Part shown: piece after piece, positions 1 through 64,000 of the stretch
Layout of the letters: each line of letters opens with the position of its first letter
How positions within the stretch are numbered: the stretch's first letter is position 1
DNA from: Henriciella marina DSM 19595
GTDB lineage: Bacteria > Pseudomonadota > Alphaproteobacteria > Caulobacterales > Hyphomonadaceae
DNA: 64,000 nucleotides
Direction: 5' to 3'
Assembly: GCF_000376805.1 (NCBI RefSeq)
Contig: NZ_AQXT01000002.1
Span: forward strand, 372,001-436,000
Made by a program: the position numbers and the translations under genes
Notes under the pieces: model-generated
The model's input: the letters and a program-made list of their open reading frames with translations, nothing else
What the model was told of the DNA's origin: nothing
Database searches by the model: none

Positions 1-1269
1 CGATATGGCCTCAATGACGAGGCGCTAAAGGCTTGCGATCGCGCCGAGATGCTCGCTGTGGATGACACTGCAAAGCTCATCGAAATCAACATGTTGCGCG
101 GACAACTTCATCGCATCCTTGGCGATAGCGACCAGAGTGTTGCGGACTTCAAGGCCAGTCTCGCCGCTGATCCGCGTCAGGCGGTCGCGTGGTGGGGGCT
201 GGCAGACCTCAAGACCTACAAATTCAGCGAGACCGAGGAGAGAGCGATCGGCGATCTTCTCATGTCGCCAGCTGGCAGCCGTGCCGAGAAATGTATGGCC
301 GCCTTTGCGCTGGCGAAGGCAAGCGAAGCCTATGGCGACCCAGAACGGATGATGGCCTGGTATGGCAAGGCCAATAGTCTCCATGCGGGCGAGACGTTTG
401 ATCCAGTTCAGTTCTCGCAAGCGATTGACCGGTTGCGAGAGGCCTTCGATGTCGGCGCGGCCCAGACGCAGGCCGATCGCCGGGCAGACGGCCCGACGCC
501 AATTTTCATCCTCGGACTGCCTCGGTCTGGTTCAACGCTGCTTGAGCAGATGCTCGCGAGTCATTCCCGGGTGGAAGGGACGATGGAATTGCCCGTTCTG
601 CCATCGATCAAGCGGCGTGCTCACAAGCTGTGCGCCGACAAATATGGCGGCGACTATCTCGGCAATATCGGCAAGCTGAGCGCGGCTGAACTCTCAGAGC
701 TTGGCCAGCAATATATCGATGACAGCACGGTCTTCCGCGCAGAGGGCGCCGATTTCTTCATCGACAAGCTGCCGCATAATTTCGAGCATGTCGCTCTGAT
801 CCACAAGATCCTGCCCCATGCGACGATCATCGACATCAGACGTAACCCGATGGATTGCGGCCTCAGCCTCTACAAGCAGCATTTCGCGACTGGTGTCGGC
901 TACAGCTACGACCTTGGCCATATCGGGACTTATTATAACGGATATCTCGCATTGATGGACCATTGGGACACGGTGCTGCCGGGCAGGGTGAAACGCGTCA
1001 TCTATGAGGATCTCGTCGCCTCGCCGGAGAAAATCATCCGTCAGCTGCTCAGCGATATTGGTCTGGGCTTTGAAGCAGATGTTCTCAACTTCCATCAGAC
1101 CCAAAGAGCCGTGCGCACCGCGAGCAGCGAACAGGTCCGCCAGCCGCTGAATTCGGCCGGGATTGGGCAGTGGCGCAGGGTTGGGCCGCACCTTTCCCGC
1201 CTGAAAGAGAGCCTCGGCGCGGATACGCTCCGTCGCTTCGAGCCCTATCTGGGCGGCGCGGTGCGATAG
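1..1269 (+). CDS. TPR-containing sulfotransferase family protein (5' partial)
   Basis: The reading frame is open from base 1, so the true start lies outside the window. The N-terminal part has helical repeat character (TPR-like, for example the run around GLADLKTYKF). It is followed by a PAPS-dependent sulfotransferase domain: the 5'-phosphosulfate loop FILGLPRSGSTLLEQML near codon 170 and a 3'-phosphate-binding segment RRNPMDCGLS. TPR-sulfotransferase fusions of this type are common in alphaproteobacteria, where the acceptor is usually unknown. I infer sulfonation of a protein or glycan. A second, unrelated short sulfotransferase lies at 41.4 kb. Family assignment is firm; the substrate is not predictable. 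Confidence 0.88.
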   Translation, partial: RYGLNDEALKACDRAEMLAVDDTAKLIEINMLRGQLHRILGDSDQSVADFKASLAADPRQAVAWWGLADLKTYKFSETEERAIGDLLMSPAGSRAEKCMAAFALAKASEAYGDPERMMAWYGKANSLHAGETFDPVQFSQAIDRLREAFDVGAAQTQADRRADGPTPIFILGLPRSGSTLLEQMLASHSRVEGTMELPVLPSIKRRAHKLCADKYGGDYLGNIGKLSAAELSELGQQYIDDSTVFRAEGADFFIDKLPHNFEHVALIHKILPHATIIDIRRNPMDCGLSLYKQHFATGVGYSYDLGHIGTYYNGYLALMDHWDTVLPGRVKRVIYEDLVASPEKIIRQLLSDIGLGFEADVLNFHQTQRAVRTASSEQVRQPLNSAGIGQWRRVGPHLSRLKESLGADTLRRFEPYLGGAVR

Positions 1270-1349
1270 TCTTTCCCCATCGGCAGGCTTGCGACCTCAC
1301 CCCATATTTTGGCAGGTTGCGGCAAGCGATTTTGCCGGAGGGAAATTCC

Positions 1350-2345
1350 ATGAAAACTGCAATCACAGAAATGTTCGGCATCGAGCATCCAATCATTCAA
1401 GGCGGTATGCACTATGTTGGCTTCGCAGAGATGGCAGCGGCCGTTTCGAACGCCGGCGGTCTTGGCATCATCACGGCGCTGACGCAGAAGACACCTGCCG
1501 ATCTTGCCAATGAAATCGCCCGCTGCAAGGACATGACGGACAAGCCGTTCGGCGTGAACCTCACCTTCCTGCCTTCGGTCAATCCGCCTGACTACCCTGG
1601 CTATATCAAGGCCATCATCGAGGGCGGCGTGAAAGCGGTTGAGACTGCGGGCAACAATCCGGCGCAGGTGCTTCCGGTCCTCAAGGACGCTGGCATCAAG
1701 GTCATCCACAAATGCACGGCAGTCCGCCACGCGCTGAAGGCCCAGTCCATCGGCTGTGATGCGGTCAGCGTCGACGGGTTCGAGTGCGGCGGCCACCCTG
1801 GCGAGGACGATGTGCCAAACATGATCCTGCTGCCACGCGCGGCCGATGAGCTAGAGATCCCTTTTGTCTCGTCTGGCGGACAGGCCGATGGCCGAAGCCT
1901 TGTCGCATCGCTCGCCATGGGCGCATCCGGCATGAATATGGGCACTCGTTTCATTGCGACGAAAGAAGCTCCTGTCCATGAGAATGTGAAGCAGGCAATT
2001 GTCGCCGCCTCTGAACTGGACACGCGTCTGGTCATGCGCCCGCTGCGCAATACCGAACGCGTGCTGAACAATGCCGGCGTCGAGAAACTGCTCGAGAAAG
2101 AGCGCCGCCTCGGCTCTGATATCAAGTTCGAGGACATCATCGAGGAAGTCGCTGGCGTCTATCCAAAGATCATGGTCGACGGCGAAATGGATGCGGGCGC
2201 CTGGTCATGCGGCATGGTTGCCGGGCTGATTTATGACATCCCAAGCTGCCAGGAACTCATCGACCGGATCATGGCCGAAGCGCACGAGATCATCGAGACC
2301 CGCCTACGCGGGTTCCTCGGCACGCGGGAAACGGCCAGCGCCTGA
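1350..2345 (+). CDS. Nitronate monooxygenase / 2-nitropropane dioxygenase family
   Basis: 331 residues, a TIM-barrel FMN enzyme. The N-terminus (TEMFGIEHPIIQGGM) is the standard opening of this family. GFECGGHPGEDD near residue 145 carries the His expected as catalytic base, and SSGGQADGRSL and GASGMNMGTRF are the FMN phosphate-binding loops. The family oxidises alkyl nitronates; FabK-like enoyl reductases are relatives, but the GGHPGE motif favours nitronate monooxygenase. The ATG at 1350 is chosen because a GGAGGG Shine-Dalgarno sits 6-7 nt upstream; a longer open frame (from 1170) overlaps the previous gene and lacks family similarity. It ends just before a terminator at 2372. Confidence 0.9.
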   Translation: MKTAITEMFGIEHPIIQGGMHYVGFAEMAAAVSNAGGLGIITALTQKTPADLANEIARCKDMTDKPFGVNLTFLPSVNPPDYPGYIKAIIEGGVKAVETAGNNPAQVLPVLKDAGIKVIHKCTAVRHALKAQSIGCDAVSVDGFECGGHPGEDDVPNMILLPRAADELEIPFVSSGGQADGRSLVASLAMGASGMNMGTRFIATKEAPVHENVKQAIVAASELDTRLVMRPLRNTERVLNNAGVEKLLEKERRLGSDIKFEDIIEEVAGVYPKIMVDGEMDAGAWSCGMVAGLIYDIPSCQELIDRIMAEAHEIIETRLRGFLGTRETASA

Positions 2346-2371
2346 TAACGGGTCTAAATCCAAGAAATAGG

Positions 2372-2407
2372 AGGCGATGTATGGGCTGGCCCATGCATCG
2401 CCTTTTT
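2372..2407. terminator. Rho-independent terminator between convergent genes
   Basis: A 14-bp stem (2372-2385 against 2390-2403, one G-T wobble) closes a four-base loop and is followed by a T-run on the + strand. It lies between the nitronate monooxygenase gene and convergent rnhA and can serve the former, possibly both. Confidence 0.8.
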
Positions 2408-2437
2408 CGTTCATGGGCGGATGCAAGGAAGGAGCGC

Positions 2438-2890
2438 CTAAAGCGCCGAAGCGTCCTTGGCCTGGCGGGAGGCGAGCCTGGCAAGCTCATCGGCGCGCTC
2501 GTTGCCCTCATCGCCAGCATGGCCCTTTACCCAGACCCAGCTGATGTCATGCGATTTGCAGGCAGCCTCAAGAGCTTGCCATAGGTCCTTGTTCTTGACG
2601 GGTTTCTTGGCAGCGGTCTTCCAGCCATTGCGCTTCCAGCCATGGATCCACTTTGTCAGGCCGTCCTTCACATAGGTCGAATCGGTGTGCAGCGTGACTT
2701 TTGAGGGGCGTTTCAACGCGTTCAGACCTTCAATCGCCGCCATCAGCTCCATGCGGTTATTGGTGGTCTCGTATTCCCCGCCCATGAGCTCTTTTTCGTG
2801 GCCGCCGGACTTCAGCAACACCCCCCAGCCACCGGGGCCGGGATTGCCGCTACACGCGCCATCTGTCCAGATTTCTACAGGTTTTGACAT
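2438..2890 (-). CDS. rnhA: Ribonuclease HI
   Basis: 150 residues, normal length for bacterial RNase HI. It degrades the RNA strand of RNA-DNA hybrids (R-loops, primers). The acidic active site is visible: Asp in [17 protein letters not shown], Glu in [13 protein letters not shown], Asp in [12 protein letters not shown] and a final Asp after [15 protein letters not shown]. It is on the same strand as and downstream of thrB with a gap of about 200 bp; thrB-rnhA adjacency is widespread in alphaproteobacteria. Start at an ATG encoding [11 protein letters not shown]. Confidence 0.97.
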
Positions 2891-3088
2891 GGGATTTCGG
2901 TTGCCTGTTTCGCCGCCGGGGTCAATGCGGCAGTCGCGCTAGAATGGATCTTCTGTGCACTCGGCAAGCTGGGGCGCCGGGCGGACGATTGTGATGAAGA
3001 GCCACTTCCTTGAATCCCGGCATTTTCCAACCTTGAGCATCCAGGCCGCAAATCGTCCGGTCCCACCGAATCATGCGGGTAGAATTAT

Positions 3089-4054
3089 TCAGCCGCCATA
3101 GTCCGCAAAGGAGAGCGCCTGACGATGAAAGGCAAGCCGGTCAGCATACTCCAGTGGGTTCTTTGGGCGCACCAGGGCGTCGGCCGGCGTTTCCGTCCAG
3201 TCGACAAGGCGTGTGAGAAAGAAGCGAAGCGCTGCGCCCCGGCACAAGAGGGGGAGGACGCCGCGTTCGGCGTCTTCCAATGGGCGAACGCTTTCATAGC
3301 CTGCAATCAGGGCCGCGCCCTTTGAGTAATTATACTCCCGGCCATCCTCGAACGCCCATGAGTTGAGACAGACGGCGATGTCATAGGCGAGGACATCGGT
3401 GCAGGCGAAATAGAAATCGATCGCGCCGGAAAACTGGTCATCGAGAAAGAAGGCGTTGTCGGGAAAAAGGTCGGCATGGATGGTTCCGCGCGGCAGACGC
3501 CGGCTCTGGGGACGCGCTTCAGCGGTCGCCGCGAGGTCCTGCTCGATGAGGGTAGAGAGACCGGGCTGGAGATCTTCTGCGGTACTGGCGCGCCCTTCCC
3601 AGAGGAGCGGCCAGCTTGCCGGGCCCAGCGCATTCTCACGCGTGCCTTTGAAGTCGGCCAGTGCGCCATGCATCCGAGCAAGCGCCTCACCGAGTGACCG
3701 ACACTGCGCCGCGCTCGGTTTCTTGGGGGACAGCCCGTCCAGAAAGGTGACGATGAGCGCTGGGCGCCCTTCAAGGGTCTGAAGCGGTTGCCCGTCATTC
3801 GCCTGAACCGGGGCAGGGCAGGAGAAGCCTTTGGCCGCAAGATGCTGTTTGACTTCAATGAAGTAGGGCAGGTCCTTCGGGTCGGCGCGCCGCTCAAACA
3901 GGGTCAGGATGAACCGGCCCTTGTCGGTCTCCAGATAATAGTTGGAGTTCTCGACCCCCTCGGCGATGCCCTTGAAGCTGCGTGGGCGACCAATGTCATA
4001 GCCGCCCAGAAAAGCTTCAAGCGCGTCGTCAGGGACCTGTGTGTAGACTGCCAT
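3089..4054 (-). CDS. thrB: Homoserine kinase, APH-fold type (ThrB)
   Basis: 321 residues. It phosphorylates homoserine to O-phosphohomoserine in threonine biosynthesis. The sequence opens with AVYTQVPDDALEAFL and GIAEGVENSNYYLET, diagnostic of the aminoglycoside phosphotransferase-like ThrB class rather than the GHMP class of enterics. The catalytic loop GTIHADLFPDNAFF and the following GAIDFYFACTD (metal-binding Asp) are intact. It starts only 10 nt after the stop of the upstream MFS gene on the same strand, so it may be cotranscribed with that transporter. Confidence 0.95.
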   Translation of the reverse strand: MAVYTQVPDDALEAFLGGYDIGRPRSFKGIAEGVENSNYYLETDKGRFILTLFERRADPKDLPYFIEVKQHLAAKGFSCPAPVQANDGQPLQTLEGRPALIVTFLDGLSPKKPSAAQCRSLGEALARMHGALADFKGTRENALGPASWPLLWEGRASTAEDLQPGLSTLIEQDLAATAEARPQSRRLPRGTIHADLFPDNAFFLDDQFSGAIDFYFACTDVLAYDIAVCLNSWAFEDGREYNYSKGAALIAGYESVRPLEDAERGVLPLLCRGAALRFFLTRLVDWTETPADALVRPKNPLEYADRLAFHRQALSFADYGG

Positions 4055-4064
4055 ATTGAGCTGG

Positions 4065-5549
4065 CTAGATTTCCTTCGCCATCATGTCACGCACGAGCGT
4101 CTTGCCTGCCAGCAGATAGTGGATCGCTGCCCAGCCATAGAGCGAACAGAAAGCGATGATCGACCAGCGCAGGCCTTCGCTATTGGCGCGTGCACAGGTG
4201 GCGACGGCGTCGGCGGACAGTTCCGTGACGACTTTACACGTCTCAAGCGTCATGCCGACATCATTACCGGCCAGGAAGACGCTTTTGAGGAATGTCGACA
4301 GAATGCCGATCAGCGGTGGGCCCAGACCATAGCCGAGCAGGTTCACGATGAAGAGCGTCACAGCGACGGACGTCGCCCGCATCCGGCTGTCAACGACACC
4401 GCCGACAATGGCGTACATTGGGCCGAGGTAGAAATAATGGAGCGTAGCGGCGGCCATCAGCGGCGGCAGGGCCAGCCAGACGGTGGGGGCGAGATACCCC
4501 ATTGCATAGAGCGGAACCGAAAGGCCCATGCCAAGCGCGGGCATCCAGCAGAGCGCGCGGGGATGGCGCACAGCCATCTGGTCAGCGAGATAGCCTGACA
4601 GGAAGACGCCGATCGCCGCCATCAGGCCAATGATCACGCCGAATAGAATCGCTGCCGTTTCGAGGCTCAACCCATGGGTCCGCACGAGGAAGGACGTGGT
4701 AAACTGAGCCACGCCATAGCCGACGAATGACGCGATCGTTGCCCCGGCGACGATGTGCCAGAAGGTCGGCTTCTCAGACAGGATCTTGAACACATCCTTC
4801 ATGCTGGCTTTTGCGAGCGTCTGCACGCTGGCCGGATCCGTATAGCCGCGCGGTGGCTCCTTGATTGCCAGTTTCACGACAAAGGCGAGCAGGATGCCTG
4901 GAATGCCAACAAGGATGAACGCAACGCGCCAGCCCTCGACCGCTTCCCAGTTCGCTAGTCCAAGTGCCCAGTCCCAGCCCCAGTTTGTGAACAGGGCCGC
5001 CAGCGATGGACCGTCGAGATTACCAACAATGAAGCCGGCGAAAATAGCCGCAAACATGCCGCCCAATGGCACACCGAGCGCGTAGATAGAGACCGCAGTC
5101 GCCCGGCTCTTCGGCACGAAATAGTCAGCGATGAGAGACTGCGCCGGCGGCGTACAACCCGCTTCGCCAACACTGACGCCAACCCGGAAGAGAAAGAGCA
5201 CAACAAAAGATGTCGCAACGCCGCAAAGGGCGGTCATCAGGCTCCAGATGAATACTGCGATCGCAATAATCCAGACCCGGTGAAACCGTTCGGCAAAACG
5301 CGCAATCGGAATACCAAGCATGGTGTAGAGGATGGCGAAAGCCGGTCCGCCGAGGAGGCCCATCTGCCAGTCTTCAACGCCGAAGGACGCCTTGATCGGC
5401 TCGGTCAGGATGTTGATGATCGACCGATCGATAAAGTTGAAAATATAGACGAGGAGAAGCGCGCTCAGGACGAACGATCGATACCCCTTCGTACCGAAGC
5501 CCGAGTTGGGCGCAATGACGCCATCCGCAGTTTGACCAACCGTCGACAT
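4065..5549 (-). CDS. Spinster-like MFS transporter
   Basis: 494 residues with about 12 hydrophobic segments. The N-terminal signature GTKGYRSFVLSALLLVYIFNFIDRSI and the motif GIPIARFAERFHR (MFS motif A region) place it in the spinster-type major facilitator group common in marine alphaproteobacteria. The substrate is unknown; relatives are often annotated as carriers for lipids or hydrophobic acids. It is a paralogue of the next upstream gene (5735-7249), sharing the same N-terminal motif and the GEAGCTPPA loop, so the pair probably arose by tandem duplication. A clear GGGAGGAG ribosome site precedes the ATG. Confidence 0.9.
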   Translation of the reverse strand: MSTVGQTADGVIAPNSGFGTKGYRSFVLSALLLVYIFNFIDRSIINILTEPIKASFGVEDWQMGLLGGPAFAILYTMLGIPIARFAERFHRVWIIAIAVFIWSLMTALCGVATSFVVLFLFRVGVSVGEAGCTPPAQSLIADYFVPKSRATAVSIYALGVPLGGMFAAIFAGFIVGNLDGPSLAALFTNWGWDWALGLANWEAVEGWRVAFILVGIPGILLAFVVKLAIKEPPRGYTDPASVQTLAKASMKDVFKILSEKPTFWHIVAGATIASFVGYGVAQFTTSFLVRTHGLSLETAAILFGVIIGLMAAIGVFLSGYLADQMAVRHPRALCWMPALGMGLSVPLYAMGYLAPTVWLALPPLMAAATLHYFYLGPMYAIVGGVVDSRMRATSVAVTLFIVNLLGYGLGPPLIGILSTFLKSVFLAGNDVGMTLETCKVVTELSADAVATCARANSEGLRWSIIAFCSLYGWAAIHYLLAGKTLVRDMMAKEI

Positions 5550-5667
5550 AAATCTCCTCCCTCATAGCCGAGCTCCGATCGTATCGATGGACTGGCCTAT
5601 TTCTGACGCCAGAAAAGCAAATCGGGCCGCTGGATTCCAGACAATTCGGTCGAAAGACTGAAGAAAG

Positions 5668-5679
5668 TTCACATGTGAA
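5668..5679. promoter_or_regulatory. 12-bp perfect palindrome, possible operator
   Basis: TTCACATGTGAA is a perfect palindrome lying 119-130 bp upstream of the MFS gene that starts at 5549, in the 185-bp gap behind the second MFS gene. Position and symmetry suit a dimeric repressor or activator site. No regulator gene is adjacent, so this is inference. Confidence 0.35.
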
Positions 5680-5734
5680 GTGTTTGACCGGCCAGCGCTG
5701 CGTCAGCCGGCCGGCCTGTTGTCGGTGCTGGCGA

Positions 5735-7249
5735 TCAGATGTGAACGCCAGCAGCAGGAACCGCAGGATTGTATCTGTCGCGTGAGAAATAGTGCGCGGC
5801 CATGAAGTAGCAGAATGCCGCAAGCGCCATGAAGCATGCTGTCGCCGCCATCGAATAGCGAAGTCCGTCTGCATAGGCCTTGCAGAGTGCCGGCCCATTC
5901 TCACCAAGTGAGGTTGGATCGGTGCCACAGAGGCGCGGATTGAAAGCAGCTTCCATATCGCTGAGACCCGCCGCTGCGATCTGACCCGACATGAAGAAGT
6001 CAGACATCAAGCCCACGAAAAGCGGCCCGATACCGTTACCGATAAGGCTGACGATGAGCAGCAGGACAGCGATCGTGGTCGCGCGCGATTTCGGGCTCAC
6101 AATGCCTGTGCCCACCGTGTATTGCGCGCCGAGATAGGCGTAGTGCGCAATGGCGGCGACGATCCAGAGCATGAAAGCCAGGCCAATGGTCGGGGCGAAG
6201 AAAGCGCCGACATAGGTTGGCACAGAGATCAGCAGCCCAATGCCCGGCACCCAGGCTGCGGCGCTTGGAAAGCGACCCTCTAGCTTTTCGGACAGGAAAC
6301 CGCCCAGGAAGGTGCCGCCTGCGGCAACAGCTGCGAGCGGGGCGCCATAGAGGACGGCCGCATCACGAACACCAATGCCATGGACCCGCTGGAAGAAAGG
6401 GGCCTGGAAGCTGATCAGGCCGTAGCCGACAAAAGCGACGAGTGCGGCCCCCATGGAAAGCCACCAGAAGGTGGGTTTCACGCCGAATTCGCGGAAGGCA
6501 TCGAAGAAGCCGACCTTTTTCGTCGTGTCCACTTCCGCAGGCGGGTCTGAATAGCCGCGTGGCGGCTCTTTAATGGTGAAAAGCAGGATCAGCGCGATCA
6601 GGACGCCTGGCAAACCAACGACGACAAAGGCGATGCGCCAGCCGCCCACCGTGCTCCAGTCAATGCCGGAAAAGAGACCGCCGACACCAAGCGATCCAAG
6701 CCATGCGCCAAAGTCCTCACCGGATATGCCCGCGATTGTGCCGCCAAAGAGCTGGGCCAGCACACCGCCAATTGTGACGCCCATCGAATAGATGCCGAGC
6801 GCGCCGGCGCGGCTTTTGGGCGGGAAATAGTCGGTGATGATCGAGTTGGCCGGGGGCGTACAGCCTGCCTCGCCGACTGCGACACCGACGCGGAAGATGA
6901 GCAGCCAGATAAAGCCACTTGCCACACCGCAAAGCGCCGTCATCAACGACCAGATGATGATGCACATCACGATGATCAGGACCCGGTTTGACCGGTCGGC
7001 CCACATCGCGATGGGAATACCCATCAAGGCATAGAAGAAAGCGAAAGGAGGCCCTGCAAGAAGGCCCCATTGGGTGTCCGACAGATTGAATTCGTTGATG
7101 ATCGGCTGGGCGACGACCGTGATAAGCGTGCGGTCAATGAAGTTCAGCGTATAGACCAGCATCAGCGAGATGAGGACGAAGGACCTGTAGCCCTTGGTGC
7201 CAAAACCGGTGATGTGACCCTGACCGGCGGTTGCTGCGGTGTCGCTCAA
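5735..7249 (-). CDS. Spinster-like MFS transporter (paralogue of the downstream gene)
   Basis: 504 residues from a TTG start at 7249. The TTG is preferred because a GGGAGG site lies about 6 nt upstream and the spacing matches the ribosome site of the paralogue at 5549; in-frame extension upstream to 7348 gives sequence of no family character. It has 12 predicted membrane segments, GTKGYRSFVLISLMLVYTLN at the N-terminus, GIPIAMWADRSNR as MFS motif A, and GEAGCTPPANS. The loop between helices 4 and 6 carries extra residues (SGEDFGAWLGSLG) also partly present in the paralogue. The substrate is unknown. Confidence 0.88.
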   Translation of the reverse strand: MSDTAATAGQGHITGFGTKGYRSFVLISLMLVYTLNFIDRTLITVVAQPIINEFNLSDTQWGLLAGPPFAFFYALMGIPIAMWADRSNRVLIIVMCIIIWSLMTALCGVASGFIWLLIFRVGVAVGEAGCTPPANSIITDYFPPKSRAGALGIYSMGVTIGGVLAQLFGGTIAGISGEDFGAWLGSLGVGGLFSGIDWSTVGGWRIAFVVVGLPGVLIALILLFTIKEPPRGYSDPPAEVDTTKKVGFFDAFREFGVKPTFWWLSMGAALVAFVGYGLISFQAPFFQRVHGIGVRDAAVLYGAPLAAVAAGGTFLGGFLSEKLEGRFPSAAAWVPGIGLLISVPTYVGAFFAPTIGLAFMLWIVAAIAHYAYLGAQYTVGTGIVSPKSRATTIAVLLLIVSLIGNGIGPLFVGLMSDFFMSGQIAAAGLSDMEAAFNPRLCGTDPTSLGENGPALCKAYADGLRYSMAATACFMALAAFCYFMAAHYFSRDRYNPAVPAAGVHI

Positions 7250-7323
7250 ATCTGCCTCCCTCGATCGTCTCTGACCGGACGACTCGTGGTTGTTGTCGTG
7301 CAGTTCAGCTGTGCATGCAAGTG

Positions 7324-7358
7324 CGCCCGGGCCATGTTTCGAGATCATGGCCCGGGCG
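7324..7358. repeat. Strong 13-bp inverted repeat (hairpin) between cyclase and MFS genes
   Basis: Bases 7324-7336 pair perfectly with 7346-7358 around a 9-base loop. It lies just past the stop of the cyclase gene (minus strand) and about 75 bp upstream of the MFS TTG start. There is no T-tract on either side, so it is not a textbook terminator. It could be a Rho-dependent end point, an RNA-stabilising hairpin or an attenuator. Confidence 0.6.
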
Positions 7359-7382
7359 AAGGGTCTTGCAATGGCTCATGGC

Positions 7383-8333
7383 CTAGCGAATGGCGACCGG
7401 ATTGATTATCGCCTGAACCGTCCCGTTGAGGCGCGGGACGCCCAACGAGAAAAAGAACTCGTTGATCCCATCTGCGGCAAGCTCGGTCGTGACCATGTTC
7501 TCCAATATGTAGACCCCGCGCTTAGCAAGCAGCGTCTGGTGAACTTCGAAGGGGCGTGCTTCATTTTCGAACGGGATGGCTTCGAGTGCGGCCGTATCCG
7601 CGCCAATCGCGACAACGCCAAGGTCGGCAAGATAGTTGGCGCCTTCGACACCGAGGCCGGGATGCGTCGCCATCAATTCGGTGGAGCCCTCTGCGGCCGC
7701 CATCGCTCCGGTATGGAAAAGGACAACGTCGCCCTTTTCGATGGTGATGCCCGCACGCTCTGCCGCCTCATCGATCTCGGCGCGGTTGAAGGCCGTACCA
7801 TCCGCGACAGGGCTCGCCTCGAAGATTTCCGTCATGTCGAGGAGCACGCCCCGCGTCACAATCGGGGGGAGGTCCTGAGTCCCGAATTGCGTGAGGCCGG
7901 CAGGGGTCACAAAGTCAGAGACGTGAACGCCATTATAGTAGCGATGGTCGATGCCCATATGGCCGAGGCCGTCGATCTGGCTGCCAATGCCGACGAAGGT
8001 CTGAACAAGGTCGTCATTGCCGACGGCGCGGTTCTCACCCATCGGCGTGCCCGACCCGTCCGATGGCTGCATGATATAGACGTCATAGCGGCGAGGCGCG
8101 TAGGCGGGCGTCTCGCGGCTCGTCACCTGGCCGAGGGCATAGGTCTTGCCCTCCGTGATCAGCCGGGCGGCCGCAGCGGTTTTCTCGGGGCTGAGATTGG
8201 CAACAGCGCCAAGACGGTCATCCGCCCCATATTCCGACGGGTACCAGTCGGCTGCAGATTCGCTCTGTTGGGCGAGCGCGAGGCCGCCCGGCAGCAATGC
8301 TGTTGTGGCAAATGCCATGATCCAGTTCTTCAT
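7383..8333 (-). CDS. Exported cyclase family protein (kynurenine formamidase-like fold)
   Basis: 316 residues. An N-terminal signal peptide (MKNWIMAFATTALLPGGLALAQ) predicts export to the periplasm. The rest matches the putative cyclase family (PF04199): GIGSQIDGLGHMGIDHRYYNG stands where the family has its metal-binding HxGTHxDxPxH motif, and KGDVVLFHTGAM is the second conserved block. The first His of the canonical motif is replaced (GSQ), as in a known subfamily of long exported homologues. Metal-dependent hydrolase or cyclase activity is inferred; the substrate is unknown. Confidence 0.85.
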   Translation of the reverse strand: MKNWIMAFATTALLPGGLALAQQSESAADWYPSEYGADDRLGAVANLSPEKTAAAARLITEGKTYALGQVTSRETPAYAPRRYDVYIMQPSDGSGTPMGENRAVGNDDLVQTFVGIGSQIDGLGHMGIDHRYYNGVHVSDFVTPAGLTQFGTQDLPPIVTRGVLLDMTEIFEASPVADGTAFNRAEIDEAAERAGITIEKGDVVLFHTGAMAAAEGSTELMATHPGLGVEGANYLADLGVVAIGADTAALEAIPFENEARPFEVHQTLLAKRGVYILENMVTTELAADGINEFFFSLGVPRLNGTVQAIINPVAIR

Positions 8334-8596
8334 CGTGTCCTCCGGTGATATTTTCTTTGGTCTGACAAGCCTTGTGGCGAAGGCAAACCGGCGTCCAGCG
8401 CTTACGTATGGACAGGCTCACTGCATGAAGCCTTGTGCAATGAGCATAAACCGCCTATCTCTGCGTTTCGAATTTAGACGGACGATCAGGCCTACTACCG
8501 CTTCGGCGGTCAGACGCTCAGAATTTTCCCAAAGAAGACGAAATACGAATCCGCAATATCGCGAATTCATAAACTGTGCACTGAAAGGAAATTCTG

Positions 8597-8806
8597 ATGA
8601 ATTCTGGCACCGTAAAATTTTACAACGATCAAAAAGGCTTCGGCTTTATCGCTCCTGACGACGGCGGCAACGACGTTTTCGTTCACGCAACTGCTCTTGA
8701 GCGTTGCGGCATGAGCGGCCTCAGCGAAGGCCAGAAGGTCTCCTACGACACAGCAAAAGATCAGCGCAGCGGCAAAATGGCTGTCAACACGATCGAAGCC
8801 ATCTAG
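8597..8806 (+). CDS. Cold shock domain protein (CspA family)
   Basis: 69 residues, a single cold shock domain. RNP1 (KGFGFIAPDDGG) and RNP2 (DVFVHATAL) are intact. Such proteins bind single-stranded RNA/DNA and melt RNA structure. The AAAGGAA site is 6-9 nt before the ATG. The 260-bp upstream region is shared with the divergent cyclase gene and would allow a long leader, typical of cold-inducible csp genes, but I cannot show a thermosensor from sequence alone. Confidence 0.95.
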   Translation: MNSGTVKFYNDQKGFGFIAPDDGGNDVFVHATALERCGMSGLSEGQKVSYDTAKDQRSGKMAVNTIEAI

Positions 8807-8842
8807 TCGGCTTGGCGCTTGCGCCAACAGACTGATATTTGG

Positions 8843-8880
8843 AACAGGCTGCCTTCTTGCGAAGGCAGCCTGTTTTCGTT
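8843..8880 (+). terminator. Rho-independent terminator of the cold shock gene
   Basis: A perfect 14-bp stem (8843-8856 with 8861-8874) around a TTGC tetraloop, followed by a T-rich tail. It lies between csp and the convergent reductase gene. Confidence 0.9.
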
Positions 8881-8900
8881 TGCGGTACGGGTTTTCCCCG

Positions 8901-9875
8901 CTAGCCGCGCCCGTGCGGTTCGCCCCAGTCGATATCCGGTCCGACGGGCACGATCTGCGTCGGGTTCACCATGTCATGGCTCTCATAATAGTGGCGCTGC
9001 GCATGCATCGGGTTCACCGTCTCTGCGATGCCCGGCATCTGATAGAGATCGCGCGCATAGGGCCAGAGATTGGGATAATCGACGATACGCCTGATATTGC
9101 ACTTGAAGTGCCCGTGATAGACGAGGTCGAACCGGTAAAGCGTCGTCCAGAGCCGCCAGTCAGCTTCTGTCGTCTCGTCGCCCGTCAGAAAGCGTGACTT
9201 GCCGAGCTTCTCGTCCAGCCAGTCCAGCGACTCGAACAACGGACGCACCGCCTCTTCATAAGCGTCCTGCGCGGTGGCAAAGCCTGACTTGTAAACACCA
9301 TTATTTACAGTGTGGTAGACGCGTTCATTAATCTCGTCGACCTCGGCGCGCTTGTCTTCCGGATAATAGTCGCCCTCTGCGGCCCCAACGCCGTCGAAGG
9401 CGCTATTGAACATGCGGACAATATCGGCGGACTCGTTGCTGACGATGGTGTTCTGCTCCTTGTCCCAGAGGGTCGGCACAGTCACGCGGCCGGTATAGTG
9501 CGGGTCGGCCTTGATATAGAGCTCATACATGAAATCAGAGTTGAAGAGCTTGTCGCCGACAATGCCATCGGGGTCCTTTTTGAAGGTCCAGCCATTCTCG
9601 CCCATGAACCAATGCGTGTAGGAGACATCAATCATGTCCTCCAGGCCCTTGAGTTTGCGCAAGATCAGGGCGCGGTGTGCCCACGGGCAGGCATAGGCGA
9701 CATAGAGGTGATAGCGGCCAGGCTCTGCCTTGAAGCCGCCCTTGCCATTCGGCCCGGCTGTACCATCAGCCGTGATCCAGTTTCGAAACTGGCTTTCATG
9801 GCGTTCGAAACGCCCGCCAGTACTATCTGTGTCGTACCATTTATCTTGCCAGATGCCGTTATTCAGCAGGCCCAT
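8901..9875 (-). CDS. Glutathionyl-hydroquinone reductase (GST superfamily, YqjG/ECM4 type)
   Basis: 324 residues. The redox Cys is in YVAYACPWAHRALILR, the signature of the xi-class glutathione transferases that reduce glutathionyl-hydroquinones. TVPTLWDKEQNTIVSNESADI supplies the cis-Pro and GSH gamma-glutamyl contact, and the C-terminal helical domain (TEADWRLWTTLYRFDLVYHGHFKCN) is typical. Cytosolic detoxification of quinone conjugates is the expected role. It stands alone, convergent to the cold shock gene. Confidence 0.92.
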   Translation of the reverse strand: MGLLNNGIWQDKWYDTDSTGGRFERHESQFRNWITADGTAGPNGKGGFKAEPGRYHLYVAYACPWAHRALILRKLKGLEDMIDVSYTHWFMGENGWTFKKDPDGIVGDKLFNSDFMYELYIKADPHYTGRVTVPTLWDKEQNTIVSNESADIVRMFNSAFDGVGAAEGDYYPEDKRAEVDEINERVYHTVNNGVYKSGFATAQDAYEEAVRPLFESLDWLDEKLGKSRFLTGDETTEADWRLWTTLYRFDLVYHGHFKCNIRRIVDYPNLWPYARDLYQMPGIAETVNPMHAQRHYYESHDMVNPTQIVPVGPDIDWGEPHGRG

Positions 9876-9962
9876 ACGTAACTCCTGTAATCGATATGGC
9901 GCGCCTTTATGCGCGGCTCGTTCAGGAAGCTATGGGGCAGGGGCCGGATTTCCAGCGCCGGT

Positions 9963-10433
9963 TCAGGTGCCGGCGCGCTTGAGGGTCCGGATGTCGGCAT
10001 CAAGGCCGAAAAGCCAGGCGCTGACTTGCCAGAGACCGGCAAAGATGGCGCTGCCGACAAGGACATCCCACGGCCAGGATGCTGCAGACTGGCCCCAGCC
10101 AAGCAGGACGGCTGCGGTTGCGATGAAAACATAGGAAATCGCAAGGACGCTGAGGAAACGTGAAAGCCAGTTCGACCTGAACCGCATGACGAGACCGCCG
10201 AGCCAGGCGGCAGCGAGACCGGCGATATAGAGCATATTCGCATCATTCTCTGGCGCGCCGACAATGCCGACCGCGCCCGTCACCCCGAGAACAGCGACAC
10301 TTGTCAGACTGAAAACAAACAGCCCGCCACGATAGGCCCGGCTGCGCCTCAGGCGGAAAAGACAGACAAAGGCGATCGCGACCGCGCCAAGCATGACGCC
10401 AGCAATCACGAAGTCAGAGAGTGTCCAGTTCAT
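9963..10433 (-). CDS. Small integral membrane protein of unknown function
   Basis: 156 residues with four likely membrane helices: residues about 9-27, 38-60, 66-84 and 93-140. I recognise no family. It lies downstream of the DEAD-box helicase gene (75 bp gap, same strand) and upstream of the hydroquinone reductase gene, and may be read from the helicase promoter. The C-terminus (LDADIRTLKRAGT) is cytosolic if the hydrophobicity pattern is read conventionally. Real-gene status rests on the long open frame, codon bias and orderly spacing. Confidence 0.7.
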   Translation of the reverse strand: MNWTLSDFVIAGVMLGAVAIAFVCLFRLRRSRAYRGGLFVFSLTSVAVLGVTGAVGIVGAPENDANMLYIAGLAAAWLGGLVMRFRSNWLSRFLSVLAISYVFIATAAVLLGWGQSAASWPWDVLVGSAIFAGLWQVSAWLFGLDADIRTLKRAGT

Positions 10434-10508
10434 GACGCTATTTTTGCCGAAAGTGCCGCCTCGCGAAAGTCGGTTCGTATTCCCGCGAGGCGAGATCTAT
10501 GAAACGCC

Positions 10509-12473
10509 TTAGTCCGGCTTTGGCTTGCGGCGCTTTGGTGGTTTGTTGGCGGAAGGGTCGAAGCGGCGGGCTGGTGGCTTGCCGGGTTTCTTCGACGCCG
10601 GCCGCTCTGGACCGCGATCTTCAAGCTGGGATGGCGGAAGGGGCCGGGGCTTGCGGGCCGGCTTGCCAGCAGGTTTGCCCTTGAACTTGCCTGGCGCGCC
10701 ATCGCCTTTCGCGGCGGGGCGCTTTTTCACGTAAGGCGGCTTCTTGTCGCCGCTGTCAGGGCTGTCTTTCTTGGCAGACCAGCTGGCGGGCTCATCGCCT
10801 TCGCGCCAGGCGGAGATCGATTTTTCCAGCCGGCCGTCTTTGCCAAGACGTTCAAGGAATGGTCCTGCGCTTTCAGCCGAAAGCTCTACGCGCGTATGGC
10901 TTTCCTCGATCCGGATGGCGCCGACTTGCGTTCGGTCGAGTCCACCTGACTTGCACAGCATGGGCAGCAGCCAGCGTGGATCGGCGCCCGACTTGCGGCC
11001 AACCGATACGTTGATCCAGACGCTGTCATTGAAGTCGGTGCGTTCGGGGCGGTCAGGGCGATTGGGGCGGCTTTCGCGTCGCTCGCTTCTCTCGCGCCGG
11101 GGGCCCTCGCGTCCTTCGCCGCGGGGCGGGCGGTCGCGCTTGTCGAATGAGCGCGGTTCTGGGACCGGCATCAGGTCTTCAGGGGCAGAGCGGCGGGCGC
11201 GGTGCAGGGCGACGAAAGCGGCCGCGACTTTTTCCGCGCCATGCATCTCGATAATGACACGCGCCATTTCCTGGTCGTCGGTGCTGACAGGTTCACTGAG
11301 CGAAGGGTGGTTGAGCAGGCGCTCATCGTCGCGCTTGCGAATATCATCCGCGCCCGGCGCATCGGTCCAGCTCGCCTCGACCTTGGCTTCCTGAAGCAGT
11401 CGCTCAATACGGCGGCGGGCCTTGAAGGGGGTGACAAGGACGCTGACGCCCTTGCGTCCGGCCCGGCCTGTGCGGCCACTGCGGTGAAGCAGGGCTTCGC
11501 GATTGCTCGGGAGGTCCGCATGAATGACGAGGTCGAGGTCTGGCAGGTCGAGGCCGCGGGCGGCGACGTCGGTCGCCACACAGACATTCGCGCGTCCGTC
11601 ACGCAGCGCCTGCAGCGCATGGGTGCGTTCGGTCTGGCTAAGCTCACCCGACAGGGCGACGACACTCAGGCCGCGATTATGAAAGCGCGCCAGCAGGTGG
11701 TTCACATTTGCGCGGGTCTTGCAAAAAACGAGGGCGTTTTTTGCTTCGTGGAAGCGCAGGACATTGATGATGGCATTCTCGACATCGGCGGGCGCAATCG
11801 TGTGGACGCGGTAGTCGATATCGGTGTGCTGGTCGGTGTCAGAGATGGTGTTGATGCGGACCGCATCACGCTGGAACGTGGCCGCAAGGCGCGCGATCGG
11901 CTTGGAGACGGTTGCCGAGAACAGCAGTGTGCGGCGCTCTTCCGGCGCAGCGCTCAGCAGGGTTTCAAGCTCTTCGCGAAAGCCAAGGTCGAGCATTTCG
12001 TCAGCTTCATCCATCACGACAACGCGGAGGTCGTCCAGAACGAGGCTGCGGCGATTAAGATGGTCGACGAGGCGGCCCGGTGTGCCGACGACGATGTGTG
12101 CGCCTTTGGAAAGGGATGCGCGCTCTTCGCGCGGGTCCATGCCGCCGACGCAAGCCACAACGCGGGCGCCCGCTTCAGCATACAGCCATTCGAGTTCGCG
12201 GTGCACCTGGACGGCAAGTTCGCGTGTCGGCGCAACCACCAGCGCCAGCGGCGAGCCAGGGCGGGCCAGCTGCTCGGCACCCATGAGAAGCGACCGCGCA
12301 ATGGCGATACCGAAAGCGACCGTCTTGCCGGAGCCGGTCTGCGCAGAGACAAGCAGGTCAGCCTGTTCGATTTCTGGGTCGAGCATGGCGGTCTGCACCG
12401 GGGTCAGGCTGTCATAGCCACGCGCAGCAAGAGCCTGGCCCAGGGCGGGCACAATGGCGGAGTGGTCGTTCAT
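10509..12473 (-). CDS. DEAD-box RNA helicase with DbpA-type RNA-binding domain
   Basis: 654 residues from the ATG at 12473. Walker A AQTGSGKT is at residues 44-51; VMDEADEM, LFSATVSKP and HRSGRTGRAGRKG are the other core motifs. After the two RecA domains comes a basic, Arg/Glu-rich linker and a DbpA-like RRM (WINVSVGRKSGADPRWLLPM to RVELSAESAGPFLERLG). The tail is very rich in Lys, Arg and Pro. This architecture is that of CsdA/DbpA-like helicases acting in ribosome assembly and cold adaptation. A GTG start at 12545 would add 24 residues without family similarity, so the ATG is preferred although its ribosome site is weak. Confidence 0.92.
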   Translation of the reverse strand: MNDHSAIVPALGQALAARGYDSLTPVQTAMLDPEIEQADLLVSAQTGSGKTVAFGIAIARSLLMGAEQLARPGSPLALVVAPTRELAVQVHRELEWLYAEAGARVVACVGGMDPREERASLSKGAHIVVGTPGRLVDHLNRRSLVLDDLRVVVMDEADEMLDLGFREELETLLSAAPEERRTLLFSATVSKPIARLAATFQRDAVRINTISDTDQHTDIDYRVHTIAPADVENAIINVLRFHEAKNALVFCKTRANVNHLLARFHNRGLSVVALSGELSQTERTHALQALRDGRANVCVATDVAARGLDLPDLDLVIHADLPSNREALLHRSGRTGRAGRKGVSVLVTPFKARRRIERLLQEAKVEASWTDAPGADDIRKRDDERLLNHPSLSEPVSTDDQEMARVIIEMHGAEKVAAAFVALHRARRSAPEDLMPVPEPRSFDKRDRPPRGEGREGPRRERSERRESRPNRPDRPERTDFNDSVWINVSVGRKSGADPRWLLPMLCKSGGLDRTQVGAIRIEESHTRVELSAESAGPFLERLGKDGRLEKSISAWREGDEPASWSAKKDSPDSGDKKPPYVKKRPAAKGDGAPGKFKGKPAGKPARKPRPLPPSQLEDRGPERPASKKPGKPPARRFDPSANKPPKRRKPKPD

Positions 12474-12622
12474 GAAGGGGCTTTCAGTGTCTAGCGGCAG
12501 CCGCGACCAAATCGCGGCCCGACATCGAAAGGGGCGGGTTTGCACCTGAGACGTCGATTGGGACCTCCATAATCGATTTTTGCCATTTGGGCCAATTCTT
12601 CCAGCAGCCCGGCTGACGCAGG

Positions 12623-13360
12623 CTAGATGAGCCCCTGCGCCCGGAAACTTGTCACGCCGGATCGGGCAGCGATGAGATGGTCATGGACCGTGATCTCAAG
12701 TGCGTCGAGTGCGTCAATGATCGCGCGGGTCATGTCGATATCGGCACGCGAAGGGGTCGGATCGCCAGAGGGGTGATTATGTACGAGGATCAGACTTGAG
12801 GCCTGTAGCTCCAGTGCCCGGCGGGCGATTTCGCGCGGGTAGACTGGGGCGTGATCCACAGTGCCATACCCCATGATCTCGTCGGCCATCAGCTGGTTCT
12901 TGCGATCAAGAAAAAGGACGCGGAATTGCTCCCGGCCTTCATGCTGGAGCTCGCGCTTCACATAGTCGGTGAGGGCAGACCAGCTCGAGATGACGGTTCG
13001 GCTTTTAAGCGTTTCGCGTGTTGCCCGCGCGCCGATTTCTGCCGTCGCCTTCAGATAGGCGGCAACCGTTTCTCCGACACCGGCAACCTTTACAAGGTCA
13101 GCTGGCCGCGCAGCGAGTACACCGCTAAGCGACCCGAACCGGGCGAGCAGGGCTTTCGATATCGGTTTTACATCCCTACGCGGGATAAAGGCAAAGAGCA
13201 GCGTTTCGAGCAGCTCGTAATCTTCGAGCGCATTGGCGCTGCGCTCAATCAGTTTGGTGCGCAGCCGGTCGCGGTGCCCCTGCCAGTGCGGTTTCGCAGA
13301 AACCGCCACTGGTTGCGAGCGCGAGAGACCAAACAGTGGGGCTTCTTCGACAGCGCGCAT
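12623..13360 (-). CDS. radC: RadC family (JAB/MPN+ domain) protein
   Basis: 245 residues. The N-terminal helical/HhH-like part (DLVKVAGVGETVAAYL) precedes a JAB1/MPN domain with the metal-binding motif LVHNHPSGDPTPSRAD. RadC proteins are historically linked to DNA repair but their biochemical role is unsettled. A GGAGACC ribosome site precedes the ATG. Twenty-three bases upstream of the start lies an exact alphaproteobacterial SOS box (13384-13398), so LexA control is likely. map-radC adjacency is usual in alphaproteobacteria; here a cupin gene on the other strand separates them. Confidence 0.93.
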   Translation of the reverse strand: MRAVEEAPLFGLSRSQPVAVSAKPHWQGHRDRLRTKLIERSANALEDYELLETLLFAFIPRRDVKPISKALLARFGSLSGVLAARPADLVKVAGVGETVAAYLKATAEIGARATRETLKSRTVISSWSALTDYVKRELQHEGREQFRVLFLDRKNQLMADEIMGYGTVDHAPVYPREIARRALELQASSLILVHNHPSGDPTPSRADIDMTRAIIDALDALEITVHDHLIAARSGVTSFRAQGLI

Positions 13361-13383
13361 TGTAGGTCTCCGTAATTCTTCGT

Positions 13384-13398
13384 GTTCTATTTATGTTC
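13384..13398 (-). promoter_or_regulatory. LexA (SOS) box upstream of radC
   Basis: The sequence is GTTC-N7-GTTC on the + strand, that is GAAC-N7-GAAC read toward radC. This is the direct-repeat operator recognised by LexA in alphaproteobacteria. It ends 23 nt from the radC start codon, where a repressor would cover the promoter or early transcript. The divergent cupin gene starts 84 bp away and could also be affected. Confidence 0.7.
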
Positions 13399-13481
13399 CG
13401 GTCTCGTGATTTCGTCAAGCTTGCCTGGGCTCGAACGTTGGATAACATCGCCAGCAATCAACAAAGACAGGGGGACAGAAG

Positions 13482-14114
13482 ATGATGAGGGCAATGTTGA
13501 GTGGTGCATTTGCCGTTGGTGCTGCAATGACAGCAGCCGCGCATGGTCAGAGCGCGGAGGATGGTCATGAATTGCAGGGAGATCACTCCGGGCACCATGC
13601 GCATCACACTGATAAACTCGTCTTGGCCGAGACAGGCGCGACGGTAGAAAATCCGTTTCACCCAGTGCGCCTGCTGCTATCGTCTGAAGAAAGCATGGGC
13701 GAGGTGACGATTTATGAGTTCATCCTGCCGCCCAAAAGTCCTGGGTCACCGCCGCACACGCATTCTCAGGAAGATGAGTACTTCTACGTGCTTGAGGGTA
13801 CGCTCGATATTCTCTCTGAGGGCTCTGTCAAACGCATCTCTGACGGTGACTTTGCGGCTCTGAAACGCGGCAACGCTCACATGTTCTGGAATGGCTCTGA
13901 CACGGAGACGCAGCTTCTCATGATCACCACCGGGGCATCATTCGAGCAGTTTCTGCAAAGTGTGAGCCCGCGCCTCGCTGAAGAAAAGCCGACGTCGCCT
14001 GAGGCGGCGGGCGCCGTAATCGGACAGCTGGCCGCTGAACACGGCATCGAGATTTCAACGGAAATGATGCCCGCGGCCGCAGCGCCTTATTACGCCCCAC
14101 CCGAACCGGAGTAG
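13482..14114 (+). CDS. Exported cupin-domain protein
   Basis: 210 residues. The N-terminal signal peptide ends near AHGQS, then a His-rich stretch (DHSGHHAHHTDK) starts the mature protein. Cupin motif 1 is clear: SPPHTHSQEDEYFYVLEG supplies the two His and Glu metal ligands; motif 2 carries GNAHMFWNG. Such proteins bind a metal and act as dioxygenases, isomerases or sensors; the periplasmic location and the His-rich leader suggest metal capture. A GGGGGA ribosome site lies 8 nt before the ATG. It interrupts the usual map-radC neighbourhood. Confidence 0.85.
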   Translation: MMRAMLSGAFAVGAAMTAAAHGQSAEDGHELQGDHSGHHAHHTDKLVLAETGATVENPFHPVRLLLSSEESMGEVTIYEFILPPKSPGSPPHTHSQEDEYFYVLEGTLDILSEGSVKRISDGDFAALKRGNAHMFWNGSDTETQLLMITTGASFEQFLQSVSPRLAEEKPTSPEAAGAVIGQLAAEHGIEISTEMMPAAAAPYYAPPEPE

Positions 14115-14119
14115 GGAGG

Positions 14120-14941
14120 CTAAAGCTCGACCGTATGCGGCGTATGCCAGCCTTTGGGAGAGGTCGTGAAGATTTCGGCGCCGTCTTCCGTCACACCGAT
14201 CGAGTGCTCGAACTGTGCCGATAGCTGGCGGTCGCGGGTAACGGCGGTCCAGCCATCGGGAAGGATGGCTGCATCTTTCCGGCCAAGGTTGAGCATTGGC
14301 TCGATCGTGAAAAACATGCCGGGCTTCAGTTCAGGGCCGGTGCCAGCGCGCGCCGAATGGATGACGTTCGGCTCATCATGGAAAAGCTGGCCAAGGCCAT
14401 GGCCGCAGAAGTCTTCGACGACAGACAAGCGGTTCTTCGCCGCGACTTTGGAGATGGCGGCGCCAATGTCGCCAAAATGGTTGCCGGGTTTGACCGCGGC
14501 GATCCCGGCCATCAGCGACTCATACGTGATGTCCATCAGGCGCTCGGCTTTACGCTTTGGCGTGCCGGCTGCGTACATGCGCGAATGGTCGCCGTGCCAG
14601 CCATCGACGATGACGGTGACGTCGATATTGGCGATGTCGCCATCCTTGAGAGGGCGATCGCCCGGGATGCCGTGGCAGATAACGTGGTTGAGCGAAATGC
14701 AGGACGCATGGCGATAGCCGCGATAGCCGATCGTCGCCGACTGGGCGCCATGATCATAGACAAATTCGCGGATGAGATCGTCAAGTTCCGTCGTCGATAC
14801 GCCGGGCTTCACCTTTGGAACCAGCATGTCGAGACACTCGGCGACAAGTCTGCCAGCTTTCCGCATGCCTTCAAAACCCGCTTCGTCGTGGATGCGGATT
14901 TCGCCGTTTCTTACGGGCATGATGAGGTCGGCTTCGGACAT
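14120..14941 (-). CDS. map: Methionine aminopeptidase, type I
   Basis: 273 residues. It removes the initiator methionine. Metal ligands of the family are visible: Asp in ANIDVTVIVDGWHGDHSRM (two Asp), His in GHGLGQLFHDEP, and Glu in FTIEPML and FEHSIGVTEDG. The ATG at 14941 (MSEADLIMP) is chosen over an upstream TTG at 14974, which adds 11 residues of no similarity. It is convergent with the cupin gene, with 5 nt between stop codons. Confidence 0.96.
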   Translation of the reverse strand: MSEADLIMPVRNGEIRIHDEAGFEGMRKAGRLVAECLDMLVPKVKPGVSTTELDDLIREFVYDHGAQSATIGYRGYRHASCISLNHVICHGIPGDRPLKDGDIANIDVTVIVDGWHGDHSRMYAAGTPKRKAERLMDITYESLMAGIAAVKPGNHFGDIGAAISKVAAKNRLSVVEDFCGHGLGQLFHDEPNVIHSARAGTGPELKPGMFFTIEPMLNLGRKDAAILPDGWTAVTRDRQLSAQFEHSIGVTEDGAEIFTTSPKGWHTPHTVEL

Positions 14942-15036
14942 TGGCTTAAAGGCTCCAGGCTGTATCCGCCGCAATATGGCAGCAAGCGGGTAAAACTTCC
15001 ACCTTGTACGCGTGTAAGCTGCAGTCGCAACGCTCC

Positions 15037-15249
15037 CTAGCGGCGCGCATCCTTTTCAGCTTGCTCGGCTTTCGCGGCAAGTTTGTCGCGATCCTTCTCG
15101 AATTGTTCGGGGTTTTCATACTCTTCGCGGGTGGCTTCTTCGCGGATCGCGCGGGCTTTCGGCGATTTGAGACGTGCGCGAAGAACGGCCCAGACGAGGA
15201 CGCCAAGCAGGATCATCGCGCCGATAAAATAAAAGATTTCAATTGCCAT
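15037..15249 (-). CDS. Small membrane-anchored protein of unknown function
   Basis: 70 residues from the ATG at 15249, preceded by GGAGAC. One N-terminal membrane helix (IEIFYFIGAMILLGVLVWAVL) is followed by a highly charged, probably coiled-coil cytosolic tail rich in Glu, Lys and Arg (EEATREEYENPEQFEKDRDK). The open frame continues further upstream to 15459, but that part has no coding character and overlaps the divergent dioxygenase. No family is recognised. It lies upstream of map on the same strand (95 bp gap). Confidence 0.7.
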   Translation of the reverse strand: MAIEIFYFIGAMILLGVLVWAVLRARLKSPKARAIREEATREEYENPEQFEKDRDKLAAKAEQAEKDARR

Positions 15250-15362
15250 GTCGGTCTCCATTCCTTGGGAGACCAATGCGGGGGCTGGACCGACGTTCCG
15301 TTTCCTTCCACCACTTGTGCTTTCGTCGTAAGCTGCCGCCAACCATAAAGGGAGGACGAGAC

Positions 15363-16214
15363 ATGAATATACACGTAGGGGCGGAGACGTTCGCGCGGTT
15401 TGAGGCAAGGCGGCTATCGCCTGCGATTGGCGCTGAACTGCACGGGATCGATCTCTCACAGCCGATGGACGAGGTTATGGTCACCGAGATCCGGGAGGCG
15501 CTGCTTCGTTACAAGGTTATCTTCTTCCGGAACCAGACCATCACCCGCAGCCATCATATCGAATTCGCGCGCAAGTTTGGTGAACTGGAAATTCATCCTG
15601 CCACACCAAAGGACCAGGAAGACCCTGAAGTCCTGCGGATCACGCACAATGCCAGCAATAAGGGTCAGGAGAACGCCTGGCATTCTGACGTCACCTGGCG
15701 AACAGAGCCTTCGCTTGGCTCGGTGCTTCGAGCGGTCGAGCTTCCGCAGGTTGGCGGTGACACGCTCTTTTCAGACATGGTCATGGCCTATGAGGGATTG
15801 TCAGAAAAGATGAAGGAATTCTGTTGTGGCCTGACGGCGGTTCACGACATCGCCCGGGTCTTCGCAAAACGCCTTGGCAAGGACCCGAAAGAGCTGCACG
15901 CCAAGTTCCCGCCGCAGGAGCATCCGGTGATCCGCACGCATCCCGAAACTGGCGAGCGCCTGATCTATGTGAACACGGCTTTCACCAGCCACATCAAGGA
16001 CTTGTCGGAAAAAGAGAGCGACTGGCTTCTACAGCATCTCTACAGTCAGGCGGCCGTGCCAGAGTATCAATGCCGCTTCCGCTGGGAGGTTGGCTCCATC
16101 GCTTTCTGGGACAACCGCGCCTGCCAGCATTATGCCGCAAGCGACTATTTCCCGGACGTCCGCGTCATGGAGCGTGTGACGATTGCGGGCGACCGGCCAT
16201 ATTTCGCGGCATAG
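15363..16214 (+). CDS. TauD/TfdA family Fe(II)/2-oxoglutarate dioxygenase
   Basis: 283 residues. The facial triad is visible: H and D in NAWHSDVTW, and the distal His in WDNRACQHYAASDY, with the 2-oxoglutarate-binding Arg in MERVTIAGD. The N-terminus (LSPAIGAELHGIDLSQPM) is typical of TauD. Substrates in this family include taurine, other alkylsulfonates and 2,4-D-type acids; no sulfonate transporter genes are adjacent, so the substrate is open. A GGGAGGACGAG site precedes the ATG. Confidence 0.92.
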   Translation: MNIHVGAETFARFEARRLSPAIGAELHGIDLSQPMDEVMVTEIREALLRYKVIFFRNQTITRSHHIEFARKFGELEIHPATPKDQEDPEVLRITHNASNKGQENAWHSDVTWRTEPSLGSVLRAVELPQVGGDTLFSDMVMAYEGLSEKMKEFCCGLTAVHDIARVFAKRLGKDPKELHAKFPPQEHPVIRTHPETGERLIYVNTAFTSHIKDLSEKESDWLLQHLYSQAAVPEYQCRFRWEVGSIAFWDNRACQHYAASDYFPDVRVMERVTIAGDRPYFAA

Positions 16215-16215
16215 A

Positions 16216-16243
16216 AAAACGGGGCCGCAAAGGACCCCGTTTT
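16216..16243. terminator. Bidirectional terminator between dioxygenase and osmC
   Basis: A 9-bp stem, AAAACGGGG (16216-16224) with CCCCGTTTT (16235-16243), gives a T-run in both directions. It lies between two convergent stop codons (16214 and 16268). Confidence 0.85.
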
Positions 16244-16267
16244 CCGCACCATTATCCCTGAATTTGA

Positions 16268-16702
16268 TCAGGCGAGCTTGGCGTTGAGCGTCACCTCGAT
16301 GGCGCCAAGCGCCTTTGACAGTGGGCATTCTTCCTTGGCCTTGTTGGCAAGCTCCTGGAATTTCGCGTTGTCGATCCCCGGCACCTTGCCGGTGAGGGTC
16401 AGGGCGGACGACTTCACTGCAAAGCCGCCATCGACTTCCTCAACCGTTACGACGGATTTCGCTTCAAGGTCCTCGGCCGGCGTGTCGTTCATGGCGAGGA
16501 AGGCCGAAAGCTGCATCGCAAAACAGCCCGCATGGGCCGCGCCGAGCAGCTCTTCCGGGTTGGTGCCGGACTTGCCGCTCTCGTCTTCGAAGCGGGCCTT
16601 GAAGGAATACCCATGGCTTGAGAGCGCGCCGCTCTGGGTGTCGATCGTGCCTTTGCCGTCCTTGAGGGGGCCTGACCAATGGGCTGTGGCGTGACGTTTC
16701 AT
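16268..16702 (-). CDS. osmC: OsmC family peroxiredoxin
   Basis: 144 residues. The opening ([16 protein letters not shown]) and [18 protein letters not shown] match the OsmC subgroup. The two redox cysteines are present: one in [10 protein letters not shown] and one in [10 protein letters not shown]. OsmC reduces organic hydroperoxides in the cytosol. Osmotic and stress induction is usual for the family; I looked for an EcfG-type promoter upstream and found none. Confidence 0.94.
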
Positions 16703-16857
16703 TCTGAAGTCCTTTCCTTTGGGGAAGCTGTTGATACCTCACACCTTGAGCGGCGAGGTGTCGGGTCAAGTCTGAAACGTTGGGCCGACCGAAGAGGTTG
16801 CCTGCAGGCGGAAACTAGCGCTTGTTAAAGTCGGAAAGTCCTCGGGAGGAATTCGTC

Positions 16858-18237
16858 GTGAAGAACGAAATCATGGTGCAGTCACGGTGTATGGGCGGTG
16901 TACTGGCGGTGTTTCTGGCGGTGTTTCTGGCGGCGGCCTGCACAAATGCAGCTGATCCGGCAGAAAACGCGCCTGCATCGCCGCCCGAAAGCGCAGATGC
17001 CGGCGCAGAGGCAGGTGCTTCGTTCAGCGAAGAGGGGCTCGCCGCGCTCGACGATCTTCTCGCAGGCTATGTCGGGGCAGGGCAGGTGGCTGGCATCGAA
17101 GCCCTGCTCGTTCAGGATGGCGAGGTCGTCTATTCCGCTGCCCATGGACTGCGCGATGTCGAAGAGCAGACCCCTCTCGGCGAGGACACGATCTGGCGCA
17201 TCTATTCCATGACAAAGCCGGTCACCAGTGTAGCTCTGATGCAGCTTTTTGAAGACGGCAAGTTCGAGCTCGACGATCCGCTGAGCGATTACATTCCCGA
17301 GTTCGAGAACCTGCAGGTGCTGGCCGGTGAGAGTGAGGACGGCACGCCCATCCTTGAACCACTGGAACGCGAGCCGACTATTCGCGATGCCATGCGCCAT
17401 ACGGCAGGGTTCGCCTATGGCCTGTTCGGACAGGATTATGCGAACCGCCAGTTCCGGGAGACCGGCATCCTCCGTTCGCAGGATCTCGACATGCTGGTCG
17501 ACAAGGTCGCCGACGTGCCGCTCCTGTTCCAGCCAGGCGAGCAATGGTCTTACTCAATCAGCGTCGATATCCAGGGTTACCTCATCGAGCACTTCTCGGG
17601 CATGAGCCTTGGCGAGTATCTCGACGCCAACATTTTCACCCCGCTGGGAATGGATGACACCGGCTTTTTTGTTCCAGACGGCGATTATGAGCGCTTCGCT
17701 GACCTGATGGTCTGGTCGTCCGAGGCAGGTCGCTTCGTGCCGGTGCCGGAGACCCGTGAAAGCCAGGGGGCACTGCCTTACCTCTATCGTGAGGAGACCG
17801 TACCGTTTGAGTCGGGTGGGCACGGGCTTGTCTCGACAATTGATGACTATGCCCGCTTCAGCCAGATGATGCTGAATGGAGGGAGCCTCGATGGCGCAGA
17901 GATCATTTTACCAGAGACAGTCGACCTGATGACGAGCGACCAGCTGCCCGAAGATCTGGGCATTCGGTTCAACGGTACGGCGCGGGCCACCATGACGGCA
18001 GAGCCGCACAAGTTTGGCCTGGGCTGGGGCGTTATCTCAGACCCTGAAGGCATGGCGAGCCCTGCAGGGGCTGGCACCTACTATTGGGGCGGCGCCGCGG
18101 GAACGTGGTTCTGGATCGACCCGGTGAACGATCTGTACTTTATTGGCATGATCCAGCGGTTCGGTGATAATCCTGACATGCCGTTCGAGCCGCGTGCCCA
18201 GTCGATGGCGCTGGTCTACCAGGCCTTGCAGGAATAG
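16858..18237 (+). CDS. Serine hydrolase lipoprotein (class C beta-lactamase/esterase family)
   Basis: 459 residues from a GTG with GGGAGGA 7 nt upstream. A signal peptide with a lipobox-like end (AVFLAAAC) predicts a lipoprotein. The Ser-x-x-Lys nucleophile motif is in IYSMTKPVTS (around residue 118), with YSISVD as the Tyr motif and a glycine-rich HxG-like segment (YYWGGAAGTWFWID) near the C-terminus. Family members are esterases, D-amino peptidases or transpeptidase-like enzymes; true beta-lactamase activity is unlikely to be the physiological role. A 12-bp tandem duplication lies inside the signal sequence (16909-16932). Confidence 0.88.
   Translation: MKNEIMVQSRCMGGVLAVFLAVFLAAACTNAADPAENAPASPPESADAGAEAGASFSEEGLAALDDLLAGYVGAGQVAGIEALLVQDGEVVYSAAHGLRDVEEQTPLGEDTIWRIYSMTKPVTSVALMQLFEDGKFELDDPLSDYIPEFENLQVLAGESEDGTPILEPLEREPTIRDAMRHTAGFAYGLFGQDYANRQFRETGILRSQDLDMLVDKVADVPLLFQPGEQWSYSISVDIQGYLIEHFSGMSLGEYLDANIFTPLGMDDTGFFVPDGDYERFADLMVWSSEAGRFVPVPETRESQGALPYLYREETVPFESGGHGLVSTIDDYARFSQMMLNGGSLDGAEIILPETVDLMTSDQLPEDLGIRFNGTARATMTAEPHKFGLGWGVISDPEGMASPAGAGTYYWGGAAGTWFWIDPVNDLYFIGMIQRFGDNPDMPFEPRAQSMALVYQALQE
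16909..16932 (+). repeat. 12-bp perfect tandem duplication in a signal peptide
   Basis: GTGTTTCTGGCG occurs twice in direct succession and duplicates VFLA in the hydrophobic core of the lipoprotein signal. It is in frame, so copy-number change would lengthen or shorten the signal by four residues. Confidence 0.8.
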
Positions 18238-18311
18238 TGTGATATTTCGCTGTTTTTCTCGACGTGACACGGCAGAGAGATAGATAGGCGCAGCCTTTGC
18301 AGGACATATCC

Positions 18312-19079
18312 ATGACAGCACCTACCGCCGCTATCTGCCTCATCGGGGACGAGCTTCTTTCAGGACGCACGCGGGACATCAACGTCCAGCAGATTGCGGG
18401 ATATCTGCGTCCGCTCGGCATTCCAGTCGAAGAAGTACGGATCGTACCCGACGTTCAGGCGCGCATCGTCGAGGCGGTCAATGCGCTTCGGGAACGCTAT
18501 GCTTATGTCTTCACGACGGGCGGGATCGGGCCGACCCATGACGATATTACGGCGGATGCGATTGCCGCCGCCTTCGGCATCGGGATCGACAAGCATCCCG
18601 ATGTGATGGCGATGTTACAGGAACGCTATGACGAGATCGGCACCGAATTCACCGAGGCGCGCCAGCGCATGGCGCGCATTCCCGACGGCGCAAGCCTGAT
18701 CGAGAACCCGGTATCGGGGGCGCCAGGCTTTCAGACCGGGAATGTCTTCACTTTGGCGGGTGTGCCTTCCATTGTTCAGGGCATGCTTCAGGATGTCGGT
18801 CACAGGCTGGAGCATGGCAGGGTGGTCCATGCACGGACGGTCCGTGTGCCGGGCCTGCGCGAAGGCGATATCGCCGAGGCGCTCAGCGAGCTCGACAAGT
18901 CTTATGAAGAGGTGAGCTTCGGCTCCTATCCCTGGTTCAGGTCAGTGAACGATCATGGTGTGTCGCTGATCGCTCGCTCTGCTGATGAAGCCGCGCTGAC
19001 CACCGCAGCGCAGAAGCTTGTCGAACTGGCTGCCTCCGTCGGTGGGGACGGCGAAGTCATAGAAGGAGAAGCAAGTTGA
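18312..19079 (+). CDS. CinA N-terminal-like (MoCF-domain) molybdopterin-binding family protein
   Basis: 255 residues. It begins AAICLIGDELLSGRTRDIN and contains YVFTTGGIGPTHDDITADA, the signature of the competence/damage-inducible CinA N-terminal domain. The C-terminal CinA nicotinamide-nucleotide amidase domain is absent, as in many alphaproteobacterial single-domain versions. The related COG1058 domain in full CinA hydrolyses ADP-ribose-type pyrophosphates; activity here is inferred. An AGGA site is 7 nt before the chosen ATG. It overlaps the next gene by 4 nt (TTGA). Confidence 0.9.
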   Translation: MTAPTAAICLIGDELLSGRTRDINVQQIAGYLRPLGIPVEEVRIVPDVQARIVEAVNALRERYAYVFTTGGIGPTHDDITADAIAAAFGIGIDKHPDVMAMLQERYDEIGTEFTEARQRMARIPDGASLIENPVSGAPGFQTGNVFTLAGVPSIVQGMLQDVGHRLEHGRVVHARTVRVPGLREGDIAEALSELDKSYEEVSFGSYPWFRSVNDHGVSLIARSADEAALTTAAQKLVELAASVGGDGEVIEGEAS

Positions 19080-19567
19080 GCAGGCCCACTCTCTCAAGGA
19101 CCCCGGTGATCATCCTGTCGGGGATCGCCATGGTCGCCATCGGTTTTTGTTTCAGCCTCGTCGCACCGGTCATTGATGGCGAACTTCTCGACATGATCTG
19201 GTCCGGCCCTGCGGCGGAAGCCCGCCTTGCAGAAATGGACGCAGATGCCCGAACGGCCCATTTCTGGACGACGCTGATCATCGATACAGCGTACCCGCTC
19301 GCCTATGGTGCATTTCTGGCTGGGCTGGCAGCGCGTTTTGCACCACAGCGGTTTGCGACGCTCGCCATGATCCCGGCTTTCCTGATCGTGCTTCTGGATC
19401 TCGCTGAAAACACGGTCCAGATGATCGCGCTACAGGACGCAGGCAATTACCTCTGGCTGAAAACCTATCTCACGCCGGCGAAGTTCGGCATGTTCGCCTT
19501 TGCGGTCCTTCTTGCCGGTGTGCTTGGCCTTGTTGCGCTTGCGCGGTTTGCGCTCAGGAACCGCTAG
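19076..19567 (+). CDS. Four-helix membrane protein of unknown function
   Basis: 163 residues from a TTG overlapping the preceding stop (TTGA), with GAAGGAGAAG as ribosome site, so it is probably translated by coupling with the CinA-like gene. Predicted membrane segments are at residues about 11-30, 65-85, 93-115 and 135-158, with a soluble loop (GPAAEARLAEMDADARTAHFW) after the first. I recognise no named family. Its 3' end overlaps the convergent oxidoreductase gene by 14 nt. Confidence 0.78.
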   Translation: MSRPTLSRTPVIILSGIAMVAIGFCFSLVAPVIDGELLDMIWSGPAAEARLAEMDADARTAHFWTTLIIDTAYPLAYGAFLAGLAARFAPQRFATLAMIPAFLIVLLDLAENTVQMIALQDAGNYLWLKTYLTPAKFGMFAFAVLLAGVLGLVALARFALRNR

Positions 19568-21239
19568 GCGGGATGGCTTCGGCAAGAGCTTTGTGAATGT
19601 CGCTGACAACGACAGAGCCTTCGCCAACGCCCGAAGCGACCCGTTTGACCGATCCGATCCGAACATCGCCGACGGCATAGACGCGCGGCCATGAGGTTTC
19701 ATAGCGGGTCGGCATCCGGTCAAGCGTCCAGCCTGCGCGAACAAGGTCGAGATTGGAGAGGTCCGGACCTGTTTTCACGAACCCTTTTTCATCGCAGCTC
19801 ATATGTTGTGGCAGCCAGTCGGTGAAGGGCTGTGCGCCGATGAAGAGGAAGACAAAGCCGATATCGTGCTCGCTCACATCCTTTGTGGTGCGGTGGCGAA
19901 AGCTGAGCCGGGTGAGGCGGTCATGGAGCTGATCCTCGCTGCCCGTGCCGTGAAGCGTGTCGATCTCTGTTTCCGGGTGGAGATGGATGTTCGGCGTTTC
20001 TTCGAGCCGGCGGACGAGATATTCCGACATGGTGTCGCGAACGTTGGGGCGTCTGAACAGGACGTGCACATTGCGGGCGGCCTGACTTAGGAAGACCGCG
20101 CCCTGACCGGCCGAATTGCCTGCACCGACGATGCAGACATCCTGGCCGCCGCAAAGTTGCGCCTCCATCGGCGTGGCGCCGTAATAGATACCGCGCCCTT
20201 CAAAGCGTTCGAGGTTTTCGATCGGCAGGCGGCTGTACTGCGCGCCTGTCGCGATGACGACGGCGCGGGCCTTCAGGCGGCGGCCATCCTTGAGCGACAG
20301 GCAGTAGTTGTCACCGTCGCGGGCAAGATCGACAGCAGTCGCAGGCGAAGCGATGCGTGCGCCAAATTTCTGCGCCTGGATGGAGGCACGCGAAGCAAGC
20401 TCGCGACCCGACACGCCCATGGGGAAGCCTAGATAGTTCTCGATCTTGGAGGACGTGCCCGCCTGTCCGCCGGGGCCATCACTGTCGAGCGTGACGACGG
20501 TCAGGCCCTCGGAGGCAGCATAGACAGATGCCGCAAGTCCGGCAGGCCCTGCGCCCACGACGACAAGGTCCGTGCAGCTATTGTCGGGCACGAGGTCGAG
20601 GCCGAACGCTTCAGACAGTTCACTGACGCCGGGACGCGACATGATGCGGGAACGCCCGCGGATGACGACGGGCAGGTCAGCCGCCTCAATGTCCCGCGCC
20701 TCCATGATGCGTTTTGCCAGCGGGTCCTTGTCCGGGTCGAGCCAGCGATGGGCGATCATGTGTTTGGAAAGCGTGTCGCGGGCGACGAAGACGTCGCGGT
20801 CATGCGCATCGCCGATCACGATGACGGCGCCATGGGCGGCATTGTGCGAGAAGATCCGCCGCGCCGTCAGCGTCCGTACGAAGATGTCGGAGAAGTGCGA
20901 GTTCTCGACCAGCAGACGCTGAAAGCTGTCATGCGAGATATGCAGGACCTCACCATCCTTGCCCATCACGACGCGCGAAAGCGACGCCTGCCCGGTCAGG
21001 ATGGAAATGTCGCCAGCAAACTGGCCGCGCTCCATCCAGCCGAGACGCTTTTCGCCATCTGGCGTTTCGACGAGGATGTCGGTGTGCCCTGAGAGGGTGA
21101 TGAGGCAATCTACATTTGCATCGCCCTCATCCACGAGAGGGGCGCCTGCCGAATGGGTGCGCACGGCGCCAAAAGGCTTCAGCGCTTCGAGCTCCTCGTC
21201 CGAGAAGGTGAAGTTTATGTCGGCAGGAGGCTTACCCAT
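19554..21239 (-). CDS. Cyclic-nucleotide-binding domain fused to thioredoxin reductase-like FAD oxidoreductase
   Basis: 561 residues from the ATG at 21239. Residues 1-130 are a cNMP-binding-like domain (GAPLVDEGDANVDCLITLSG). About 140-215 is a thioredoxin-like linker domain (VIGDAHDRDVFVARDTLSKH). The rest is a TrxR-fold enzyme with VVVGAGPAGLAASVYA (FAD) and CIVGAGNSAGQGAVFLS (NAD(P)H). The redox CxxC of true thioredoxin reductases is missing: that position reads YYGATPMEAQLC. It is therefore not a classic thioredoxin reductase. Membership of the fused regulator/TrxR-like family is clear, the reaction is not. Confidence 0.9.
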   Translation of the reverse strand: MGKPPADINFTFSDEELEALKPFGAVRTHSAGAPLVDEGDANVDCLITLSGHTDILVETPDGEKRLGWMERGQFAGDISILTGQASLSRVVMGKDGEVLHISHDSFQRLLVENSHFSDIFVRTLTARRIFSHNAAHGAVIVIGDAHDRDVFVARDTLSKHMIAHRWLDPDKDPLAKRIMEARDIEAADLPVVIRGRSRIMSRPGVSELSEAFGLDLVPDNSCTDLVVVGAGPAGLAASVYAASEGLTVVTLDSDGPGGQAGTSSKIENYLGFPMGVSGRELASRASIQAQKFGARIASPATAVDLARDGDNYCLSLKDGRRLKARAVVIATGAQYSRLPIENLERFEGRGIYYGATPMEAQLCGGQDVCIVGAGNSAGQGAVFLSQAARNVHVLFRRPNVRDTMSEYLVRRLEETPNIHLHPETEIDTLHGTGSEDQLHDRLTRLSFRHRTTKDVSEHDIGFVFLFIGAQPFTDWLPQHMSCDEKGFVKTGPDLSNLDLVRAGWTLDRMPTRYETSWPRVYAVGDVRIGSVKRVASGVGEGSVVVSDIHKALAEAIPPSGS

Positions 21240-21320
21240 GGTCTGGCCTTGGCGTTTGTCGGTGGGGCGGTTTAAGTCTCTAGCGACGAACCAGAACAAA
21301 GACCATGGAGAGGAAGCGAG

Positions 21321-22097
21321 ATGTCCGAGAATATCGTGCGCGTGGAGAGAGACGGCCCAGTGGCCATTGTAACGATGAACCGGCCGGATGCGCTGAACGC
21401 GCTCAGCCGCGCGCTGCGTGCCGAGCTGGTGAAAGTGTTCACCGAGCTGGCAAAGGACGACACAGTCCGCGCGGCCGTGCTGACGGGGGAGGGCCGCGCC
21501 TTCACCGCAGGGGTCGATCTCAAGGAAGCGGGGCAGACAGGCTTTGCGCTCGGGGCTGATGGCGGCGATATCGACCTTTCGAAAGGTCTTGCCGCCTTCC
21601 CGTGGCCGATTATCGGCGCAATCAACGGGTTTGCGATTACCGGTGGCTTCGAGCTCGCGCTGATGTGTGACGTCTTGCTGGCATCAGAGAATGCGAAGTT
21701 TGCTGACACACATGCGCGCGTTGGCATCGTGCCAGGCTGGGGGCTCAGCCAGAAACTGCCGCGCATGATCGGCATGAGCCGCGCCAAGGAACTGTCCTTT
21801 ACCGGCAACTTCCTCGATGCAGAGACCGCAGAGCGGTGGGGCCTCGTCAACCGCGTCTACAAGGCTGACGCGCTGTTGCCTGCGGCGATCAAGATGGGCC
21901 ACGAGATGGCAAGCTGTGACGCTGTGCTGCTGCGCAAGTACAAGGCGCTGATCGATGATGGTTTTGCCTCGACGTTCGGCGATGCGATGAAGATGGAAGT
22001 CAAACGCTCTGCTGAGCATGCCCAGTCGGTCACAGCCGACAGTGTCGAACAGGCACGCAAAGCCGTCACGGAACGCGGCCGCGGGCAGAACGGCTAG
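21321..22097 (+). CDS. Enoyl-CoA hydratase/isomerase family protein
   Basis: 258 residues, crotonase fold. The oxyanion-hole segments are GRAFTAGVDLKEAG and FAITGGFELALMCDV. The first catalytic Glu is present (GGFELA), but the second position, usually PE, reads TH in FADTHARVGIVPGWGLS. This THARVG variant is shared by a known subfamily, so the protein may not be a simple hydratase. The neighbouring thiolase (23.2 kb) suggests acyl-CoA metabolism, though the genes are separated by two small exported-protein genes. The ATG follows GAGAGGAAGCGAG. Confidence 0.9.
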   Translation: MSENIVRVERDGPVAIVTMNRPDALNALSRALRAELVKVFTELAKDDTVRAAVLTGEGRAFTAGVDLKEAGQTGFALGADGGDIDLSKGLAAFPWPIIGAINGFAITGGFELALMCDVLLASENAKFADTHARVGIVPGWGLSQKLPRMIGMSRAKELSFTGNFLDAETAERWGLVNRVYKADALLPAAIKMGHEMASCDAVLLRKYKALIDDGFASTFGDAMKMEVKRSAEHAQSVTADSVEQARKAVTERGRGQNG

Positions 22098-22178
22098 GCG
22101 GCTTTGGCAGGCCATAGCTTGGAAACGGGTGTAAACACTCCATTTCTAAAGGGTCATCTGTTTTCCTCGGAGAGTTTC

Positions 22179-22529
22179 ATGTCCAACCGTTTCCTGCTCG
22201 CCTGCCTGCTGCCGCTGGCAATCTCTGTTCCAGCAAGTGCGCAGATCGCGACGAGCAATGAGGACGGCGCGACCGGCGCTTATTCTGACGAGATCGATTC
22301 GTCCTTCACGTCTGAGGGACGTTTCGGGCCGCGCACGGCGCTCGACGACCTTCGGGCGGATGTCGACCGTGACCGCGAGGCAGAAGAGAAGCTTCGCCAG
22401 CGCCAGCAATTGCTCCGCGATACGCAAAGCGCCGAGGAAACCGGGACGCTGTTCGATGATGGTCTGCCGCAGCCGCTGGAAGAAAGCGATCTGGCCGACA
22501 GCGAACTGGCCGAGCCTGAAGACGAGTAG
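22179..22529 (+). CDS. Small exported acidic protein, unknown function
   Basis: 116 residues. A signal peptide (MSNRFLLACLLPLAISVPASAQ) is followed by a mature part dominated by charged residues; residues about 65-90 (DVDRDREAEEKLRQRQQLL) look like a coiled coil, and the C-terminus is strongly acidic (EESDLADSELAEPEDE). No family recognised. TCGGAGAG precedes the ATG. The next gene starts 36 bp downstream, behind its own promoter-like sequence. Confidence 0.75.
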   Translation: MSNRFLLACLLPLAISVPASAQIATSNEDGATGAYSDEIDSSFTSEGRFGPRTALDDLRADVDRDREAEEKLRQRQQLLRDTQSAEETGTLFDDGLPQPLEESDLADSELAEPEDE

Positions 22530-22531
22530 GC

Positions 22532-22557
22532 GGAACCGGGACGGGCAGGGCGCCGTT
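22532..22557 (+). promoter_or_regulatory. EcfG-type promoter match, apparently driving a leaderless gene
   Basis: GGAAC (22532-22536), 17-bp spacer, CGTT (22554-22557). It matches the general stress sigma factor consensus of alphaproteobacteria. Only 8 bases separate the -10 element from the ATG at 22566, so transcription would begin at or next to the start codon. It lies 8 kb from the stress locus, so chance cannot be excluded. Confidence 0.5.
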
Positions 22558-22565
22558 ATAACGGC

Positions 22566-23108
22566 ATGCCTGTTTCCCGCGCCCAAACCCTGAAATCTCT
22601 AACGCTGATTTGCGCCGGCCTGTTGGTCGGCGCGCCTGCATTCGCGCAGGCCGACAAGACCTATGTCGCCCATGGACGCTATTCGAACGATTATGAGGTC
22701 GGTACCTGGTCTGCGGGCGACCGCGCGCGCGGCCCGTCCTATCTCGAGCAGCAATATCTTGCCTCCGATGAGCTTCTCGGAGGGCCCGTCGCAAAGCCGG
22801 GTGAGCGGAGGTTTGATGAAGGGGCAGTTATTGATCGCGGTGCCATCCGCCCTGAATTGAGGACGGCGGGCTATGGCGACGGCGGCCAGCGGGTGGCGCC
22901 TGAGCTTCCCGAGCTGCCGCAAGCGGGCATGCGCGTCGAGGCAATGTCCGGCCTCGACATAGGCTCCGTGGCCATGGTGCAGTCCGGTGAGGCCGGTTCT
23001 GTCGATGCTGTCTGGGTGCGCACGCAGACGGGCGATGTGACCGATCTCATTCAGGTCGAGCGCAGCCGGTTTGAGGTAACAGGCGGCAGGATTATCATCT
23101 CGGGCTGA
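22566..23108 (+). CDS. Exported protein of unknown function, probably leaderless
   Basis: 180 residues. A signal peptide (TLICAGLLVGAPAFAQA) precedes a mature protein with no recognised domain. The C-terminal 70 residues have alternating hydrophobic residues and VWVRTQTGDVTDLIQVERSRF, reminiscent of a small beta-barrel (PRC-barrel-like) fold; that resemblance is weak. No Shine-Dalgarno is visible before the ATG, which sits 8 nt after an EcfG-like -10 element, consistent with leaderless translation. Confidence 0.75.
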   Translation: MPVSRAQTLKSLTLICAGLLVGAPAFAQADKTYVAHGRYSNDYEVGTWSAGDRARGPSYLEQQYLASDELLGGPVAKPGERRFDEGAVIDRGAIRPELRTAGYGDGGQRVAPELPELPQAGMRVEAMSGLDIGSVAMVQSGEAGSVDAVWVRTQTGDVTDLIQVERSRFEVTGGRIIISG

Positions 23109-23198
23109 TCGTCTTCCCTCGATTCCCCCACGGCCCGGGTTGCAAGCAGGCGACTTATTCGCTGTATGGCGATGTCGAACCCCCGGGAGGAATCAAAA

Positions 23199-24413
23199 AT
23201 GCGCGACGTCGTTATCTGTTCACCGCTCCGTCTGCCTGTTGGCGGCTTTGGCGGTGCCCTCAAATCCGAGCAGGCGCATGACCTTGCGTCCTTCCTGGTC
23301 CGCGAGCTGATGAGCCGCACAAGCGTGCCGGCCGAAGCGGTCGACGATTGCGTCTTCGCGCAGTGCTATCCTTCGATGGAAGCGCCAGCGCTTGGCCGCG
23401 TTGTGGCGCTTGATGCTGGACTGACGACGGGTACGGGCGGTCTGCAGATCGACCGGCGTTGCGGCTCCGGCCTGCAGGGCGTCATCTATGCAATCATGCA
23501 GATCGCAACCGGCGCAAGCGATGTGATGATCGCCGGCGGCGCAGAAAGCATGTCGAATGCGCCGTTTTTCTCGACCGAGATGCGCTGGCAGATCAAGGGC
23601 GATGGCCTGATGCTGCATGACGGTCTGACGCGGGGGCGCTATACGGCGGGCGGCAAGTTCCACCCGGTCGAGGGCGGCATGATCGAGACGGCGGAAAACC
23701 TTCGCCGCGACTATGACATCTCTCGCGAAGCCCAGGATGAGTTTGCGTACAATTCACACATGAAAGCCTCGGCGGCGGAGAAAGCCGGCAAGTTCGATAA
23801 GGAAATCGTGCCCTACACGGTCAAGGGCCGGAAGGGCGACACGGTTGTCGAGAAGGATGAGCATATCCGCCACGACTCATCGGTCGAGAAGCTCTCGTCG
23901 CTGCGCGCGCTGCGCGGCAAGGCAGATCCTGACGCGACGGTGACGGCAGGCAATGCGTCTGGCCAGAATGATGGCGCGGCAGCGTGTATCGTCTGCACGC
24001 GCGAAGCTGCCGACAAATACGGGCTGCAGCCTCTGGCGCGGCTGGTGTCCTGGTCGGTGGCTGGCGTGGGCCCCGAGGTTATGGGGATCGGGCCTGTGCC
24101 TTCGACGCAGAAGGCGATGGACCGGGCTGGCTTGAAACTGTCTGACCTCGATGTGATCGAGCTCAATGAGGCGTTCGCGTCGCAGGTTCTGGCGTGCACC
24201 AAGGCGCTCGGCTTCAAGGATGAGGATTATGAGCGCCTGAACCCGAATGGGTCGGGCATTTCGCTTGGGCATCCAGTCGGGGCGACGGGTGTGCGCATCC
24301 TCAGCACGCTGCTCTATGAGATGGAGCGGCGCGAGGCACGCTATGGCCTCGAAACCATGTGTATCGGTGGCGGGCAGGGGCTTGCGGCGATTTTCGAGCG
24401 GGTTGCTGACTGA
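23199..24413 (+). CDS. Acetyl-CoA C-acyltransferase (thiolase)
   Basis: 404 residues. The acyl-accepting Cys is in DRRCGSGLQGVIYAI near residue 89; the second active-site block is NPNGSGISLGHPVGATGVR (His), and the third is ETMCIGGGQGLA (Cys). It condenses or cleaves acyl-CoAs in beta-oxidation or acetoacetyl-CoA formation. The ATG at 23199 follows GGGAGGAATCAAAA; an upstream ATG at 23166 gives 11 additional residues not typical of the family. It ends 64 bp before tRNA-Leu. Confidence 0.95.
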   Translation: MRDVVICSPLRLPVGGFGGALKSEQAHDLASFLVRELMSRTSVPAEAVDDCVFAQCYPSMEAPALGRVVALDAGLTTGTGGLQIDRRCGSGLQGVIYAIMQIATGASDVMIAGGAESMSNAPFFSTEMRWQIKGDGLMLHDGLTRGRYTAGGKFHPVEGGMIETAENLRRDYDISREAQDEFAYNSHMKASAAEKAGKFDKEIVPYTVKGRKGDTVVEKDEHIRHDSSVEKLSSLRALRGKADPDATVTAGNASGQNDGAAACIVCTREAADKYGLQPLARLVSWSVAGVGPEVMGIGPVPSTQKAMDRAGLKLSDLDVIELNEAFASQVLACTKALGFKDEDYERLNPNGSGISLGHPVGATGVRILSTLLYEMERREARYGLETMCIGGGQGLAAIFERVAD

Positions 24414-24477
24414 TCTTGCAGCGGTGCGCGCTTGCACAGGCTGGACAGAGCGAATTAGAGAAAATGCAACGCGCCTC

Positions 24478-24564
24478 GCGGGCGTGGCGAAATTGGTAAA
24501 CGCAAGGGACTTAAAATCCCTCGGCCGTATGGCCTTGCCGGTTCAAGCCCGGCCGCCCGCACCA
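24478..24564 (+). tRNA. tRNA-Leu (UAA)
   Basis: An 87-nt class II tRNA. The 7-bp acceptor stem (24478-24484 with 24554-24560), long variable arm and encoded CCA end are visible. The anticodon TAA is at 24512-24514 inside loop CTTAAAA. It reads UUA and UUG, rare codons in this GC-rich genome. Confidence 0.95.
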
Positions 24565-24579
24565 AATTGTGTCTGAAGT

Positions 24580-24909
24580 CTAGGAAATGGCCCGATTGGG
24601 CTGTGGACGCTGAGGCAGAAAGTCTGCCTGTTCGATGCGTGCCTTACAGCCGGGCAGGGCATCGATAGCGTTTTCATCAAGGATGATCGCCGAGTTGGCT
24701 TTTCCGTTCTCGGACATGACTGGAAGAGCAAACTCGCCCGTCTCATTGCCAAAATCTGACCGAACCGGGATGAGCGGCGAGCCAGCACGGCAAGCGTCTT
24801 CGGCCTGGGTCATTTCGGCAGATGTAAGGTGGACCGTATCGGCCATGGCCGGCGCAATCGCGGCTGTGGCGGCGACCAGTGTGGCAGAGAGAAACCTTGA
24901 AAGCGTCAT
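24580..24909 (-). CDS. Small exported protein, predicted general stress response target
   Basis: 109 residues from the ATG at 24909. A signal peptide (SRFLSATLVAATAAIAPAMA) precedes a short mature region with two Cys (EDACRAG and LPGCKAR) that could form a disulfide. No family recognised. An exact EcfG-type promoter ends 31 bp upstream of this ATG, supporting this start over longer options that would begin inside or above the promoter. Confidence 0.72.
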   Translation of the reverse strand: MTLSRFLSATLVAATAAIAPAMADTVHLTSAEMTQAEDACRAGSPLIPVRSDFGNETGEFALPVMSENGKANSAIILDENAIDALPGCKARIEQADFLPQRPQPNRAIS

Positions 24910-24940
24910 GGCGTCAAAATCATCCGATTGCTGACAGAGA

Positions 24941-24965
24941 AACGCCGCATGCGAAGGGCGGTTCC
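24941..24965 (-). promoter_or_regulatory. EcfG-type general stress promoter
   Basis: Read on the minus strand: GGAAC, 16-bp spacer, CGTT. This is the exact consensus used by EcfG/SigT sigma factors. It points at the exported protein gene starting at 24909, giving a leader of about 25 nt. Confidence 0.75.
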
Positions 24966-25023
24966 CGCGCTCACGCATCGTTAATGATTTTTAGAATGCG
25001 GCATCTTCAGCGATTCGCTAGCG

Positions 25024-25680
25024 TCAGGCGGTCCTGACAAGAATGAAGACGAATACCGAATAAAGCGCTGAAAGAATGGCAAATTTACCGATGGCGGCAA
25101 TGACGAATGGACGGAGATCGTGCCAGCTGGTCTCGCGGGCAATGCCAGCGACCTCCTGGGCGATTTCCCGTGTCATCTGATCCATCTTGTGGCCTGAAAG
25201 CGACAGTATGATCCGGGTGGTGCGGCCCGTATCGAGAGCCTCTGCTTCGGCAAGCACCTGTTCGAAGACGAGAGCGGCCACGGTCTCGCCCACGGCGCGC
25301 CGCGGGTGCCAGCCATGTTCGTGCAGTTTCGAGAGGACAAGTTTAGCCGTCGGGAATATCACCACCGCGTCCCGTATGATGAAGGCCGCAAGCAGGATGA
25401 CGGTCGCGGCGGACAGGATATTGTGGGAATAGAGGCCGAGCCGGAACCCTAACCAGGCAAGAACGAGCAGCAGGGCCTTGATAAAGACTGACTGCACGAA
25501 ATGGGTGAGGTTATCGCGGAAAAACTCGACAGCGTGTCCGCGAATTCGTTCGCGTGCATCGATTGCGGCCTGATGGATAATCTTCTGTTTCTTGCGGTTT
25601 ACCGCGCTGGTAATCGCTCTGCGTCCAAGACTGACGCCCGTCGTCAGCGCCGAAACGACAAGAAAGGCCGCCCTTAGCAT
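25024..25680 (-). CDS. Membrane protein of unknown function, third gene of a predicted stress operon
   Basis: 218 residues. An N-terminal hydrophobic segment (residues 1-20), two central helices (about 64-82 and 90-110) and one C-terminal helix (about 190-214) flank amphipathic, charged stretches. No domain recognised. It is 60 bp downstream of a small membrane protein gene, itself 13 bp downstream of a DUF883 gene with an exact EcfG promoter. I infer one stress-induced envelope operon. Confidence 0.72.
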   Translation of the reverse strand: MLRAAFLVVSALTTGVSLGRRAITSAVNRKKQKIIHQAAIDARERIRGHAVEFFRDNLTHFVQSVFIKALLLVLAWLGFRLGLYSHNILSAATVILLAAFIIRDAVVIFPTAKLVLSKLHEHGWHPRRAVGETVAALVFEQVLAEAEALDTGRTTRIILSLSGHKMDQMTREIAQEVAGIARETSWHDLRPFVIAAIGKFAILSALYSVFVFILVRTA

Positions 25681-25740
25681 AGGGCGCCCTTTCTAAATCG
25701 TTTTGCTCGCGATGTCTGGAAAGCGGGGGCCATAGGCCCT

Positions 25741-26139
25741 TTAGATCATCTGATCGATGAGCTTTTGCAAGCCTTTGGATGCCTGCTCTGGATTGGACAC
25801 GACCAGATACCCAGCTGCCAGGGCAATGGATGCCGCCGCAATCGGGCGTTTTTCAACAAGCGCCGCAATCGTGTCGAAGGGCAGCTCTGCCAGCATGTCC
25901 GCCGTGGCGTGTTCGAATTGGTCGAGCTCTTCTTCAGTTGATTTTCCGGGCTTCAGGAAAACCAGCGTGCAGATGCAGGCGATGAACAGGAAAAGACTCG
26001 CCACCGAAACGGTCGCCCACAACAGCCCGATAAGCGGGATGAGGGCGATAACCGTTGCGATGGTCAACGTCGTAACGCCGGCGAAGCCAAAAAAGACTGC
26101 GCCAGCGCCAGCGATAATTCTTAGTTTTGCGACATCCAT
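25741..26139 (-). CDS. Small membrane protein (phage holin-like/YqjE-like), predicted stress operon
   Basis: 132 residues. Two adjacent long hydrophobic helices (about residues 8-32 and 36-62) are followed by an acidic stretch (KSTEEELDQFEHATADM) and a third short hydrophobic region (AAASIALAAGYLVV). Pairing with a DUF883 (ElaB/YqjD-like) gene 13 bp upstream resembles the enteric yqjD-yqjE arrangement, where both proteins are inner-membrane and stationary-phase induced. The comparison is structural, not based on a strong sequence match. Confidence 0.75.
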   Translation of the reverse strand: MDVAKLRIIAGAGAVFFGFAGVTTLTIATVIALIPLIGLLWATVSVASLFLFIACICTLVFLKPGKSTEEELDQFEHATADMLAELPFDTIAALVEKRPIAAASIALAAGYLVVSNPEQASKGLQKLIDQMI

Positions 26140-26152
26140 GAAAAACGTAAAC

Positions 26153-26491
26153 TTACTTACGCTTTAGGGCAGCGAGAAGCACGCCTGTGCCAAACGCGAT
26201 ACCTATCGAGGCGAGCGGATTGTCGCGGACCTTGGTTTCGATGTAATCGCGCGCCTTAGTAGCCTCGTCACCAGCTTTTGACGCATACTCTTTCGACCGT
26301 TCGACACCGCGGTCGTACTCCTTGGAGGTGCGCTCGCGGATGTACTTGCCAGAATTAGAGGCAAGAGACTGAAGATCGGCGCGAAGCTGCGAGATGTCGT
26401 CTTTGAGGGAGTCATAGTCTGAGCCTGCTGCCTTTGCGGCTTCCTCGATATCTTTTGTGCCATTCGATTTCGTCGTTGTTCTTGTCGCCAT
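26153..26491 (-). CDS. DUF883 (ElaB/YqjD-type) membrane-anchored protein
   Basis: 112 residues. A charged, helical soluble part (residues about 18-88, for example LKDDISQLRADLQSLASN) precedes a C-terminal membrane segment (NPLASIGIAFGTGVLLAALKRK), the layout of DUF883 proteins, which in enterics bind ribosomes at the membrane in stationary phase. GGGAGC lies 6 nt before the ATG. An exact EcfG promoter lies 38 bp upstream, making this the first gene of a stress-induced operon. Confidence 0.87.
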   Translation of the reverse strand: MATRTTTKSNGTKDIEEAAKAAGSDYDSLKDDISQLRADLQSLASNSGKYIRERTSKEYDRGVERSKEYASKAGDEATKARDYIETKVRDNPLASIGIAFGTGVLLAALKRK

Positions 26492-26528
26492 GGAAAGCTC
26501 CCAGCTTTGATTCAAAATTCAGCTAAAC

Positions 26529-26553
26529 AACGCCAAGCGGTTGCATTCGTTCC
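26529..26553 (-). promoter_or_regulatory. EcfG-type general stress promoter of the DUF883 operon
   Basis: Minus strand: GGAAC, 16-bp spacer, CGTT, ending 38 bp before the DUF883 start. Exact consensus. The divergent Crp/Fnr gene starts 69 bp on the other side. Confidence 0.8.
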
Positions 26554-26621
26554 TGATCTCGGCCGATTATCAGCTGTAAAGAATATTGGAATGAGCGGTA
26601 GATGAGGGGCGAACAGACCAG

Positions 26622-27398
26622 ATGAAAGTTTTCAAGCGGCGCCTCGGCCAGTATGTCAGCATAGACGACGACGCATGGGTCACGTTCGATGAGCTTGAGC
26701 GACAGGAACACTGCTTCCTGCCTGGCGACGACCTCATTACCGCCGGAGATGAGACCCGCCGCGTCTTCATTCTGAATGAAGGCTGGGCGATACGCTACCG
26801 CCTGCTTGAAGACGGCCGTCGCCAGATCGTGAACTTCATGCTGCCTGGCGACGTGTTCGACCTGCAGTCGCTCGCTGACCTGAAGGCGGATCACTCCGTC
26901 ACCGCCATAACCCACTGCAAGGCAGCCGTTATTCCGTCGGGGATCTTTGTCGAGATGCTGAAGAAGTCGGCCTGGCTCGCGTCGGCGTTCTGGTGGTCTG
27001 CCGTTCAGGAAGAATCGATCCTGAGGGAGCAGATTGTCAGGATCGGGCGAAGGTCGGCGCGCGAGCGGATTGGGCATTTGCTTCTTGAGCTGCATCGCCG
27101 CTTCATCGGCGCAACGGGCATAGAGGTCGAAAAGCTGACCGTGCCTCTGACGCGCGCTGACATTGCTGATGCGCTGGGCCTGACGCCTGTTCACGTCTCG
27201 CGGACCATGTCGGCAATGCGCCGGTCTGGGCTGATTTCTGAAGGGCGGGGGGGTGAGATCACGATTCTCGATCGCGACCGTCTCGCACGGCTATCGCTCT
27301 TCGATATGGAATATCTGCACCTGAAGAAATTGGATCTTCTCAAGAAGAATGGGGTCAGACATTTCAGAGAAACGTCGAGCAGGATTAACGCAGATTAA
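26622..27398 (+). CDS. Crp/Fnr family transcriptional regulator
   Basis: 258 residues. An N-terminal cNMP-binding-like beta-roll (FLPGDDLITAGDETRRVFIL) and a C-terminal winged HTH (LTRADIADALGLTPVHVSRTMSAMRRSG, about residues 180-210). The Fnr-type N-terminal cysteine cluster is absent, so it is not an iron-sulfur oxygen sensor; cAMP contacts are not evident either. It is divergent from the stress-induced DUF883 operon and followed after 40 bp by a sigma-like gene on the same strand. I infer a regulator that feeds into, or is integrated with, the general stress locus. Confidence 0.9.
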   Translation: MKVFKRRLGQYVSIDDDAWVTFDELERQEHCFLPGDDLITAGDETRRVFILNEGWAIRYRLLEDGRRQIVNFMLPGDVFDLQSLADLKADHSVTAITHCKAAVIPSGIFVEMLKKSAWLASAFWWSAVQEESILREQIVRIGRRSARERIGHLLLELHRRFIGATGIEVEKLTVPLTRADIADALGLTPVHVSRTMSAMRRSGLISEGRGGEITILDRDRLARLSLFDMEYLHLKKLDLLKKNGVRHFRETSSRINAD

Positions 27399-27438
27399 TG
27401 CGATAACCGCGCGGGGCGTCTAATTCTTCCGGGAATTT

Positions 27439-27885
27439 TTGGACAGCACGTTGCAAGCAAATCGCCCCTCAGAGACCAATCCCATTTCGCTGTTGCAGCG
27501 ATTGCGGCGCATGGGCCTGATTATAACGGGCAATCAGAATGTTGCAGATGCCATACTCCGAGACGCCTTCCACAGGGCAAATGCTGCATTCACGTCGTCG
27601 ATTGACGCGAACGAGGATGACATTTTCAAGCTTGGCTTCGACGCTTTCGACGATGCGGTTCATCGAAAAGGGGTGGTTGTGCTGATGGGACGCCGACCAA
27701 AGGAGGATGGCTCCTTATGGTCCGCGGTCCATAATCTTACCTATTTCGAGCGTCTTTCCATTGCGCTATTGCTTGTGGAAGAAATGTCGCCGCGCGAAGC
27801 AGCGATCCTGTCAGGGCGGCCCCCTCAGACACTGGACCTCGCCCTGGAACATGCACTGGCCAAGCTCGGCGAGACGGGGATTTAG
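27439..27885 (+). CDS. Stand-alone sigma-like protein resembling the PhyR N-terminal domain
   Basis: 148 residues from a TTG; an in-frame TAA at 27421 excludes a longer form. Residues about 18-50 (LLQRLRRMGLIITGNQNVADAILRDAFHRAN) read like a sigma region 2 helix pair, and 97-144 (LTYFERLSIALLLVEEMSPREAAILSG) like region 4. The same two blocks, with the same spacing, occur in the sigma-like half of PhyR in this window (FLRRYARALTGS and PIERQAFLLTALEGF). The recognition helix is degenerate (RPPQTLDLALEHALAKL) and there is no receiver domain. It could bind NepR, act as a divergent ECF sigma factor or be a decoy. Function is inferred. Confidence 0.7.
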   Translation: MDSTLQANRPSETNPISLLQRLRRMGLIITGNQNVADAILRDAFHRANAAFTSSIDANEDDIFKLGFDAFDDAVHRKGVVVLMGRRPKEDGSLWSAVHNLTYFERLSIALLLVEEMSPREAAILSGRPPQTLDLALEHALAKLGETGI

Positions 27886-27888
27886 AAG

Positions 27889-28068
27889 ATGAGTGGTGAG
27901 GACAATCGCAAATCCCATCTCAGACGGGTCCTTGGCAGGTTCAAGCTTTCAGATCCCGATAAGGGCCTGGTGGATGCTTTCCGTTCGCTTACTGGCGGCA
28001 GGGAGGGCCCCGGAGGTTCTAATTCGACTCCCACGCGCGGCTCGAAGCGTTCCAAACGCCCCAAGTAA
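27889..28068 (+). CDS. Small basic protein of 59 residues, coupled to the sigma-like gene
   Basis: The ATG lies 3 nt after the stop of the sigma-like gene (TAG AAG ATG), and the frame ends TAA at 28066-28068, 6 nt from the convergent dehydrogenase stop. The product starts MSGEDNRKSHLRRVLGRF, has a short helix-prone stretch (DKGLVDAFRSLTGG), and ends in a basic tail (TRGSKRSKRPK). It is similar in size to NepR (66 residues here) but shows no NepR motif. Placement directly after a sigma-like gene is that of a partner or anti-sigma factor. Real-gene status rests on position and coupling. Confidence 0.5.
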   Translation: MSGEDNRKSHLRRVLGRFKLSDPDKGLVDAFRSLTGGREGPGGSNSTPTRGSKRSKRPK

Positions 28069-28074
28069 AGCTGA

Positions 28075-29301
28075 TCAGGCGTCGAAGAGGCCTTGACCAA
28101 GTGCAATCGCGTTGAGGTCACGAAGGGCGTAGATGAGAGCAGCTGAACGCCAGTCGCCATTACACTCGTCGACCGTTGCGGCGACGGAGCCGGCCGCAGA
28201 TGTAAGCCTGTCCTGCCACATCGCCTCGGTATCACCGAGTTTATCAGCGCCGCCTTTACAGAAGCTCAGCCACTCCAGATAGGAGGCGGCAACACCGCCT
28301 GAATTGAACAGGATATCCGGTCCAACAAGAATATTCCTGTCTGCGAGTGCCTTGTCGGCATCCGGACTGATCGCCGCGTTCGCGATCTCAAGGATCAACC
28401 GACATTCCAGGTCAGCCGCATTCTCTCCGGTGACGACATCGGATGTCGCCGCGAGACAGAGAATATCGGTATCCAGTGAGAGGAGAGCCTCCGGTTCATC
28501 GCTATAATTCAGTTCGCCATCGGCCTTCTGCCGGGCGACTTCGCCGGCGTCCAATCCGTCGTTTGAACTGATCATGCCGCTGCTATCAGACATGGCGATT
28601 ATGGTCGCGCCAGCCGCCTGAATGACGCGGGCAAATTCAAGACCCACCTTGCCCATCCCCTGGATTGCCACGCGGCATGTCTTGATGTCGATATCGAAGT
28701 CTTGCTGAAGCTCTTTCAGAATGAAGACTGCGCCGCGGCCTGTCGCCCCGTGCCGGATGGAAAGGCCGCCCTCGTCGACGGGCTTCCCGGTCACCGCGCC
28801 TTCTGAGCCACTATTGTGGACGGGTTTCAGGCTCTCGACTACGGCTTCCATATCTTCAGGCGTGGTCGCGACGTCGGGTGCGAGAATGTCATTGTCGGCC
28901 CGGAGAATATCCGAAAAAAGCTCGCCATATGAAATGGCGAGCTGATACCGCTCGCTTTGCGAGAGTTCATCGGGATCAATCTGGATGGCGCCTTTTGCCC
29001 CGCCAAATGGCAGGTCAAGAAGCGCACATTTGAGGGTCATCAAAAAACCTAGCCGGTTCACTTCGTCAGCTGTGGATGACGCAGAGAACCGGACACCGCC
29101 CTTGGTCGGGCCTTTCAGCGTATTGTACCGGCATCTCCAGGCCCGGACGAAACGCGTCTTTCCTTCATCTGTGCGCAAACTGAGCTCGCGCTCAATAAGC
29201 TCAGAGGGCAGGGAAAGCAGCCTTTTCATATCCCTGAGGTCGGGGTCAGCTTCGACCACCGACTCGAGACGGCTCACCGCCTGCTTCAGCAAGTCGGGCA
29301 T
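28075..29301 (-). CDS. Glu/Leu/Phe/Val dehydrogenase (glutamate dehydrogenase type)
   Basis: 408 residues. It catalyses NAD(P)-dependent oxidative deamination of an amino acid, most likely glutamate. The substrate domain has GPTKGGVRF and the catalytic Lys in LPFGGAKGAI; the dinucleotide domain has AIQGMGKVGLEFARVI. The Asp block reads APDVATTPEDM rather than the common PDVGT, and the expected EATGRG reads HGATGRG, small deviations that leave the exact substrate open. It lies 42 bp downstream of phyR on the same strand and may be cotranscribed with it. Confidence 0.9.
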   Translation of the reverse strand: MPDLLKQAVSRLESVVEADPDLRDMKRLLSLPSELIERELSLRTDEGKTRFVRAWRCRYNTLKGPTKGGVRFSASSTADEVNRLGFLMTLKCALLDLPFGGAKGAIQIDPDELSQSERYQLAISYGELFSDILRADNDILAPDVATTPEDMEAVVESLKPVHNSGSEGAVTGKPVDEGGLSIRHGATGRGAVFILKELQQDFDIDIKTCRVAIQGMGKVGLEFARVIQAAGATIIAMSDSSGMISSNDGLDAGEVARQKADGELNYSDEPEALLSLDTDILCLAATSDVVTGENAADLECRLILEIANAAISPDADKALADRNILVGPDILFNSGGVAASYLEWLSFCKGGADKLGDTEAMWQDRLTSAAGSVAATVDECNGDWRSAALIYALRDLNAIALGQGLFDA

Positions 29302-29343
29302 GCGTTCTCCTCGCTGTTTCTGACGCGTTGCGAGTCCGGGGAT

Positions 29344-30135
29344 TTACTCGGCTGCGACAGACTCAGCGGACGGGTGGAAGAACAGGGCCTGCCCGATCGC
29401 CGCCTTCACCGTGTTTTCCTGGAAAGGTTTCGGGATCAGGTAGGTCGGCTCAGGACGTTCACCTGTCAGCAGGCGTTCCGGGAAGGCCGTGATGAAGATG
29501 ATCGGTACATCAAGCTCTTCGAGGATTTCATGCGCTGCCTCGATACCGGACGAGTTATCTGCAAGCTGGATATCGCAGAGGATAAGGCCGGGAGGGTTTG
29601 CCCGTGCCATGGCAACCGCTTCAGTATGCGTCGTCGCGTTTCCGGTGACCTCGTGACCGAGCTCTTCGACAAGGCTCTCAAGATCTGCCGCGATAACCGG
29701 CTCGTCCTCAATGATGAGGACCTTTGTCGACAGGGTCGCTTCGATGTCAGTATGGGCCTTGGCGATCAGTTCATCGACCTGCTGGACGGTCTTACCCAGA
29801 ATGGTCGCGGCCTCACTGACCTGAAACCCTTCGAGCGCTGTCAGCAGGAAGGCCTGACGTTCAATTGGCGCGAGCGCCTGAAGCCGTGTCTCCGGAGTGG
29901 TTGCGCCGTCATCCGCACTTTCGAGGCGAGCGCCGGTCGACCCCCAGATGACATGGAAGAAACGATAGAGCGCCTGACGCGCCGGAAGTTCGTCGCTCAC
30001 CTGACTTGGATCCTCGGCCAAGGCAGTCAGCGATGCGCGAATATAGGAATCACCGCTTTCCTGGCTCCCTGTCAGCGCGCGCGCATATCGCCGCAGAAAC
30101 GGCAGGTGTGGACCAAATTGCTCAACAAGACTCAT
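29344..30135 (-). CDS. phyR: PhyR, response regulator and anti-anti-sigma factor of the general stress response
   Basis: 263 residues. Residues 1-130 form the sigma-like domain (FLRRYARALTGSQ and PIERQAFLLTALEGF); about 138-255 form a receiver (VLIIEDEPVIAADL, phospho-acceptor Asp in LILCDIQLAD, Lys in YLIPKPFQE). In the known mechanism, phosphorylated PhyR binds NepR through the sigma-like domain and releases EcfG. It is divergent from nepR-ecfG with a 140-bp shared promoter region. Upstream on the minus strand is only a weak EcfG-like sequence (GCAAC-N16-AGTT). Confidence 0.97.
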   Translation of the reverse strand: MSLVEQFGPHLPFLRRYARALTGSQESGDSYIRASLTALAEDPSQVSDELPARQALYRFFHVIWGSTGARLESADDGATTPETRLQALAPIERQAFLLTALEGFQVSEAATILGKTVQQVDELIAKAHTDIEATLSTKVLIIEDEPVIAADLESLVEELGHEVTGNATTHTEAVAMARANPPGLILCDIQLADNSSGIEAAHEILEELDVPIIFITAFPERLLTGERPEPTYLIPKPFQENTVKAAIGQALFFHPSAESVAAE

Positions 30136-30220
30136 GCTAACCCTCGCACATTACGTTTGGACTATAACTTGTGCTCGTCCCAAAAGTTGCAACCCTATGA
30201 GAAAAAAGTCTGCAAAGGGT

Positions 30221-30245
30221 GGAACTTTGCGTTCTGGCGCGCTTT
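30221..30245 (+). promoter_or_regulatory. Probable EcfG autoregulatory promoter of nepR-ecfG
   Basis: GGAAC (30221-30225), 16-bp spacer, CTTT (30242-30245): one mismatch to CGTT. It lies 30 bp before the nepR ATG, where an autoregulated sigma factor promoter is expected from other alphaproteobacteria. Confidence 0.5.
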
Positions 30246-30275
30246 ACACGTGTTCACTTAGACGACCGGGGACTT

Positions 30276-30476
30276 ATGAGCGAAAAAGCGAGTCACATGC
30301 CGATGGATCATCAATCGAAGGGCGGAGCGGACGACGACCGCTCCCGTAAAGTGCGTCAAAAACGGATCGGAGATCAGTTGCGACGGCTCTATGATGAGGT
30401 CACGGAAGAGGCCGTTCCCGAAGAGTTTCTTAATCTTCTCGAACAGGCAGACAACAGCGCGAAGAATAAGAAATAG
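30276..30476 (+). CDS. nepR: NepR, anti-sigma factor
   Basis: 66 residues. The conserved core KRIGDQLRRLYDEVTEEAVPEEFLNLL is the NepR signature: two amphipathic helices that wrap around EcfG or around PhyR's sigma-like domain. The N- and C-terminal flanks are short and charged, as usual. The ATG at 30276 is chosen for length and position 30 bp after the putative promoter. ecfG starts 8 nt after its stop, so the two are cotranscribed. Confidence 0.95.
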   Translation: MSEKASHMPMDHQSKGGADDDRSRKVRQKRIGDQLRRLYDEVTEEAVPEEFLNLLEQADNSAKNKK

Positions 30477-30484
30477 AGACTGTA

Positions 30485-31087
30485 TTGACCCAGCCGACAC
30501 TCGACGATCAGGCGTTCAAGACAGAGCTCGCCGGCCTCATTCCGCATCTGCGCGCCTTTGCCCGCAGTTTGTGTGGGAACGCCACCGCGGCTGATGATCT
30601 CGCGCAGGAAGCCATGCTCAAGGCATGGAAAGCCCGCGCTAGCTATCAGAGCGGAACCAATCTGAAGGCATGGACCTTCACCATTCTCCGCAATCTTTTC
30701 TATTCCGAGAAAAGACGCAGCTGGCGCCGACAGCAGCTCGATCCTGAAGTGGCTGAGGCTACGCTGATTGCGAATGACAATCCGTCGTCCGCGCTCGATC
30801 TTCTTGCGCTGCGCACGGGATTGACCTTTTTGCCGGAAGACCAGCGCGAAGCGTTGATCCTGGTCGGGGCAGGCGGTCTCTCATATGAAGAAACCGCAGA
30901 AATCTGCGGCTGCGCGGTTGGCACGATCAAGAGCCGCGTAAGTCGTGCAAGGAAGGCCCTGGCTGAAATTATCGATAAGTCAGATGGCGGGTTTGCTGGC
31001 GATGGCAAACTCAGGGCATCAGAAGCATTCGATGACATCATGAAACAGGCAGACGAGCTATCTAGTGGATCATCCGCCGACGTCTGA
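30485..31087 (+). CDS. ecfG: EcfG-type RNA polymerase sigma factor
   Basis: 200 residues from a TTG 8 nt after nepR. Region 2 is LRAFARSLCGNATAADDLAQEAMLKAWKA, the -10 contact follows (LKAWTFTILRNLF), and region 4 has LPEDQREALILVGAGGLSYEETAEICGC with an intact HTH (VGTIKSRVSRARKAL). It directs transcription from GGAAC-N16/17-CGTT promoters, several of which lie in this window. The C-terminal extension after region 4 is typical of EcfG. The kinase gene overlaps its 3' end by 23 nt. Confidence 0.96.
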   Translation: MTQPTLDDQAFKTELAGLIPHLRAFARSLCGNATAADDLAQEAMLKAWKARASYQSGTNLKAWTFTILRNLFYSEKRRSWRRQQLDPEVAEATLIANDNPSSALDLLALRTGLTFLPEDQREALILVGAGGLSYEETAEICGCAVGTIKSRVSRARKALAEIIDKSDGGFAGDGKLRASEAFDDIMKQADELSSGSSADV

Positions 31088-32786
31088 AATCAGGGTTGCA
31101 CCCAAGAGGGGATCACTCCGGCTGCGATTGTTGATAACGATCGCAGCCGCGTTGACTCCAATTCTGATATTTGCCGGGTTCCGGTCATATCTGAATGCGC
31201 AGGATGCGCGCGCCGAGCGTCGCAACGACCTGGTCGAGATTTCTGACCGCGCGATCGATAATGTCGAGCAGGTCCTTTCCACCGTCGACACGCTGCAGCA
31301 GATCTATGAAGGGGATATCGTGGGGGGCGATTGCCGCGGCGTTTTCACAACACTGTCTCCGCGCGTGCCGCAGCTTTCCAACATTGCATACTTCAATTCA
31401 GATGGAATGTCGGAATGCTCGGCGCTGCGGGACCCCGGTGCGGTCGTTGCACAGCCCGAGGCCTTCGAATTATTGCGACAGGGGCAGACAAGCGTCCGCA
31501 CCGACGCTTTCTTCGGGCCCCAGAGCCAGACCTGGCTGTTTTCAGTCCTGCGCCGCGTTGAAGATGTTGACGGACAATTTCGCGGGGGGATTGCCTTTCC
31601 GCTGCGTACTGACGAACTTATTCGGACGATCCGCCTCACCAATCTGCCGCAGGATGTCGAGCTCGCCCTATCCGATAGTGCTGGGCAGGTTTTCGGTAGC
31701 GCAAGGATCGCGGGTGTGGAGCCGAGCTGGATTGAGCTGGCCACAGGTGACGAAGATGGTGAGCTCTTCGTCATAAACCGGGCGGATGAGGGGTCTATTG
31801 ACGTCGTTGTGCGCGCAATCGTCGACAACCGCATCTATGCTGTCATCTCGCGGCCATCTCCCGGGCTATTCAGCGAATTCACGCTCCAGCCGCTGGAGTC
31901 GGTGGGTATTCCGCTTCTGTCCTTCACCCTGGCGCTTATTGCCGCCTGGATGGCCGTCGATAAACTTGTCCTGAAGTGGCTGTCGCGCCTTCGCCGGCTC
32001 GCCCTCATCTATGGTGAGGGGCATTATAATTTCCGGATCGGAAATGAGTTCGACAATGCGCCGGATGAAATCCTTTCCTTCGCGCGGACTTTTGATCGGA
32101 TGGCCAACCGGATTGCCGAACGCGACAGTTCGCTTCGAACGGCGATTGCCACGCGGGATTCTGCGGTGAAGGAAATCCATCACCGCGTGAAGAACAACCT
32201 TCAGATCGTTGCGAGCTTTCTGAACCTTCAGCGCCGACAGGTGTCTGATCCGAGTGCCCGGAATGTGATCTCTGCGGCGCGCCACCGGATCGATGCCCTC
32301 TCAATCGTACACCAGACCCTTTACCAGCATGAGCGGCTCGAGACCGTTCACATGCAGCCCTTCCTCGATGCGCTTCTATCGCATCTTGCAGGGGCGCTGG
32401 GCATGGACGAGATCAATGTCACGATCGAGCAGGACATCGCTGATATCGACCGGCCTGCTGATGATGCCATTCCGATAGCGCTTTTCCTGCTCGAGGCTGT
32501 CACCAATGCAATGAAATATGCCTTCGGCGAGGAAGGCGGGGCGATCCTGGTACGCCTTCAGCAGGAAGAAGACGAGATCGTGCTCTCGGTGATCGATAAC
32601 GGCTTCGGTGTCGATGAGGATGAAGAGGACACGCCAGGGTCGACTGGGCTTGGGTCGAGACTCATGTCCGCTTTCGCAAAGCAGTTGCGCGCCGAAATGA
32701 AAACGATCTCGAAACCAGGCGAGGGCTTCCAGGTCGATCTTCGGATGCCTGCAACCGAGCGCGAGATGAAGGTAACGGACTTCTAG
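31065..32786 (+). CDS. HisKA_2-type membrane sensor histidine kinase (PhyK-like)
   Basis: 573 residues from a GTG inside the end of ecfG. A membrane helix near residues 22-42, a periplasmic sensor region to about 270, a second helix (LLSFTLALIAAWMAVDKLVL), a HAMP-like linker, then HisKA_2 with the phospho-accepting His in EIHHRVKNNLQIVASFLNLQ (about residue 370) and a HATPase domain (EAVTNAMKYAF, DNGFGVDED, GSTGLGSRL). Kinases of this class phosphorylate PhyR in other alphaproteobacteria. The sensed signal is unknown; no PAS domain is apparent. Confidence 0.93.
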   Translation: MDHPPTSEIRVAPKRGSLRLRLLITIAAALTPILIFAGFRSYLNAQDARAERRNDLVEISDRAIDNVEQVLSTVDTLQQIYEGDIVGGDCRGVFTTLSPRVPQLSNIAYFNSDGMSECSALRDPGAVVAQPEAFELLRQGQTSVRTDAFFGPQSQTWLFSVLRRVEDVDGQFRGGIAFPLRTDELIRTIRLTNLPQDVELALSDSAGQVFGSARIAGVEPSWIELATGDEDGELFVINRADEGSIDVVVRAIVDNRIYAVISRPSPGLFSEFTLQPLESVGIPLLSFTLALIAAWMAVDKLVLKWLSRLRRLALIYGEGHYNFRIGNEFDNAPDEILSFARTFDRMANRIAERDSSLRTAIATRDSAVKEIHHRVKNNLQIVASFLNLQRRQVSDPSARNVISAARHRIDALSIVHQTLYQHERLETVHMQPFLDALLSHLAGALGMDEINVTIEQDIADIDRPADDAIPIALFLLEAVTNAMKYAFGEEGGAILVRLQQEEDEIVLSVIDNGFGVDEDEEDTPGSTGLGSRLMSAFAKQLRAEMKTISKPGEGFQVDLRMPATEREMKVTDF

Positions 32787-33589
32787 TCGACGGCGACGCG
32801 CGTTTCGCTGTGTTCGAAATTAGGTGTCAGCACGTGTGGCTTCTCGGGCACGAAGCGATCACCATGAAGATTGAAGATCGTCACAACGCAATCTTCCCCT
32901 GAAATATCGACCAGATTGAAGCTGGCCGGACTGCTGCGCAGGCGCGTTGACAGGGTGCCCGAGGAGACGGCGATATAGCATTCGCCCTCATGCTCGACCA
33001 CCGTCACGGACGGCACGTGGACATGGCCGGTCAGCAAATAGCGGAATGGGCTCTTGGCGAGGCGGCGGCTTGCCCGCCGGCCACGGCGTGTGGCGGTCCG
33101 CATCGGTGCGTCGGGCGGCGACAGGAAGGGGTGGTGGCAGATGAGAAAGCCGGTCTTGCCATCTTTCTCGTCGCCGATCGAAATTGCCGCTTCAAGATCG
33201 TCGAGATTGACTGAACCTTCGGCCCAGTTCTTCCGGGTCTGCCAGCCTCTGGAGGTATTGATCCCCGCCAGCACCGCATTATCGAGAATGACGGGCTCAC
33301 TCAGATGATCGAAATAGCTGTCGTGGCGTTCGAAAGGCGATACGACCCGTTCATAGATATTGAGGAGCGGTGTGTCGTGATTGCCCGCCACGACCAGCCG
33401 GGGAACCGTGAACTGGCCAATCCAGTTGCGGGCGGCATCAAATTCCTCCCGCTTGCCTCTCTGGGTGAGGTCGCCGCAAACAGCGATCGCGTCTGGTCCG
33501 ATCGCCTCCATCGCGGCTTCAAAAGCACGGAGCGCCCGCGGGTTTTCCGTTCCGAAGTGGATATCTGCTACCTGAATTATCTTGGACAT
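32783..33589 (-). CDS. Metallophosphoesterase (calcineurin-like)
   Basis: 268 residues. Metal-binding motifs are complete: DIHFGTENP (D-x-H), CGDLTQRG (GD), VAGNHDTPLL (GNHD), ICHHPFLSP (H) and TGHVHVPS (GHxH). The family includes cyclic-nucleotide phosphodiesterases and lipid A pathway hydrolases; the substrate is unknown. Its ATG overlaps the stop of the upstream lipid kinase gene by one base (TAATG), so translation is coupled. It is the last gene of a three-gene unit behind an EcfG promoter, and its 3' end overlaps the kinase gene by 4 nt. Confidence 0.92.
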   Translation of the reverse strand: MSKIIQVADIHFGTENPRALRAFEAAMEAIGPDAIAVCGDLTQRGKREEFDAARNWIGQFTVPRLVVAGNHDTPLLNIYERVVSPFERHDSYFDHLSEPVILDNAVLAGINTSRGWQTRKNWAEGSVNLDDLEAAISIGDEKDGKTGFLICHHPFLSPPDAPMRTATRRGRRASRRLAKSPFRYLLTGHVHVPSVTVVEHEGECYIAVSSGTLSTRLRSSPASFNLVDISGEDCVVTIFNLHGDRFVPEKPHVLTPNFEHSETRVAVD

Positions 33590-34443
33590 TAGAGATTCGC
33601 GCTGATCGCGCGGCCCGCTTTCGCAATTCTTGAGAATTTGGTTCCTGACTTGAGGCGGGCAGGCTCGCCATCCAGCGTCGTGCGAAGTTCTGACCCGCGT
33701 TCGTGCGTCAGGACAGCAGACTTGATCATTGAGTGGGAAACACCGCTGGCTTCGCGCCAGTCATTGAACAGCGCACCGAACCCGGATGCGGCAAGTTCCA
33801 TGGGGTTGTCGGGGTCGATATAGGCAAATTCCAGGGCCCCCTCCTCTTGCGTGCCAACGAAGATGGATACAGCCGTTGCATATCCTTTGGCTTCCTTGCC
33901 ATCTTCGTTCTCGACCTCAAAGGTCATGGTAGTGCGAAGATCGAGAACATCACTTCCAGACAGCGTTTCAAGCGCTTCCATAAGGTGGCCTTTCCGGATG
34001 GCCTCTCTCGGCCCCGTCAGATCTGTCAGATTTCCTGCCATGGCAGCCACAAAAAACATGGCGTCGCCCGCCTTTCCTGCGGGGACGTCGATCTCCACGC
34101 CATCTTCGAGGCATTTTCTGAGGCAGTCCTGCCACTCGCAGGCGCCGCCATGGATCTGTTTGTGGAAGAGGTTCATCGTGCCGCCGGGCAGGGGAAGGAT
34201 TGGCGGGCCATGGGGGCCGGCATTCTCGAAGGCGCAAGCCACAGTTCCGTCGCCGCTCCAGACGATAAGAATATCGGGCGCGCTTTTGATGACGTCCTTG
34301 ATGGGACCGACAAAGTCGCCTTCGCCCAGCATGGTGATTTCAACCTTGTGGCCGAGTTCGGAGAGGAAGCTTTCGAGCGCTTCGCCGCTGTTTTCCGGGA
34401 CGCTTCCGGAATGGGGGTTAATCAGCGCACAAATACGGCTCAT
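33589..34443 (-). CDS. Diacylglycerol kinase-like lipid kinase
   Basis: 284 residues. It opens with ALINPHSGSVPENSGEALES and has VWSGDGTVACAF and LPLPGGTMNLFHKQIHGG, the nucleotide-binding and substrate signatures of the DAGK catalytic family (the common GGDGT reads SGDGT). The C-terminal half has the expected beta-rich region. Substrates are diacylglycerol, sphingoid bases or related lipids. It overlaps the upstream gene by 4 nt (ATGA) and the downstream phosphoesterase by 1 nt, a tightly coupled trio with a stress promoter. Confidence 0.9.
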   Translation of the reverse strand: MSRICALINPHSGSVPENSGEALESFLSELGHKVEITMLGEGDFVGPIKDVIKSAPDILIVWSGDGTVACAFENAGPHGPPILPLPGGTMNLFHKQIHGGACEWQDCLRKCLEDGVEIDVPAGKAGDAMFFVAAMAGNLTDLTGPREAIRKGHLMEALETLSGSDVLDLRTTMTFEVENEDGKEAKGYATAVSIFVGTQEEGALEFAYIDPDNPMELAASGFGALFNDWREASGVSHSMIKSAVLTHERGSELRTTLDGEPARLKSGTKFSRIAKAGRAISANL

Positions 34444-34706
34444 CGGCTCTCCCTGAGCGCATCAATGAGCTCATCCTTGGTCATATCGGAGCGGCCATCA
34501 ATGTCGAGTTCGCTTGCGCGGTCATAAAGCTCATCCTTGGTCCAGTCTTCATAAGGAGAAGACTTGCCGCCCTTATTAGAAGGGCTCTGGTCCGGGTTCG
34601 CCTTGGCGTTCGCAATACGCGCAGCGGTCGATTTGGAGTAACCCTCATCTAGAAGGGCTTCGTATGTCTCGTCATCCTTGATGGATGATCCATGATCCTT
34701 GGTCAT
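34440..34706 (-). CDS. Small DUF7218/Rho_N-like (SAP-type) protein, predicted general stress target
   Basis: 88 residues. The N-terminal half (IKDDETYEALLDEGYSKSTAARIANAKAN) and the C-terminal half (YEDWTKDELYDRASELDID and MTKDELIDALRES) match the layout of small plasmid-stabilisation-like proteins with a Rho N-terminal/SAP-type helical motif, which often binds nucleic acid. Function is unknown. An exact EcfG promoter ends 37 bp upstream of the ATG. It leads the operon with the lipid kinase and the phosphoesterase. Confidence 0.85.
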   Translation of the reverse strand: MTKDHGSSIKDDETYEALLDEGYSKSTAARIANAKANPDQSPSNKGGKSSPYEDWTKDELYDRASELDIDGRSDMTKDELIDALRESR

Positions 34707-34743
34707 CTGATCCTCATTCCCAAAACATATTCAGTGATTTTCG

Positions 34744-34768
34744 AACGCTAGGTGCAGAATATCGTTCC
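34744..34768 (-). promoter_or_regulatory. EcfG-type general stress promoter of the lipid kinase operon
   Basis: Minus strand: GGAAC, 16-bp spacer, CGTT, ending 37 bp before the first gene of the operon. Exact consensus. Confidence 0.8.
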
Positions 34769-34774
34769 AGTTCG

Positions 34775-35122
34775 GGAACCGCGCCGCGCATACGGCGTAT
34801 CGTCAACATGGTTCGCAGAATTGATCATACCGAAGTCAGATACGCCCCCGCGGTTGGCCCGCTTGGCGATGTCGCACATGTCTTCAGACGCCTTGGCGGC
34901 ATATCCAGGTTGGATGTGGTCTGCTCGATGATCGGGGTTGCCTGCGTCGCCTTCTGGTCATGTCTGCGAACCGGCAAGCGCAAGGCGTTTAACGTGTCTA
35001 TCAGGCCGACCGTTTGTCTGCTTGCCCATCTTCCCACCGAAAAGACAATCGCCGAAACTGCCTAAGCCGGACGGTTGTGATTGCTCGTACGTGTCTGTTT
35101 TTCGTATTGTTATTTCAAGCAC
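34775..35122. other. About 350 bp without a convincing gene
   Basis: Between the stress promoter at 34744 and the entericidin-gene terminator at 35123 both strands have open frames of 70-126 codons, but none has a plausible start site, family similarity or matching codon use. On the minus strand, fragments in two frames (ATQATPIIEQTTSNLD, then EDMCDIAKRANRGG) have protein-like composition, which might mark a decayed gene; the evidence is thin. A GGAACC on the + strand at 34775 has only a CGTA at -10 distance. Confidence 0.4.
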
Positions 35123-35155
35123 AAAAAAACGCGGCCGGAAGAACCAGCCGCGTTT
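35123..35155 (-). terminator. Rho-independent terminator of the entericidin-like gene
   Basis: A 9-bp stem (35127-35135 with 35147-35155) is followed, read on the minus strand, by a run of seven T. It lies 19 bp after the stop of the lipoprotein gene. Confidence 0.9.
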
Positions 35156-35174
35156 GCTATCGTGTACGGAAGAT

Positions 35175-35318
35175 TTAGGCGCCTGCGTCGCGCGCCGTTT
35201 CTTCGATCTCTTCACCAGTCGCTTCAACGTCCTGACCGGCACCTTCGACTGTGTTGCAACCTGCTGCCATGAGAGCCATCAGGCTGAGTCCGGCCACGAG
35301 AAATGGGTTCTTTTTCAT
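35175..35318 (-). CDS. Entericidin-like small lipoprotein
   Basis: 47 residues. A signal peptide with lipobox (LMALMAAGC) leaves a tiny acidic mature lipoprotein (CNTVEGAGQDVEATGEEIEE), the hallmark of the entericidin A/B family, stress-linked toxins or envelope peptides. The ATG is at 35318; longer versions would run through its promoter. An exact EcfG promoter lies 33 bp upstream and a strong terminator closes the unit, so it is a single-gene stress transcript. Confidence 0.9.
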   Translation of the reverse strand: MKKNPFLVAGLSLMALMAAGCNTVEGAGQDVEATGEEIEETARDAGA

Positions 35319-35351
35319 TGGGGTAGTCCTCTTTGGTTGCGAAGTATCGAT

Positions 35352-35376
35352 AACGTGAGGGGCGAACCGGGGTTCC
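35352..35376 (-). promoter_or_regulatory. EcfG-type general stress promoter of the entericidin-like gene
   Basis: Minus strand: GGAAC, 16-bp spacer, CGTT, ending 33 bp before the ATG. Exact consensus. A second such promoter fires the other way 14 bp further on. Confidence 0.8.
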
Positions 35377-35389
35377 AAAAATAATTTGA

Positions 35390-35415
35390 GGAACCGTTTG
35401 GCACCGTTCTCCGTT
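35390..35415 (+). promoter_or_regulatory. EcfG-type general stress promoter of the DUF1328 gene
   Basis: GGAAC (35390-35394), 17-bp spacer, CGTT (35412-35415), 48 bp before the DUF1328 ATG. Back-to-back with the entericidin promoter. Confidence 0.75.
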
Positions 35416-35463
35416 TTTTCTTCAACGGCGCTTGGCCGTACAACACAAATCAGGAGATCCATC

Positions 35464-35637
35464 ATGCTAGGTTGGGCACTTACATTTTTCGTTCTGGCGA
35501 TCATCGCCGCAGTCTTTGGTTTTGGCGGCATTGCTGGCGCCTCAGCAGGTATCGCGCAGATCCTGTTCTTCATCTTCCTCGCACTGCTCGTGCTGAGCTT
35601 TGTCGCTCGCGCAGTCAGAGGCCGAAGCGTCCTGTAA
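35464..35637 (+). CDS. DUF1328 (YtjA-type) small membrane protein
   Basis: 57 residues, two membrane helices ([20 protein letters not shown] and [19 protein letters not shown]), the standard DUF1328 protein found in many proteobacteria and often general-stress regulated. CAGGAG lies 8 nt before the ATG. An EcfG-type promoter precedes it and a terminator at 35665 follows. Confidence 0.95.
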
Positions 35638-35664
35638 CCGGACCGGCAATTAAATAGATACCAG

Positions 35665-35692
35665 AAGGGCGGTACCTCACGGTGCCGCCCTT
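35665..35692 (+). terminator. Rho-independent terminator after the DUF1328 gene
   Basis: A 12-bp stem (35665-35676 with 35681-35692, one G-T pair) around a TCAC loop, with a short T-rich tail. Confidence 0.8.
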
Positions 35693-35805
35693 TCTCGTGC
35701 AGCTCGCTCTATAGCGGGCAAGTCCTGGGCGCAGACGCAAAATGCGTGGCCGGCCGGGGCTGAACCGTCTTTTTAAAGGGATCGAATAGGACTAGTGGAG
35801 AGCGG

Positions 35806-36684
35806 ATGAAGCTGACCGATCCCAAATGCGTTGCCCCCACAAGCTGCCTTCTTGGCCAAAGCCCGGTCTGGAGCGCCAGTGAAGGCCTCTTGTTCTGGGT
35901 CGATCCCAACCGGGCGAAGCTGCACCGGTTCAAGCCGAAAACCGGAAATACGCGCCGATATGACTTGCCGATAAAAGCCAGCGCCATCGCGATTGCCCGC
36001 GGCGAACTTCTCATGGCGGGCGGGCTGGAGCTTGGTTTCTTCGACATTGAGACAGAAGACTACCGCCAGATCATTCGACTGGACGGAGACCCGGACAAGC
36101 TTCGCATCAATTGCGGCGGCATGGCACCCGATGGCAGCTTCTGGTTCGCGACGATGGACAGCGAAGAAAAGACGGCGCAGGCAAGCTGGCACCGCTTGTT
36201 GAGCGACAGGCGTATCGAGCCGGTCTCCACGCCGCCTGTCATCATTCCATCCACGGCCTGTTTTTCGCCCGAGGGCGACGTCTTCTACACGTCCGACACA
36301 ACGGAGCAGGAGATCCTCGCTTTCGATGTCGGGGCAGAAGGGCACCTTCTGAACCGGCGCGTTTTCGCTACCACCAGTGCGGGGGCAGGATATCCTGACG
36401 GCAGCGCGGTGGACGAGGACGGATACCTCTGGAATGCGGAATGGGACGGCGCGCGCATTGTGCGGTATCGCCCAGACGGAGCTGTCGACAGGGTCGTGCA
36501 GATGCCAACCGTCAGGCCGACCGGTCTTTGCTTTGGCGGTGCGGATATGAAGACGCTCTATATTACGACCGCGCGCACGGGTCTGACCGCGTTTCAGATG
36601 GATATGCAGCCCTTTGCCGGGAGCCTCTTTGCAGTACGCGCGCCCGCCGCTGGTAAGCGGCTCACTAACTGGCAGGGCCAGTAG
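35806..36684 (+). CDS. SMP-30/gluconolactonase-like beta-propeller protein with altered metal site
   Basis: 292 residues, matching the SMP-30/regucalcin family (TSCLLGQSPVW at the start, PDGSAVDEDGYLWNAEWDGARIVRY in the middle). Members hydrolyse sugar lactones using a divalent metal held by Glu, Asn and Asp. Here the Glu of the usual GESPVW reads Gln, and the Asn position reads IPSTACFSPEG; the Asp in YPDG is kept. Activity may therefore be changed or lost. GGAGAG precedes the ATG. It is a single gene 132 bp upstream of secE. Confidence 0.85.
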   Translation: MKLTDPKCVAPTSCLLGQSPVWSASEGLLFWVDPNRAKLHRFKPKTGNTRRYDLPIKASAIAIARGELLMAGGLELGFFDIETEDYRQIIRLDGDPDKLRINCGGMAPDGSFWFATMDSEEKTAQASWHRLLSDRRIEPVSTPPVIIPSTACFSPEGDVFYTSDTTEQEILAFDVGAEGHLLNRRVFATTSAGAGYPDGSAVDEDGYLWNAEWDGARIVRYRPDGAVDRVVQMPTVRPTGLCFGGADMKTLYITTARTGLTAFQMDMQPFAGSLFAVRAPAAGKRLTNWQGQ

Positions 36685-36816
36685 GCCGCGCGCTGCCAGC
36701 TTGCGCGCGGAACTTCATGCACCCACATGCCTTCACAATCAGCGCAAGGAAGAGTATGGCGGTGCATCGAAACGGTCGAGACCGTAACAAATCCCCGGAC
36801 TTTCAGGACATAATTG

Positions 36817-37032
36817 ATGGCCGATAAGGACAAGAAGAAAAGCGTGGACCCTGTGACTTTCGCCCGGCAGGTCGAGGCAGAAGGCCGCAAGGTGACGTGG
36901 ACGTCGCCGCAAGAGACGGTGCAGGCAACCATCATGGTTGTCATCATGTCTATCCTGGTCGCCCTGTTTCTATTCCTGGCAGACCAGGTCATCGCTATCG
37001 TGATCGGCCTGATTACCGGTCTCGGCGCCTAA
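36817..37032 (+). CDS. secE: Preprotein translocase subunit SecE
   Basis: 71 residues, one membrane helix (TIMVVIMSILVALFLFLADQVIAIVIGL) preceded by the conserved amphipathic region (FARQVEAEGRKVTWTSPQETVQ). SecE stabilises SecY in the translocon. It lies 24 bp upstream of nusG as usual, but the tRNA-Trp and tuf genes that normally precede it are 3-5 kb downstream instead. Confidence 0.96.
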   Translation: MADKDKKKSVDPVTFARQVEAEGRKVTWTSPQETVQATIMVVIMSILVALFLFLADQVIAIVIGLITGLGA

Positions 37033-37056
37033 CAGTTTTCAAGGAGTGCCCCGCCC

Positions 37057-37602
37057 ATGGCCGAGGCCAAATGGTATATCGTTCACGCCTATTCCAACTT
37101 CGAGAAGAAGGTCGCCCAGGCGATCCGCGATCAGGCGAACCTCAAGAATCTTTCCGAGCTGATTGAAGAAATCGAAGTTCCGACCGAAGAGGTCGTCGAG
37201 CTCGTTCGCGGTAAGAAGAAGACCGTCGAGAAGCGTTACTTTCCAGGCTATGTGCTTCTGAAAGCGAACCTCACCGACGACGTTTATCACCTCGTGCGCG
37301 ACACCCCGAAGGTTTCAGGCTTCCTCGGCGCAGAGGGCGGCAAGCGCCCGCTTCCCGTGCCGCAGCGTGAAGTCGACCGTATTCTCGGCACCGCAGATGA
37401 GCCTGCCGCTGAACGTCCGCGTCCGCAGATCACTTTCGAGATCGGCGAGCAGGTTCGCGTCAACGAAGGCGCGTTCCAGGGCTTCGAAGGCGGTGTGGAA
37501 GAAGTCGACGAGGCGGCTGGCCGCCTGAAAGTCTCCGTTTCGATCTTTGGCCGGGCAACCCCGGTCGATCTCGAATACGGTCAGGTCGACAAGATTACCT
37601 GA
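37057..37602 (+). CDS. nusG: Transcription termination/antitermination factor NusG
   Basis: 181 residues. The NGN domain begins AKWYIVHAYSNFEKKVAQAI and the C-terminal KOW domain contains GEQVRVNEGAFQGFEGGVEEV. It couples RNA polymerase to Rho and ribosomes. AAGGAG precedes the ATG. The ribosomal rplK gene that follows nusG in most bacteria is absent; pgi on the other strand follows after 21 bp. Confidence 0.97.
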   Translation: MAEAKWYIVHAYSNFEKKVAQAIRDQANLKNLSELIEEIEVPTEEVVELVRGKKKTVEKRYFPGYVLLKANLTDDVYHLVRDTPKVSGFLGAEGGKRPLPVPQREVDRILGTADEPAAERPRPQITFEIGEQVRVNEGAFQGFEGGVEEVDEAAGRLKVSVSIFGRATPVDLEYGQVDKIT

Positions 37603-37623
37603 GCGGTTTCCCGCACAATCTGA

Positions 37624-39171
37624 TCAGGACCGGATCGCCGCGATGAGCTTTGCGGTGATCGCGTCTGTTGCCGTTCGCTCACCGCGCAGGGCCGGTTTCA
37701 ACTGGCCTGCCATCGTCTTGCCGCGCTCAACGCCCCACTGGTCGAAGCTGTTGAGGCCCCAGAGTTTGCCGGCAAGGTAGGTCCTGTGCTCATAGAGCGC
37801 GATCAGGCTGCCAAGGCGAAACGCTGTGAGGCGCGGTGCGTGGATGATCGTCGACGGGCGGCCGCCTGCGTGTACTTTTTGCGCGGCGATTTCCAGCGGC
37901 AGGTCTGGCTCATCCCTTTGGACATCAGCAAGCGAGCGGCCATTGGCCAGAACCTCAGCCTGGGCGAGCGCATGAGCGGTCAGCCCGGTCACACCTTCTG
38001 TATCTTCGGTGGTGCCGGGGGCGATAATGAATTCGGCCGGCACCATGGATGGGCTCTGATGCAGCCACTGATGGTAGGAATGCTGGCCGATTGTACCTTC
38101 GCCGCCCCAGAGGAGTGGGGCTGTCGGCTCTGAGACGCTGCGCCCGTCTGGCCGCACGGTCTTGCCGTTTGATTCCATTTCTAGCTGCTGAAGATAGGCC
38201 GGTAGCAGACGCAGGCGCCGCGAATAGGCGAGGAGGGCGCGGGCCCCGAAGCCGAGAACCGACGCATTCCAGTAGTCCATCAGCGCCAGGCGAATGGCGA
38301 GGTTCTCTGCAATGTCTGCCCTGGCAACGTGCTTGTCCATCGCCTCAGCGCCCGCCCGGAAATCTTCCATGACGTCGGCCTGAAGAGCGATCGAGCAGGC
38401 AAGCGAGCCTGCCGACCAGATGGAGAAGCGCCCACCTATGCTCTCGGGGAGATCAAGTAGCAGGCCGTCAGCGCCGTCCAGCCACTCTGTCGCGCGCTCC
38501 GGGTTCGCGGTGACGAGGGCGAAATGCTTTGCCCAGTCCTTGCCGACCCCGTCTTTCACCCAGCTTCTGGCGCGGCCGAGATTATAGAGCGTCTCTTCAG
38601 TGCCGAAGGATTTCGAGACGCCGATGACGAACGTTTGTGCGGGGTCGAGACCGTCCAGCGCAAGTTCCAGATCGAGCGGATCGAGATTGGCGCAGTAGCG
38701 CAGTTCTATCCCGTCCCGGCGCTTGTCCTCGAAGGCATCCGCAATCAGGCGCGGTCCGAAGTCCGACCCGCCAATCCCGATATGGACGATGGCGCTGAAC
38801 CGCTCGCCGGTTGCGCCCTTGCGGCTCGACCATGCGATTTCCTGAGCGAGGTTCTCGGCCGCCAGTACGGTCTGACGCACACGCTGGGCCTCGTCGCTTT
38901 CAGGGTGGCCTGCCCGCAGGGCCCAGTGGAGGGCGGCGCGGTCTTCTGATGCGTTGACCTTTTCACCGTCGAACAGGGAGGCGAGTGCGCCCTTGAGATC
39001 CCGGTCCTCAGCCAGCGCGAAAAGGGCAGCGGTCGCGTCGGTGTCGAGATAATGGCGGGACAGATCCACGCTCCAGCCTGCGGCGCTGAGCGGCTTGGTC
39101 GCCGTCCTGATGCTCAATATCGTTCGAAAGGGCAGGGCGCGAAGGCGTTCAGCGTGATCGGTCAGGCTCAT
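37624..39171 (-). CDS. pgi: Glucose-6-phosphate isomerase
   Basis: 515 residues. It interconverts glucose-6-phosphate and fructose-6-phosphate. Sugar-phosphate binding motifs are present: HIGIGGSDFGPRLIADAF, GVSKSFGTEETLYNLG, and near the C-terminus WGLNSFDQWGVERGK. The catalytic Glu is in KTVRPDGRSV-region context (QLEMESNGK), and the catalytic His is in GGEGTIGQHSYHQWLHQ. Translation starts 14 nt after pgl on the same strand, so pgl-pgi form an operon linking hexose-phosphate entry points. Confidence 0.97.
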   Translation of the reverse strand: MSLTDHAERLRALPFRTILSIRTATKPLSAAGWSVDLSRHYLDTDATAALFALAEDRDLKGALASLFDGEKVNASEDRAALHWALRAGHPESDEAQRVRQTVLAAENLAQEIAWSSRKGATGERFSAIVHIGIGGSDFGPRLIADAFEDKRRDGIELRYCANLDPLDLELALDGLDPAQTFVIGVSKSFGTEETLYNLGRARSWVKDGVGKDWAKHFALVTANPERATEWLDGADGLLLDLPESIGGRFSIWSAGSLACSIALQADVMEDFRAGAEAMDKHVARADIAENLAIRLALMDYWNASVLGFGARALLAYSRRLRLLPAYLQQLEMESNGKTVRPDGRSVSEPTAPLLWGGEGTIGQHSYHQWLHQSPSMVPAEFIIAPGTTEDTEGVTGLTAHALAQAEVLANGRSLADVQRDEPDLPLEIAAQKVHAGGRPSTIIHAPRLTAFRLGSLIALYEHRTYLAGKLWGLNSFDQWGVERGKTMAGQLKPALRGERTATDAITAKLIAAIRS

Positions 39172-39185
39172 GGCGGGGTCCTTGG

Positions 39186-39890
39186 TCAGGAACAGGAAAA
39201 GATGGTGAGCGCGTCGCCAGCGGCGGCGCGCATCTGCGTGACGGGATGAGACCGGTCGCGCCGCTCAAAGACGGTGCGTTTCTTTTCCCCGGTGATCAGC
39301 AGCAGGATATAACGCGCCCGTGCAATGACAGGCAGCGAAAGCGTCATCCGCAGGGTGTGCTCGCCGGTGATCTTTGACTTTGGCGCGTCGATGGCGGCGA
39401 CATTCATCGGCGCGGCCTCGGACATGGCATTGTCCAGCCCTTTGGCATCGGCAAACCATGATAATGTGTGCCCGTCCTCGCCCATGCCAAGAACCATGAC
39501 ATCGACCGGAGAGGTGATTGACCGGTAGAGGTCGTGGACATCCTTTTCAGCATCAAAGGGAGAGGCAGCCTGCGTCTTCATCGGAAGGAATTTCGCTTCG
39601 GCAGCCTTGTTCTGCAGAAGGGTTTCACGCACCAGCCTTTCGTTCGACGCTTCGTCAGAGGCGTCGACCCAGCGCTCATCCGCGAGGCCGACACTGACTT
39701 TCGACCAGTCGAGACTGATGTCGGAAAGTTCCTGGTAGACCGGCCCGGGTGTCGAGCCGCCAGAACAGATCAGACTGGCCTCGCCCCGGCGCGCAAGCGC
39801 ATCGGCAAGACGGGTCTCTATCCAGTGGGCGGCATCGGTCTGAAGCGTTTGCTTGGTCCCGAAAGTATGAAAGGCGGTTGTCTGGCTCAT
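39186..39890 (-). CDS. pgl: 6-phosphogluconolactonase (DevB/Pgl type)
   Basis: 234 residues. It hydrolyses 6-phosphogluconolactone in the pentose-phosphate/Entner-Doudoroff route. The signature ASLICSGGSTPGPVYQELS, the segment VSVGLADERWVDASDEASNERLV and MVLGMGEDGHTLSWF are those of the family. It is the first gene of the pgl-pgi operon. Neither zwf nor edd is in the window. Confidence 0.95.
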   Translation of the reverse strand: MSQTTAFHTFGTKQTLQTDAAHWIETRLADALARRGEASLICSGGSTPGPVYQELSDISLDWSKVSVGLADERWVDASDEASNERLVRETLLQNKAAEAKFLPMKTQAASPFDAEKDVHDLYRSITSPVDVMVLGMGEDGHTLSWFADAKGLDNAMSEAAPMNVAAIDAPKSKITGEHTLRMTLSLPVIARARYILLLITGEKKRTVFERRDRSHPVTQMRAAAGDALTIFSCS

Positions 39891-40088
39891 CGGCCCGCAG
39901 GGAGACCGTATGGCCTATCGCTGTCAAGACCAAAGCCGCCGGCCTGCGCTTGAATTGTCATGGGTGCTTGAAAGCGCGCGCGCGCGTGTGTATGTCGCCC
40001 GCTTCAACGGGAATCTAAAGGCCCGCTGGCAAAAGGAACCTGTAAACCCAGTCCGGCGGGCCGGACAGTAGCGAGAGGAGGCCGCGTT

Positions 40089-41279
40089 ATGGCCAAAGAG
40101 AAGTTTGCGCGGAACAAGCCGCACGTAAACATCGGCACGATCGGCCATGTTGACCATGGCAAGACGACGCTGACGGCAGCGATCACGCTGACGCTTGCTG
40201 AAGTCTATGGCGGTGCAGCGAAGTCGTATGCGGACATCGACAATGCGCCTGAAGAAAAAGCACGCGGTATCACCATCAACACCGCGCACGTCGAGTATGA
40301 GACAGCCGAGCGCCACTATGCGCACGTCGACTGCCCAGGCCACGCTGACTATGTGAAGAACATGATCACGGGCGCAGCGCAGATGGACGGCGCTATCCTG
40401 GTTGTGAACGCTGCTGACGGCCCGATGCCACAGACGCGCGAGCACATCCTGCTGGCCCGCCAGGTTGGCGTTCCTGCCCTGGTCGTGTTCCTCAACAAGG
40501 TTGACCAGGTCGACGACGAAGAGCTGCTCGAGCTGGTTGAGATGGAAGTGCGTGAGCTTCTGTCCTCATACGACTTCCCGGGCGACGATATCCCGATCGT
40601 TTCGGGCTCTGCGCTCGCAGCTGTCGAAGGCCGCGACGAGAACATCGGCAAGGAGAAGATCCTTGAGCTGATGAAGGCTGTCGACGACTACATCCCGACC
40701 CCGGAGCGTCCACTGGACAAGCCGTTCCTGATGCCTGTGGAAGACGTGTTCTCCATCTCGGGCCGTGGTACGGTGGTGACCGGCCGCGTCGAGAGCGGTA
40801 TCGTGAAGGTTGGCGAGGAAGTCGAGATTGTCGGCATCCGCGACACGCAGAAGACGACCGTTACGGGCGTTGAGATGTTCCGCAAGCTGCTCGATCAGGG
40901 CCAGGCTGGCGACAACATTGGCGCGCTGATCCGCGGCATCGACCGTGAAGGCGTTGAGCGTGGCCAGGTTCTCTGTAAGCCAGGTTCGATCACCCCGCAC
41001 ACGACGTTCGAGGCAGAAGCCTACATCCTGACCAAGGAAGAGGGTGGCCGTCACACGCCATTCTTCACCAACTACCGTCCACAGTTCTACTTCCGTACGA
41101 CTGATGTCACCGGTGTTGTGAAGCTTCCAGCGGACAAGGAAATGGTTCTGCCGGGCGACAACGTGAAAATGGAAGTCGAGCTCATCGCGCCGATCGCCAT
41201 GGACCAGGGTCTTCGCTTCGCGATCCGCGAAGGCGGCCGCACCGTCGGTGCAGGCGTCGTCTCCAGCGTCTCCAAGTAA
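40089..41279 (+). CDS. tuf: Elongation factor Tu
   Basis: 396 residues, essentially canonical. GTPase motifs are [16 protein letters not shown] and NKVD; domains 2 and 3 are complete to the C-terminal [20 protein letters not shown]. It delivers aminoacyl-tRNA to the ribosome. GAGAGGAGG lies upstream of the ATG, and a strong terminator follows at 41319. The gene stands alone, away from fusA/rpsJ. Most alphaproteobacteria keep a second tuf in the str operon, which I cannot check here. Confidence 0.99.
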
Positions 41280-41318
41280 GACCCGCCTCAGCCAACAAGG
41301 GCTGACGCAACAAAACAT

Positions 41319-41350
41319 AAGGGCCGCCTCTGATGAGGCGGCCCTTTTTT
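41319..41350 (+). terminator. Rho-independent terminator of tuf
   Basis: A 12-bp perfect stem (41319-41330 with 41335-41346) around TGAT, followed by six T. Confidence 0.92.
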
Positions 41351-41385
41351 GTTGCTGACGCCGATGGCATTTGCTCAACAGGGGC

Positions 41386-42135
41386 ATGCCAAAGCGTATC
41401 GATTTCATGATTGCCGGGGTTCAGAAGGGCGGGACGACGTCGCTTGATGCCTATCTGCGCCAGCATCCGGGCATCTCGATGGCGAAGAAGAAGGAGGTGC
41501 ACTTCTTCGACAAGCGCCCGCCAACGCATATCCCGCCGATCGATTACGCCATCTATCACCGCGAGTTTGACTGGGAGCAAAAGGCCGCTGGTGCGAAGCT
41601 TGGGGAGGCCACACCCATCCTGACCTGGTGGACAGGCTCCATGGAGCGTCTCTGGCGCTATCATCCGGAAATAAAAGTGATCATGCTGCTCCGGGATCCG
41701 GTCGAGCGGGCCTGGTCGCATTTTCGCATGGACAAGCGCCTGCAGCGCGAAGGCGAGAGCTTCTCGGACGCCATCCGCAATGAGCGCGAGCGCGCCCGGC
41801 GCAACTTGCCGAAACAGGACCGCGAACGTTCCCAGCTTGCCCGCGGCTTCTATGCCCCCCAGGTGCGCAACCTCATGCGGCTCTTTCGCGACGACCAGCT
41901 TCTATTCCTGCGGAGTGAATACCTTTCGAAGTCGCCGCAGGTCACGCTCGACAAGGTGACGGCGTTTCTTGAGGTCGACACATTCGTCTTCGAGCCGGAA
42001 CCTCGCCATAATAGCGCGCAGGACAGTGAAAGCCTGTCGCCAGCCGACCGCGCCTTCCTTGAGGATGCTTACAGGTTTGATGCGCAGGAGACGCGCCGCC
42101 TGCTCGGTTGGGACAAGTGGCCATGGAGCGTCTGA
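41386..42135 (+). CDS. Sulfotransferase domain protein
   Basis: 249 residues. The PAPS 5'-phosphosulfate loop is MIAGVQKGGTTSLDAYLRQH at the N-terminus, and the 3'-phosphate motif is MLLRDPVERAWSHFRM. This is the heparan-sulfate-like (HS2/NDST-type) bacterial sulfotransferase fold, distinct from the TPR-sulfotransferase at the window start. The ATG at 41386 follows AGGGG; the ATG has weak spacing but fits the family start. It sits between tuf and tRNA-Trp, genes usually adjacent, so it may be an insertion. Confidence 0.88.
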   Translation: MPKRIDFMIAGVQKGGTTSLDAYLRQHPGISMAKKKEVHFFDKRPPTHIPPIDYAIYHREFDWEQKAAGAKLGEATPILTWWTGSMERLWRYHPEIKVIMLLRDPVERAWSHFRMDKRLQREGESFSDAIRNERERARRNLPKQDRERSQLARGFYAPQVRNLMRLFRDDQLLFLRSEYLSKSPQVTLDKVTAFLEVDTFVFEPEPRHNSAQDSESLSPADRAFLEDAYRFDAQETRRLLGWDKWPWSV

Positions 42136-42209
42136 AGCCTTCTGCAGGCAAGACGGTCCTGACCTGTTGCACTTGGCGGTCTGATCAGGCATTACACCGC
42201 TTCGCCTGA

Positions 42210-42285
42210 GCGGGTATAGCTCAGCTGGTAGAGCGGCGGTCTCCAAAACCGCAGGTCCTGGGTTCAAGTCCTAGTGCCCGTGCCA
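42210..42285 (+). tRNA. tRNA-Trp (CCA)
   Basis: A 76-nt cloverleaf with anticodon CCA at 42243-42245 in loop CTCCAAA and an encoded CCA end. The acceptor stem contains G-T pairs at positions 1-72 and 6-67. It is normally found between tuf and secE; here it lies 0.9 kb after tuf, behind a sulfotransferase gene. Confidence 0.95.
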
Positions 42286-42367
42286 GGCGGATTTCCATGA
42301 TGCGAGTGTGGCGCCATGCTGGTTTGCCACATTGCTAATGGGCGAACTTCCCTTATTTTCTGATCCA

Positions 42368-42796
42368 ATGACGATGTCGCTTCGCCTCTTTGGTTTGAGC
42401 CTGCTCGCTCTTTTCGTGAGTGCGGGGCTGCTGGGTTGTGCCGTCTTCTCATCCGGTGCGGCGACGCCGGTAGAGACCAGTCCGCCAAGCGCGGTGATGG
42501 ACCATCACCAGTCTGATCATGCGCACCATGTGTCGGTAGAAGAGCCGGCTCCGCTGCATGATCATGGCAGCGAAGACTGCGAAGATTGTGCGCTCTCCCT
42601 TCTCAACCGCGTGTCGACTGCACCGGAACTGGCCGTCGCGCCCGACAAGCTTCCCGCGCCTGTCTTCGTCATCCCTGCCGCGCTGCAGTTTGAAGCTGGG
42701 CAGAATATTCCCGAACGGCCCCCATGGCCGCCCGGGGATGAACCCCCGATTCGCCTGAATACGCTCACACACCAGAAAATCAGCCTTCTCATCTGA
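42368..42796 (+). CDS. His-rich small lipoprotein, first gene of a copper resistance operon
   Basis: 142 residues from the ATG at 42368 (another ATG two codons on is possible). A signal sequence ends in AGLLGC, a lipobox. The mature protein has a His/Asp/Glu-rich stretch (MDHHQSDHAHHVSVEE, then LHDHGSEDCEDC) suited to copper binding. It lies 79 bp upstream of copA on the same strand. It resembles the small metal-binding DUF2946-like or unnamed genes that often lead copAB operons. Periplasmic copper capture is inferred from composition and context. Confidence 0.75.
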   Translation: MTMSLRLFGLSLLALFVSAGLLGCAVFSSGAATPVETSPPSAVMDHHQSDHAHHVSVEEPAPLHDHGSEDCEDCALSLLNRVSTAPELAVAPDKLPAPVFVIPAALQFEAGQNIPERPPWPPGDEPPIRLNTLTHQKISLLI

Positions 42797-42875
42797 TCTT
42801 GCCCTGCAGATGCGACCCTCATTCATAGGGCCGCAAGTTTTCCGTTCAAGAACAAGATGAAAGACTGGTTTTACA

Positions 42876-44963
42876 ATGTTCAATAGACGATCATTTCTCG
42901 GCGTCGCTCTTGGCTCCGGCGCTGCGATTGGCAGTGCCAGCCTGCTGCCGGCATGGGCCCGCAGCGCGGCACACGGCAATACCGGCATCACCACGCTGAC
43001 GGGCAACAAGTTTGACCTCGATATCGGCGAATTCGCCGTAAACATCGGCGGAAAAATGGGACACGCCGTCGGTGTGAATAAAACGCTGCCGGCGCCGCTT
43101 ATCCGTTTTCGCGAAGGTGAAGAAGTGACTCTGAACGTCACCAATCGCCTGAAGGCCGACACGAGCATCCACTGGCATGGCCTTCTCGTGCCCTTTCATA
43201 TGGACGGCGTGCCCGGCGTCTCCTTCCCTGGCATCAAGCCGGGAGAGACCTTCCAGTACAAGTTCGCGGTGCCTCAATCGGGGAGCTACTGGTACCACTC
43301 GCATTCCGGCCTTCAGGAACAGCAGGGCCACTACGGCCCGCTTGTCATCGACCCAGCCGGACCTGACCCGGTCGTATCTGACCGCGAATATGTGATGGTG
43401 CTGTCGGACTGGAGCTTTGAGCATCCGCATCGCATCTTCGAAAAGCTGAAAGCCTCGGCGGAGACCTATAATTTCAATCAGCGCACGGTTGGTGATTTTG
43501 TCGAGGACGCGGGCGAAGAAGGCTTTGGCGAAGCCCTGTCAGACCGCACCATGTGGGGCAGCATGCGGATGAGTCCGCGCGATATCGCTGACGTCACCGG
43601 GGCGACCTATACCTACCTCATCAACGGCCATTCGACCTACGACAACTGGAACGGGGTCTTCGAGCCGGGCGAGCGCGTGCGCCTGCGCGTTATCAATGCC
43701 TCGGCCATGTCGATCTTCAATGTCCGTCTGCCTGGTCTGCCGATGACGGTCGTCGCGGCAGATGGCCTGAACGTGAGGCCTGTCGAAACGGACGAGTTCC
43801 AGATCGGCGTCGCCGAGACGTATGATGTCATCATCGAGCCGCAGGACGCCAGGGCCTACGCTTTCGTTGCCGAATCAATCGACCGGTCCGGCCAGGCGGT
43901 TGCGACCTTCGGTCCGCGTGCCGGCATGCGAGCAGAAGCGCCAGCGCTGCGCGCCGTGCCGACACTCACCATGAAAGACATGGCAATGGACCATGGCAGC
44001 CATGTCGGTCACTCCATGGCAGGCATGGAGGCAGGGCAGGGCGACGCCGATTCCATGCCGCATGACGGTCACGACGTGTCGGCAATGGATCATTCAAACC
44101 ACGCCAGTATGTCTGGGATGGACCATTCGGGTCACGATATGTCCGGTATGTCCCATGAGGGGCAAAGCGTATCCGGACAGGACCATGACATGTCAGCCAC
44201 CGATGGCGGCATGCAGACCCATAATCACCCTGACGGGCCCGGCGTTGCGGCCATGGCCATGATGCCGGTCAGCCGTCTAGATGAGCCCGGAATCGGCCTT
44301 GAGGATGTCGACCACCGGGTCCTCACCTATGCGGACCTTCGCGCGCTGGAGCCGAACACCGATACAAGGCCGCCAGAACGCGAACTCCAGATACACCTCA
44401 CCTCGAATATGCACCGCTATATGTGGTCGTTCAACGGGGTGAAGTTCTCCGAGGTAACGGAGTCCATTCGCCTGAATGAGGGTGAACGGGTTCGCTTCAT
44501 GCTCGTCAACGACACGATGATGCCGCACCCGATCCACCTGCACGGCATGTTCTTCGAGCTGGAGAACGGTGCCGGCAGTCATCGTCCGCGCAAGCATACC
44601 GTCATCGTGAAGCCTGGAGAAAAGGTCGGTTTTGACGTCTCGTCAGAACATCTGGGCGACTGGGCGTTTCACTGTCACCTCCTGTTCCACATGCATGCCG
44701 GAATGATGAATGTGGTGTCTGTCATTCCAGAGGCTGGCGGCGCGGCCGCCGCGCTGGCGGAGAGCCATCAGGGTCACGAGGGCCATGACGGAATGGATCA
44801 TGGAGATACGAAACAGAGCGGTATGGACCATGGAAATATGGACCACGGGGCCATGAACCATGAGGGCATGGATCATGGGAGCATGAAGCAGGAGGGCCAG
44901 TCGGGCATGTCCCATGAAGGCCATGACATGGGTCAGCACAAGGATCATGGAGGCCACCAATGA
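42876..44963 (+). CDS. copA: Copper resistance multicopper oxidase CopA
   Basis: 695 residues. A twin-arginine signal (RRSFLGVALGSG) predicts folded export to the periplasm. Copper ligands are in SIHWHGLLVPFHMDG, YWYHSHSG, HPIHLHGMFFEL and WAFHCHLLFHMHAGM. Two Met/His-rich regions occur: residues about 365-455 (repeats like MDHGSHVGHSM) and a C-terminal tail from about 620 (MDHGNMDHGAMNHEGMDHG). CopA oxidises Cu(I) and sequesters copper. The ATG start overlaps no other gene; copB follows with a 4-nt overlap. Confidence 0.96.
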   Translation: MFNRRSFLGVALGSGAAIGSASLLPAWARSAAHGNTGITTLTGNKFDLDIGEFAVNIGGKMGHAVGVNKTLPAPLIRFREGEEVTLNVTNRLKADTSIHWHGLLVPFHMDGVPGVSFPGIKPGETFQYKFAVPQSGSYWYHSHSGLQEQQGHYGPLVIDPAGPDPVVSDREYVMVLSDWSFEHPHRIFEKLKASAETYNFNQRTVGDFVEDAGEEGFGEALSDRTMWGSMRMSPRDIADVTGATYTYLINGHSTYDNWNGVFEPGERVRLRVINASAMSIFNVRLPGLPMTVVAADGLNVRPVETDEFQIGVAETYDVIIEPQDARAYAFVAESIDRSGQAVATFGPRAGMRAEAPALRAVPTLTMKDMAMDHGSHVGHSMAGMEAGQGDADSMPHDGHDVSAMDHSNHASMSGMDHSGHDMSGMSHEGQSVSGQDHDMSATDGGMQTHNHPDGPGVAAMAMMPVSRLDEPGIGLEDVDHRVLTYADLRALEPNTDTRPPERELQIHLTSNMHRYMWSFNGVKFSEVTESIRLNEGERVRFMLVNDTMMPHPIHLHGMFFELENGAGSHRPRKHTVIVKPGEKVGFDVSSEHLGDWAFHCHLLFHMHAGMMNVVSVIPEAGGAAAALAESHQGHEGHDGMDHGDTKQSGMDHGNMDHGAMNHEGMDHGSMKQEGQSGMSHEGHDMGQHKDHGGHQ

Positions 44964-45760
44964 GACAGTCGATGAATAATCGCGCTGCCCTGGTATCAGC
45001 TGTCCTGCTGTGCGTTGCACCGGTCGCCGCGGCGCAAGAAGACCGCGAGCCATGGAGCCAGGCAGATGAGATCTGGGGCGAGGCTGAAATGGCTGAAGCC
45101 CGCGATCAGGTGCTGGCGAGCCATGGCGACCTTCGCACCACCTATCTCCAGGCCGAACGTTTCGAGCTTCAAGCCTTCGATGATGAAGACGTCTTTCTGC
45201 TTGATGGCAATGCGTGGATTGGCGGGGACATAAACAAACTCTGGCTGAAAACAGAGCTCGAATACCTGCCTGATGAAGGCGAGCTTGAAGAGGCCGAGGT
45301 GCAGGCGCTCTGGTCGCGGGCGATCTCGCCATATTTCGATCTCCAGCTTGGCGTCAGGCAGGACTTTGAACCACGGGGGCGCACGCACGCCGTTGCAGGC
45401 GTCCAGGGCCTTGCGCCCTACCTGTTCGAAGTCGACGCTGCGGCCTTCCTCTCTGCGGACGGCGACCTCACCTCGCGCGTTGAGACAGAATATGAGCTTT
45501 TGCTGACCCAGCGCCTCATCCTGCAGCCACGGGCCGAGATTGAGCTTTCGGCGCAGGATATCCCAGAGCTTGAAACCGGCTCTGGTCTGGTTTCGCTGAG
45601 CGCCGGGCTTCGCCTTCGCTATGAGATCAAGCGGGAGTTCGCGCCCTATATCGGTGTCGAGCACACGCGCAGCTTTGGCCGGACGGCGGATTTCATCGAA
45701 GCGGCTGGCGGCGAAACGGATGCGACCGCTCTGCTGGTCGGTATTCGCGCCTGGTATTAG
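44960..45760 (+). CDS. copB: Copper resistance outer membrane protein CopB
   Basis: 266 residues. A signal peptide (SAVLLCVAPVAAAQE) is followed directly by the CopB beta-barrel domain (RTTYLQAERFELQ at its start, GDINKLWLKTELEYLPD, LQLGVRQDFEPRGRTHAVAGVQGLAPY, ending GGETDATALLVGIRAWY). The Met/His-rich N-terminal domain of classical CopB is absent; the operon carries such sequence in CopA's tail instead. The ATG overlaps the copA stop (ATGA). Confidence 0.94.
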   Translation: MRQSMNNRAALVSAVLLCVAPVAAAQEDREPWSQADEIWGEAEMAEARDQVLASHGDLRTTYLQAERFELQAFDDEDVFLLDGNAWIGGDINKLWLKTELEYLPDEGELEEAEVQALWSRAISPYFDLQLGVRQDFEPRGRTHAVAGVQGLAPYLFEVDAAAFLSADGDLTSRVETEYELLLTQRLILQPRAEIELSAQDIPELETGSGLVSLSAGLRLRYEIKREFAPYIGVEHTRSFGRTADFIEAAGGETDATALLVGIRAWY

Positions 45761-45888
45761 GGCGGGCCGCAGATTGACCATGCGGTCGGGGTTCACATTG
45801 GACCTCTCAGAGCGCATGTTGGTGCCAGAAAATGAGGCCGCTCGTCTTCGGGTGGCCTCTAAAATTTCCAAAGGGAGCCGCATCGATC

Positions 45889-47838
45889 ATGAGCCAGGAC
45901 GTGTCCAATCATCCCGTGCCAGAGGCCTTTGCCAAGCAGGCCAATCTGACGCCCGAGAAATATGCCGAAATGTACAAGGCGTCCATCGAGGACCCGGAAG
46001 GCTTCTGGGCCGAGCATGGCAAGCGCATCGAATGGATGAAGCCGTTCACTCAGGTGAAAGACGTCTCCTGGGACAAGGATGACCTTCATGTCCGCTGGTT
46101 CGCCGATGGCACACTGAACGTCACCGAAAGCTGCCTTGATCGCCAGCTTGAAACGCGCGGCGACAAGCCGGCCATCATCTGGGAAGGCGATGAGCCCGAT
46201 GACAGCCATACGCTGACCTATCGCCAGCTTTACCATGCGGTCTGCCGCTTCTCGAATGTGCTCAAGGAAATGGGCGTCAAAAAGGGTAACCGCGTTACGC
46301 TTTACATGCCGATGATACCGGAAGCGGCCATGGCGATGCTCGCCTGCGCGCGGATCGGGGCGGTCCACTCCGTCGTTTTCGGCGGCTTTTCGCCGGAGGC
46401 GCTGGCGGGCCGCATCGTCGATTGCGAATCGGAGTTTGTGATTACCGCCGATGAGGGCGTGCGCGGGGGCCGTAAGGTCCCGCTCAAGGAAAACACCGAC
46501 CGGGCCTGCGACCTCGCCAAGGGCATGGTCAAGAAGGTCCTGGTCGTTGAGCGCACGGGCGTTGGCGTCGAGATGAAGGACGGCCGGGACGTCTGGCTGC
46601 ATGAGGTCGGCGCCGAGGTAGACGACACCTGCGCGCCAGAGCCGATGAATGCCGAGGATCCGCTTTTCATCCTCTATACGTCAGGCTCAACCGGCAAGCC
46701 GAAGGGCGTTCTTCATACGTGCGGCGGATATCTCGTCTGGGCGTCGATGACGCATGAATATGTGTTTGACCTCAAGGAAGACGACGTCTTCTGGTGCTCG
46801 GCCGATGTCGGCTGGGTCACGGGCCACACCTATATCGTCTACGGACCGCTCGCGAACGGGGCGACGTCGGTGATGTTTGAAGGCGTGCCGACCTATCCGT
46901 CGCCCTCGCGCTTCTGGGAAGCCTGCGACAAGCATGGGGTGACAATCTTCTACACGGCGCCGACAGCAATTCGTGCCCTCATGCGCGAAGGCGATGGTCC
47001 GGTGAAGGCGACGGACCGGTCATCGCTGCGCCTGCTGGGGACGGTTGGTGAGCCAATCAATCCAGAGGCCTGGGAATGGTATTTCCGTACCGTAGGCGAA
47101 AGCCGTTGCCCGATTGTTGATACATGGTGGCAGACAGAAACGGGCGGCACGATGATCGTCCCGCTTCCAGGCACCACAGAGATGAAACCGGGCGCAGGCT
47201 CGCACCCGTTCTTCGGCGTGGTGCCGAAGCTCGTTGATGCAGAAGGCGAAGTGCTGGAAGGAGCGACGCAGGGCAATCTCATCATCACGGGCAGCTGGCC
47301 AGGCCAGATGCGGACCGTCTACGGTGATCATGAGCGGTTCGTCGACACGTATTTCTCGGCCTATCCGGGCAACTATTTTACGGGCGATGGCTGCCGGCGC
47401 GACGAGGACGGCTTCTACTGGATTACCGGCCGCGTAGATGACGTCATCAACGTTTCGGGGCACCGTATGGGCACCGCCGAGGTGGAAAGCGCGCTTGTGT
47501 CCCATGATGCAGTTGCAGAGGCCGCGGTCGTTGGCTATCCGCACGATATCAAGGGGCAGGGCATCTATGCCTATGTCACCACCGTTCAGGGTGTTGAGCC
47601 AAGCGATGAGCTCAAAGACCTTCTCCAGAAACATGTTCGATCAGAAATCGGCCCAATTGCCTGCCCTGATCTCATCCAGTTTGCACCAGGCTTGCCGAAG
47701 ACACGGTCGGGCAAGATCATGCGGCGGATCTTGAGAAAAATAGCCGAGGATAGTTACGACAGTCTGGGCGATACCTCGACGCTGGCAGAGCCCGAAGTGG
47801 TCGATGAGCTGATTTATGGGCGCCAGAACAAAGCCTAG
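45889..47838 (+). CDS. acs: Acetyl-CoA synthetase (AMP-forming)
   Basis: 649 residues. It activates acetate to acetyl-CoA through acetyl-AMP. Core motifs: [18 protein letters not shown] (P-loop), [11 protein letters not shown] (A5), [31 protein letters not shown] (A7-A8) and the acetylatable C-terminal Lys in [16 protein letters not shown] lies upstream of the ATG at 45889. A terminator at 47862 follows. Confidence 0.97.
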
Positions 47839-47861
47839 GCGAAAGGTCAGCCCAAAACAAG

Positions 47862-47898
47862 AAAAGGCGCGGCTCTCCAATGAACCGCGCCTTTTAAT
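47862..47898. terminator. Terminator after acs, probably bidirectional
   Basis: An 11-bp stem (47862-47872 with 47885-47895) starts with AAAA and ends with TTTT, so it gives T-runs in both directions. It serves acs and the small minus-strand gene ending at 47947. Confidence 0.88.
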
Positions 47899-47946
47899 TT
47901 CATAGGATCAACCTGCCAGGCAGGCGGCATTCAGGTCTCCAGCGAC

Positions 47947-48090
47947 CTAGCGAATCATCGCGATGGACGCGGTCACTGAAGGTGCCGTTTCCTTCTGCGC
48001 CTGCTTGTCTGCAGGTTCAGCGGCCAGTCCAAGCCAGCCGATCAGAACAGCGACGAAAAAATTACGAATTGCGATCAGGAGCGCGATCAT
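47947..48090 (-). CDS. Small membrane peptide, 47 residues
   Basis: Read on the minus strand, AGGGGA lies 5-6 nt before an ATG at 48090. The frame encodes a hydrophobic N-terminal helix (MIALLIAIRNFFVAVLIGWL) and a short polar tail (EPADKQAQKETAPSVTA), ending TAG at 47947. The clean ribosome site and a shared terminator support a real gene. It could be a membrane peptide or a short exported peptide. No family recognised. Confidence 0.6.
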   Translation of the reverse strand: MIALLIAIRNFFVAVLIGWLGLAAEPADKQAQKETAPSVTASIAMIR

Positions 48091-48247
48091 CTTTTTCCCC
48101 TACCACTACAAAGCCAAATAATACCGATTTTCGGCAAAGTTGGCAACCGCAGCGGGCACGATTAGCAGCCTGCGCGCGCTTAACCAGCGGCTAAGGTGTG
48201 CGGCTGCATAGTCGATGTCTCATAGTCTGGAAACTGGATGACCTCCC

Positions 48248-48631
48248 ATGGCTGATAAATTGATCGATATTGATCACCTCATGTCCATGACAGGCGGTGA
48301 TGCCGATCTTGCCGATGAGGTCATCGGCATCTTTCAGCAGCAGGCGCAGATCTGGTCGCGTCTGCTTGATGCGCGCGCCGACCCCAGCCAGTGGGCAGAC
48401 GCCGCCCACACCCTCAAGGGCGCGGCGCTTAGCATAGGCGCATCCGATCTTGCTGAGAGCTGCCAGAAGGCTGAGCGGGCAGGGCGCACCGATCCACCCG
48501 GCCCGGCAGGTGCGGCACTTCTTCTAAATGAGGTGAAGGATCAACTCGCCCGCGCGCTGGACGCGTGCAGCCAGGTGTCTCACGCCTTGTCACGTCCCGG
48601 TTTAAGGGCATCAAACGCTTCGAATTCATAG
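48248..48631 (+). CDS. Hpt (histidine phosphotransfer) domain protein
   Basis: 127 residues. One Hpt domain with the phospho-accepting His in AAHTLKGAALSIGASDLAESC (about residue 57). Hpt proteins pass phosphate between hybrid kinases and response regulators; no kinase partner is adjacent. The last 52 nt overlap the 3' end of the convergent chorismate mutase gene, so the Hpt C-terminus (SRPGLRASNASNS) is read from the complement of that gene. Confidence 0.88.
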   Translation: MADKLIDIDHLMSMTGGDADLADEVIGIFQQQAQIWSRLLDARADPSQWADAAHTLKGAALSIGASDLAESCQKAERAGRTDPPGPAGAALLLNEVKDQLARALDACSQVSHALSRPGLRASNASNS

Positions 48632-48924
48632 GCGATGCAACGGTCGATCAGCGTTCGCCAGACCGGTTCTGCGATAGCGCGCGACAGGCCTTGAATATCG
48701 GCTTCGGCCAGCACCTTCGTCACGACATCTTCAATCCGGTCGCGGTCATGGACGATGCTGCGGGAGCCTTTGATACGGGCAGCTGCATTCATGAATGACT
48801 GGCGCTCCTGCAGGAGGCCGACAAGGATGCGGTCGAGCCGGTCGATCTCATAGCGCACGTCAGCCATTGTTTCGGCGGTCTCGGCCGTGTGGCGGCGCTC
48901 GTCGCTGCGGGAGGTCTCGGTCAT
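48580..48924 (-). CDS. Chorismate mutase (AroQ type)
   Basis: 114 residues. It converts chorismate to prephenate for Phe/Tyr synthesis. The helical AroQ pattern is visible: VRYEIDRLDRILVGLLQERQSFMNAAARIK (first helix, Arg and Lys ligands), then DRIEDVVTKVLAEADIQGL and WRTLIDRCIAYE. The N-terminal 20 residues are extra and polar, so a start at an internal ATG (MADVRYEI) is possible. Its 3' end overlaps the Hpt gene by 52 nt. Confidence 0.88.
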   Translation of the reverse strand: MTETSRSDERRHTAETAETMADVRYEIDRLDRILVGLLQERQSFMNAAARIKGSRSIVHDRDRIEDVVTKVLAEADIQGLSRAIAEPVWRTLIDRCIAYEFEAFDALKPGRDKA

Positions 48925-49038
48925 CTGTCCATCTATCCGGTTAGTCTCGACGCGGGGTTAGACGCAGGTCTGATCAGGATCAAGCGGCCGGGCGCAGGCC
49001 CGGCACGCTGATCGTTGGAGGGAGGGGGCAGTTGCCTC

Positions 49039-50823
49039 TTAGCGCTCAATCATCATTGGGCCACGGGCCTGGATCGGCGCATCCTGCATCATGCTGCCTT
49101 GCTCGATGAGCATCTGGATGCGTTCGTCGTCCAGAATCTGCGAAAGACGTGCCAGGGCCTGCAGGTCGCCGGCAGACGCTTCACTCATCGGGCCGAATCC
49201 CGGAATGCCGCCCTGCGGGGCCGGATAGAATTTGAGGCGCGTTTCGGTGTCCGCCTCGATGCCTGCAAGTTCACGAGCCTTTGCAACCGCATCGATCAGG
49301 CCGCCAATCTCATCGACGAGACCGATTTCAAGCGCATCTGCGCCCGACCAGACGCGGCCTCGTGCGATGTCATCAACGTCTGACACGCTCATGCCACGGC
49401 CTTCAGCGACAAGGCCGATGAAGCGGTCATATCCACGCTCCAGCCAGGCCGTCAGCATGCCGCGCTGCTCATCGGTGAAGCCGTCCAGGGTCGAGAGGGC
49501 GCCCGCAAATGGGCCCCCAACAGAAACGGTTTCGGCGTTGACGCCGATCTGGCGGAGGCCTTCGGCCAGAGCGAGCTTGCCGCCAAAGATGCCAATCGAG
49601 CCAGTAATGGTCGAGCGGTTGGCCATGATCCAGTCAGCGCCGGTCGAGACATAATACCCGCCCGATGCAGCAACCGAGCCCATCGACACGATGACCGGCT
49701 TCTCGGTTTCGCGCTGAATGGTCTCGATTGCGTTCCAGATCTGGTCGGACGCCGTCGGTGAGCCGCCAGGACTCTCGACACGGAAGACAATCGCGGAGAC
49801 GTCGTCATCGCGGCCTGCGTCAAGGATGGCGCGAGCAACCATGTCCGACGCGAAGGCAGAGCCTGCATTGAGGAGGTCGCCAGAAGGGCCGCCGGTTACG
49901 ATGGGGCCTTCGCCGCCGACCACAGCGATCATCTTGGCATCGAGCGGAGCGCCTTCAGGTTTGTAGTTCAGGATCTCCAGGAATGCCGCGTTCTCGCCGG
50001 CGCGTTCACGGGCTGCCTCAAATGCGTCCTCGGGCCAGCCAAGCTGGTCTGCGATACCTGCCTCGATCATGCGTTCGGGGCTGAGCGGTCCGGAAGACAG
50101 CGCGTCCCGCACCGCAGCGACGTCCAGATCGCGGTCATCGGCGATATCCTGAAGCGATGTCGTCCAAAGCGAATCGGCAAGCGCTGTCATGGCTTCGCGG
50201 TGCGGCTCCGTGTAGCCGGTCTGCTTGTAGACGTTCGGGGCGTTCTTGTACTCGTAAAACTGCTCGATCTCGGCGGTCACGTTCAGCCGGTCGAGCAGAT
50301 CCTTGAAGAAAAGTGTTTCAAAGACGATGCCGCCTGGAAGGTAGTCACCGCCTGGCTGGATCCAGATTTCGTCAGCGGCCGCAACGGCGCGCAGTGCCGA
50401 CGGACCACCTGCATAGGTGCCCTGGGAAGAGACGATTACAAACTTCCCGGCCTCCTGCAGGCGAAGAATCGCGTTGCGCAGTTCCTCGGCGCGTGACGAT
50501 CCAACGGAATATTCGCTGGCGCGGACCAGGACGCCCTTGATTCTTTCATCGGTGCGGGCTGCGTCGAGACGCGTCAGGACATCAATGAAGCCCTTCTGTC
50601 CAAAAATCGCGGCAAGGCCCTGCGTGGCAGGCTGGTCTGCAATCTCGTCTCTCAAGTCGAGTGTGAGGACAATATTGTCGGAGCTGGCACCCTCATCCTG
50701 GAAAGAGGCCAGTTTCGAATTGACGAACCCGCCAATCACCGCCGACGCGATGAAGAAAAGGAGGACCGCGCCAAGGATGGTTCCAATGATGGCGCCGCCA
50801 AAGGCCGTCAGAAAAGTCTTCAC
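49039..50823 (-). CDS. sppA: Signal peptide peptidase SppA, 67K type
   Basis: 594 residues from a GTG. An N-terminal membrane anchor (GGAIIGTILGAVLLFFIASAVIGG) and two tandem S49 peptidase domains. The nucleophile Ser is in VIVSMGSVAASGGYYVSTGA and TGSIGIFGGKLAL; the first domain carries the general-base Lys region. It degrades cleaved signal peptides in the inner membrane. Full length for the long (E. coli-like) class. Confidence 0.95.
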   Translation of the reverse strand: MKTFLTAFGGAIIGTILGAVLLFFIASAVIGGFVNSKLASFQDEGASSDNIVLTLDLRDEIADQPATQGLAAIFGQKGFIDVLTRLDAARTDERIKGVLVRASEYSVGSSRAEELRNAILRLQEAGKFVIVSSQGTYAGGPSALRAVAAADEIWIQPGGDYLPGGIVFETLFFKDLLDRLNVTAEIEQFYEYKNAPNVYKQTGYTEPHREAMTALADSLWTTSLQDIADDRDLDVAAVRDALSSGPLSPERMIEAGIADQLGWPEDAFEAARERAGENAAFLEILNYKPEGAPLDAKMIAVVGGEGPIVTGGPSGDLLNAGSAFASDMVARAILDAGRDDDVSAIVFRVESPGGSPTASDQIWNAIETIQRETEKPVIVSMGSVAASGGYYVSTGADWIMANRSTITGSIGIFGGKLALAEGLRQIGVNAETVSVGGPFAGALSTLDGFTDEQRGMLTAWLERGYDRFIGLVAEGRGMSVSDVDDIARGRVWSGADALEIGLVDEIGGLIDAVAKARELAGIEADTETRLKFYPAPQGGIPGFGPMSEASAGDLQALARLSQILDDERIQMLIEQGSMMQDAPIQARGPMMIER

Positions 50824-50939
50824 GTGCTATGTCTCCAAGCCTGCATTTATCGGATAACGATATGGTGCCTGCCAAAAACAAAGTAAAGGGCGGATGTGTG
50901 AACACAAATTCTCGCTCGATTGCGGTGCAAGAGCATGAT

Positions 50940-51016
50940 TGGTCGGAATAGGAGGATTCGAACCTCCGACCCCCGCCTCCCGAAGACGGTGCTCTACCAG
51001 GCTGAGCTATATTCCG
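50940..51016 (-). tRNA. tRNA-Pro (CGG)
   Basis: A 77-nt cloverleaf on the minus strand, with anticodon CGG at 50980-50982 in loop TTCGGGA, T-loop GGTTCGAATCC and an encoded CCA end. It reads CCG. Confidence 0.96.
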
Positions 51017-51170
51017 AATTCCGAACTTGAGCGCGCGCCTATATCTCAGGCAAAAATGACGATCAAGTATGCCTGCTTGCCAGTGCTGATATGGGGCGTA
51101 CTGTCATTGTCTGAAGAGGGGAGTTGCAACGCCGGGGCGTATTGAGTATGTCCCAGCCTTCGCCAGCAGT

Positions 51171-51245
51171 TGGGGTATCGCCAAGTGGTAAGGCATCGGT
51201 TTTTGGTATCGACATTCCCAGGTTCGAATCCTGGTACCCCAGCCA
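51171..51245 (+). tRNA. tRNA-Gln (UUG)
   Basis: A 75-nt cloverleaf with acceptor TGGGGTA/TACCCCA, anticodon TTG at 51203-51205 and encoded CCA. It reads CAA and, by wobble, CAG. Confidence 0.96.
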
Positions 51246-51709
51246 CTTTTTCCTGCTGATTTCAAAAAGAATTTATGCGCCTGCCGGCCTCGTCCAAGTG
51301 ATGGGGCCTCACGCGCGCGTGCGCATCGTAATGCACTTGGAGCGCGCATTGCGCGGGTCGGACCTACTGCGATACGGGATTGTGCTTGCGATTTGATCCA
51401 CTTAGCGTTTTAACGACCGTTAAGACCATTGATCCGGTTCAAACCTGTTGCTAGCGTCTGGCGCAACGACATTTTGTTGCCGATAGCTAGTGACGGTTCA
51501 GGTCGATACCAGAAGAGTGCGACAAAGCACTCCACAACTTTGGGATGGTGCAGGAGGTTTTCAGACTTCCGCCTCCAAACTTCGGGCGTGTGTGTGTCCG
51601 GTCAGAGAATAGAGTAGCGGCCCACCGATTCAGGGGGTGCTGGCCGTTTCACAGTTTCAACGTGCAGCATTCTTCTGCACGACCATTCGGAGAGTGAGAG
51701 GCAAACCTC
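51246..51709 (+). promoter_or_regulatory. 464-bp gap upstream of the energy-transduction cluster, with a 14-bp palindrome
   Basis: No credible gene is seen here. A perfect palindrome TTAACG-AC-CGTTAA lies at 51410-51423; TTAA-N6-TTAA resembles but does not match CtrA sites (TTAA-N7-TTAA). The stretch presumably carries the promoter of the DUF3450-TonB operon; I could not assign -35/-10 elements with confidence. Confidence 0.4.
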
Positions 51710-52489
51710 ATGAAAGTAGTAGTGACACCGGCGCGGGGTGTTATCGCGGCGGCTCTTATCGCCGGACTGGCCCTGCCAGTCGTGGCGCAAAGCCAGCTGC
51801 GTCAGGCGCTGGAAACCGGCGAACAGGCCACCCGCAGAGCCGAACAGGTTCAAGAGCAGATCAACCAGCTGGACGACCAGCGTTCCGATCTGGTCAGCGA
51901 ATTCCGGACGCTTCTCCAACGCACGCAAGCTGCGCAGCTCTATGCTCGCCAGCAGGAAAAAGTGGTCGAGAGCCAGACGCGCGAACTTGAGTCGCTCCAG
52001 GAGCAGCTTGGTCGCGTTGACGAGATCACGGCGCAAACCACGCCAATGCTTCTCGACATGATCGGCGATCTTGAGGCTTTCGTTCAGGCTGACCTTCCGT
52101 TCCGGACCGAAGATCGCATGGAGCGTATCGCCAGCCTCCGGACCGCGATGGAAAACGCCCAGGTGCCGATCGTCGAGCAATACCGTCTGATCATCGAGGC
52201 TTATAAGGCCGAGATGGAATACGGTCGCACTGTCGATACGTGGCCTGAAGAGATCGAGATCGACGGCTCGACAGTTCGTGTGGACATGTTCCTCTATGGC
52301 CGCGTGGCCCTGGTCTACATGTCCCCGGATCGCCGTTACGCCGCGCGCTGGGATCGTAATGAACAACAATGGGTTCCTGTCGAAAACCGCTTCAAAGAAG
52401 ACATCGCCACAGCGATCAAGGTCGCCAAGGGCACAACGACGCCGAGCGTTCTCTACGCCCCGGCCTCGAAGCTTGATGTCGAGATTTAA
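51710..52489 (+). CDS. DUF3450 exported coiled-coil protein, TonB-cluster partner
   Basis: 259 residues. A signal peptide (VIAAALIAGLALPVVAQS) is followed by a long coiled coil (RRAEQVQEQINQLDDQRSDLVSEF through RELESLQEQLGRVDE, about residues 45-110) and a C-terminal domain (VRVDMFLYGRVALVYMSPDRR). DUF3450 genes regularly head operons with a TtpC-like MotA/TolQ gene, ExbB, ExbD, TonB and a TPR protein, as here. A periplasmic partner of the proton channel is the likely role. Confidence 0.92.
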   Translation: MKVVVTPARGVIAAALIAGLALPVVAQSQLRQALETGEQATRRAEQVQEQINQLDDQRSDLVSEFRTLLQRTQAAQLYARQQEKVVESQTRELESLQEQLGRVDEITAQTTPMLLDMIGDLEAFVQADLPFRTEDRMERIASLRTAMENAQVPIVEQYRLIIEAYKAEMEYGRTVDTWPEEIEIDGSTVRVDMFLYGRVALVYMSPDRRYAARWDRNEQQWVPVENRFKEDIATAIKVAKGTTTPSVLYAPASKLDVEI

Positions 52490-52515
52490 GCGCCAGAGAT
52501 CCAGAGGAATTTGAT

Positions 52516-53916
52516 ATGAAGAACTTCAACAAAACTCTGCAGACCCTTGGCGCGGCAGCGCTTATTGCGGGTTCTGCATTCACCTTCGCCGCGCCTGCGG
52601 TCGCTCAGGACGTGTCGCTCAGCGATATTCTCCGCCGCGTCCAGCAGGACTCCCAGCAGATGTCTGCCGAAGACCAGCGCCGCCTGCAGGAGTTCCGTTC
52701 GGAAACGGCAGAACAGCAGTCGCGCATGTCGCAAGCCCGGTCTGAGCTTCAGGCCGCAGAGGCCCGCGGTGCACAGCTTTCGGCTCGGTTCGACGAAAAT
52801 GAGCGTCAGCTTTCCGAGCTGTCCGCTGAGCTTGAAACCCAGGCTGGCGACTTCGGTGAGCTGCTCGGTCAGTTCCGCACAGCAGCTGGCGAAACCATGC
52901 CGATCATTCGTGAGTCGCTTGCGAACTTCGAGTATAGCGGCCGTGCCGAACAACTCGCCGAAGTGGCCGAAGCCCGTTCGCTTCCGACCCGCGAAGACCT
53001 CGACCGGCTTCCGAACGCCATGCTTCAGGAAATGATTGCCCAGTCTGAAGTGAAAACCTTCACGGCACCTGTTGCCGGTGCTGGCCCGGAAGGCGAAGTC
53101 GTCGAGACCGAGCTTATGCGTGTCGGTATCTTCACCGCAGCAACGACCAATGGCGCCGACTTTGTCGAAGTCATCACCGATGACGTCGATGAGCCTTATC
53201 TTCGCGTCCTCAAGGCACAGCCAAGCGGCAGCTTCGCTTCCGCCATGCGCAGCCTGATCAACTCCGAGCCAGGTGAAACCGTCATTACGCCGATCGACCC
53301 GTCCAAGGGTGACCTGTTCGCAGTTGCCGGCGAAATGCCGAACCTGCAGCAGCGTATCGAGCAAGGTGGCCCGGTTGGCGCCGTGATCCTCGTTCTGCTG
53401 GCAATCGGTGCAGCTTTCGCAATCTTCAAGATTGTGACCCTGTTCCTGATGGGCAGCGCCATGCGTCGCACGGCCAAGACCCGCAAGGCAGGAACCGGCA
53501 ACCCGCTGGCCCGCGTCTTCGAAGCGTATGAGCAGAACAAGCATCAGGATCTGGAATCACTGGAGCTCAAGCTCGACGAGCAAATCCTCCGCGAATCGCC
53601 GAAGATCGAACGCTTCAACGATGTTGTTAAGGTTCTTGCCGCCGTTGCACCGCTTCTGGGTCTTCTCGGTACGGTTATCGGTATGATCATCACCTTCACC
53701 GCCATCACCAACTTTGGTGCAGGCGATCCGAAGCTGATGGCTGGCGGTATTTCGGTCGCGCTCATGACCACGGTTCTTGGTCTCGTCGCAGCTATTCCGC
53801 TGCTTCTGCTTCACGCCATTGCGTCCTCCATGGCGCGCGGCAACCAGCAGATTCTTGATGAGCAAGCAGCCGGCCTCGTCGCTGAGCGTGCAGAGTCCAA
53901 CACGGGAGTGGCGTAA
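52516..53916 (+). CDS. MotA/TolQ/ExbB proton channel family protein, TtpC-like
   Basis: 466 residues. A signal peptide (AALIAGSAFTFAAPAVAQD), a periplasmic coiled coil (residues about 30-120), a membrane helix near 290 (GAVILVLLAIGAAFAIFKIVTLFLM) and a MotA/ExbB domain (KVLAAVAPLLGLLGTVIGMIITF, then GGISVALMTTVLGLVAAIPLLLL). It matches TtpC, the extra component of TonB2 systems, which helps transmit proton-driven energy to TonB. It is 26 bp downstream of the DUF3450 gene. Confidence 0.92.
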   Translation: MKNFNKTLQTLGAAALIAGSAFTFAAPAVAQDVSLSDILRRVQQDSQQMSAEDQRRLQEFRSETAEQQSRMSQARSELQAAEARGAQLSARFDENERQLSELSAELETQAGDFGELLGQFRTAAGETMPIIRESLANFEYSGRAEQLAEVAEARSLPTREDLDRLPNAMLQEMIAQSEVKTFTAPVAGAGPEGEVVETELMRVGIFTAATTNGADFVEVITDDVDEPYLRVLKAQPSGSFASAMRSLINSEPGETVITPIDPSKGDLFAVAGEMPNLQQRIEQGGPVGAVILVLLAIGAAFAIFKIVTLFLMGSAMRRTAKTRKAGTGNPLARVFEAYEQNKHQDLESLELKLDEQILRESPKIERFNDVVKVLAAVAPLLGLLGTVIGMIITFTAITNFGAGDPKLMAGGISVALMTTVLGLVAAIPLLLLHAIASSMARGNQQILDEQAAGLVAERAESNTGVA

Positions 53917-53945
53917 CGCCACTCCCTCCTTCGGGAGGTGTCCTT

Positions 53946-54461
53946 ATGGGACTAGGACTTAATGAGCTTGAGGATTTCCTGGCACGTGGTGGGCCCGTCC
54001 TGCTCGTGATCATGGTCGCGACCTTCATCATGTGGGCGCTAATTCTTGAACGGCTCTTTTATTTCCGCTTTGCCCACAAGACGGTCGCACGTGAAGCGGT
54101 CGACGAGTGGAATGCACGGTCGGATCGCAAGTCGGTGCTTGCCCACTGGGTTCGCGACAAGCTGATTTCGGAAGTCCGGATGAAAGCTGAAACGAACGTC
54201 CAGATGACAAAGGCCATGGTGGCGCTCGCGCCTCTGCTCGGCCTTCTGGGTACGGTGACCGGCATGGTCGCGGTCTTCGACGTCATGGCCATCACTGATG
54301 GTGCTGATGCCCGCTCCATGTCGGGGGGTGTGTCTCAGGCCACCATCCCGACCATGGCAGGCATGGTGGCGTCGATTTCGGGGATCCTCTTCACCTCCGG
54401 TATGGACCGCAAGGTCAGCCGTCTGGTGCAGGGTGTCGAAGATGAAATGGAGATTGTCTAA
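53946..54461 (+). CDS. exbB: ExbB-type proton channel subunit
   Basis: 171 residues. Three membrane segments: VLLVIMVATFIMWALILERL, then MVALAPLLGLLGTVTGMVAVF and SQATIPTMAGMVASISGIL. The short length (171 against about 240) fits the ExbB2 group of TonB2 systems. It forms the proton channel with ExbD. Its stop overlaps the exbD start by one base (TAATG). Confidence 0.93.
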   Translation: MGLGLNELEDFLARGGPVLLVIMVATFIMWALILERLFYFRFAHKTVAREAVDEWNARSDRKSVLAHWVRDKLISEVRMKAETNVQMTKAMVALAPLLGLLGTVTGMVAVFDVMAITDGADARSMSGGVSQATIPTMAGMVASISGILFTSGMDRKVSRLVQGVEDEMEIV

Positions 54462-54871
54462 TGCGTGGCAGACAGACGAAACAGGCCGATGAGGCCAGTG
54501 TCGACCTGACGCCGATGCTGGATGTGGTCTTCATCCTTCTCATCTTCTTTATCGTGACCTCGACCTTCATCCAGGAAGAAGCACTTGGCCTTGAGCCGCC
54601 ACCGCCGCCGTCACAGGAACAGTCAAATCCCGAGAATTCGGCGATCCTGATCTATGTCGGCGAAGATAATCTGATCACGGTCAATGGCCGTCTGACGGAT
54701 ATCACCGGTGTTCGTGCGAACATGGAGCGTCTTCGGGCCGAAAATCCCGAAAGCTCCCTGATCATCCAGGCGCATCCGCAGGCGCGCACCGGCACGATCG
54801 TCAAGATCCGTGACGAGGCGTACAATGCGCAGATGAACCGGGTGAACATTGTTCAGAGTGAAGAAGAGTAG
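54461..54871 (+). CDS. exbD: ExbD/TolR family protein (first copy)
   Basis: 136 residues. One membrane helix with the proton-carrying Asp (LTPMLDVVFILLIFFIVTSTF) and a periplasmic domain (VGEDNLITVNGRLTDITGVRANMERL). It couples proton flow to TonB. Overlaps exbB by 1 nt. A second ExbD gene follows after 11 bp, so heteromeric ExbD assemblies are possible. Confidence 0.93.
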   Translation: MRGRQTKQADEASVDLTPMLDVVFILLIFFIVTSTFIQEEALGLEPPPPPSQEQSNPENSAILIYVGEDNLITVNGRLTDITGVRANMERLRAENPESSLIIQAHPQARTGTIVKIRDEAYNAQMNRVNIVQSEEE

Positions 54872-54882
54872 GAGACCAGCAT

Positions 54883-55299
54883 ATGGCACGTAGAAAACGT
54901 ATATTGGCGTCCGACTCTTCAGGTGACGATGATGTCAACCTCACCCCGATGCTTGACGTCGTCTTCATCCTGCTCATCTTCTTTATTGTGACAGCGCAGT
55001 TCATCAAGGAGCCGGGTGTCGATATCAACCGGACCGAGGTGGACAATCTCGAGCGGCAAAACCCGCTCGGTATCCTGATCGCGATCAATGACGAGAGCGA
55101 GATCTACATCGACAAGGATCAGGTGTCGCTTCAGGAAGTGGGTTTCCGGATCCGGGAACTGCGCGAAGACAATCCAAAGGGCCGCCTGGTCGTCCAGGCA
55201 GACCGGGATTCTGATGCAGGCACGCTGATCTCTTTGATGGAGATCATCAACAATGAGGATGGCCTCACGGCCATTCCGGTCTCGGTCGAGCAGGAATAG
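54883..55299 (+). CDS. exbD: ExbD/TolR family protein (second copy)
   Basis: 138 residues, paralogue of the preceding gene. The membrane helix is LTPMLDVVFILLIFFIVTAQF with the same Asp, and the periplasmic part is IAINDESEIYIDKDQVSLQEVGFRIREL. Two successive ExbD genes occur in some TonB2-like clusters. AGGAG precedes the ATG, which starts 11 nt after the first copy. Confidence 0.93.
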   Translation: MARRKRILASDSSGDDDVNLTPMLDVVFILLIFFIVTAQFIKEPGVDINRTEVDNLERQNPLGILIAINDESEIYIDKDQVSLQEVGFRIRELREDNPKGRLVVQADRDSDAGTLISLMEIINNEDGLTAIPVSVEQE

Positions 55300-55309
55300 G
55301 AGAAACGCT

Positions 55310-55936
55310 ATGTTTTCGAATCCAATCATCCGTCTGGTGATAGGTATTCCGCTCGCGGCGATCGTCGTGTTGGCGCTTTTCACCTTCATGTACAAGATGA
55401 TCAATCAGGACTACGAACAGCCTGAGGATGTCGCGCAACGTACACTGGAGCGGATCACGCCGGCTGACGAAAATCAGGAAGTCCGGACCCGGCAGCGTAA
55501 CAAGCCGCAACGGATGAACTCCGCCGACAAGCCGCCGCCACCGCCGAAAATGTCGGCCTCGCGTTCGGACATCGATCTGCCAACCCCCAACATCCAGGGT
55601 GCGGCGCCGACCGAGCTGAATGTTGATCGGCTGGACTCTCTGGCCATCGATCCTGTTGCGATTTCTGATCGTGACGCGCAGCCGATCCGTCCGCCAGTGC
55701 CAACCTATCCAACGCGGGCTGCTGAGCGGGGGACTGAAGGCACGTGCGATGTCCGGTTCGACGTCGACACGCGCGGTCGTCCTTACAACGTTCAGGCCAA
55801 CTGCAGCGACAGCATTTTCAAACGTGAAGCTGAGCGTGCTGTGAGCCGTGTGGAGTTTGCGCCCAAGATCGTTCGCGGTCAGCCGGCCGAGCGCCGCAAT
55901 GTGGTCTACCCGCTTGAGTTCCGTCTCGACGGTTGA
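55310..55936 (+). CDS. tonB: TonB family energy transducer (first copy)
   Basis: 208 residues. An N-terminal membrane anchor (IIRLVIGIPLAAIVVLALFTFMY), a short Pro-rich linker (KPPPPPKM) and a C-terminal TonB domain with RPPVPTYPTRAAERGTEGTCDVRFDVDTRG and VEFAPKIVRGQPAERRNVVYPLEF. It transfers energy to TonB-dependent receptors. Two Cys (GTCDV, ANCSD) may form a disulfide, as also in the second copy. A terminator follows at 55962. Confidence 0.93.
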   Translation: MFSNPIIRLVIGIPLAAIVVLALFTFMYKMINQDYEQPEDVAQRTLERITPADENQEVRTRQRNKPQRMNSADKPPPPPKMSASRSDIDLPTPNIQGAAPTELNVDRLDSLAIDPVAISDRDAQPIRPPVPTYPTRAAERGTEGTCDVRFDVDTRGRPYNVQANCSDSIFKREAERAVSRVEFAPKIVRGQPAERRNVVYPLEFRLDG

Positions 55937-55961
55937 TTCGGGGCCACACTGAAATCATGGG

Positions 55962-55992
55962 AAAGCCCGGCTCCGATGAGCCGGGCTTTTTT
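55962..55992 (+). terminator. Rho-independent terminator after the first tonB
   Basis: An 11-bp perfect stem (55962-55972 with 55979-55989) with a T-run. It ends the six-gene DUF3450 to tonB unit, so the second tonB must be read separately or by read-through. Confidence 0.9.
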
Positions 55993-56145
55993 GTGGTTGG
56001 GCCCGATCCATTAAAGCCCCCAAAGCCACGTTTCTCCCCAGGAAAATCGTCCTGCCGCACAGAGACAGGCGGTCTAAAAAGGCATGCCTTGACTTTACGT
56101 CAGAAGCGTAACAGTATAACATAATAATAACTCAGGGAGTGCGCC

Positions 56146-56769
56146 ATGTTAGAGAACTCAGTCCTACGCCCGCTTATTGGGCTCCCGCTTGCCGGTTTGA
56201 TCGTATTCGGCCTTTTCTCGGGCATGAAATCCATGATCAGCAGCGATTTCGAACCACCTAAAGAGGTCAAGCAGCGCGATATCGTTGTCCTGACGCCGTC
56301 TTCAGATGCTGATGATGTGGTGACTATCCGGCCGCCATTAAAACCACTCGATCCAGCCGTCGCGCCACCGCCGCCCCCAAAGCTATCGGTTCGCTTTTCG
56401 GAGGTGACGGTGGACAAAGCGGTGTTCGAGCCGGTGAAGCCGTCACTCGGTACAGTAGATCCGCTGCAGACCCTGGTTATGACGCCCGTCGCAATTGACG
56501 AAAGAGACGCTCGCCCGATCCAGGCACCAAGTATCGTTTATCCGGACACGATGCGCTCGCGCGGCGTAGAAGGGGCGTGCGAAGTACATCTGAATGTTGA
56601 TCCGCAGGGACGGCCCTTCGACGTCGAGGCGATCTGCTCAAATGCCGGATTTCGCCGCGAGGCAGAACGCGCGATCAGGCAGGTTCGCTTCGTGCCGAAA
56701 ATCGAACGCGGCACACCTGTTACGCGAACAGGCGTGGTCTATCCGGTCGAATTCAGGTTTGATGGTTGA
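56146..56769 (+). CDS. tonB: TonB family energy transducer (second copy)
   Basis: 207 residues. The anchor (LRPLIGLPLAGLIVFGLFSGM), Pro-rich linker (APPPPPKLS) and C-terminal domain (APSIVYPDTMRSRGVEGACEVHLNVD through YPVEFRFDG) match the first copy. The Cys pair is kept. It has its own AT-rich leader with an inverted repeat (TTACG-N7-CGTAA, 56095-56111), unlike its partner. GGGAG precedes the ATG. Confidence 0.92.
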   Translation: MLENSVLRPLIGLPLAGLIVFGLFSGMKSMISSDFEPPKEVKQRDIVVLTPSSDADDVVTIRPPLKPLDPAVAPPPPPKLSVRFSEVTVDKAVFEPVKPSLGTVDPLQTLVMTPVAIDERDARPIQAPSIVYPDTMRSRGVEGACEVHLNVDPQGRPFDVEAICSNAGFRREAERAIRQVRFVPKIERGTPVTRTGVVYPVEFRFDG

Positions 56770-56895
56770 TCGATGCGCTTACCCGTCCCTGAAGCGTTGA
56801 CGTGGCGGGCCTGAACGATCATATCTTAACAAAGCAAAGCGACGCAGACTGCCGATAAAAAGATATATCGACGGCGGACCATTTTCAGACAGTGA

Positions 56896-56919
56896 CACGT
56901 TATGGTTTAAGGTAACGTG
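56896..56919. repeat. 7-bp inverted repeat upstream of the TPR gene
   Basis: CACGTTA (56896-56902) and TAACGTG (56913-56919) are exact inverted copies separated by 10 bp, 43 bp before the TPR gene. It is operator-like in layout. Confidence 0.45.
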
Positions 56920-56961
56920 CGAAGAGTTTCCGCCGCAGTCGGCGAAAAGGAGTGAGACACC

Positions 56962-58353
56962 ATGGGATTAAAGACAGTTCTTAGAAGTGCAGTCATTGCA
57001 GGCGCTGTGTCCGTTATGGGTGCTGGCGCGGCCATGGCCCAGGCCGCCAATTGCGAAGCCAACGAGTTTAGCTCCACAACGGGTGAGCTTTACCTGAAAG
57101 CCGAGACAGAGCTGCTTCAGAACAAGAACGCGCAGGCCGCCCTCAACGCGCTTAGCCAGCTTCGGAATCAGGAGCTTAACTGCTATGAGCAGGGCGCCGT
57201 GCTGAAGCTCGGTGCAGCCATCAAGATCGAGGCAGGCGACTATAATGGCGCCGTTCGCGACCTCGAATCAGCGCTGAATCAGGGCTACATCCCCGCGAGC
57301 GAAGCCACGACGACCTATTACAACATCTTCCAGATCTATCTCAGCCAGAACAATCTGGAAAAGGCGCTGGAATACTCCCAGAAGTGGACGCAGGCTGGCG
57401 GCACACCGGACCGCGATGGCAAATGGCAGCTTGCTGTCGTCAACCAGAAGCTTGGCCGCAATCAGGACGCGCTTCGTTGGGCAGAGCAGGTTTTCCGCGC
57501 AGATGGCCCGGGTGCAGAACGTCAGGTCTATGATTTCCTGATCTACCTTTATGATGAAACGGGTCAGCGGGCTAAAAAGGCCGAACTGCTTGAAACGCTG
57601 CTCGCCCGTAACCCCAATGAGCGCCGTCTCTGGGACGCGATCTCAGGCGACTATTTCGCCGCGGATCAGGACCGCAAGGCGTTCGAAGTCCAGAAAGCCA
57701 TGTATCTCGGTGGTATCCTCCAAAAGGAAGAGGAAATCATGCGGATCGTGAACTTCTACAACCGCTTCAACGCCCCTTATCAGGCCGCGCAGGTTCTCGA
57801 GAAAGAGATGAATGCTGGCCGGGTCGCCAAGACCTATGAGCGCATGGAGCTGCTTGCCAACCTCTACCAGGTGGCCCGTGAGTTCGACCGCGCCATTCCG
57901 GTCATCGAAGAAGCCGCCCGCATGAACAATAGCGGCGCCATGTATGAGCGTCTCGGCCGCTCGCACGCCGAGCTTCAGAACTGGGAACAGGCCGAAGCCG
58001 CGCTCACACGGGCGCTGAATGCCGGCGGCATCGAAAACCGCGACCTCGCCTGGGTTCTGATCGGCCAGTCTCGTTATGAGCGGAACGACCGCTCTGGTGC
58101 ACGTGAAGCCTTCAACAATGCCAATAGCCGCGCCGGTCGTGGCTGGCTCGACTTCATGCGCGCAGAAGAGCAGACCGAAGTCGCACTGGTCCGGTTTGAG
58201 GCCCAAAGCCTCGTTCAGGACACTGAAAACGAGAAGCGTCGCTGTGAGCAACTCGCCGTTCTCGGTGAAGGCAACGCCCCTGAGGCGTGTGCCACCGTTG
58301 ATGAGCGCCTTGCCGAAGCTCGCGAGGACCTACAGGCTCTGACGAGCAGCTAA
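56962..58353 (+). CDS. TPR-repeat exported protein, TonB-cluster partner
   Basis: 463 residues. A signal peptide (AVIAGAVSVMGAGAAMAQA) precedes about ten helical repeat pairs (for example AALNALSQLRNQELNCYEQG and MYERLGRSHAELQNWEQAEAALTRAL). TPR proteins end many DUF3450/TtpC/ExbBD/TonB operons and are thought to scaffold the complex in the periplasm. GGAGTG lies 8 nt before the ATG. It has its own upstream region with an inverted repeat and a closing terminator at 58378. Confidence 0.9.
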   Translation: MGLKTVLRSAVIAGAVSVMGAGAAMAQAANCEANEFSSTTGELYLKAETELLQNKNAQAALNALSQLRNQELNCYEQGAVLKLGAAIKIEAGDYNGAVRDLESALNQGYIPASEATTTYYNIFQIYLSQNNLEKALEYSQKWTQAGGTPDRDGKWQLAVVNQKLGRNQDALRWAEQVFRADGPGAERQVYDFLIYLYDETGQRAKKAELLETLLARNPNERRLWDAISGDYFAADQDRKAFEVQKAMYLGGILQKEEEIMRIVNFYNRFNAPYQAAQVLEKEMNAGRVAKTYERMELLANLYQVAREFDRAIPVIEEAARMNNSGAMYERLGRSHAELQNWEQAEAALTRALNAGGIENRDLAWVLIGQSRYERNDRSGAREAFNNANSRAGRGWLDFMRAEEQTEVALVRFEAQSLVQDTENEKRRCEQLAVLGEGNAPEACATVDERLAEAREDLQALTSS

Positions 58354-58377
58354 AACGCTGTGTCATCCAACAGTTTC

Positions 58378-58412
58378 AAAGCCCCGGCTCGCCTTCGAGC
58401 CGGGGCTTTTTA
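58378..58412 (+). terminator. Rho-independent terminator of the TPR gene
   Basis: A strong stem starting AAAGCCCCGGCTC and its complement (58378-58390 with 58396-58408) ends in a T-run. Confidence 0.92.
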
Positions 58413-58491
58413 CATTCAGGGACACACGGTGCGGCTTGAACCGGCTGGTTAAATCGTTTCAGTTGCAACCAATCAATGGAAGGACACTGAC

Positions 58492-59781
58492 ATGAGCAAG
58501 CCCGAGAAATCCTACCGCAAGCGCAAGATTGGCGACCATCAGCTGAAGCCGGAATCGCTGGTCATGGGCTATGGGTTCGATCCGGCCATGTCCGAAAACT
58601 CCATCAAGCCGCCCATCTTCATGACATCGACCTTCGCGTTCAAATCTGCGCGCGATGGCGAGGCCCTGTTCCGCCAACTTGCTGGCAAGCGTCTGGACGG
58701 GGATCCGGAAGAAGCCGATCTCATCTATACGCGCTTCAACAATCCGAACATGGAAGTGCTCGAAGACCGGCTCACCCTCTATGATGCCGGGGAAATGTCG
58801 CTGGTCTTTTCGTCCGGCATGGGCGCCATCACGACCGCGCTTCTGGCCTGTGCAGGTGCAGGCACCACCATCCTCCACTCCAGCCCGCTCTATGGCGGCA
58901 CCGAGGTCTTCATGCGGACCTTCATGCCCGATTTCGGCGTGACCCCGTTTGAGATGGATGCCTGGGCCACCGAGGACAAGATTCTGGAACGCGCGCGCGA
59001 GGCCGCAAAGACCGGCCCGCTGAGCGTCATCTTTACCGAATCGCCGGCCAATCCGACCAATGCGCTCGTCGACATTGCGGCCTGTGCCCGTGTCGCTGAT
59101 ACGATCGAAAAAGAGACCGGCCATCGCCCGGTCATCATGTGCGACAATACGATGATGGGCCCTATCGGGCACCTGCCAATCAAGCATGGCGCGGATATCG
59201 CGCTCTATTCGCTGACCAAATATATCGGCGGCCACTCTGACCTTGTGGGCGGTGCAGCCGTTGGCAGTGAGGCGACGATCGCCAAGATTCGCCGCGTGCG
59301 CAATTATCTCGGCACCACGCTGGACGCTCATACTTGCTGGCTGCTGACGCGGTCACTGGAAACGGTGCGCATGCGTATGGAGAAAGCCTTCGCCAATGCG
59401 CGTATCTGCGCCGAATACCTGCGCGATCACCCAAAGATCGGCAAAGTTATGTATCCGGCCTTCCTCGAAGAGGGCGACCCCCAGCGCAAGGTCTTCGATG
59501 AACAGTGCGAAGCGGCCGGCTCGACGTTCTCCTTCGATGTGAAGGGCGGCAAGGAAGCAGCCTTCCGCCTCCTTGATAACCTCCAGCTGGTCAAGCTCGC
59601 GGTCAGTCTCGGCGGTACCGAAAGCCTGATGTGTCACCCCGGGTCCACGACGCATTCCGGCGTCGATCAGGAAATCCGGGAACGCATCGGCTTTACCGAC
59701 GGCCTTGTCCGCTTCTCGGTTGGCGTCGAGGCGCCAGAAGATCTTCTGGTCGACCTCGAACAGGCGCTTGAGAAAGTCTAG
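58492..59781 (+). CDS. Cystathionine gamma-synthase/methionine gamma-lyase family PLP enzyme
   Basis: 429 residues. Cofactor-binding Lys is in YSLTKYIGGHSDLVGG (about residue 243); other landmarks are IYTRFNNPNMEVLE, FSSGMGAITTALL, FTESPANPTN and SLGGTESLMCHPGSTTHSG. The family covers cystathionine synthases and lyases and methionine gamma-lyase; residue patterns alone do not decide which. The N-terminal 45 residues are longer than in most members. Flanked by terminator and a convergent outer-membrane protein gene. Confidence 0.9.
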   Translation: MSKPEKSYRKRKIGDHQLKPESLVMGYGFDPAMSENSIKPPIFMTSTFAFKSARDGEALFRQLAGKRLDGDPEEADLIYTRFNNPNMEVLEDRLTLYDAGEMSLVFSSGMGAITTALLACAGAGTTILHSSPLYGGTEVFMRTFMPDFGVTPFEMDAWATEDKILERAREAAKTGPLSVIFTESPANPTNALVDIAACARVADTIEKETGHRPVIMCDNTMMGPIGHLPIKHGADIALYSLTKYIGGHSDLVGGAAVGSEATIAKIRRVRNYLGTTLDAHTCWLLTRSLETVRMRMEKAFANARICAEYLRDHPKIGKVMYPAFLEEGDPQRKVFDEQCEAAGSTFSFDVKGGKEAAFRLLDNLQLVKLAVSLGGTESLMCHPGSTTHSGVDQEIRERIGFTDGLVRFSVGVEAPEDLLVDLEQALEKV

Positions 59782-59790
59782 CGCGCTGGC

Positions 59791-60540
59791 TTAACCGCCG
59801 AACGAATAGACAATGGATGCCCGCGTGACCGTATCCGTCGCCTCGAAACCAGGCGGCGGGTTCGTGTCATAGCGGACATCGAAGGAAAAGCGGGCCGAGA
59901 ACGTATCTGTCAGCGCCGCTGTCAGCGCTGTGGAATTGCTGACCTGCGTCGATTCCATCGCGTAGATGACGTCGGTATTGTTGGTCAGCGACACCGCGTC
60001 ATTGAACTGGTGCGAAAGTTCAGACCGCCCGACGACAGAGAAGGATTGCTCGGTTGAGGCGGGGGTGACGACGGCGACGCCATTGCGCACGGTCGTGGTC
60101 TCCTGGACTTCGTCGACCTTGATACCCGGGCCACCCTGGACCGACCAGTTTGTCACCTCATTCTCGATGATCTTGTAGCCAACGCCGCCGCCGACAAAGA
60201 GACGCGAATCGAAGCCGGAGAACTCGTCTCTCTCATAGGATGTCCGCACAAAGCCAAACAGCCTGTCGCCAAGCTGGCGGTCGACCTCGCCGGAAAGGAA
60301 GACGCGGTTGCGCGTCTCGACCGAGTCCGTTTCGCCATACTCAGCGGCCGCTTCGCCGCTATAGGTCCACACACCGAGTTCGCGGTTCAGCTTGACGCCA
60401 AGGCCAAGGTCTGCGGTCTCTGTGTTGCCTGTTGTGTAGCCAGCGCTGAACGAACCTTCGCCCGTCCAGCCATCCTGAGCGGCCGCGGCAGGCACTAGTG
60501 ACAGCGCAGCGATACCAGCGCATAAATACCGGAACTTCAT
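59791..60540 (-). CDS. DUF481 outer membrane protein
   Basis: 249 residues. A signal peptide (CAGIAALSLVPAAAAQD) is followed by beta-strand pairs typical of DUF481 (YdiY-like) barrels: SFSAGYTTGNTETADLGLG, RLFGFVRTSYERDEF, and the C-terminal RASIVYSFGG ending in an aromatic/Gly cap. These proteins are outer membrane barrels, often salt- or acid-induced. The function is unknown. Convergent with the PLP enzyme gene, with 9 nt between stop codons. Confidence 0.88.
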   Translation of the reverse strand: MKFRYLCAGIAALSLVPAAAAQDGWTGEGSFSAGYTTGNTETADLGLGVKLNRELGVWTYSGEAAAEYGETDSVETRNRVFLSGEVDRQLGDRLFGFVRTSYERDEFSGFDSRLFVGGGVGYKIIENEVTNWSVQGGPGIKVDEVQETTTVRNGVAVVTPASTEQSFSVVGRSELSHQFNDAVSLTNNTDVIYAMESTQVSNSTALTAALTDTFSARFSFDVRYDTNPPPGFEATDTVTRASIVYSFGG

Positions 60541-60672
60541 GCGGTTAACTCCTCAAATCATCCTTTCGCCCCTCCTTGCAAATAGGCCCCAATAAGGGGT
60601 TAACCCCGCTGAAACGCCCGCTGTCCCGGCGGCAAAAGCTCAGCCTGCCGGGCTTGCAGTTCTGCCCTTCCC

Positions 60673-61944
60673 ATGAAACCAAGAGACATGACTGATTTAG
60701 GTAAAATGACGACCGAAGATGACGCTGTCTGCGAACGCATCGCGGCGGCCGAAGAGACGATGCAGGCCCGGATGCTGGACTGGGCGGCGACCAATACGGG
60801 CAGCTGGAACGCCGACGGGCTGAAAGCGCTTGCGCCTAGGCTGGCCGATGCCTTCTCCGCTCTTGAGGCCGATGTGAAGCTCACCCCGTCGCAGCCCTTC
60901 GAGAAGGTGAATGAGAAGGGTGAGACGGTCGATTTCGAGACCGGTCCGATCATTCGCGTAAAGTCGCGGCCCGAAGCACCGGTGCAGGTCGTCATGAGCG
61001 GCCACTATGACACGGTTTTCCCGGAAGGGACCTTCACTGAGATCAAGGACCTTGGAGACGGACGCAAGAACGGGCCGGGCCTTGCCGACATGAAGGGCGG
61101 TCTCTCTGTCATGCTAGGGGCGCTCGAAGCGTTTGAAAGCGGCCCCCTGAAAGACAAGCTCGGCTATCAGATCGTCCTTTCCCCTGATGAGGAAATCGGC
61201 AATTTCGCAAGCTCTGGCGCGCTCAAGGAAGCGGCCCAGTCGGGCGCGCTTGTGGGCATGACCTATGAGCCGTGTATGGAAACCGGCGCCATGTCCGGTG
61301 GCCGCAAGGGGTCTGCGGTGTTCGATATCGTCCTGCACGGGCGCTCGGCCCATGCCGGCCGGTCCAAGGAAGACGGCCGCAGCGCGCTTGAGGCGGCCGC
61401 CCACGCCGTTGTCGACCTGGAGGCGCTCAATGGGCGGCGTCCGGGCGTCTCGTTCAATGTCGGTGCCATCGATGGCGGCGGCGCAGTCAACATCGTGCCT
61501 GAGCTTGCCATTGTGCGCTTTGGGGCCCGCGCGCCTGACGCCGATGCGGCCCAGTGGGCCACGTGGGAGGTTGAACGGATATTCCGTGAGGCAACCGCCC
61601 GCGATGGCATTACCGGCCACCTGCATGGCGGCTTCTATCGCCCGCCAAAACCGCGCAATGACGCCCAGCAGGCGCTGTTTGATGCGGTGGCCCAGACCGG
61701 GTCCGCGCTTGGGCTCGAACTGACATTCGAGGACACAGGCGGAGTTTGCGAAGGCAATAATATCTTCGCGGCTGGCGTCCCCAATGTTGATACGCTCGGC
61801 GTGATGGGCGGGCGTATTCACTCCAGCGAGGAATATGTCGTCATGTCCAGCCTGGTCGAGCGGGCGCAGCTTTCTGCACTCCTGCTCAACCGTTTCGCGG
61901 ACGGCCGTATCGATGCGGCGAAGATCAAGGCGCTGATGGAATGA
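60673..61944 (+). CDS. M20 family metallohydrolase (carboxypeptidase G2-like)
   Basis: 423 residues. Metal ligands: SGHYDTVFPEG (His-x-Asp), ADMKGGLSVMLGAL (Asp), LSPDEEIGNFAS (Glu-Glu), and a C-terminal His in MGGRIHSSEEY. The dimerisation domain lies between. It hydrolyses amide bonds of acyl-amino acids or related compounds. It is the first gene of an operon with astA (4-nt ATGA overlap) and astD, so a role in arginine or acyl-arginine catabolism is plausible. The start is uncertain: ATGs at 60688 and 60706 are alternatives, all with weak ribosome sites. Confidence 0.88.
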   Translation: MKPRDMTDLGKMTTEDDAVCERIAAAEETMQARMLDWAATNTGSWNADGLKALAPRLADAFSALEADVKLTPSQPFEKVNEKGETVDFETGPIIRVKSRPEAPVQVVMSGHYDTVFPEGTFTEIKDLGDGRKNGPGLADMKGGLSVMLGALEAFESGPLKDKLGYQIVLSPDEEIGNFASSGALKEAAQSGALVGMTYEPCMETGAMSGGRKGSAVFDIVLHGRSAHAGRSKEDGRSALEAAAHAVVDLEALNGRRPGVSFNVGAIDGGGAVNIVPELAIVRFGARAPDADAAQWATWEVERIFREATARDGITGHLHGGFYRPPKPRNDAQQALFDAVAQTGSALGLELTFEDTGGVCEGNNIFAAGVPNVDTLGVMGGRIHSSEEYVVMSSLVERAQLSALLLNRFADGRIDAAKIKALME

Positions 61945-62963
61945 CTGTGCCCTATGTCATGCGGCCGGCACGGCTGGATGATTTCGACGCGCTGATGACG
62001 CTGGCAGAGGAATCCGGCCCGGGCTTTACCAGCCTGCCGGTGCATGAAGGCATCATCCGCGAGCGGCTCTCAAAGTCCGAAAAGTCCTTCTCGGGTGACC
62101 TCGATCAGCCGCAATACGGCAAGTATCTCATGATGATGGTCAATCATGAGACGGGCGAGGTAGGCGGCTGCAGCGCGGTTAAGGCGGGGACAGGCATTGA
62201 CCAGCCTTTCTTCAACTACCGGGTCATTACGGTGGCCCAGGCCAGTCAGGCCGCCGACAGGCGCCACGACATGGATGCGTTGATCCTGACCAATGAATTT
62301 GTCGGCTTTACCGAGGTTGGCACACTCTTCCTGCGGCCCGCCCATCGCGGCGGCGGGGCAGGGCGGCTGGCGGCCCAGTCGCGCTATCTTTTCATGGCAT
62401 CCTGCCCGGACCGGTTCGGCGATATGGTGCTGGCGGAATTGCGCGGCGTGGTCGATTCCAGGGGCAATACGCCTTTCTGGGATGCGATCGGCCAGCACTT
62501 TTTCCAGATGTCATTTACCGAGGCCGATATCCTCTCTGCCGTCACGGATAATCAGTTCATCTTGGACCTGATGCCGAAATACCCGATCTATGTGGACCTC
62601 CTGCCGCCAGAGGCCCGTGAGGTCATCGGACGATGCCATGCAGACGGCGTTGGCGCGCTTAAATTGCTTGAGTGGGAAGGCTTCCGGTTCGAGCGGACGG
62701 TTGATATCTTTGACGGCGGCCCGCTTGTCGCCGCGCCCCGCAAACTCATCCGGACGATCCGCGAAAGCCGACTCGTCAAGCTGGTCGAAGGTGAGGCCGA
62801 CGGTGAAACCGGCCTTGTTTCCAATGATCACTTCAACGATATCCGCGTCAGCCTGATTGACGGCGCAAGCCGCGGCGACGACGAATTTGTAACATCGAAG
62901 GCGGTGCTGGACCGCCTGAGGCTGTCATCGGGCAGCACGGCAAGACTTTGGCTGAGGAGCTAG
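61941..62963 (+). CDS. astA: Arginine N-succinyltransferase
   Basis: 340 residues. First enzyme of the AST pathway, transferring succinyl from succinyl-CoA to arginine. Matching segments are MRPARLDDFDALMTLAEESGPGFTSLP, LFLRPAHRGGGAGRLAAQSRYLFMA and GMLPRNTPFWDAIG-type FWDAIGQHFFQM. The ATG overlaps the stop of the M20 gene (ATGA), indicating coupling. The next pathway gene astD starts 10 nt later. astB and astC are not in the window. Confidence 0.94.
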   Translation: MTVPYVMRPARLDDFDALMTLAEESGPGFTSLPVHEGIIRERLSKSEKSFSGDLDQPQYGKYLMMMVNHETGEVGGCSAVKAGTGIDQPFFNYRVITVAQASQAADRRHDMDALILTNEFVGFTEVGTLFLRPAHRGGGAGRLAAQSRYLFMASCPDRFGDMVLAELRGVVDSRGNTPFWDAIGQHFFQMSFTEADILSAVTDNQFILDLMPKYPIYVDLLPPEAREVIGRCHADGVGALKLLEWEGFRFERTVDIFDGGPLVAAPRKLIRTIRESRLVKLVEGEADGETGLVSNDHFNDIRVSLIDGASRGDDEFVTSKAVLDRLRLSSGSTARLWLRS

Positions 62964-62972
62964 GCGAGCGAT

Positions 62973-64000
62973 ATGGCGAAAGGCACATACATCAAAGGCA
63001 AGTGGCAGCCAGGCGACGGCGACTGGTTTGAAAAAACCTCGCCAGCGACGGGCGAGACAAGCTGGGAAGGCCAGGCCTCCAGCGCCTCGCAGGTTAATGA
63101 AGCGGTAGAAGCTGCGCAGGACGCCGGACGTGATTGGCGCCACACGCCTCAGGGCGAACGCACCCGGTTCATGGAAGCCTATGCGGGCGAGATCGAGAAG
63201 CGCGCCGAGGATATTTCGGCCGCGATCAGCAATGACATGGGTAAGGCCCGCTGGGAGTCGCTCGCTGAAGCGGGCGCGATGAAGGGCAAGGTCGCGGTCT
63301 CTATCGAGGCGCAGGTCGAGCGCGCCGGCGGCCGCAGCCAGGAAACCGCCTTTGGCGGCGCGCACCTTACCCACCGCCCGCACGGCGTCATGGCCGTCTT
63401 CGGACCTTTCAACTTCCCGGGTCATTTGCCGAACGGACATATCGTGCCCGCGCTTCTGGCAGGGAATACCTGCGTCTTGAAACCCTCCGAGCTCGCGCCG
63501 TCTGTCGCGAAGATCATGGTCGAGTGTTTTGAAGCGGCTGGTCTTCCATCTGGTGTGCTGAACGTCGTTAATGGCGGCCGGGACACTGGCGCAGCGCTGC
63601 TCGATGCCGACATCAACGGCGTTCTCTTTACCGGTTCGGCCAAGACGGGCACGGCGTTCCACCGCCATTTCGCAGGTCGCCCCGATATCATTCTTGCGCT
63701 CGAGATGGGGGGGAATAACCCCCTCATTGTCTGGGATCCGGCTGACCCTGAAGCGGCGGGCGACATCGCGGCTCAGTCCGCCTTCCTGACGACAGGTCAG
63801 CGTTGCACCTGTGCACGCCGCGTTTATGTGCCCGACAATGCTTTCGGCAAGTCAGTGATTGAGGCCATCGTTGAACGTGCCCGGGGCCTCAAGATCGGGG
63901 CCTGGGATGAAGATGAAATCTTCATGGGGCCGCTTGTGTCCGAAGAGGCCGCGCAGGCAGCCGTCGATTTCCAGACCATGCTGTCAAAGGCGGGCGGCAA
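62973..64000 (+). CDS. astD: Succinylglutamate-semialdehyde dehydrogenase (3' partial)
   Basis: The ATG at 62973 starts 10 nt after astA and the frame stays open to the window end (342 codons seen of about 480). FGPFNFPGHLPNGH, LKPSELAP, LFTGSAKTGTAFH, LEMGGNNPLIVWD and the catalytic Cys in TTGQRCTCARRV match AstD aldehyde dehydrogenases, which oxidise N-succinylglutamate semialdehyde using NAD. Shadow frames on the other strand are not real. The 3' end, and probably astB, lie beyond the window. Confidence 0.95.
   Translation, partial: MAKGTYIKGKWQPGDGDWFEKTSPATGETSWEGQASSASQVNEAVEAAQDAGRDWRHTPQGERTRFMEAYAGEIEKRAEDISAAISNDMGKARWESLAEAGAMKGKVAVSIEAQVERAGGRSQETAFGGAHLTHRPHGVMAVFGPFNFPGHLPNGHIVPALLAGNTCVLKPSELAPSVAKIMVECFEAAGLPSGVLNVVNGGRDTGAALLDADINGVLFTGSAKTGTAFHRHFAGRPDIILALEMGGNNPLIVWDPADPEAAGDIAAQSAFLTTGQRCTCARRVYVPDNAFGKSVIEAIVERARGLKIGAWDEDEIFMGPLVSEEAAQAAVDFQTMLSKAGG

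Follow-up and report, generated by a model that had tools for sequence, protein, structure and literature searches.

The 148-residue protein encoded beside the PhyR-NepR-EcfG locus in the window (the whole 64,000-nucleotide stretch of Henriciella marina DNA that was analysed) is related to the sigma-like half of PhyR but has no receiver, and the 59-codon open reading frame (ORF) that follows its gene is real, translationally coupled and under purifying selection. The reading that we consider most likely, with a probability of roughly 0.5, is that the 148-residue protein is a sigma mimic set by expression, rather than by phosphorylation, which would capture NepR-type peptides. The PhyR switch is understood as phosphorylation-gated at the receiver, and a conserved natural relative of PhyR without this domain would show that dosage is a further means by which cells set it. 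A search of the open-access literature, with subscription papers outside its scope, returned no description of receiver-less PhyR proteins, and the protein studied here is conserved and apparently undescribed. What is new is a protein that is PhyR-like by descent, has no receiver and appears to have its own control and partner, together with the link of its gene to one Crp/Fnr regulator and a conserved palindrome in front of the gene.

Organization and distribution of the locus

The gene for the 148-residue protein (hereafter SL-only, for the receiver-less PhyR sigma-like protein) starts with TTG, just downstream of GGGAA, and ends with TAG; a spacer of three bases (AAG) separates this stop from the ATG of the 59-codon ORF. 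On the 5' side, the stop of a Crp/Fnr-type gene (crp) lies 40 nt from the SL-only ORF, and on the 3' side a Glu/Leu/Phe/Val-dehydrogenase gene sits between the pair and the full phyR and nepR-ecfG-kinase locus. The features are as follows.

26622–27398, (+) strand: Crp/Fnr-family regulator (FixK/FnrL-like), directly 5' of the SL-only gene (HTH_Crp_2 2.9e-20, cNMP_binding 1e-15)
27385–27398, no strand assigned: Crp/Fnr-type palindrome TTAACGCAGATTAA, candidate site, position conserved across loci
27439–27885, (+) strand: SL-only protein, 148 residues, TTG start (NF006623, hhalign, tree and fold matches)
27889–28068, (+) strand: basic 59-residue partner, ATG start, predicted as two helices plus a free tail (conservation, pN<pS, read-through fold)
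29344–30135, (-) strand: PhyR (NCBIfam NF006623 7e-108)
30276–30476, (+) strand: NepR (Pfam PF18557 5.5e-14)
30485–31087, (+) strand: EcfG sigma factor (Pfam Sigma70_r2 8.4e-18, r4_2 4.1e-16)
31065–32786, (+) strand: HisKA_2/HWE histidine kinase with an extracellular Cache-like region (HisKA_2 6.8e-24)

A preliminary description of this DNA had placed the two ORFs at coordinates that proved exact on recheck, and had recognized a complete PhyR-NepR-EcfG locus nearby, which the Pfam and NCBIfam matches of PhyR, NepR, EcfG and the kinase bear out. It had also noted that the pair runs in the same direction as the Crp/Fnr regulator: all three genes lie on the (+) strand, and 20 of the 21 SL-only genes that we collected from the order stand directly 3' of an ortholog of the same Crp/Fnr gene. 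These 21 loci comprise 8 of 29 Henriciella genomes, 4 more genomes in the family and 9 in two other families of the order. The survey of synteny finds the SL-only gene conserved in position, the homologs of seven other Henriciella and four further family genomes being equivalently placed. The spread of the family over the order, as well as the absence of the pair from close relatives, goes beyond what had been described. Beyond the order, the loci returned for the best matches of a class-wide search of 385 genomes encode ordinary PhyR or ECF proteins.

The 148-residue protein is a receiver-less relative of PhyR

As a single sequence, the 148-residue protein is a weak match to the PhyR subfamily model (E 4.6e-4, its residues 20-143 aligning to PhyR 11-132), its Pfam scores fall under the gathering cut-offs, and sequence searches with it returned no match in the PDB and no relative in the genome contigs; a genus-only alignment used as the query against the contigs returned two loci. 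At the level of the family, the NCBIfam PhyR model NF006623 is matched by all 12 of 12 family homologs (best 3e-8), profile comparison with hhalign gives E 8.5e-6 to PhyR versus 3.6e-4 to EcfG, and a PhyR-SL profile outscores an EcfG profile for 18 of the 21 SL-only proteins. The family search also hit L014 and L015, but both hits lie within TrpA proteins and were rejected as chance. In trees of the 21 SL-only proteins with 44 PhyR SL domains and 48 ECF proteins, the SL-only proteins form one clade (IQ-TREE UFBoot 62, FastTree 0.95) that joins PhyR at UFBoot 98, a grouping to which long branches or a common loss of DNA-contact residues could contribute. On the basis of sequence comparison and the tree, we favour PhyR over the ECF factors as the closest relative.

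Neither Pfam nor NCBIfam yields a Response_reg match in the 148-residue protein, and the ORF terminates after the sigma4-like helices, with no C-terminal receiver bearing a phospho-acceptor aspartate; the receiver-less, PhyR-like character that had been proposed earlier from visual similarity is upheld by these results. Like PhyR (NF006623), the protein has a sigma2 and a sigma4 domain without promoter-contact residues and shares its neighbourhood with NepR and EcfG, in addition to grouping with PhyR in the tree. Unlike PhyR, it has no receiver domain and is thus free of phosphorylation gating, and its gene has a candidate Crp/Fnr-type box on the 5' side and its own small ORF on the 3' side.

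The AlphaFold2 model of the 148-residue protein, which was limited by the use of 3 sequences where 12 to 21 are available, is of low-to-middling confidence (pLDDT 61.2, pTM 0.45). Its top structural matches are PhyR (9cb6; Z 12.0, rmsd 2.6, 110 residues) and NepR-bound RpoE (5uxx; Z 11.9, rmsd 3.4, 123 residues), which head a list spanning Z 9 to 12 overall and are tied there with other ECF factors. We regard the predicted sigma fold, which the preliminary description had suspected from two helical blocks, as sound.

A coupled 59-residue partner

Homologs of the 59-residue protein are present in seven of the eight Henriciella loci with an SL-only gene, where they start -11 to +3 nt from the SL-only stop and share the core LK..L..I....P...L..AF..L (pooled pN 0.52 vs pS 0.76) with a variable tail, as would befit the coupled partner that had been proposed. 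Its reported lack of NepR motifs is likewise matched by three similarity tests, none of them significant: the NepR Pfam model does not match the 59-residue protein, hhalign against NepR gives E 0.1, and a diverse NepR profile compared with all Henriciella copies gives E 0.2 or worse. In other genera of the family, the ORF that lies 3' of the SL-only gene encodes a short membrane peptide, and in L104 and L105, which belong to one genus in a different family, its product carries a core resembling NepR, LKQYKQELLDAPLPEPLEKLL; at E 0.009 in a test of nine sequences, this likeness is only a hint. As the downstream ORF differs among genera, the SL-only protein is the constant part.

The SL-only and 59-codon ORFs share a frame, such that reading the SL-only stop codon (TAG in the window, TGA in the homolog from Henriciella sp. 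PW1) as a Gly codon yields a fusion that we modelled with AlphaFold. The fusion reaches pLDDT 69.5 and pTM 0.67, compared with 61.2 and 0.45 for the 148-residue protein alone, and the confidence of the 148-residue part is also higher, in a calculation that used a three-row alignment, a short linker forcing proximity and no control peptide. Within the fusion, the 59-residue part is predicted to form two helices (154-166 and 175-185, pLDDT ~70 to 85, from the same three-row, control-free model), and NepR-bound RpoE and PhyR again come first in the structure comparison. According to VIA-align, the first of these helices lies against sigma4 in the manner of the final helix of NarL/FixJ-type domains, and the read-through model therefore does not establish a NepR-like pose. 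The gain in assembly confidence brought by the 59-residue protein suggests, within the limits of such a model, that it may bind the 148-residue protein.

NepR paralogs occur in Methylobacterium extorquens (PMC4814048). Like NepR and its paralogs, the 59-residue protein is small and basic, with two predicted helices, and stands beside a putative sigma mimic, and it may for these reasons work like NepR; it differs from NepR in having no significant sequence relation to it. Alternatively, it could be a second anti-sigma (or anti-PhyR) peptide, with the 148-residue protein merely its dedicated antagonist and the pair dampening or delaying the stress response. Such a role is favoured by the translational coupling and joint conservation of the two proteins, but L022 carries the SL-only gene without the 59-codon ORF, and the membrane peptide found in its place in other genera is a different one; on balance, we consider it rather unlikely.

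A Crp/Fnr-type box precedes the SL-only gene

The palindrome TTAACGCAGATTAA, which was missed in the preliminary description, overlaps the crp stop codon, and its centre is located 47 nt 5' of the SL-only start. A relaxed consensus, TTRAY-N4-RTYAA (TTRAYNNNNRTYAA), which was derived after the first loci had been inspected, is found within 100 nt 5' of the SL-only gene as a perfect match in 8 of 21 loci (0.02 in shuffles) and with at most one mismatch in 14 of 21 (0.51 in shuffles), although these numbers overstate independence because the pattern is post hoc and the loci are related. The background for the perfect relaxed palindrome is 0.024 sites per kb, with two in the 64 kb, of which the box is one; in the crp-only loci, which have no SL-only gene, a search for perfect sites beside crp found none. 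The strict consensus TTGAT-N4-ATCAA, fixed beforehand, occurs with up to two mismatches in 6 of 21 loci versus 0.66 in shuffles, and shows no enrichment at this tolerance across the whole window; the signal comes from the relaxed consensus at a single location. The crp stop codon falls inside the box in several Henriciella, whereas in L019, L023, L025 and the distant clades the box differs in frame or position; this variation relative to crp argues that the box is conserved as DNA. The usual half-site of the Crp/Fnr family is the ground for assigning the box to the neighbouring regulator, which probably controls the SL-only/59-residue pair through this predicted site.

The crp gene is also the most constant neighbour of the SL-only gene, including in L024-L026, where the two remain paired with phyR outside the fetched stretch; in L022, the SL-only gene is present without crp. 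Conversely, six genomes of the genus have crp without the SL-only gene, and in four of the five such crp-only genomes examined the distance between the end of crp and the dehydrogenase gene is 7-17 nt, so that the SL-only gene is cleanly absent. Over the 29 genus genomes, the co-occurrence of the two genes has a Fisher p of 0.0097, with phylogeny ignored. This constancy would fit a 148-residue protein that serves as a co-regulator of the adjoining Crp/Fnr protein, outside the NepR-EcfG switch. However, crp itself adjoins a phyR-type locus in most of the genomes from which it was fetched, whether the SL-only gene is present or not, and the linkage is explained by a common Crp box, that is, by plain autogenous operon control. 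We know of no Crp/Fnr partner with the sigma-type fold of the 148-residue protein, and judge a co-regulator decidedly unlikely.

Loss of promoter contacts and constraint on the protein

On average, the region 4.2 recognition helix carries a net charge of +4.8 in EcfG-type factors, -1.0 in the Henriciella SL-only proteins and -2.1 in PhyR, and regions 2.3-2.4 carry one of +5.7, -1.2 and +1.7, respectively, in agreement with the degenerate recognition helix noted earlier. With EcfG-type ECF sigma factors, the 148-residue protein shares the predicted sigma2-sigma4 fold and, in region 2.2, a residual AD.IL.DAF pattern near that of EcfG, but not the basic residues that these factors have in regions 2.3-2.4 and 4.2, and for want of these it should not be a promoter-reading sigma factor. 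One option in the preliminary description had been a divergent sigma/anti-sigma pair, with the 148-residue protein as an ECF sigma factor and the 59-residue protein as its anti-sigma factor; the region 2.2 pattern and the tie between ECF factors and PhyR in the structure comparison are in its favour, but the missing promoter-contacting residues and the position of the protein with PhyR in the tree make it very improbable.

Within the genus, the identity to the window copy is 51-62% for the SL-only protein versus 85-93% for PhyR, and the pooled pN of the former is 0.31 vs a pS of 0.73; the SL-only protein evolves fast yet under constraint. As the gene is missing from 21 of the 29 genus genomes, it is dispensable. 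A functionless, decaying copy of PhyR might show this patchiness, with absence from many relatives, and this faster evolution, but is barely credible in view of the pN and pS values and of an old clade that is retained in several families with a conserved 5' box.

A proposed model for phosphorylation-independent input

Upon phosphorylation, PhyR exposes its sigma-like domain, which takes NepR from EcfG (PMC8103513). A precedent for NepR binding that is independent of phosphorylation in a PhyR is provided by RT-PhyR', which retains its receiver domain, whereas the 148-residue protein has none. For the latter, the PhyR homology and grouping, the predicted sigma fold, the loss of DNA contacts, the conserved pairing in one operon with a small protein of two helices, and the conserved box, were computed, and we infer every binding step of the mechanism that would make it an expression-set sigma mimic. 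The Crp/Fnr regulator would act via the box on production of the SL-only protein together with the 59-residue protein. The receiver-free mimic would be permanently binding-competent; with no receiver to mask it, its amount would be the signal, and since a free sigma-like domain requires no exposure, control would lie in its dosage, which the Crp box would supply. We suggest that the mimic would bind NepR-type helical peptides within the sigma2-sigma4 groove, that the co-translated 59-residue protein would be its first ligand and set a threshold, and that excess mimic would take NepR and thereby free sigma-EcfG without phosphorylation.

The arrangement suggests a second, phosphorylation-free route into the stress response. 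The order crp, box, mimic and peptide would connect a Crp/Fnr-type signal to sigma-EcfG in a way that is open to direct test, and the pair would be a test case for sigma mimicry with a peptide that is not recognisably NepR. A wider and more doubtful, though possible, extension is that free PhyR-like sigma mimics constitute an order-wide second stress input that is independent of phosphorylation, made under Crp/Fnr control and thresholded by a NepR-analogous peptide of separate origin.

Further observations in and around the locus

The window contains six EcfG-type promoter sequences (GGAAC-N15..18-CGTT) versus 1.8 expected, including those at 26529-26553 (-), 34744-34768 (-), 35352-35376 (-) and 35390-35415 (+); the genes behind them encode a DUF883-like protein, DUF7218/Rho_N, a small lipoprotein-like ORF and a DUF1328 protein. 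Given such sequences before several window genes, part of the stress regulon is probably clustered here; none was found in front of the SL-only gene. Divergent from crp, the genes at 25741-26139 (-) and 25024-25680 (-), which have no Pfam match, adjoin crp across the family, including L024-L026. A second NepR paralog is located outside the window in the same genome (G000:C2:1282196-1282288, L145; 29.6 bits, above the Pfam cut-off) and is also present in most Henriciella examined.

In three loci of one genus of the order (L091 7604-8365, L092 5138-5938 and L093 7288-8127), the genes 3' of the SL-only gene encode a highly divergent PhyR (~31% identity), a kinase and an ECF protein. Pfam at its cut-off detected no NepR in these three genomes, and a form of the switch that is NepR-free, or that has an unrecognised NepR, is possible there. 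In L116-L123 and L023, from related genera, the interval that separates phyR from crp (or from the SL-only gene) encodes a small membrane peptide that is conserved and ~45-57 residues long; it has an EARQG motif and a single hydrophobic helix.
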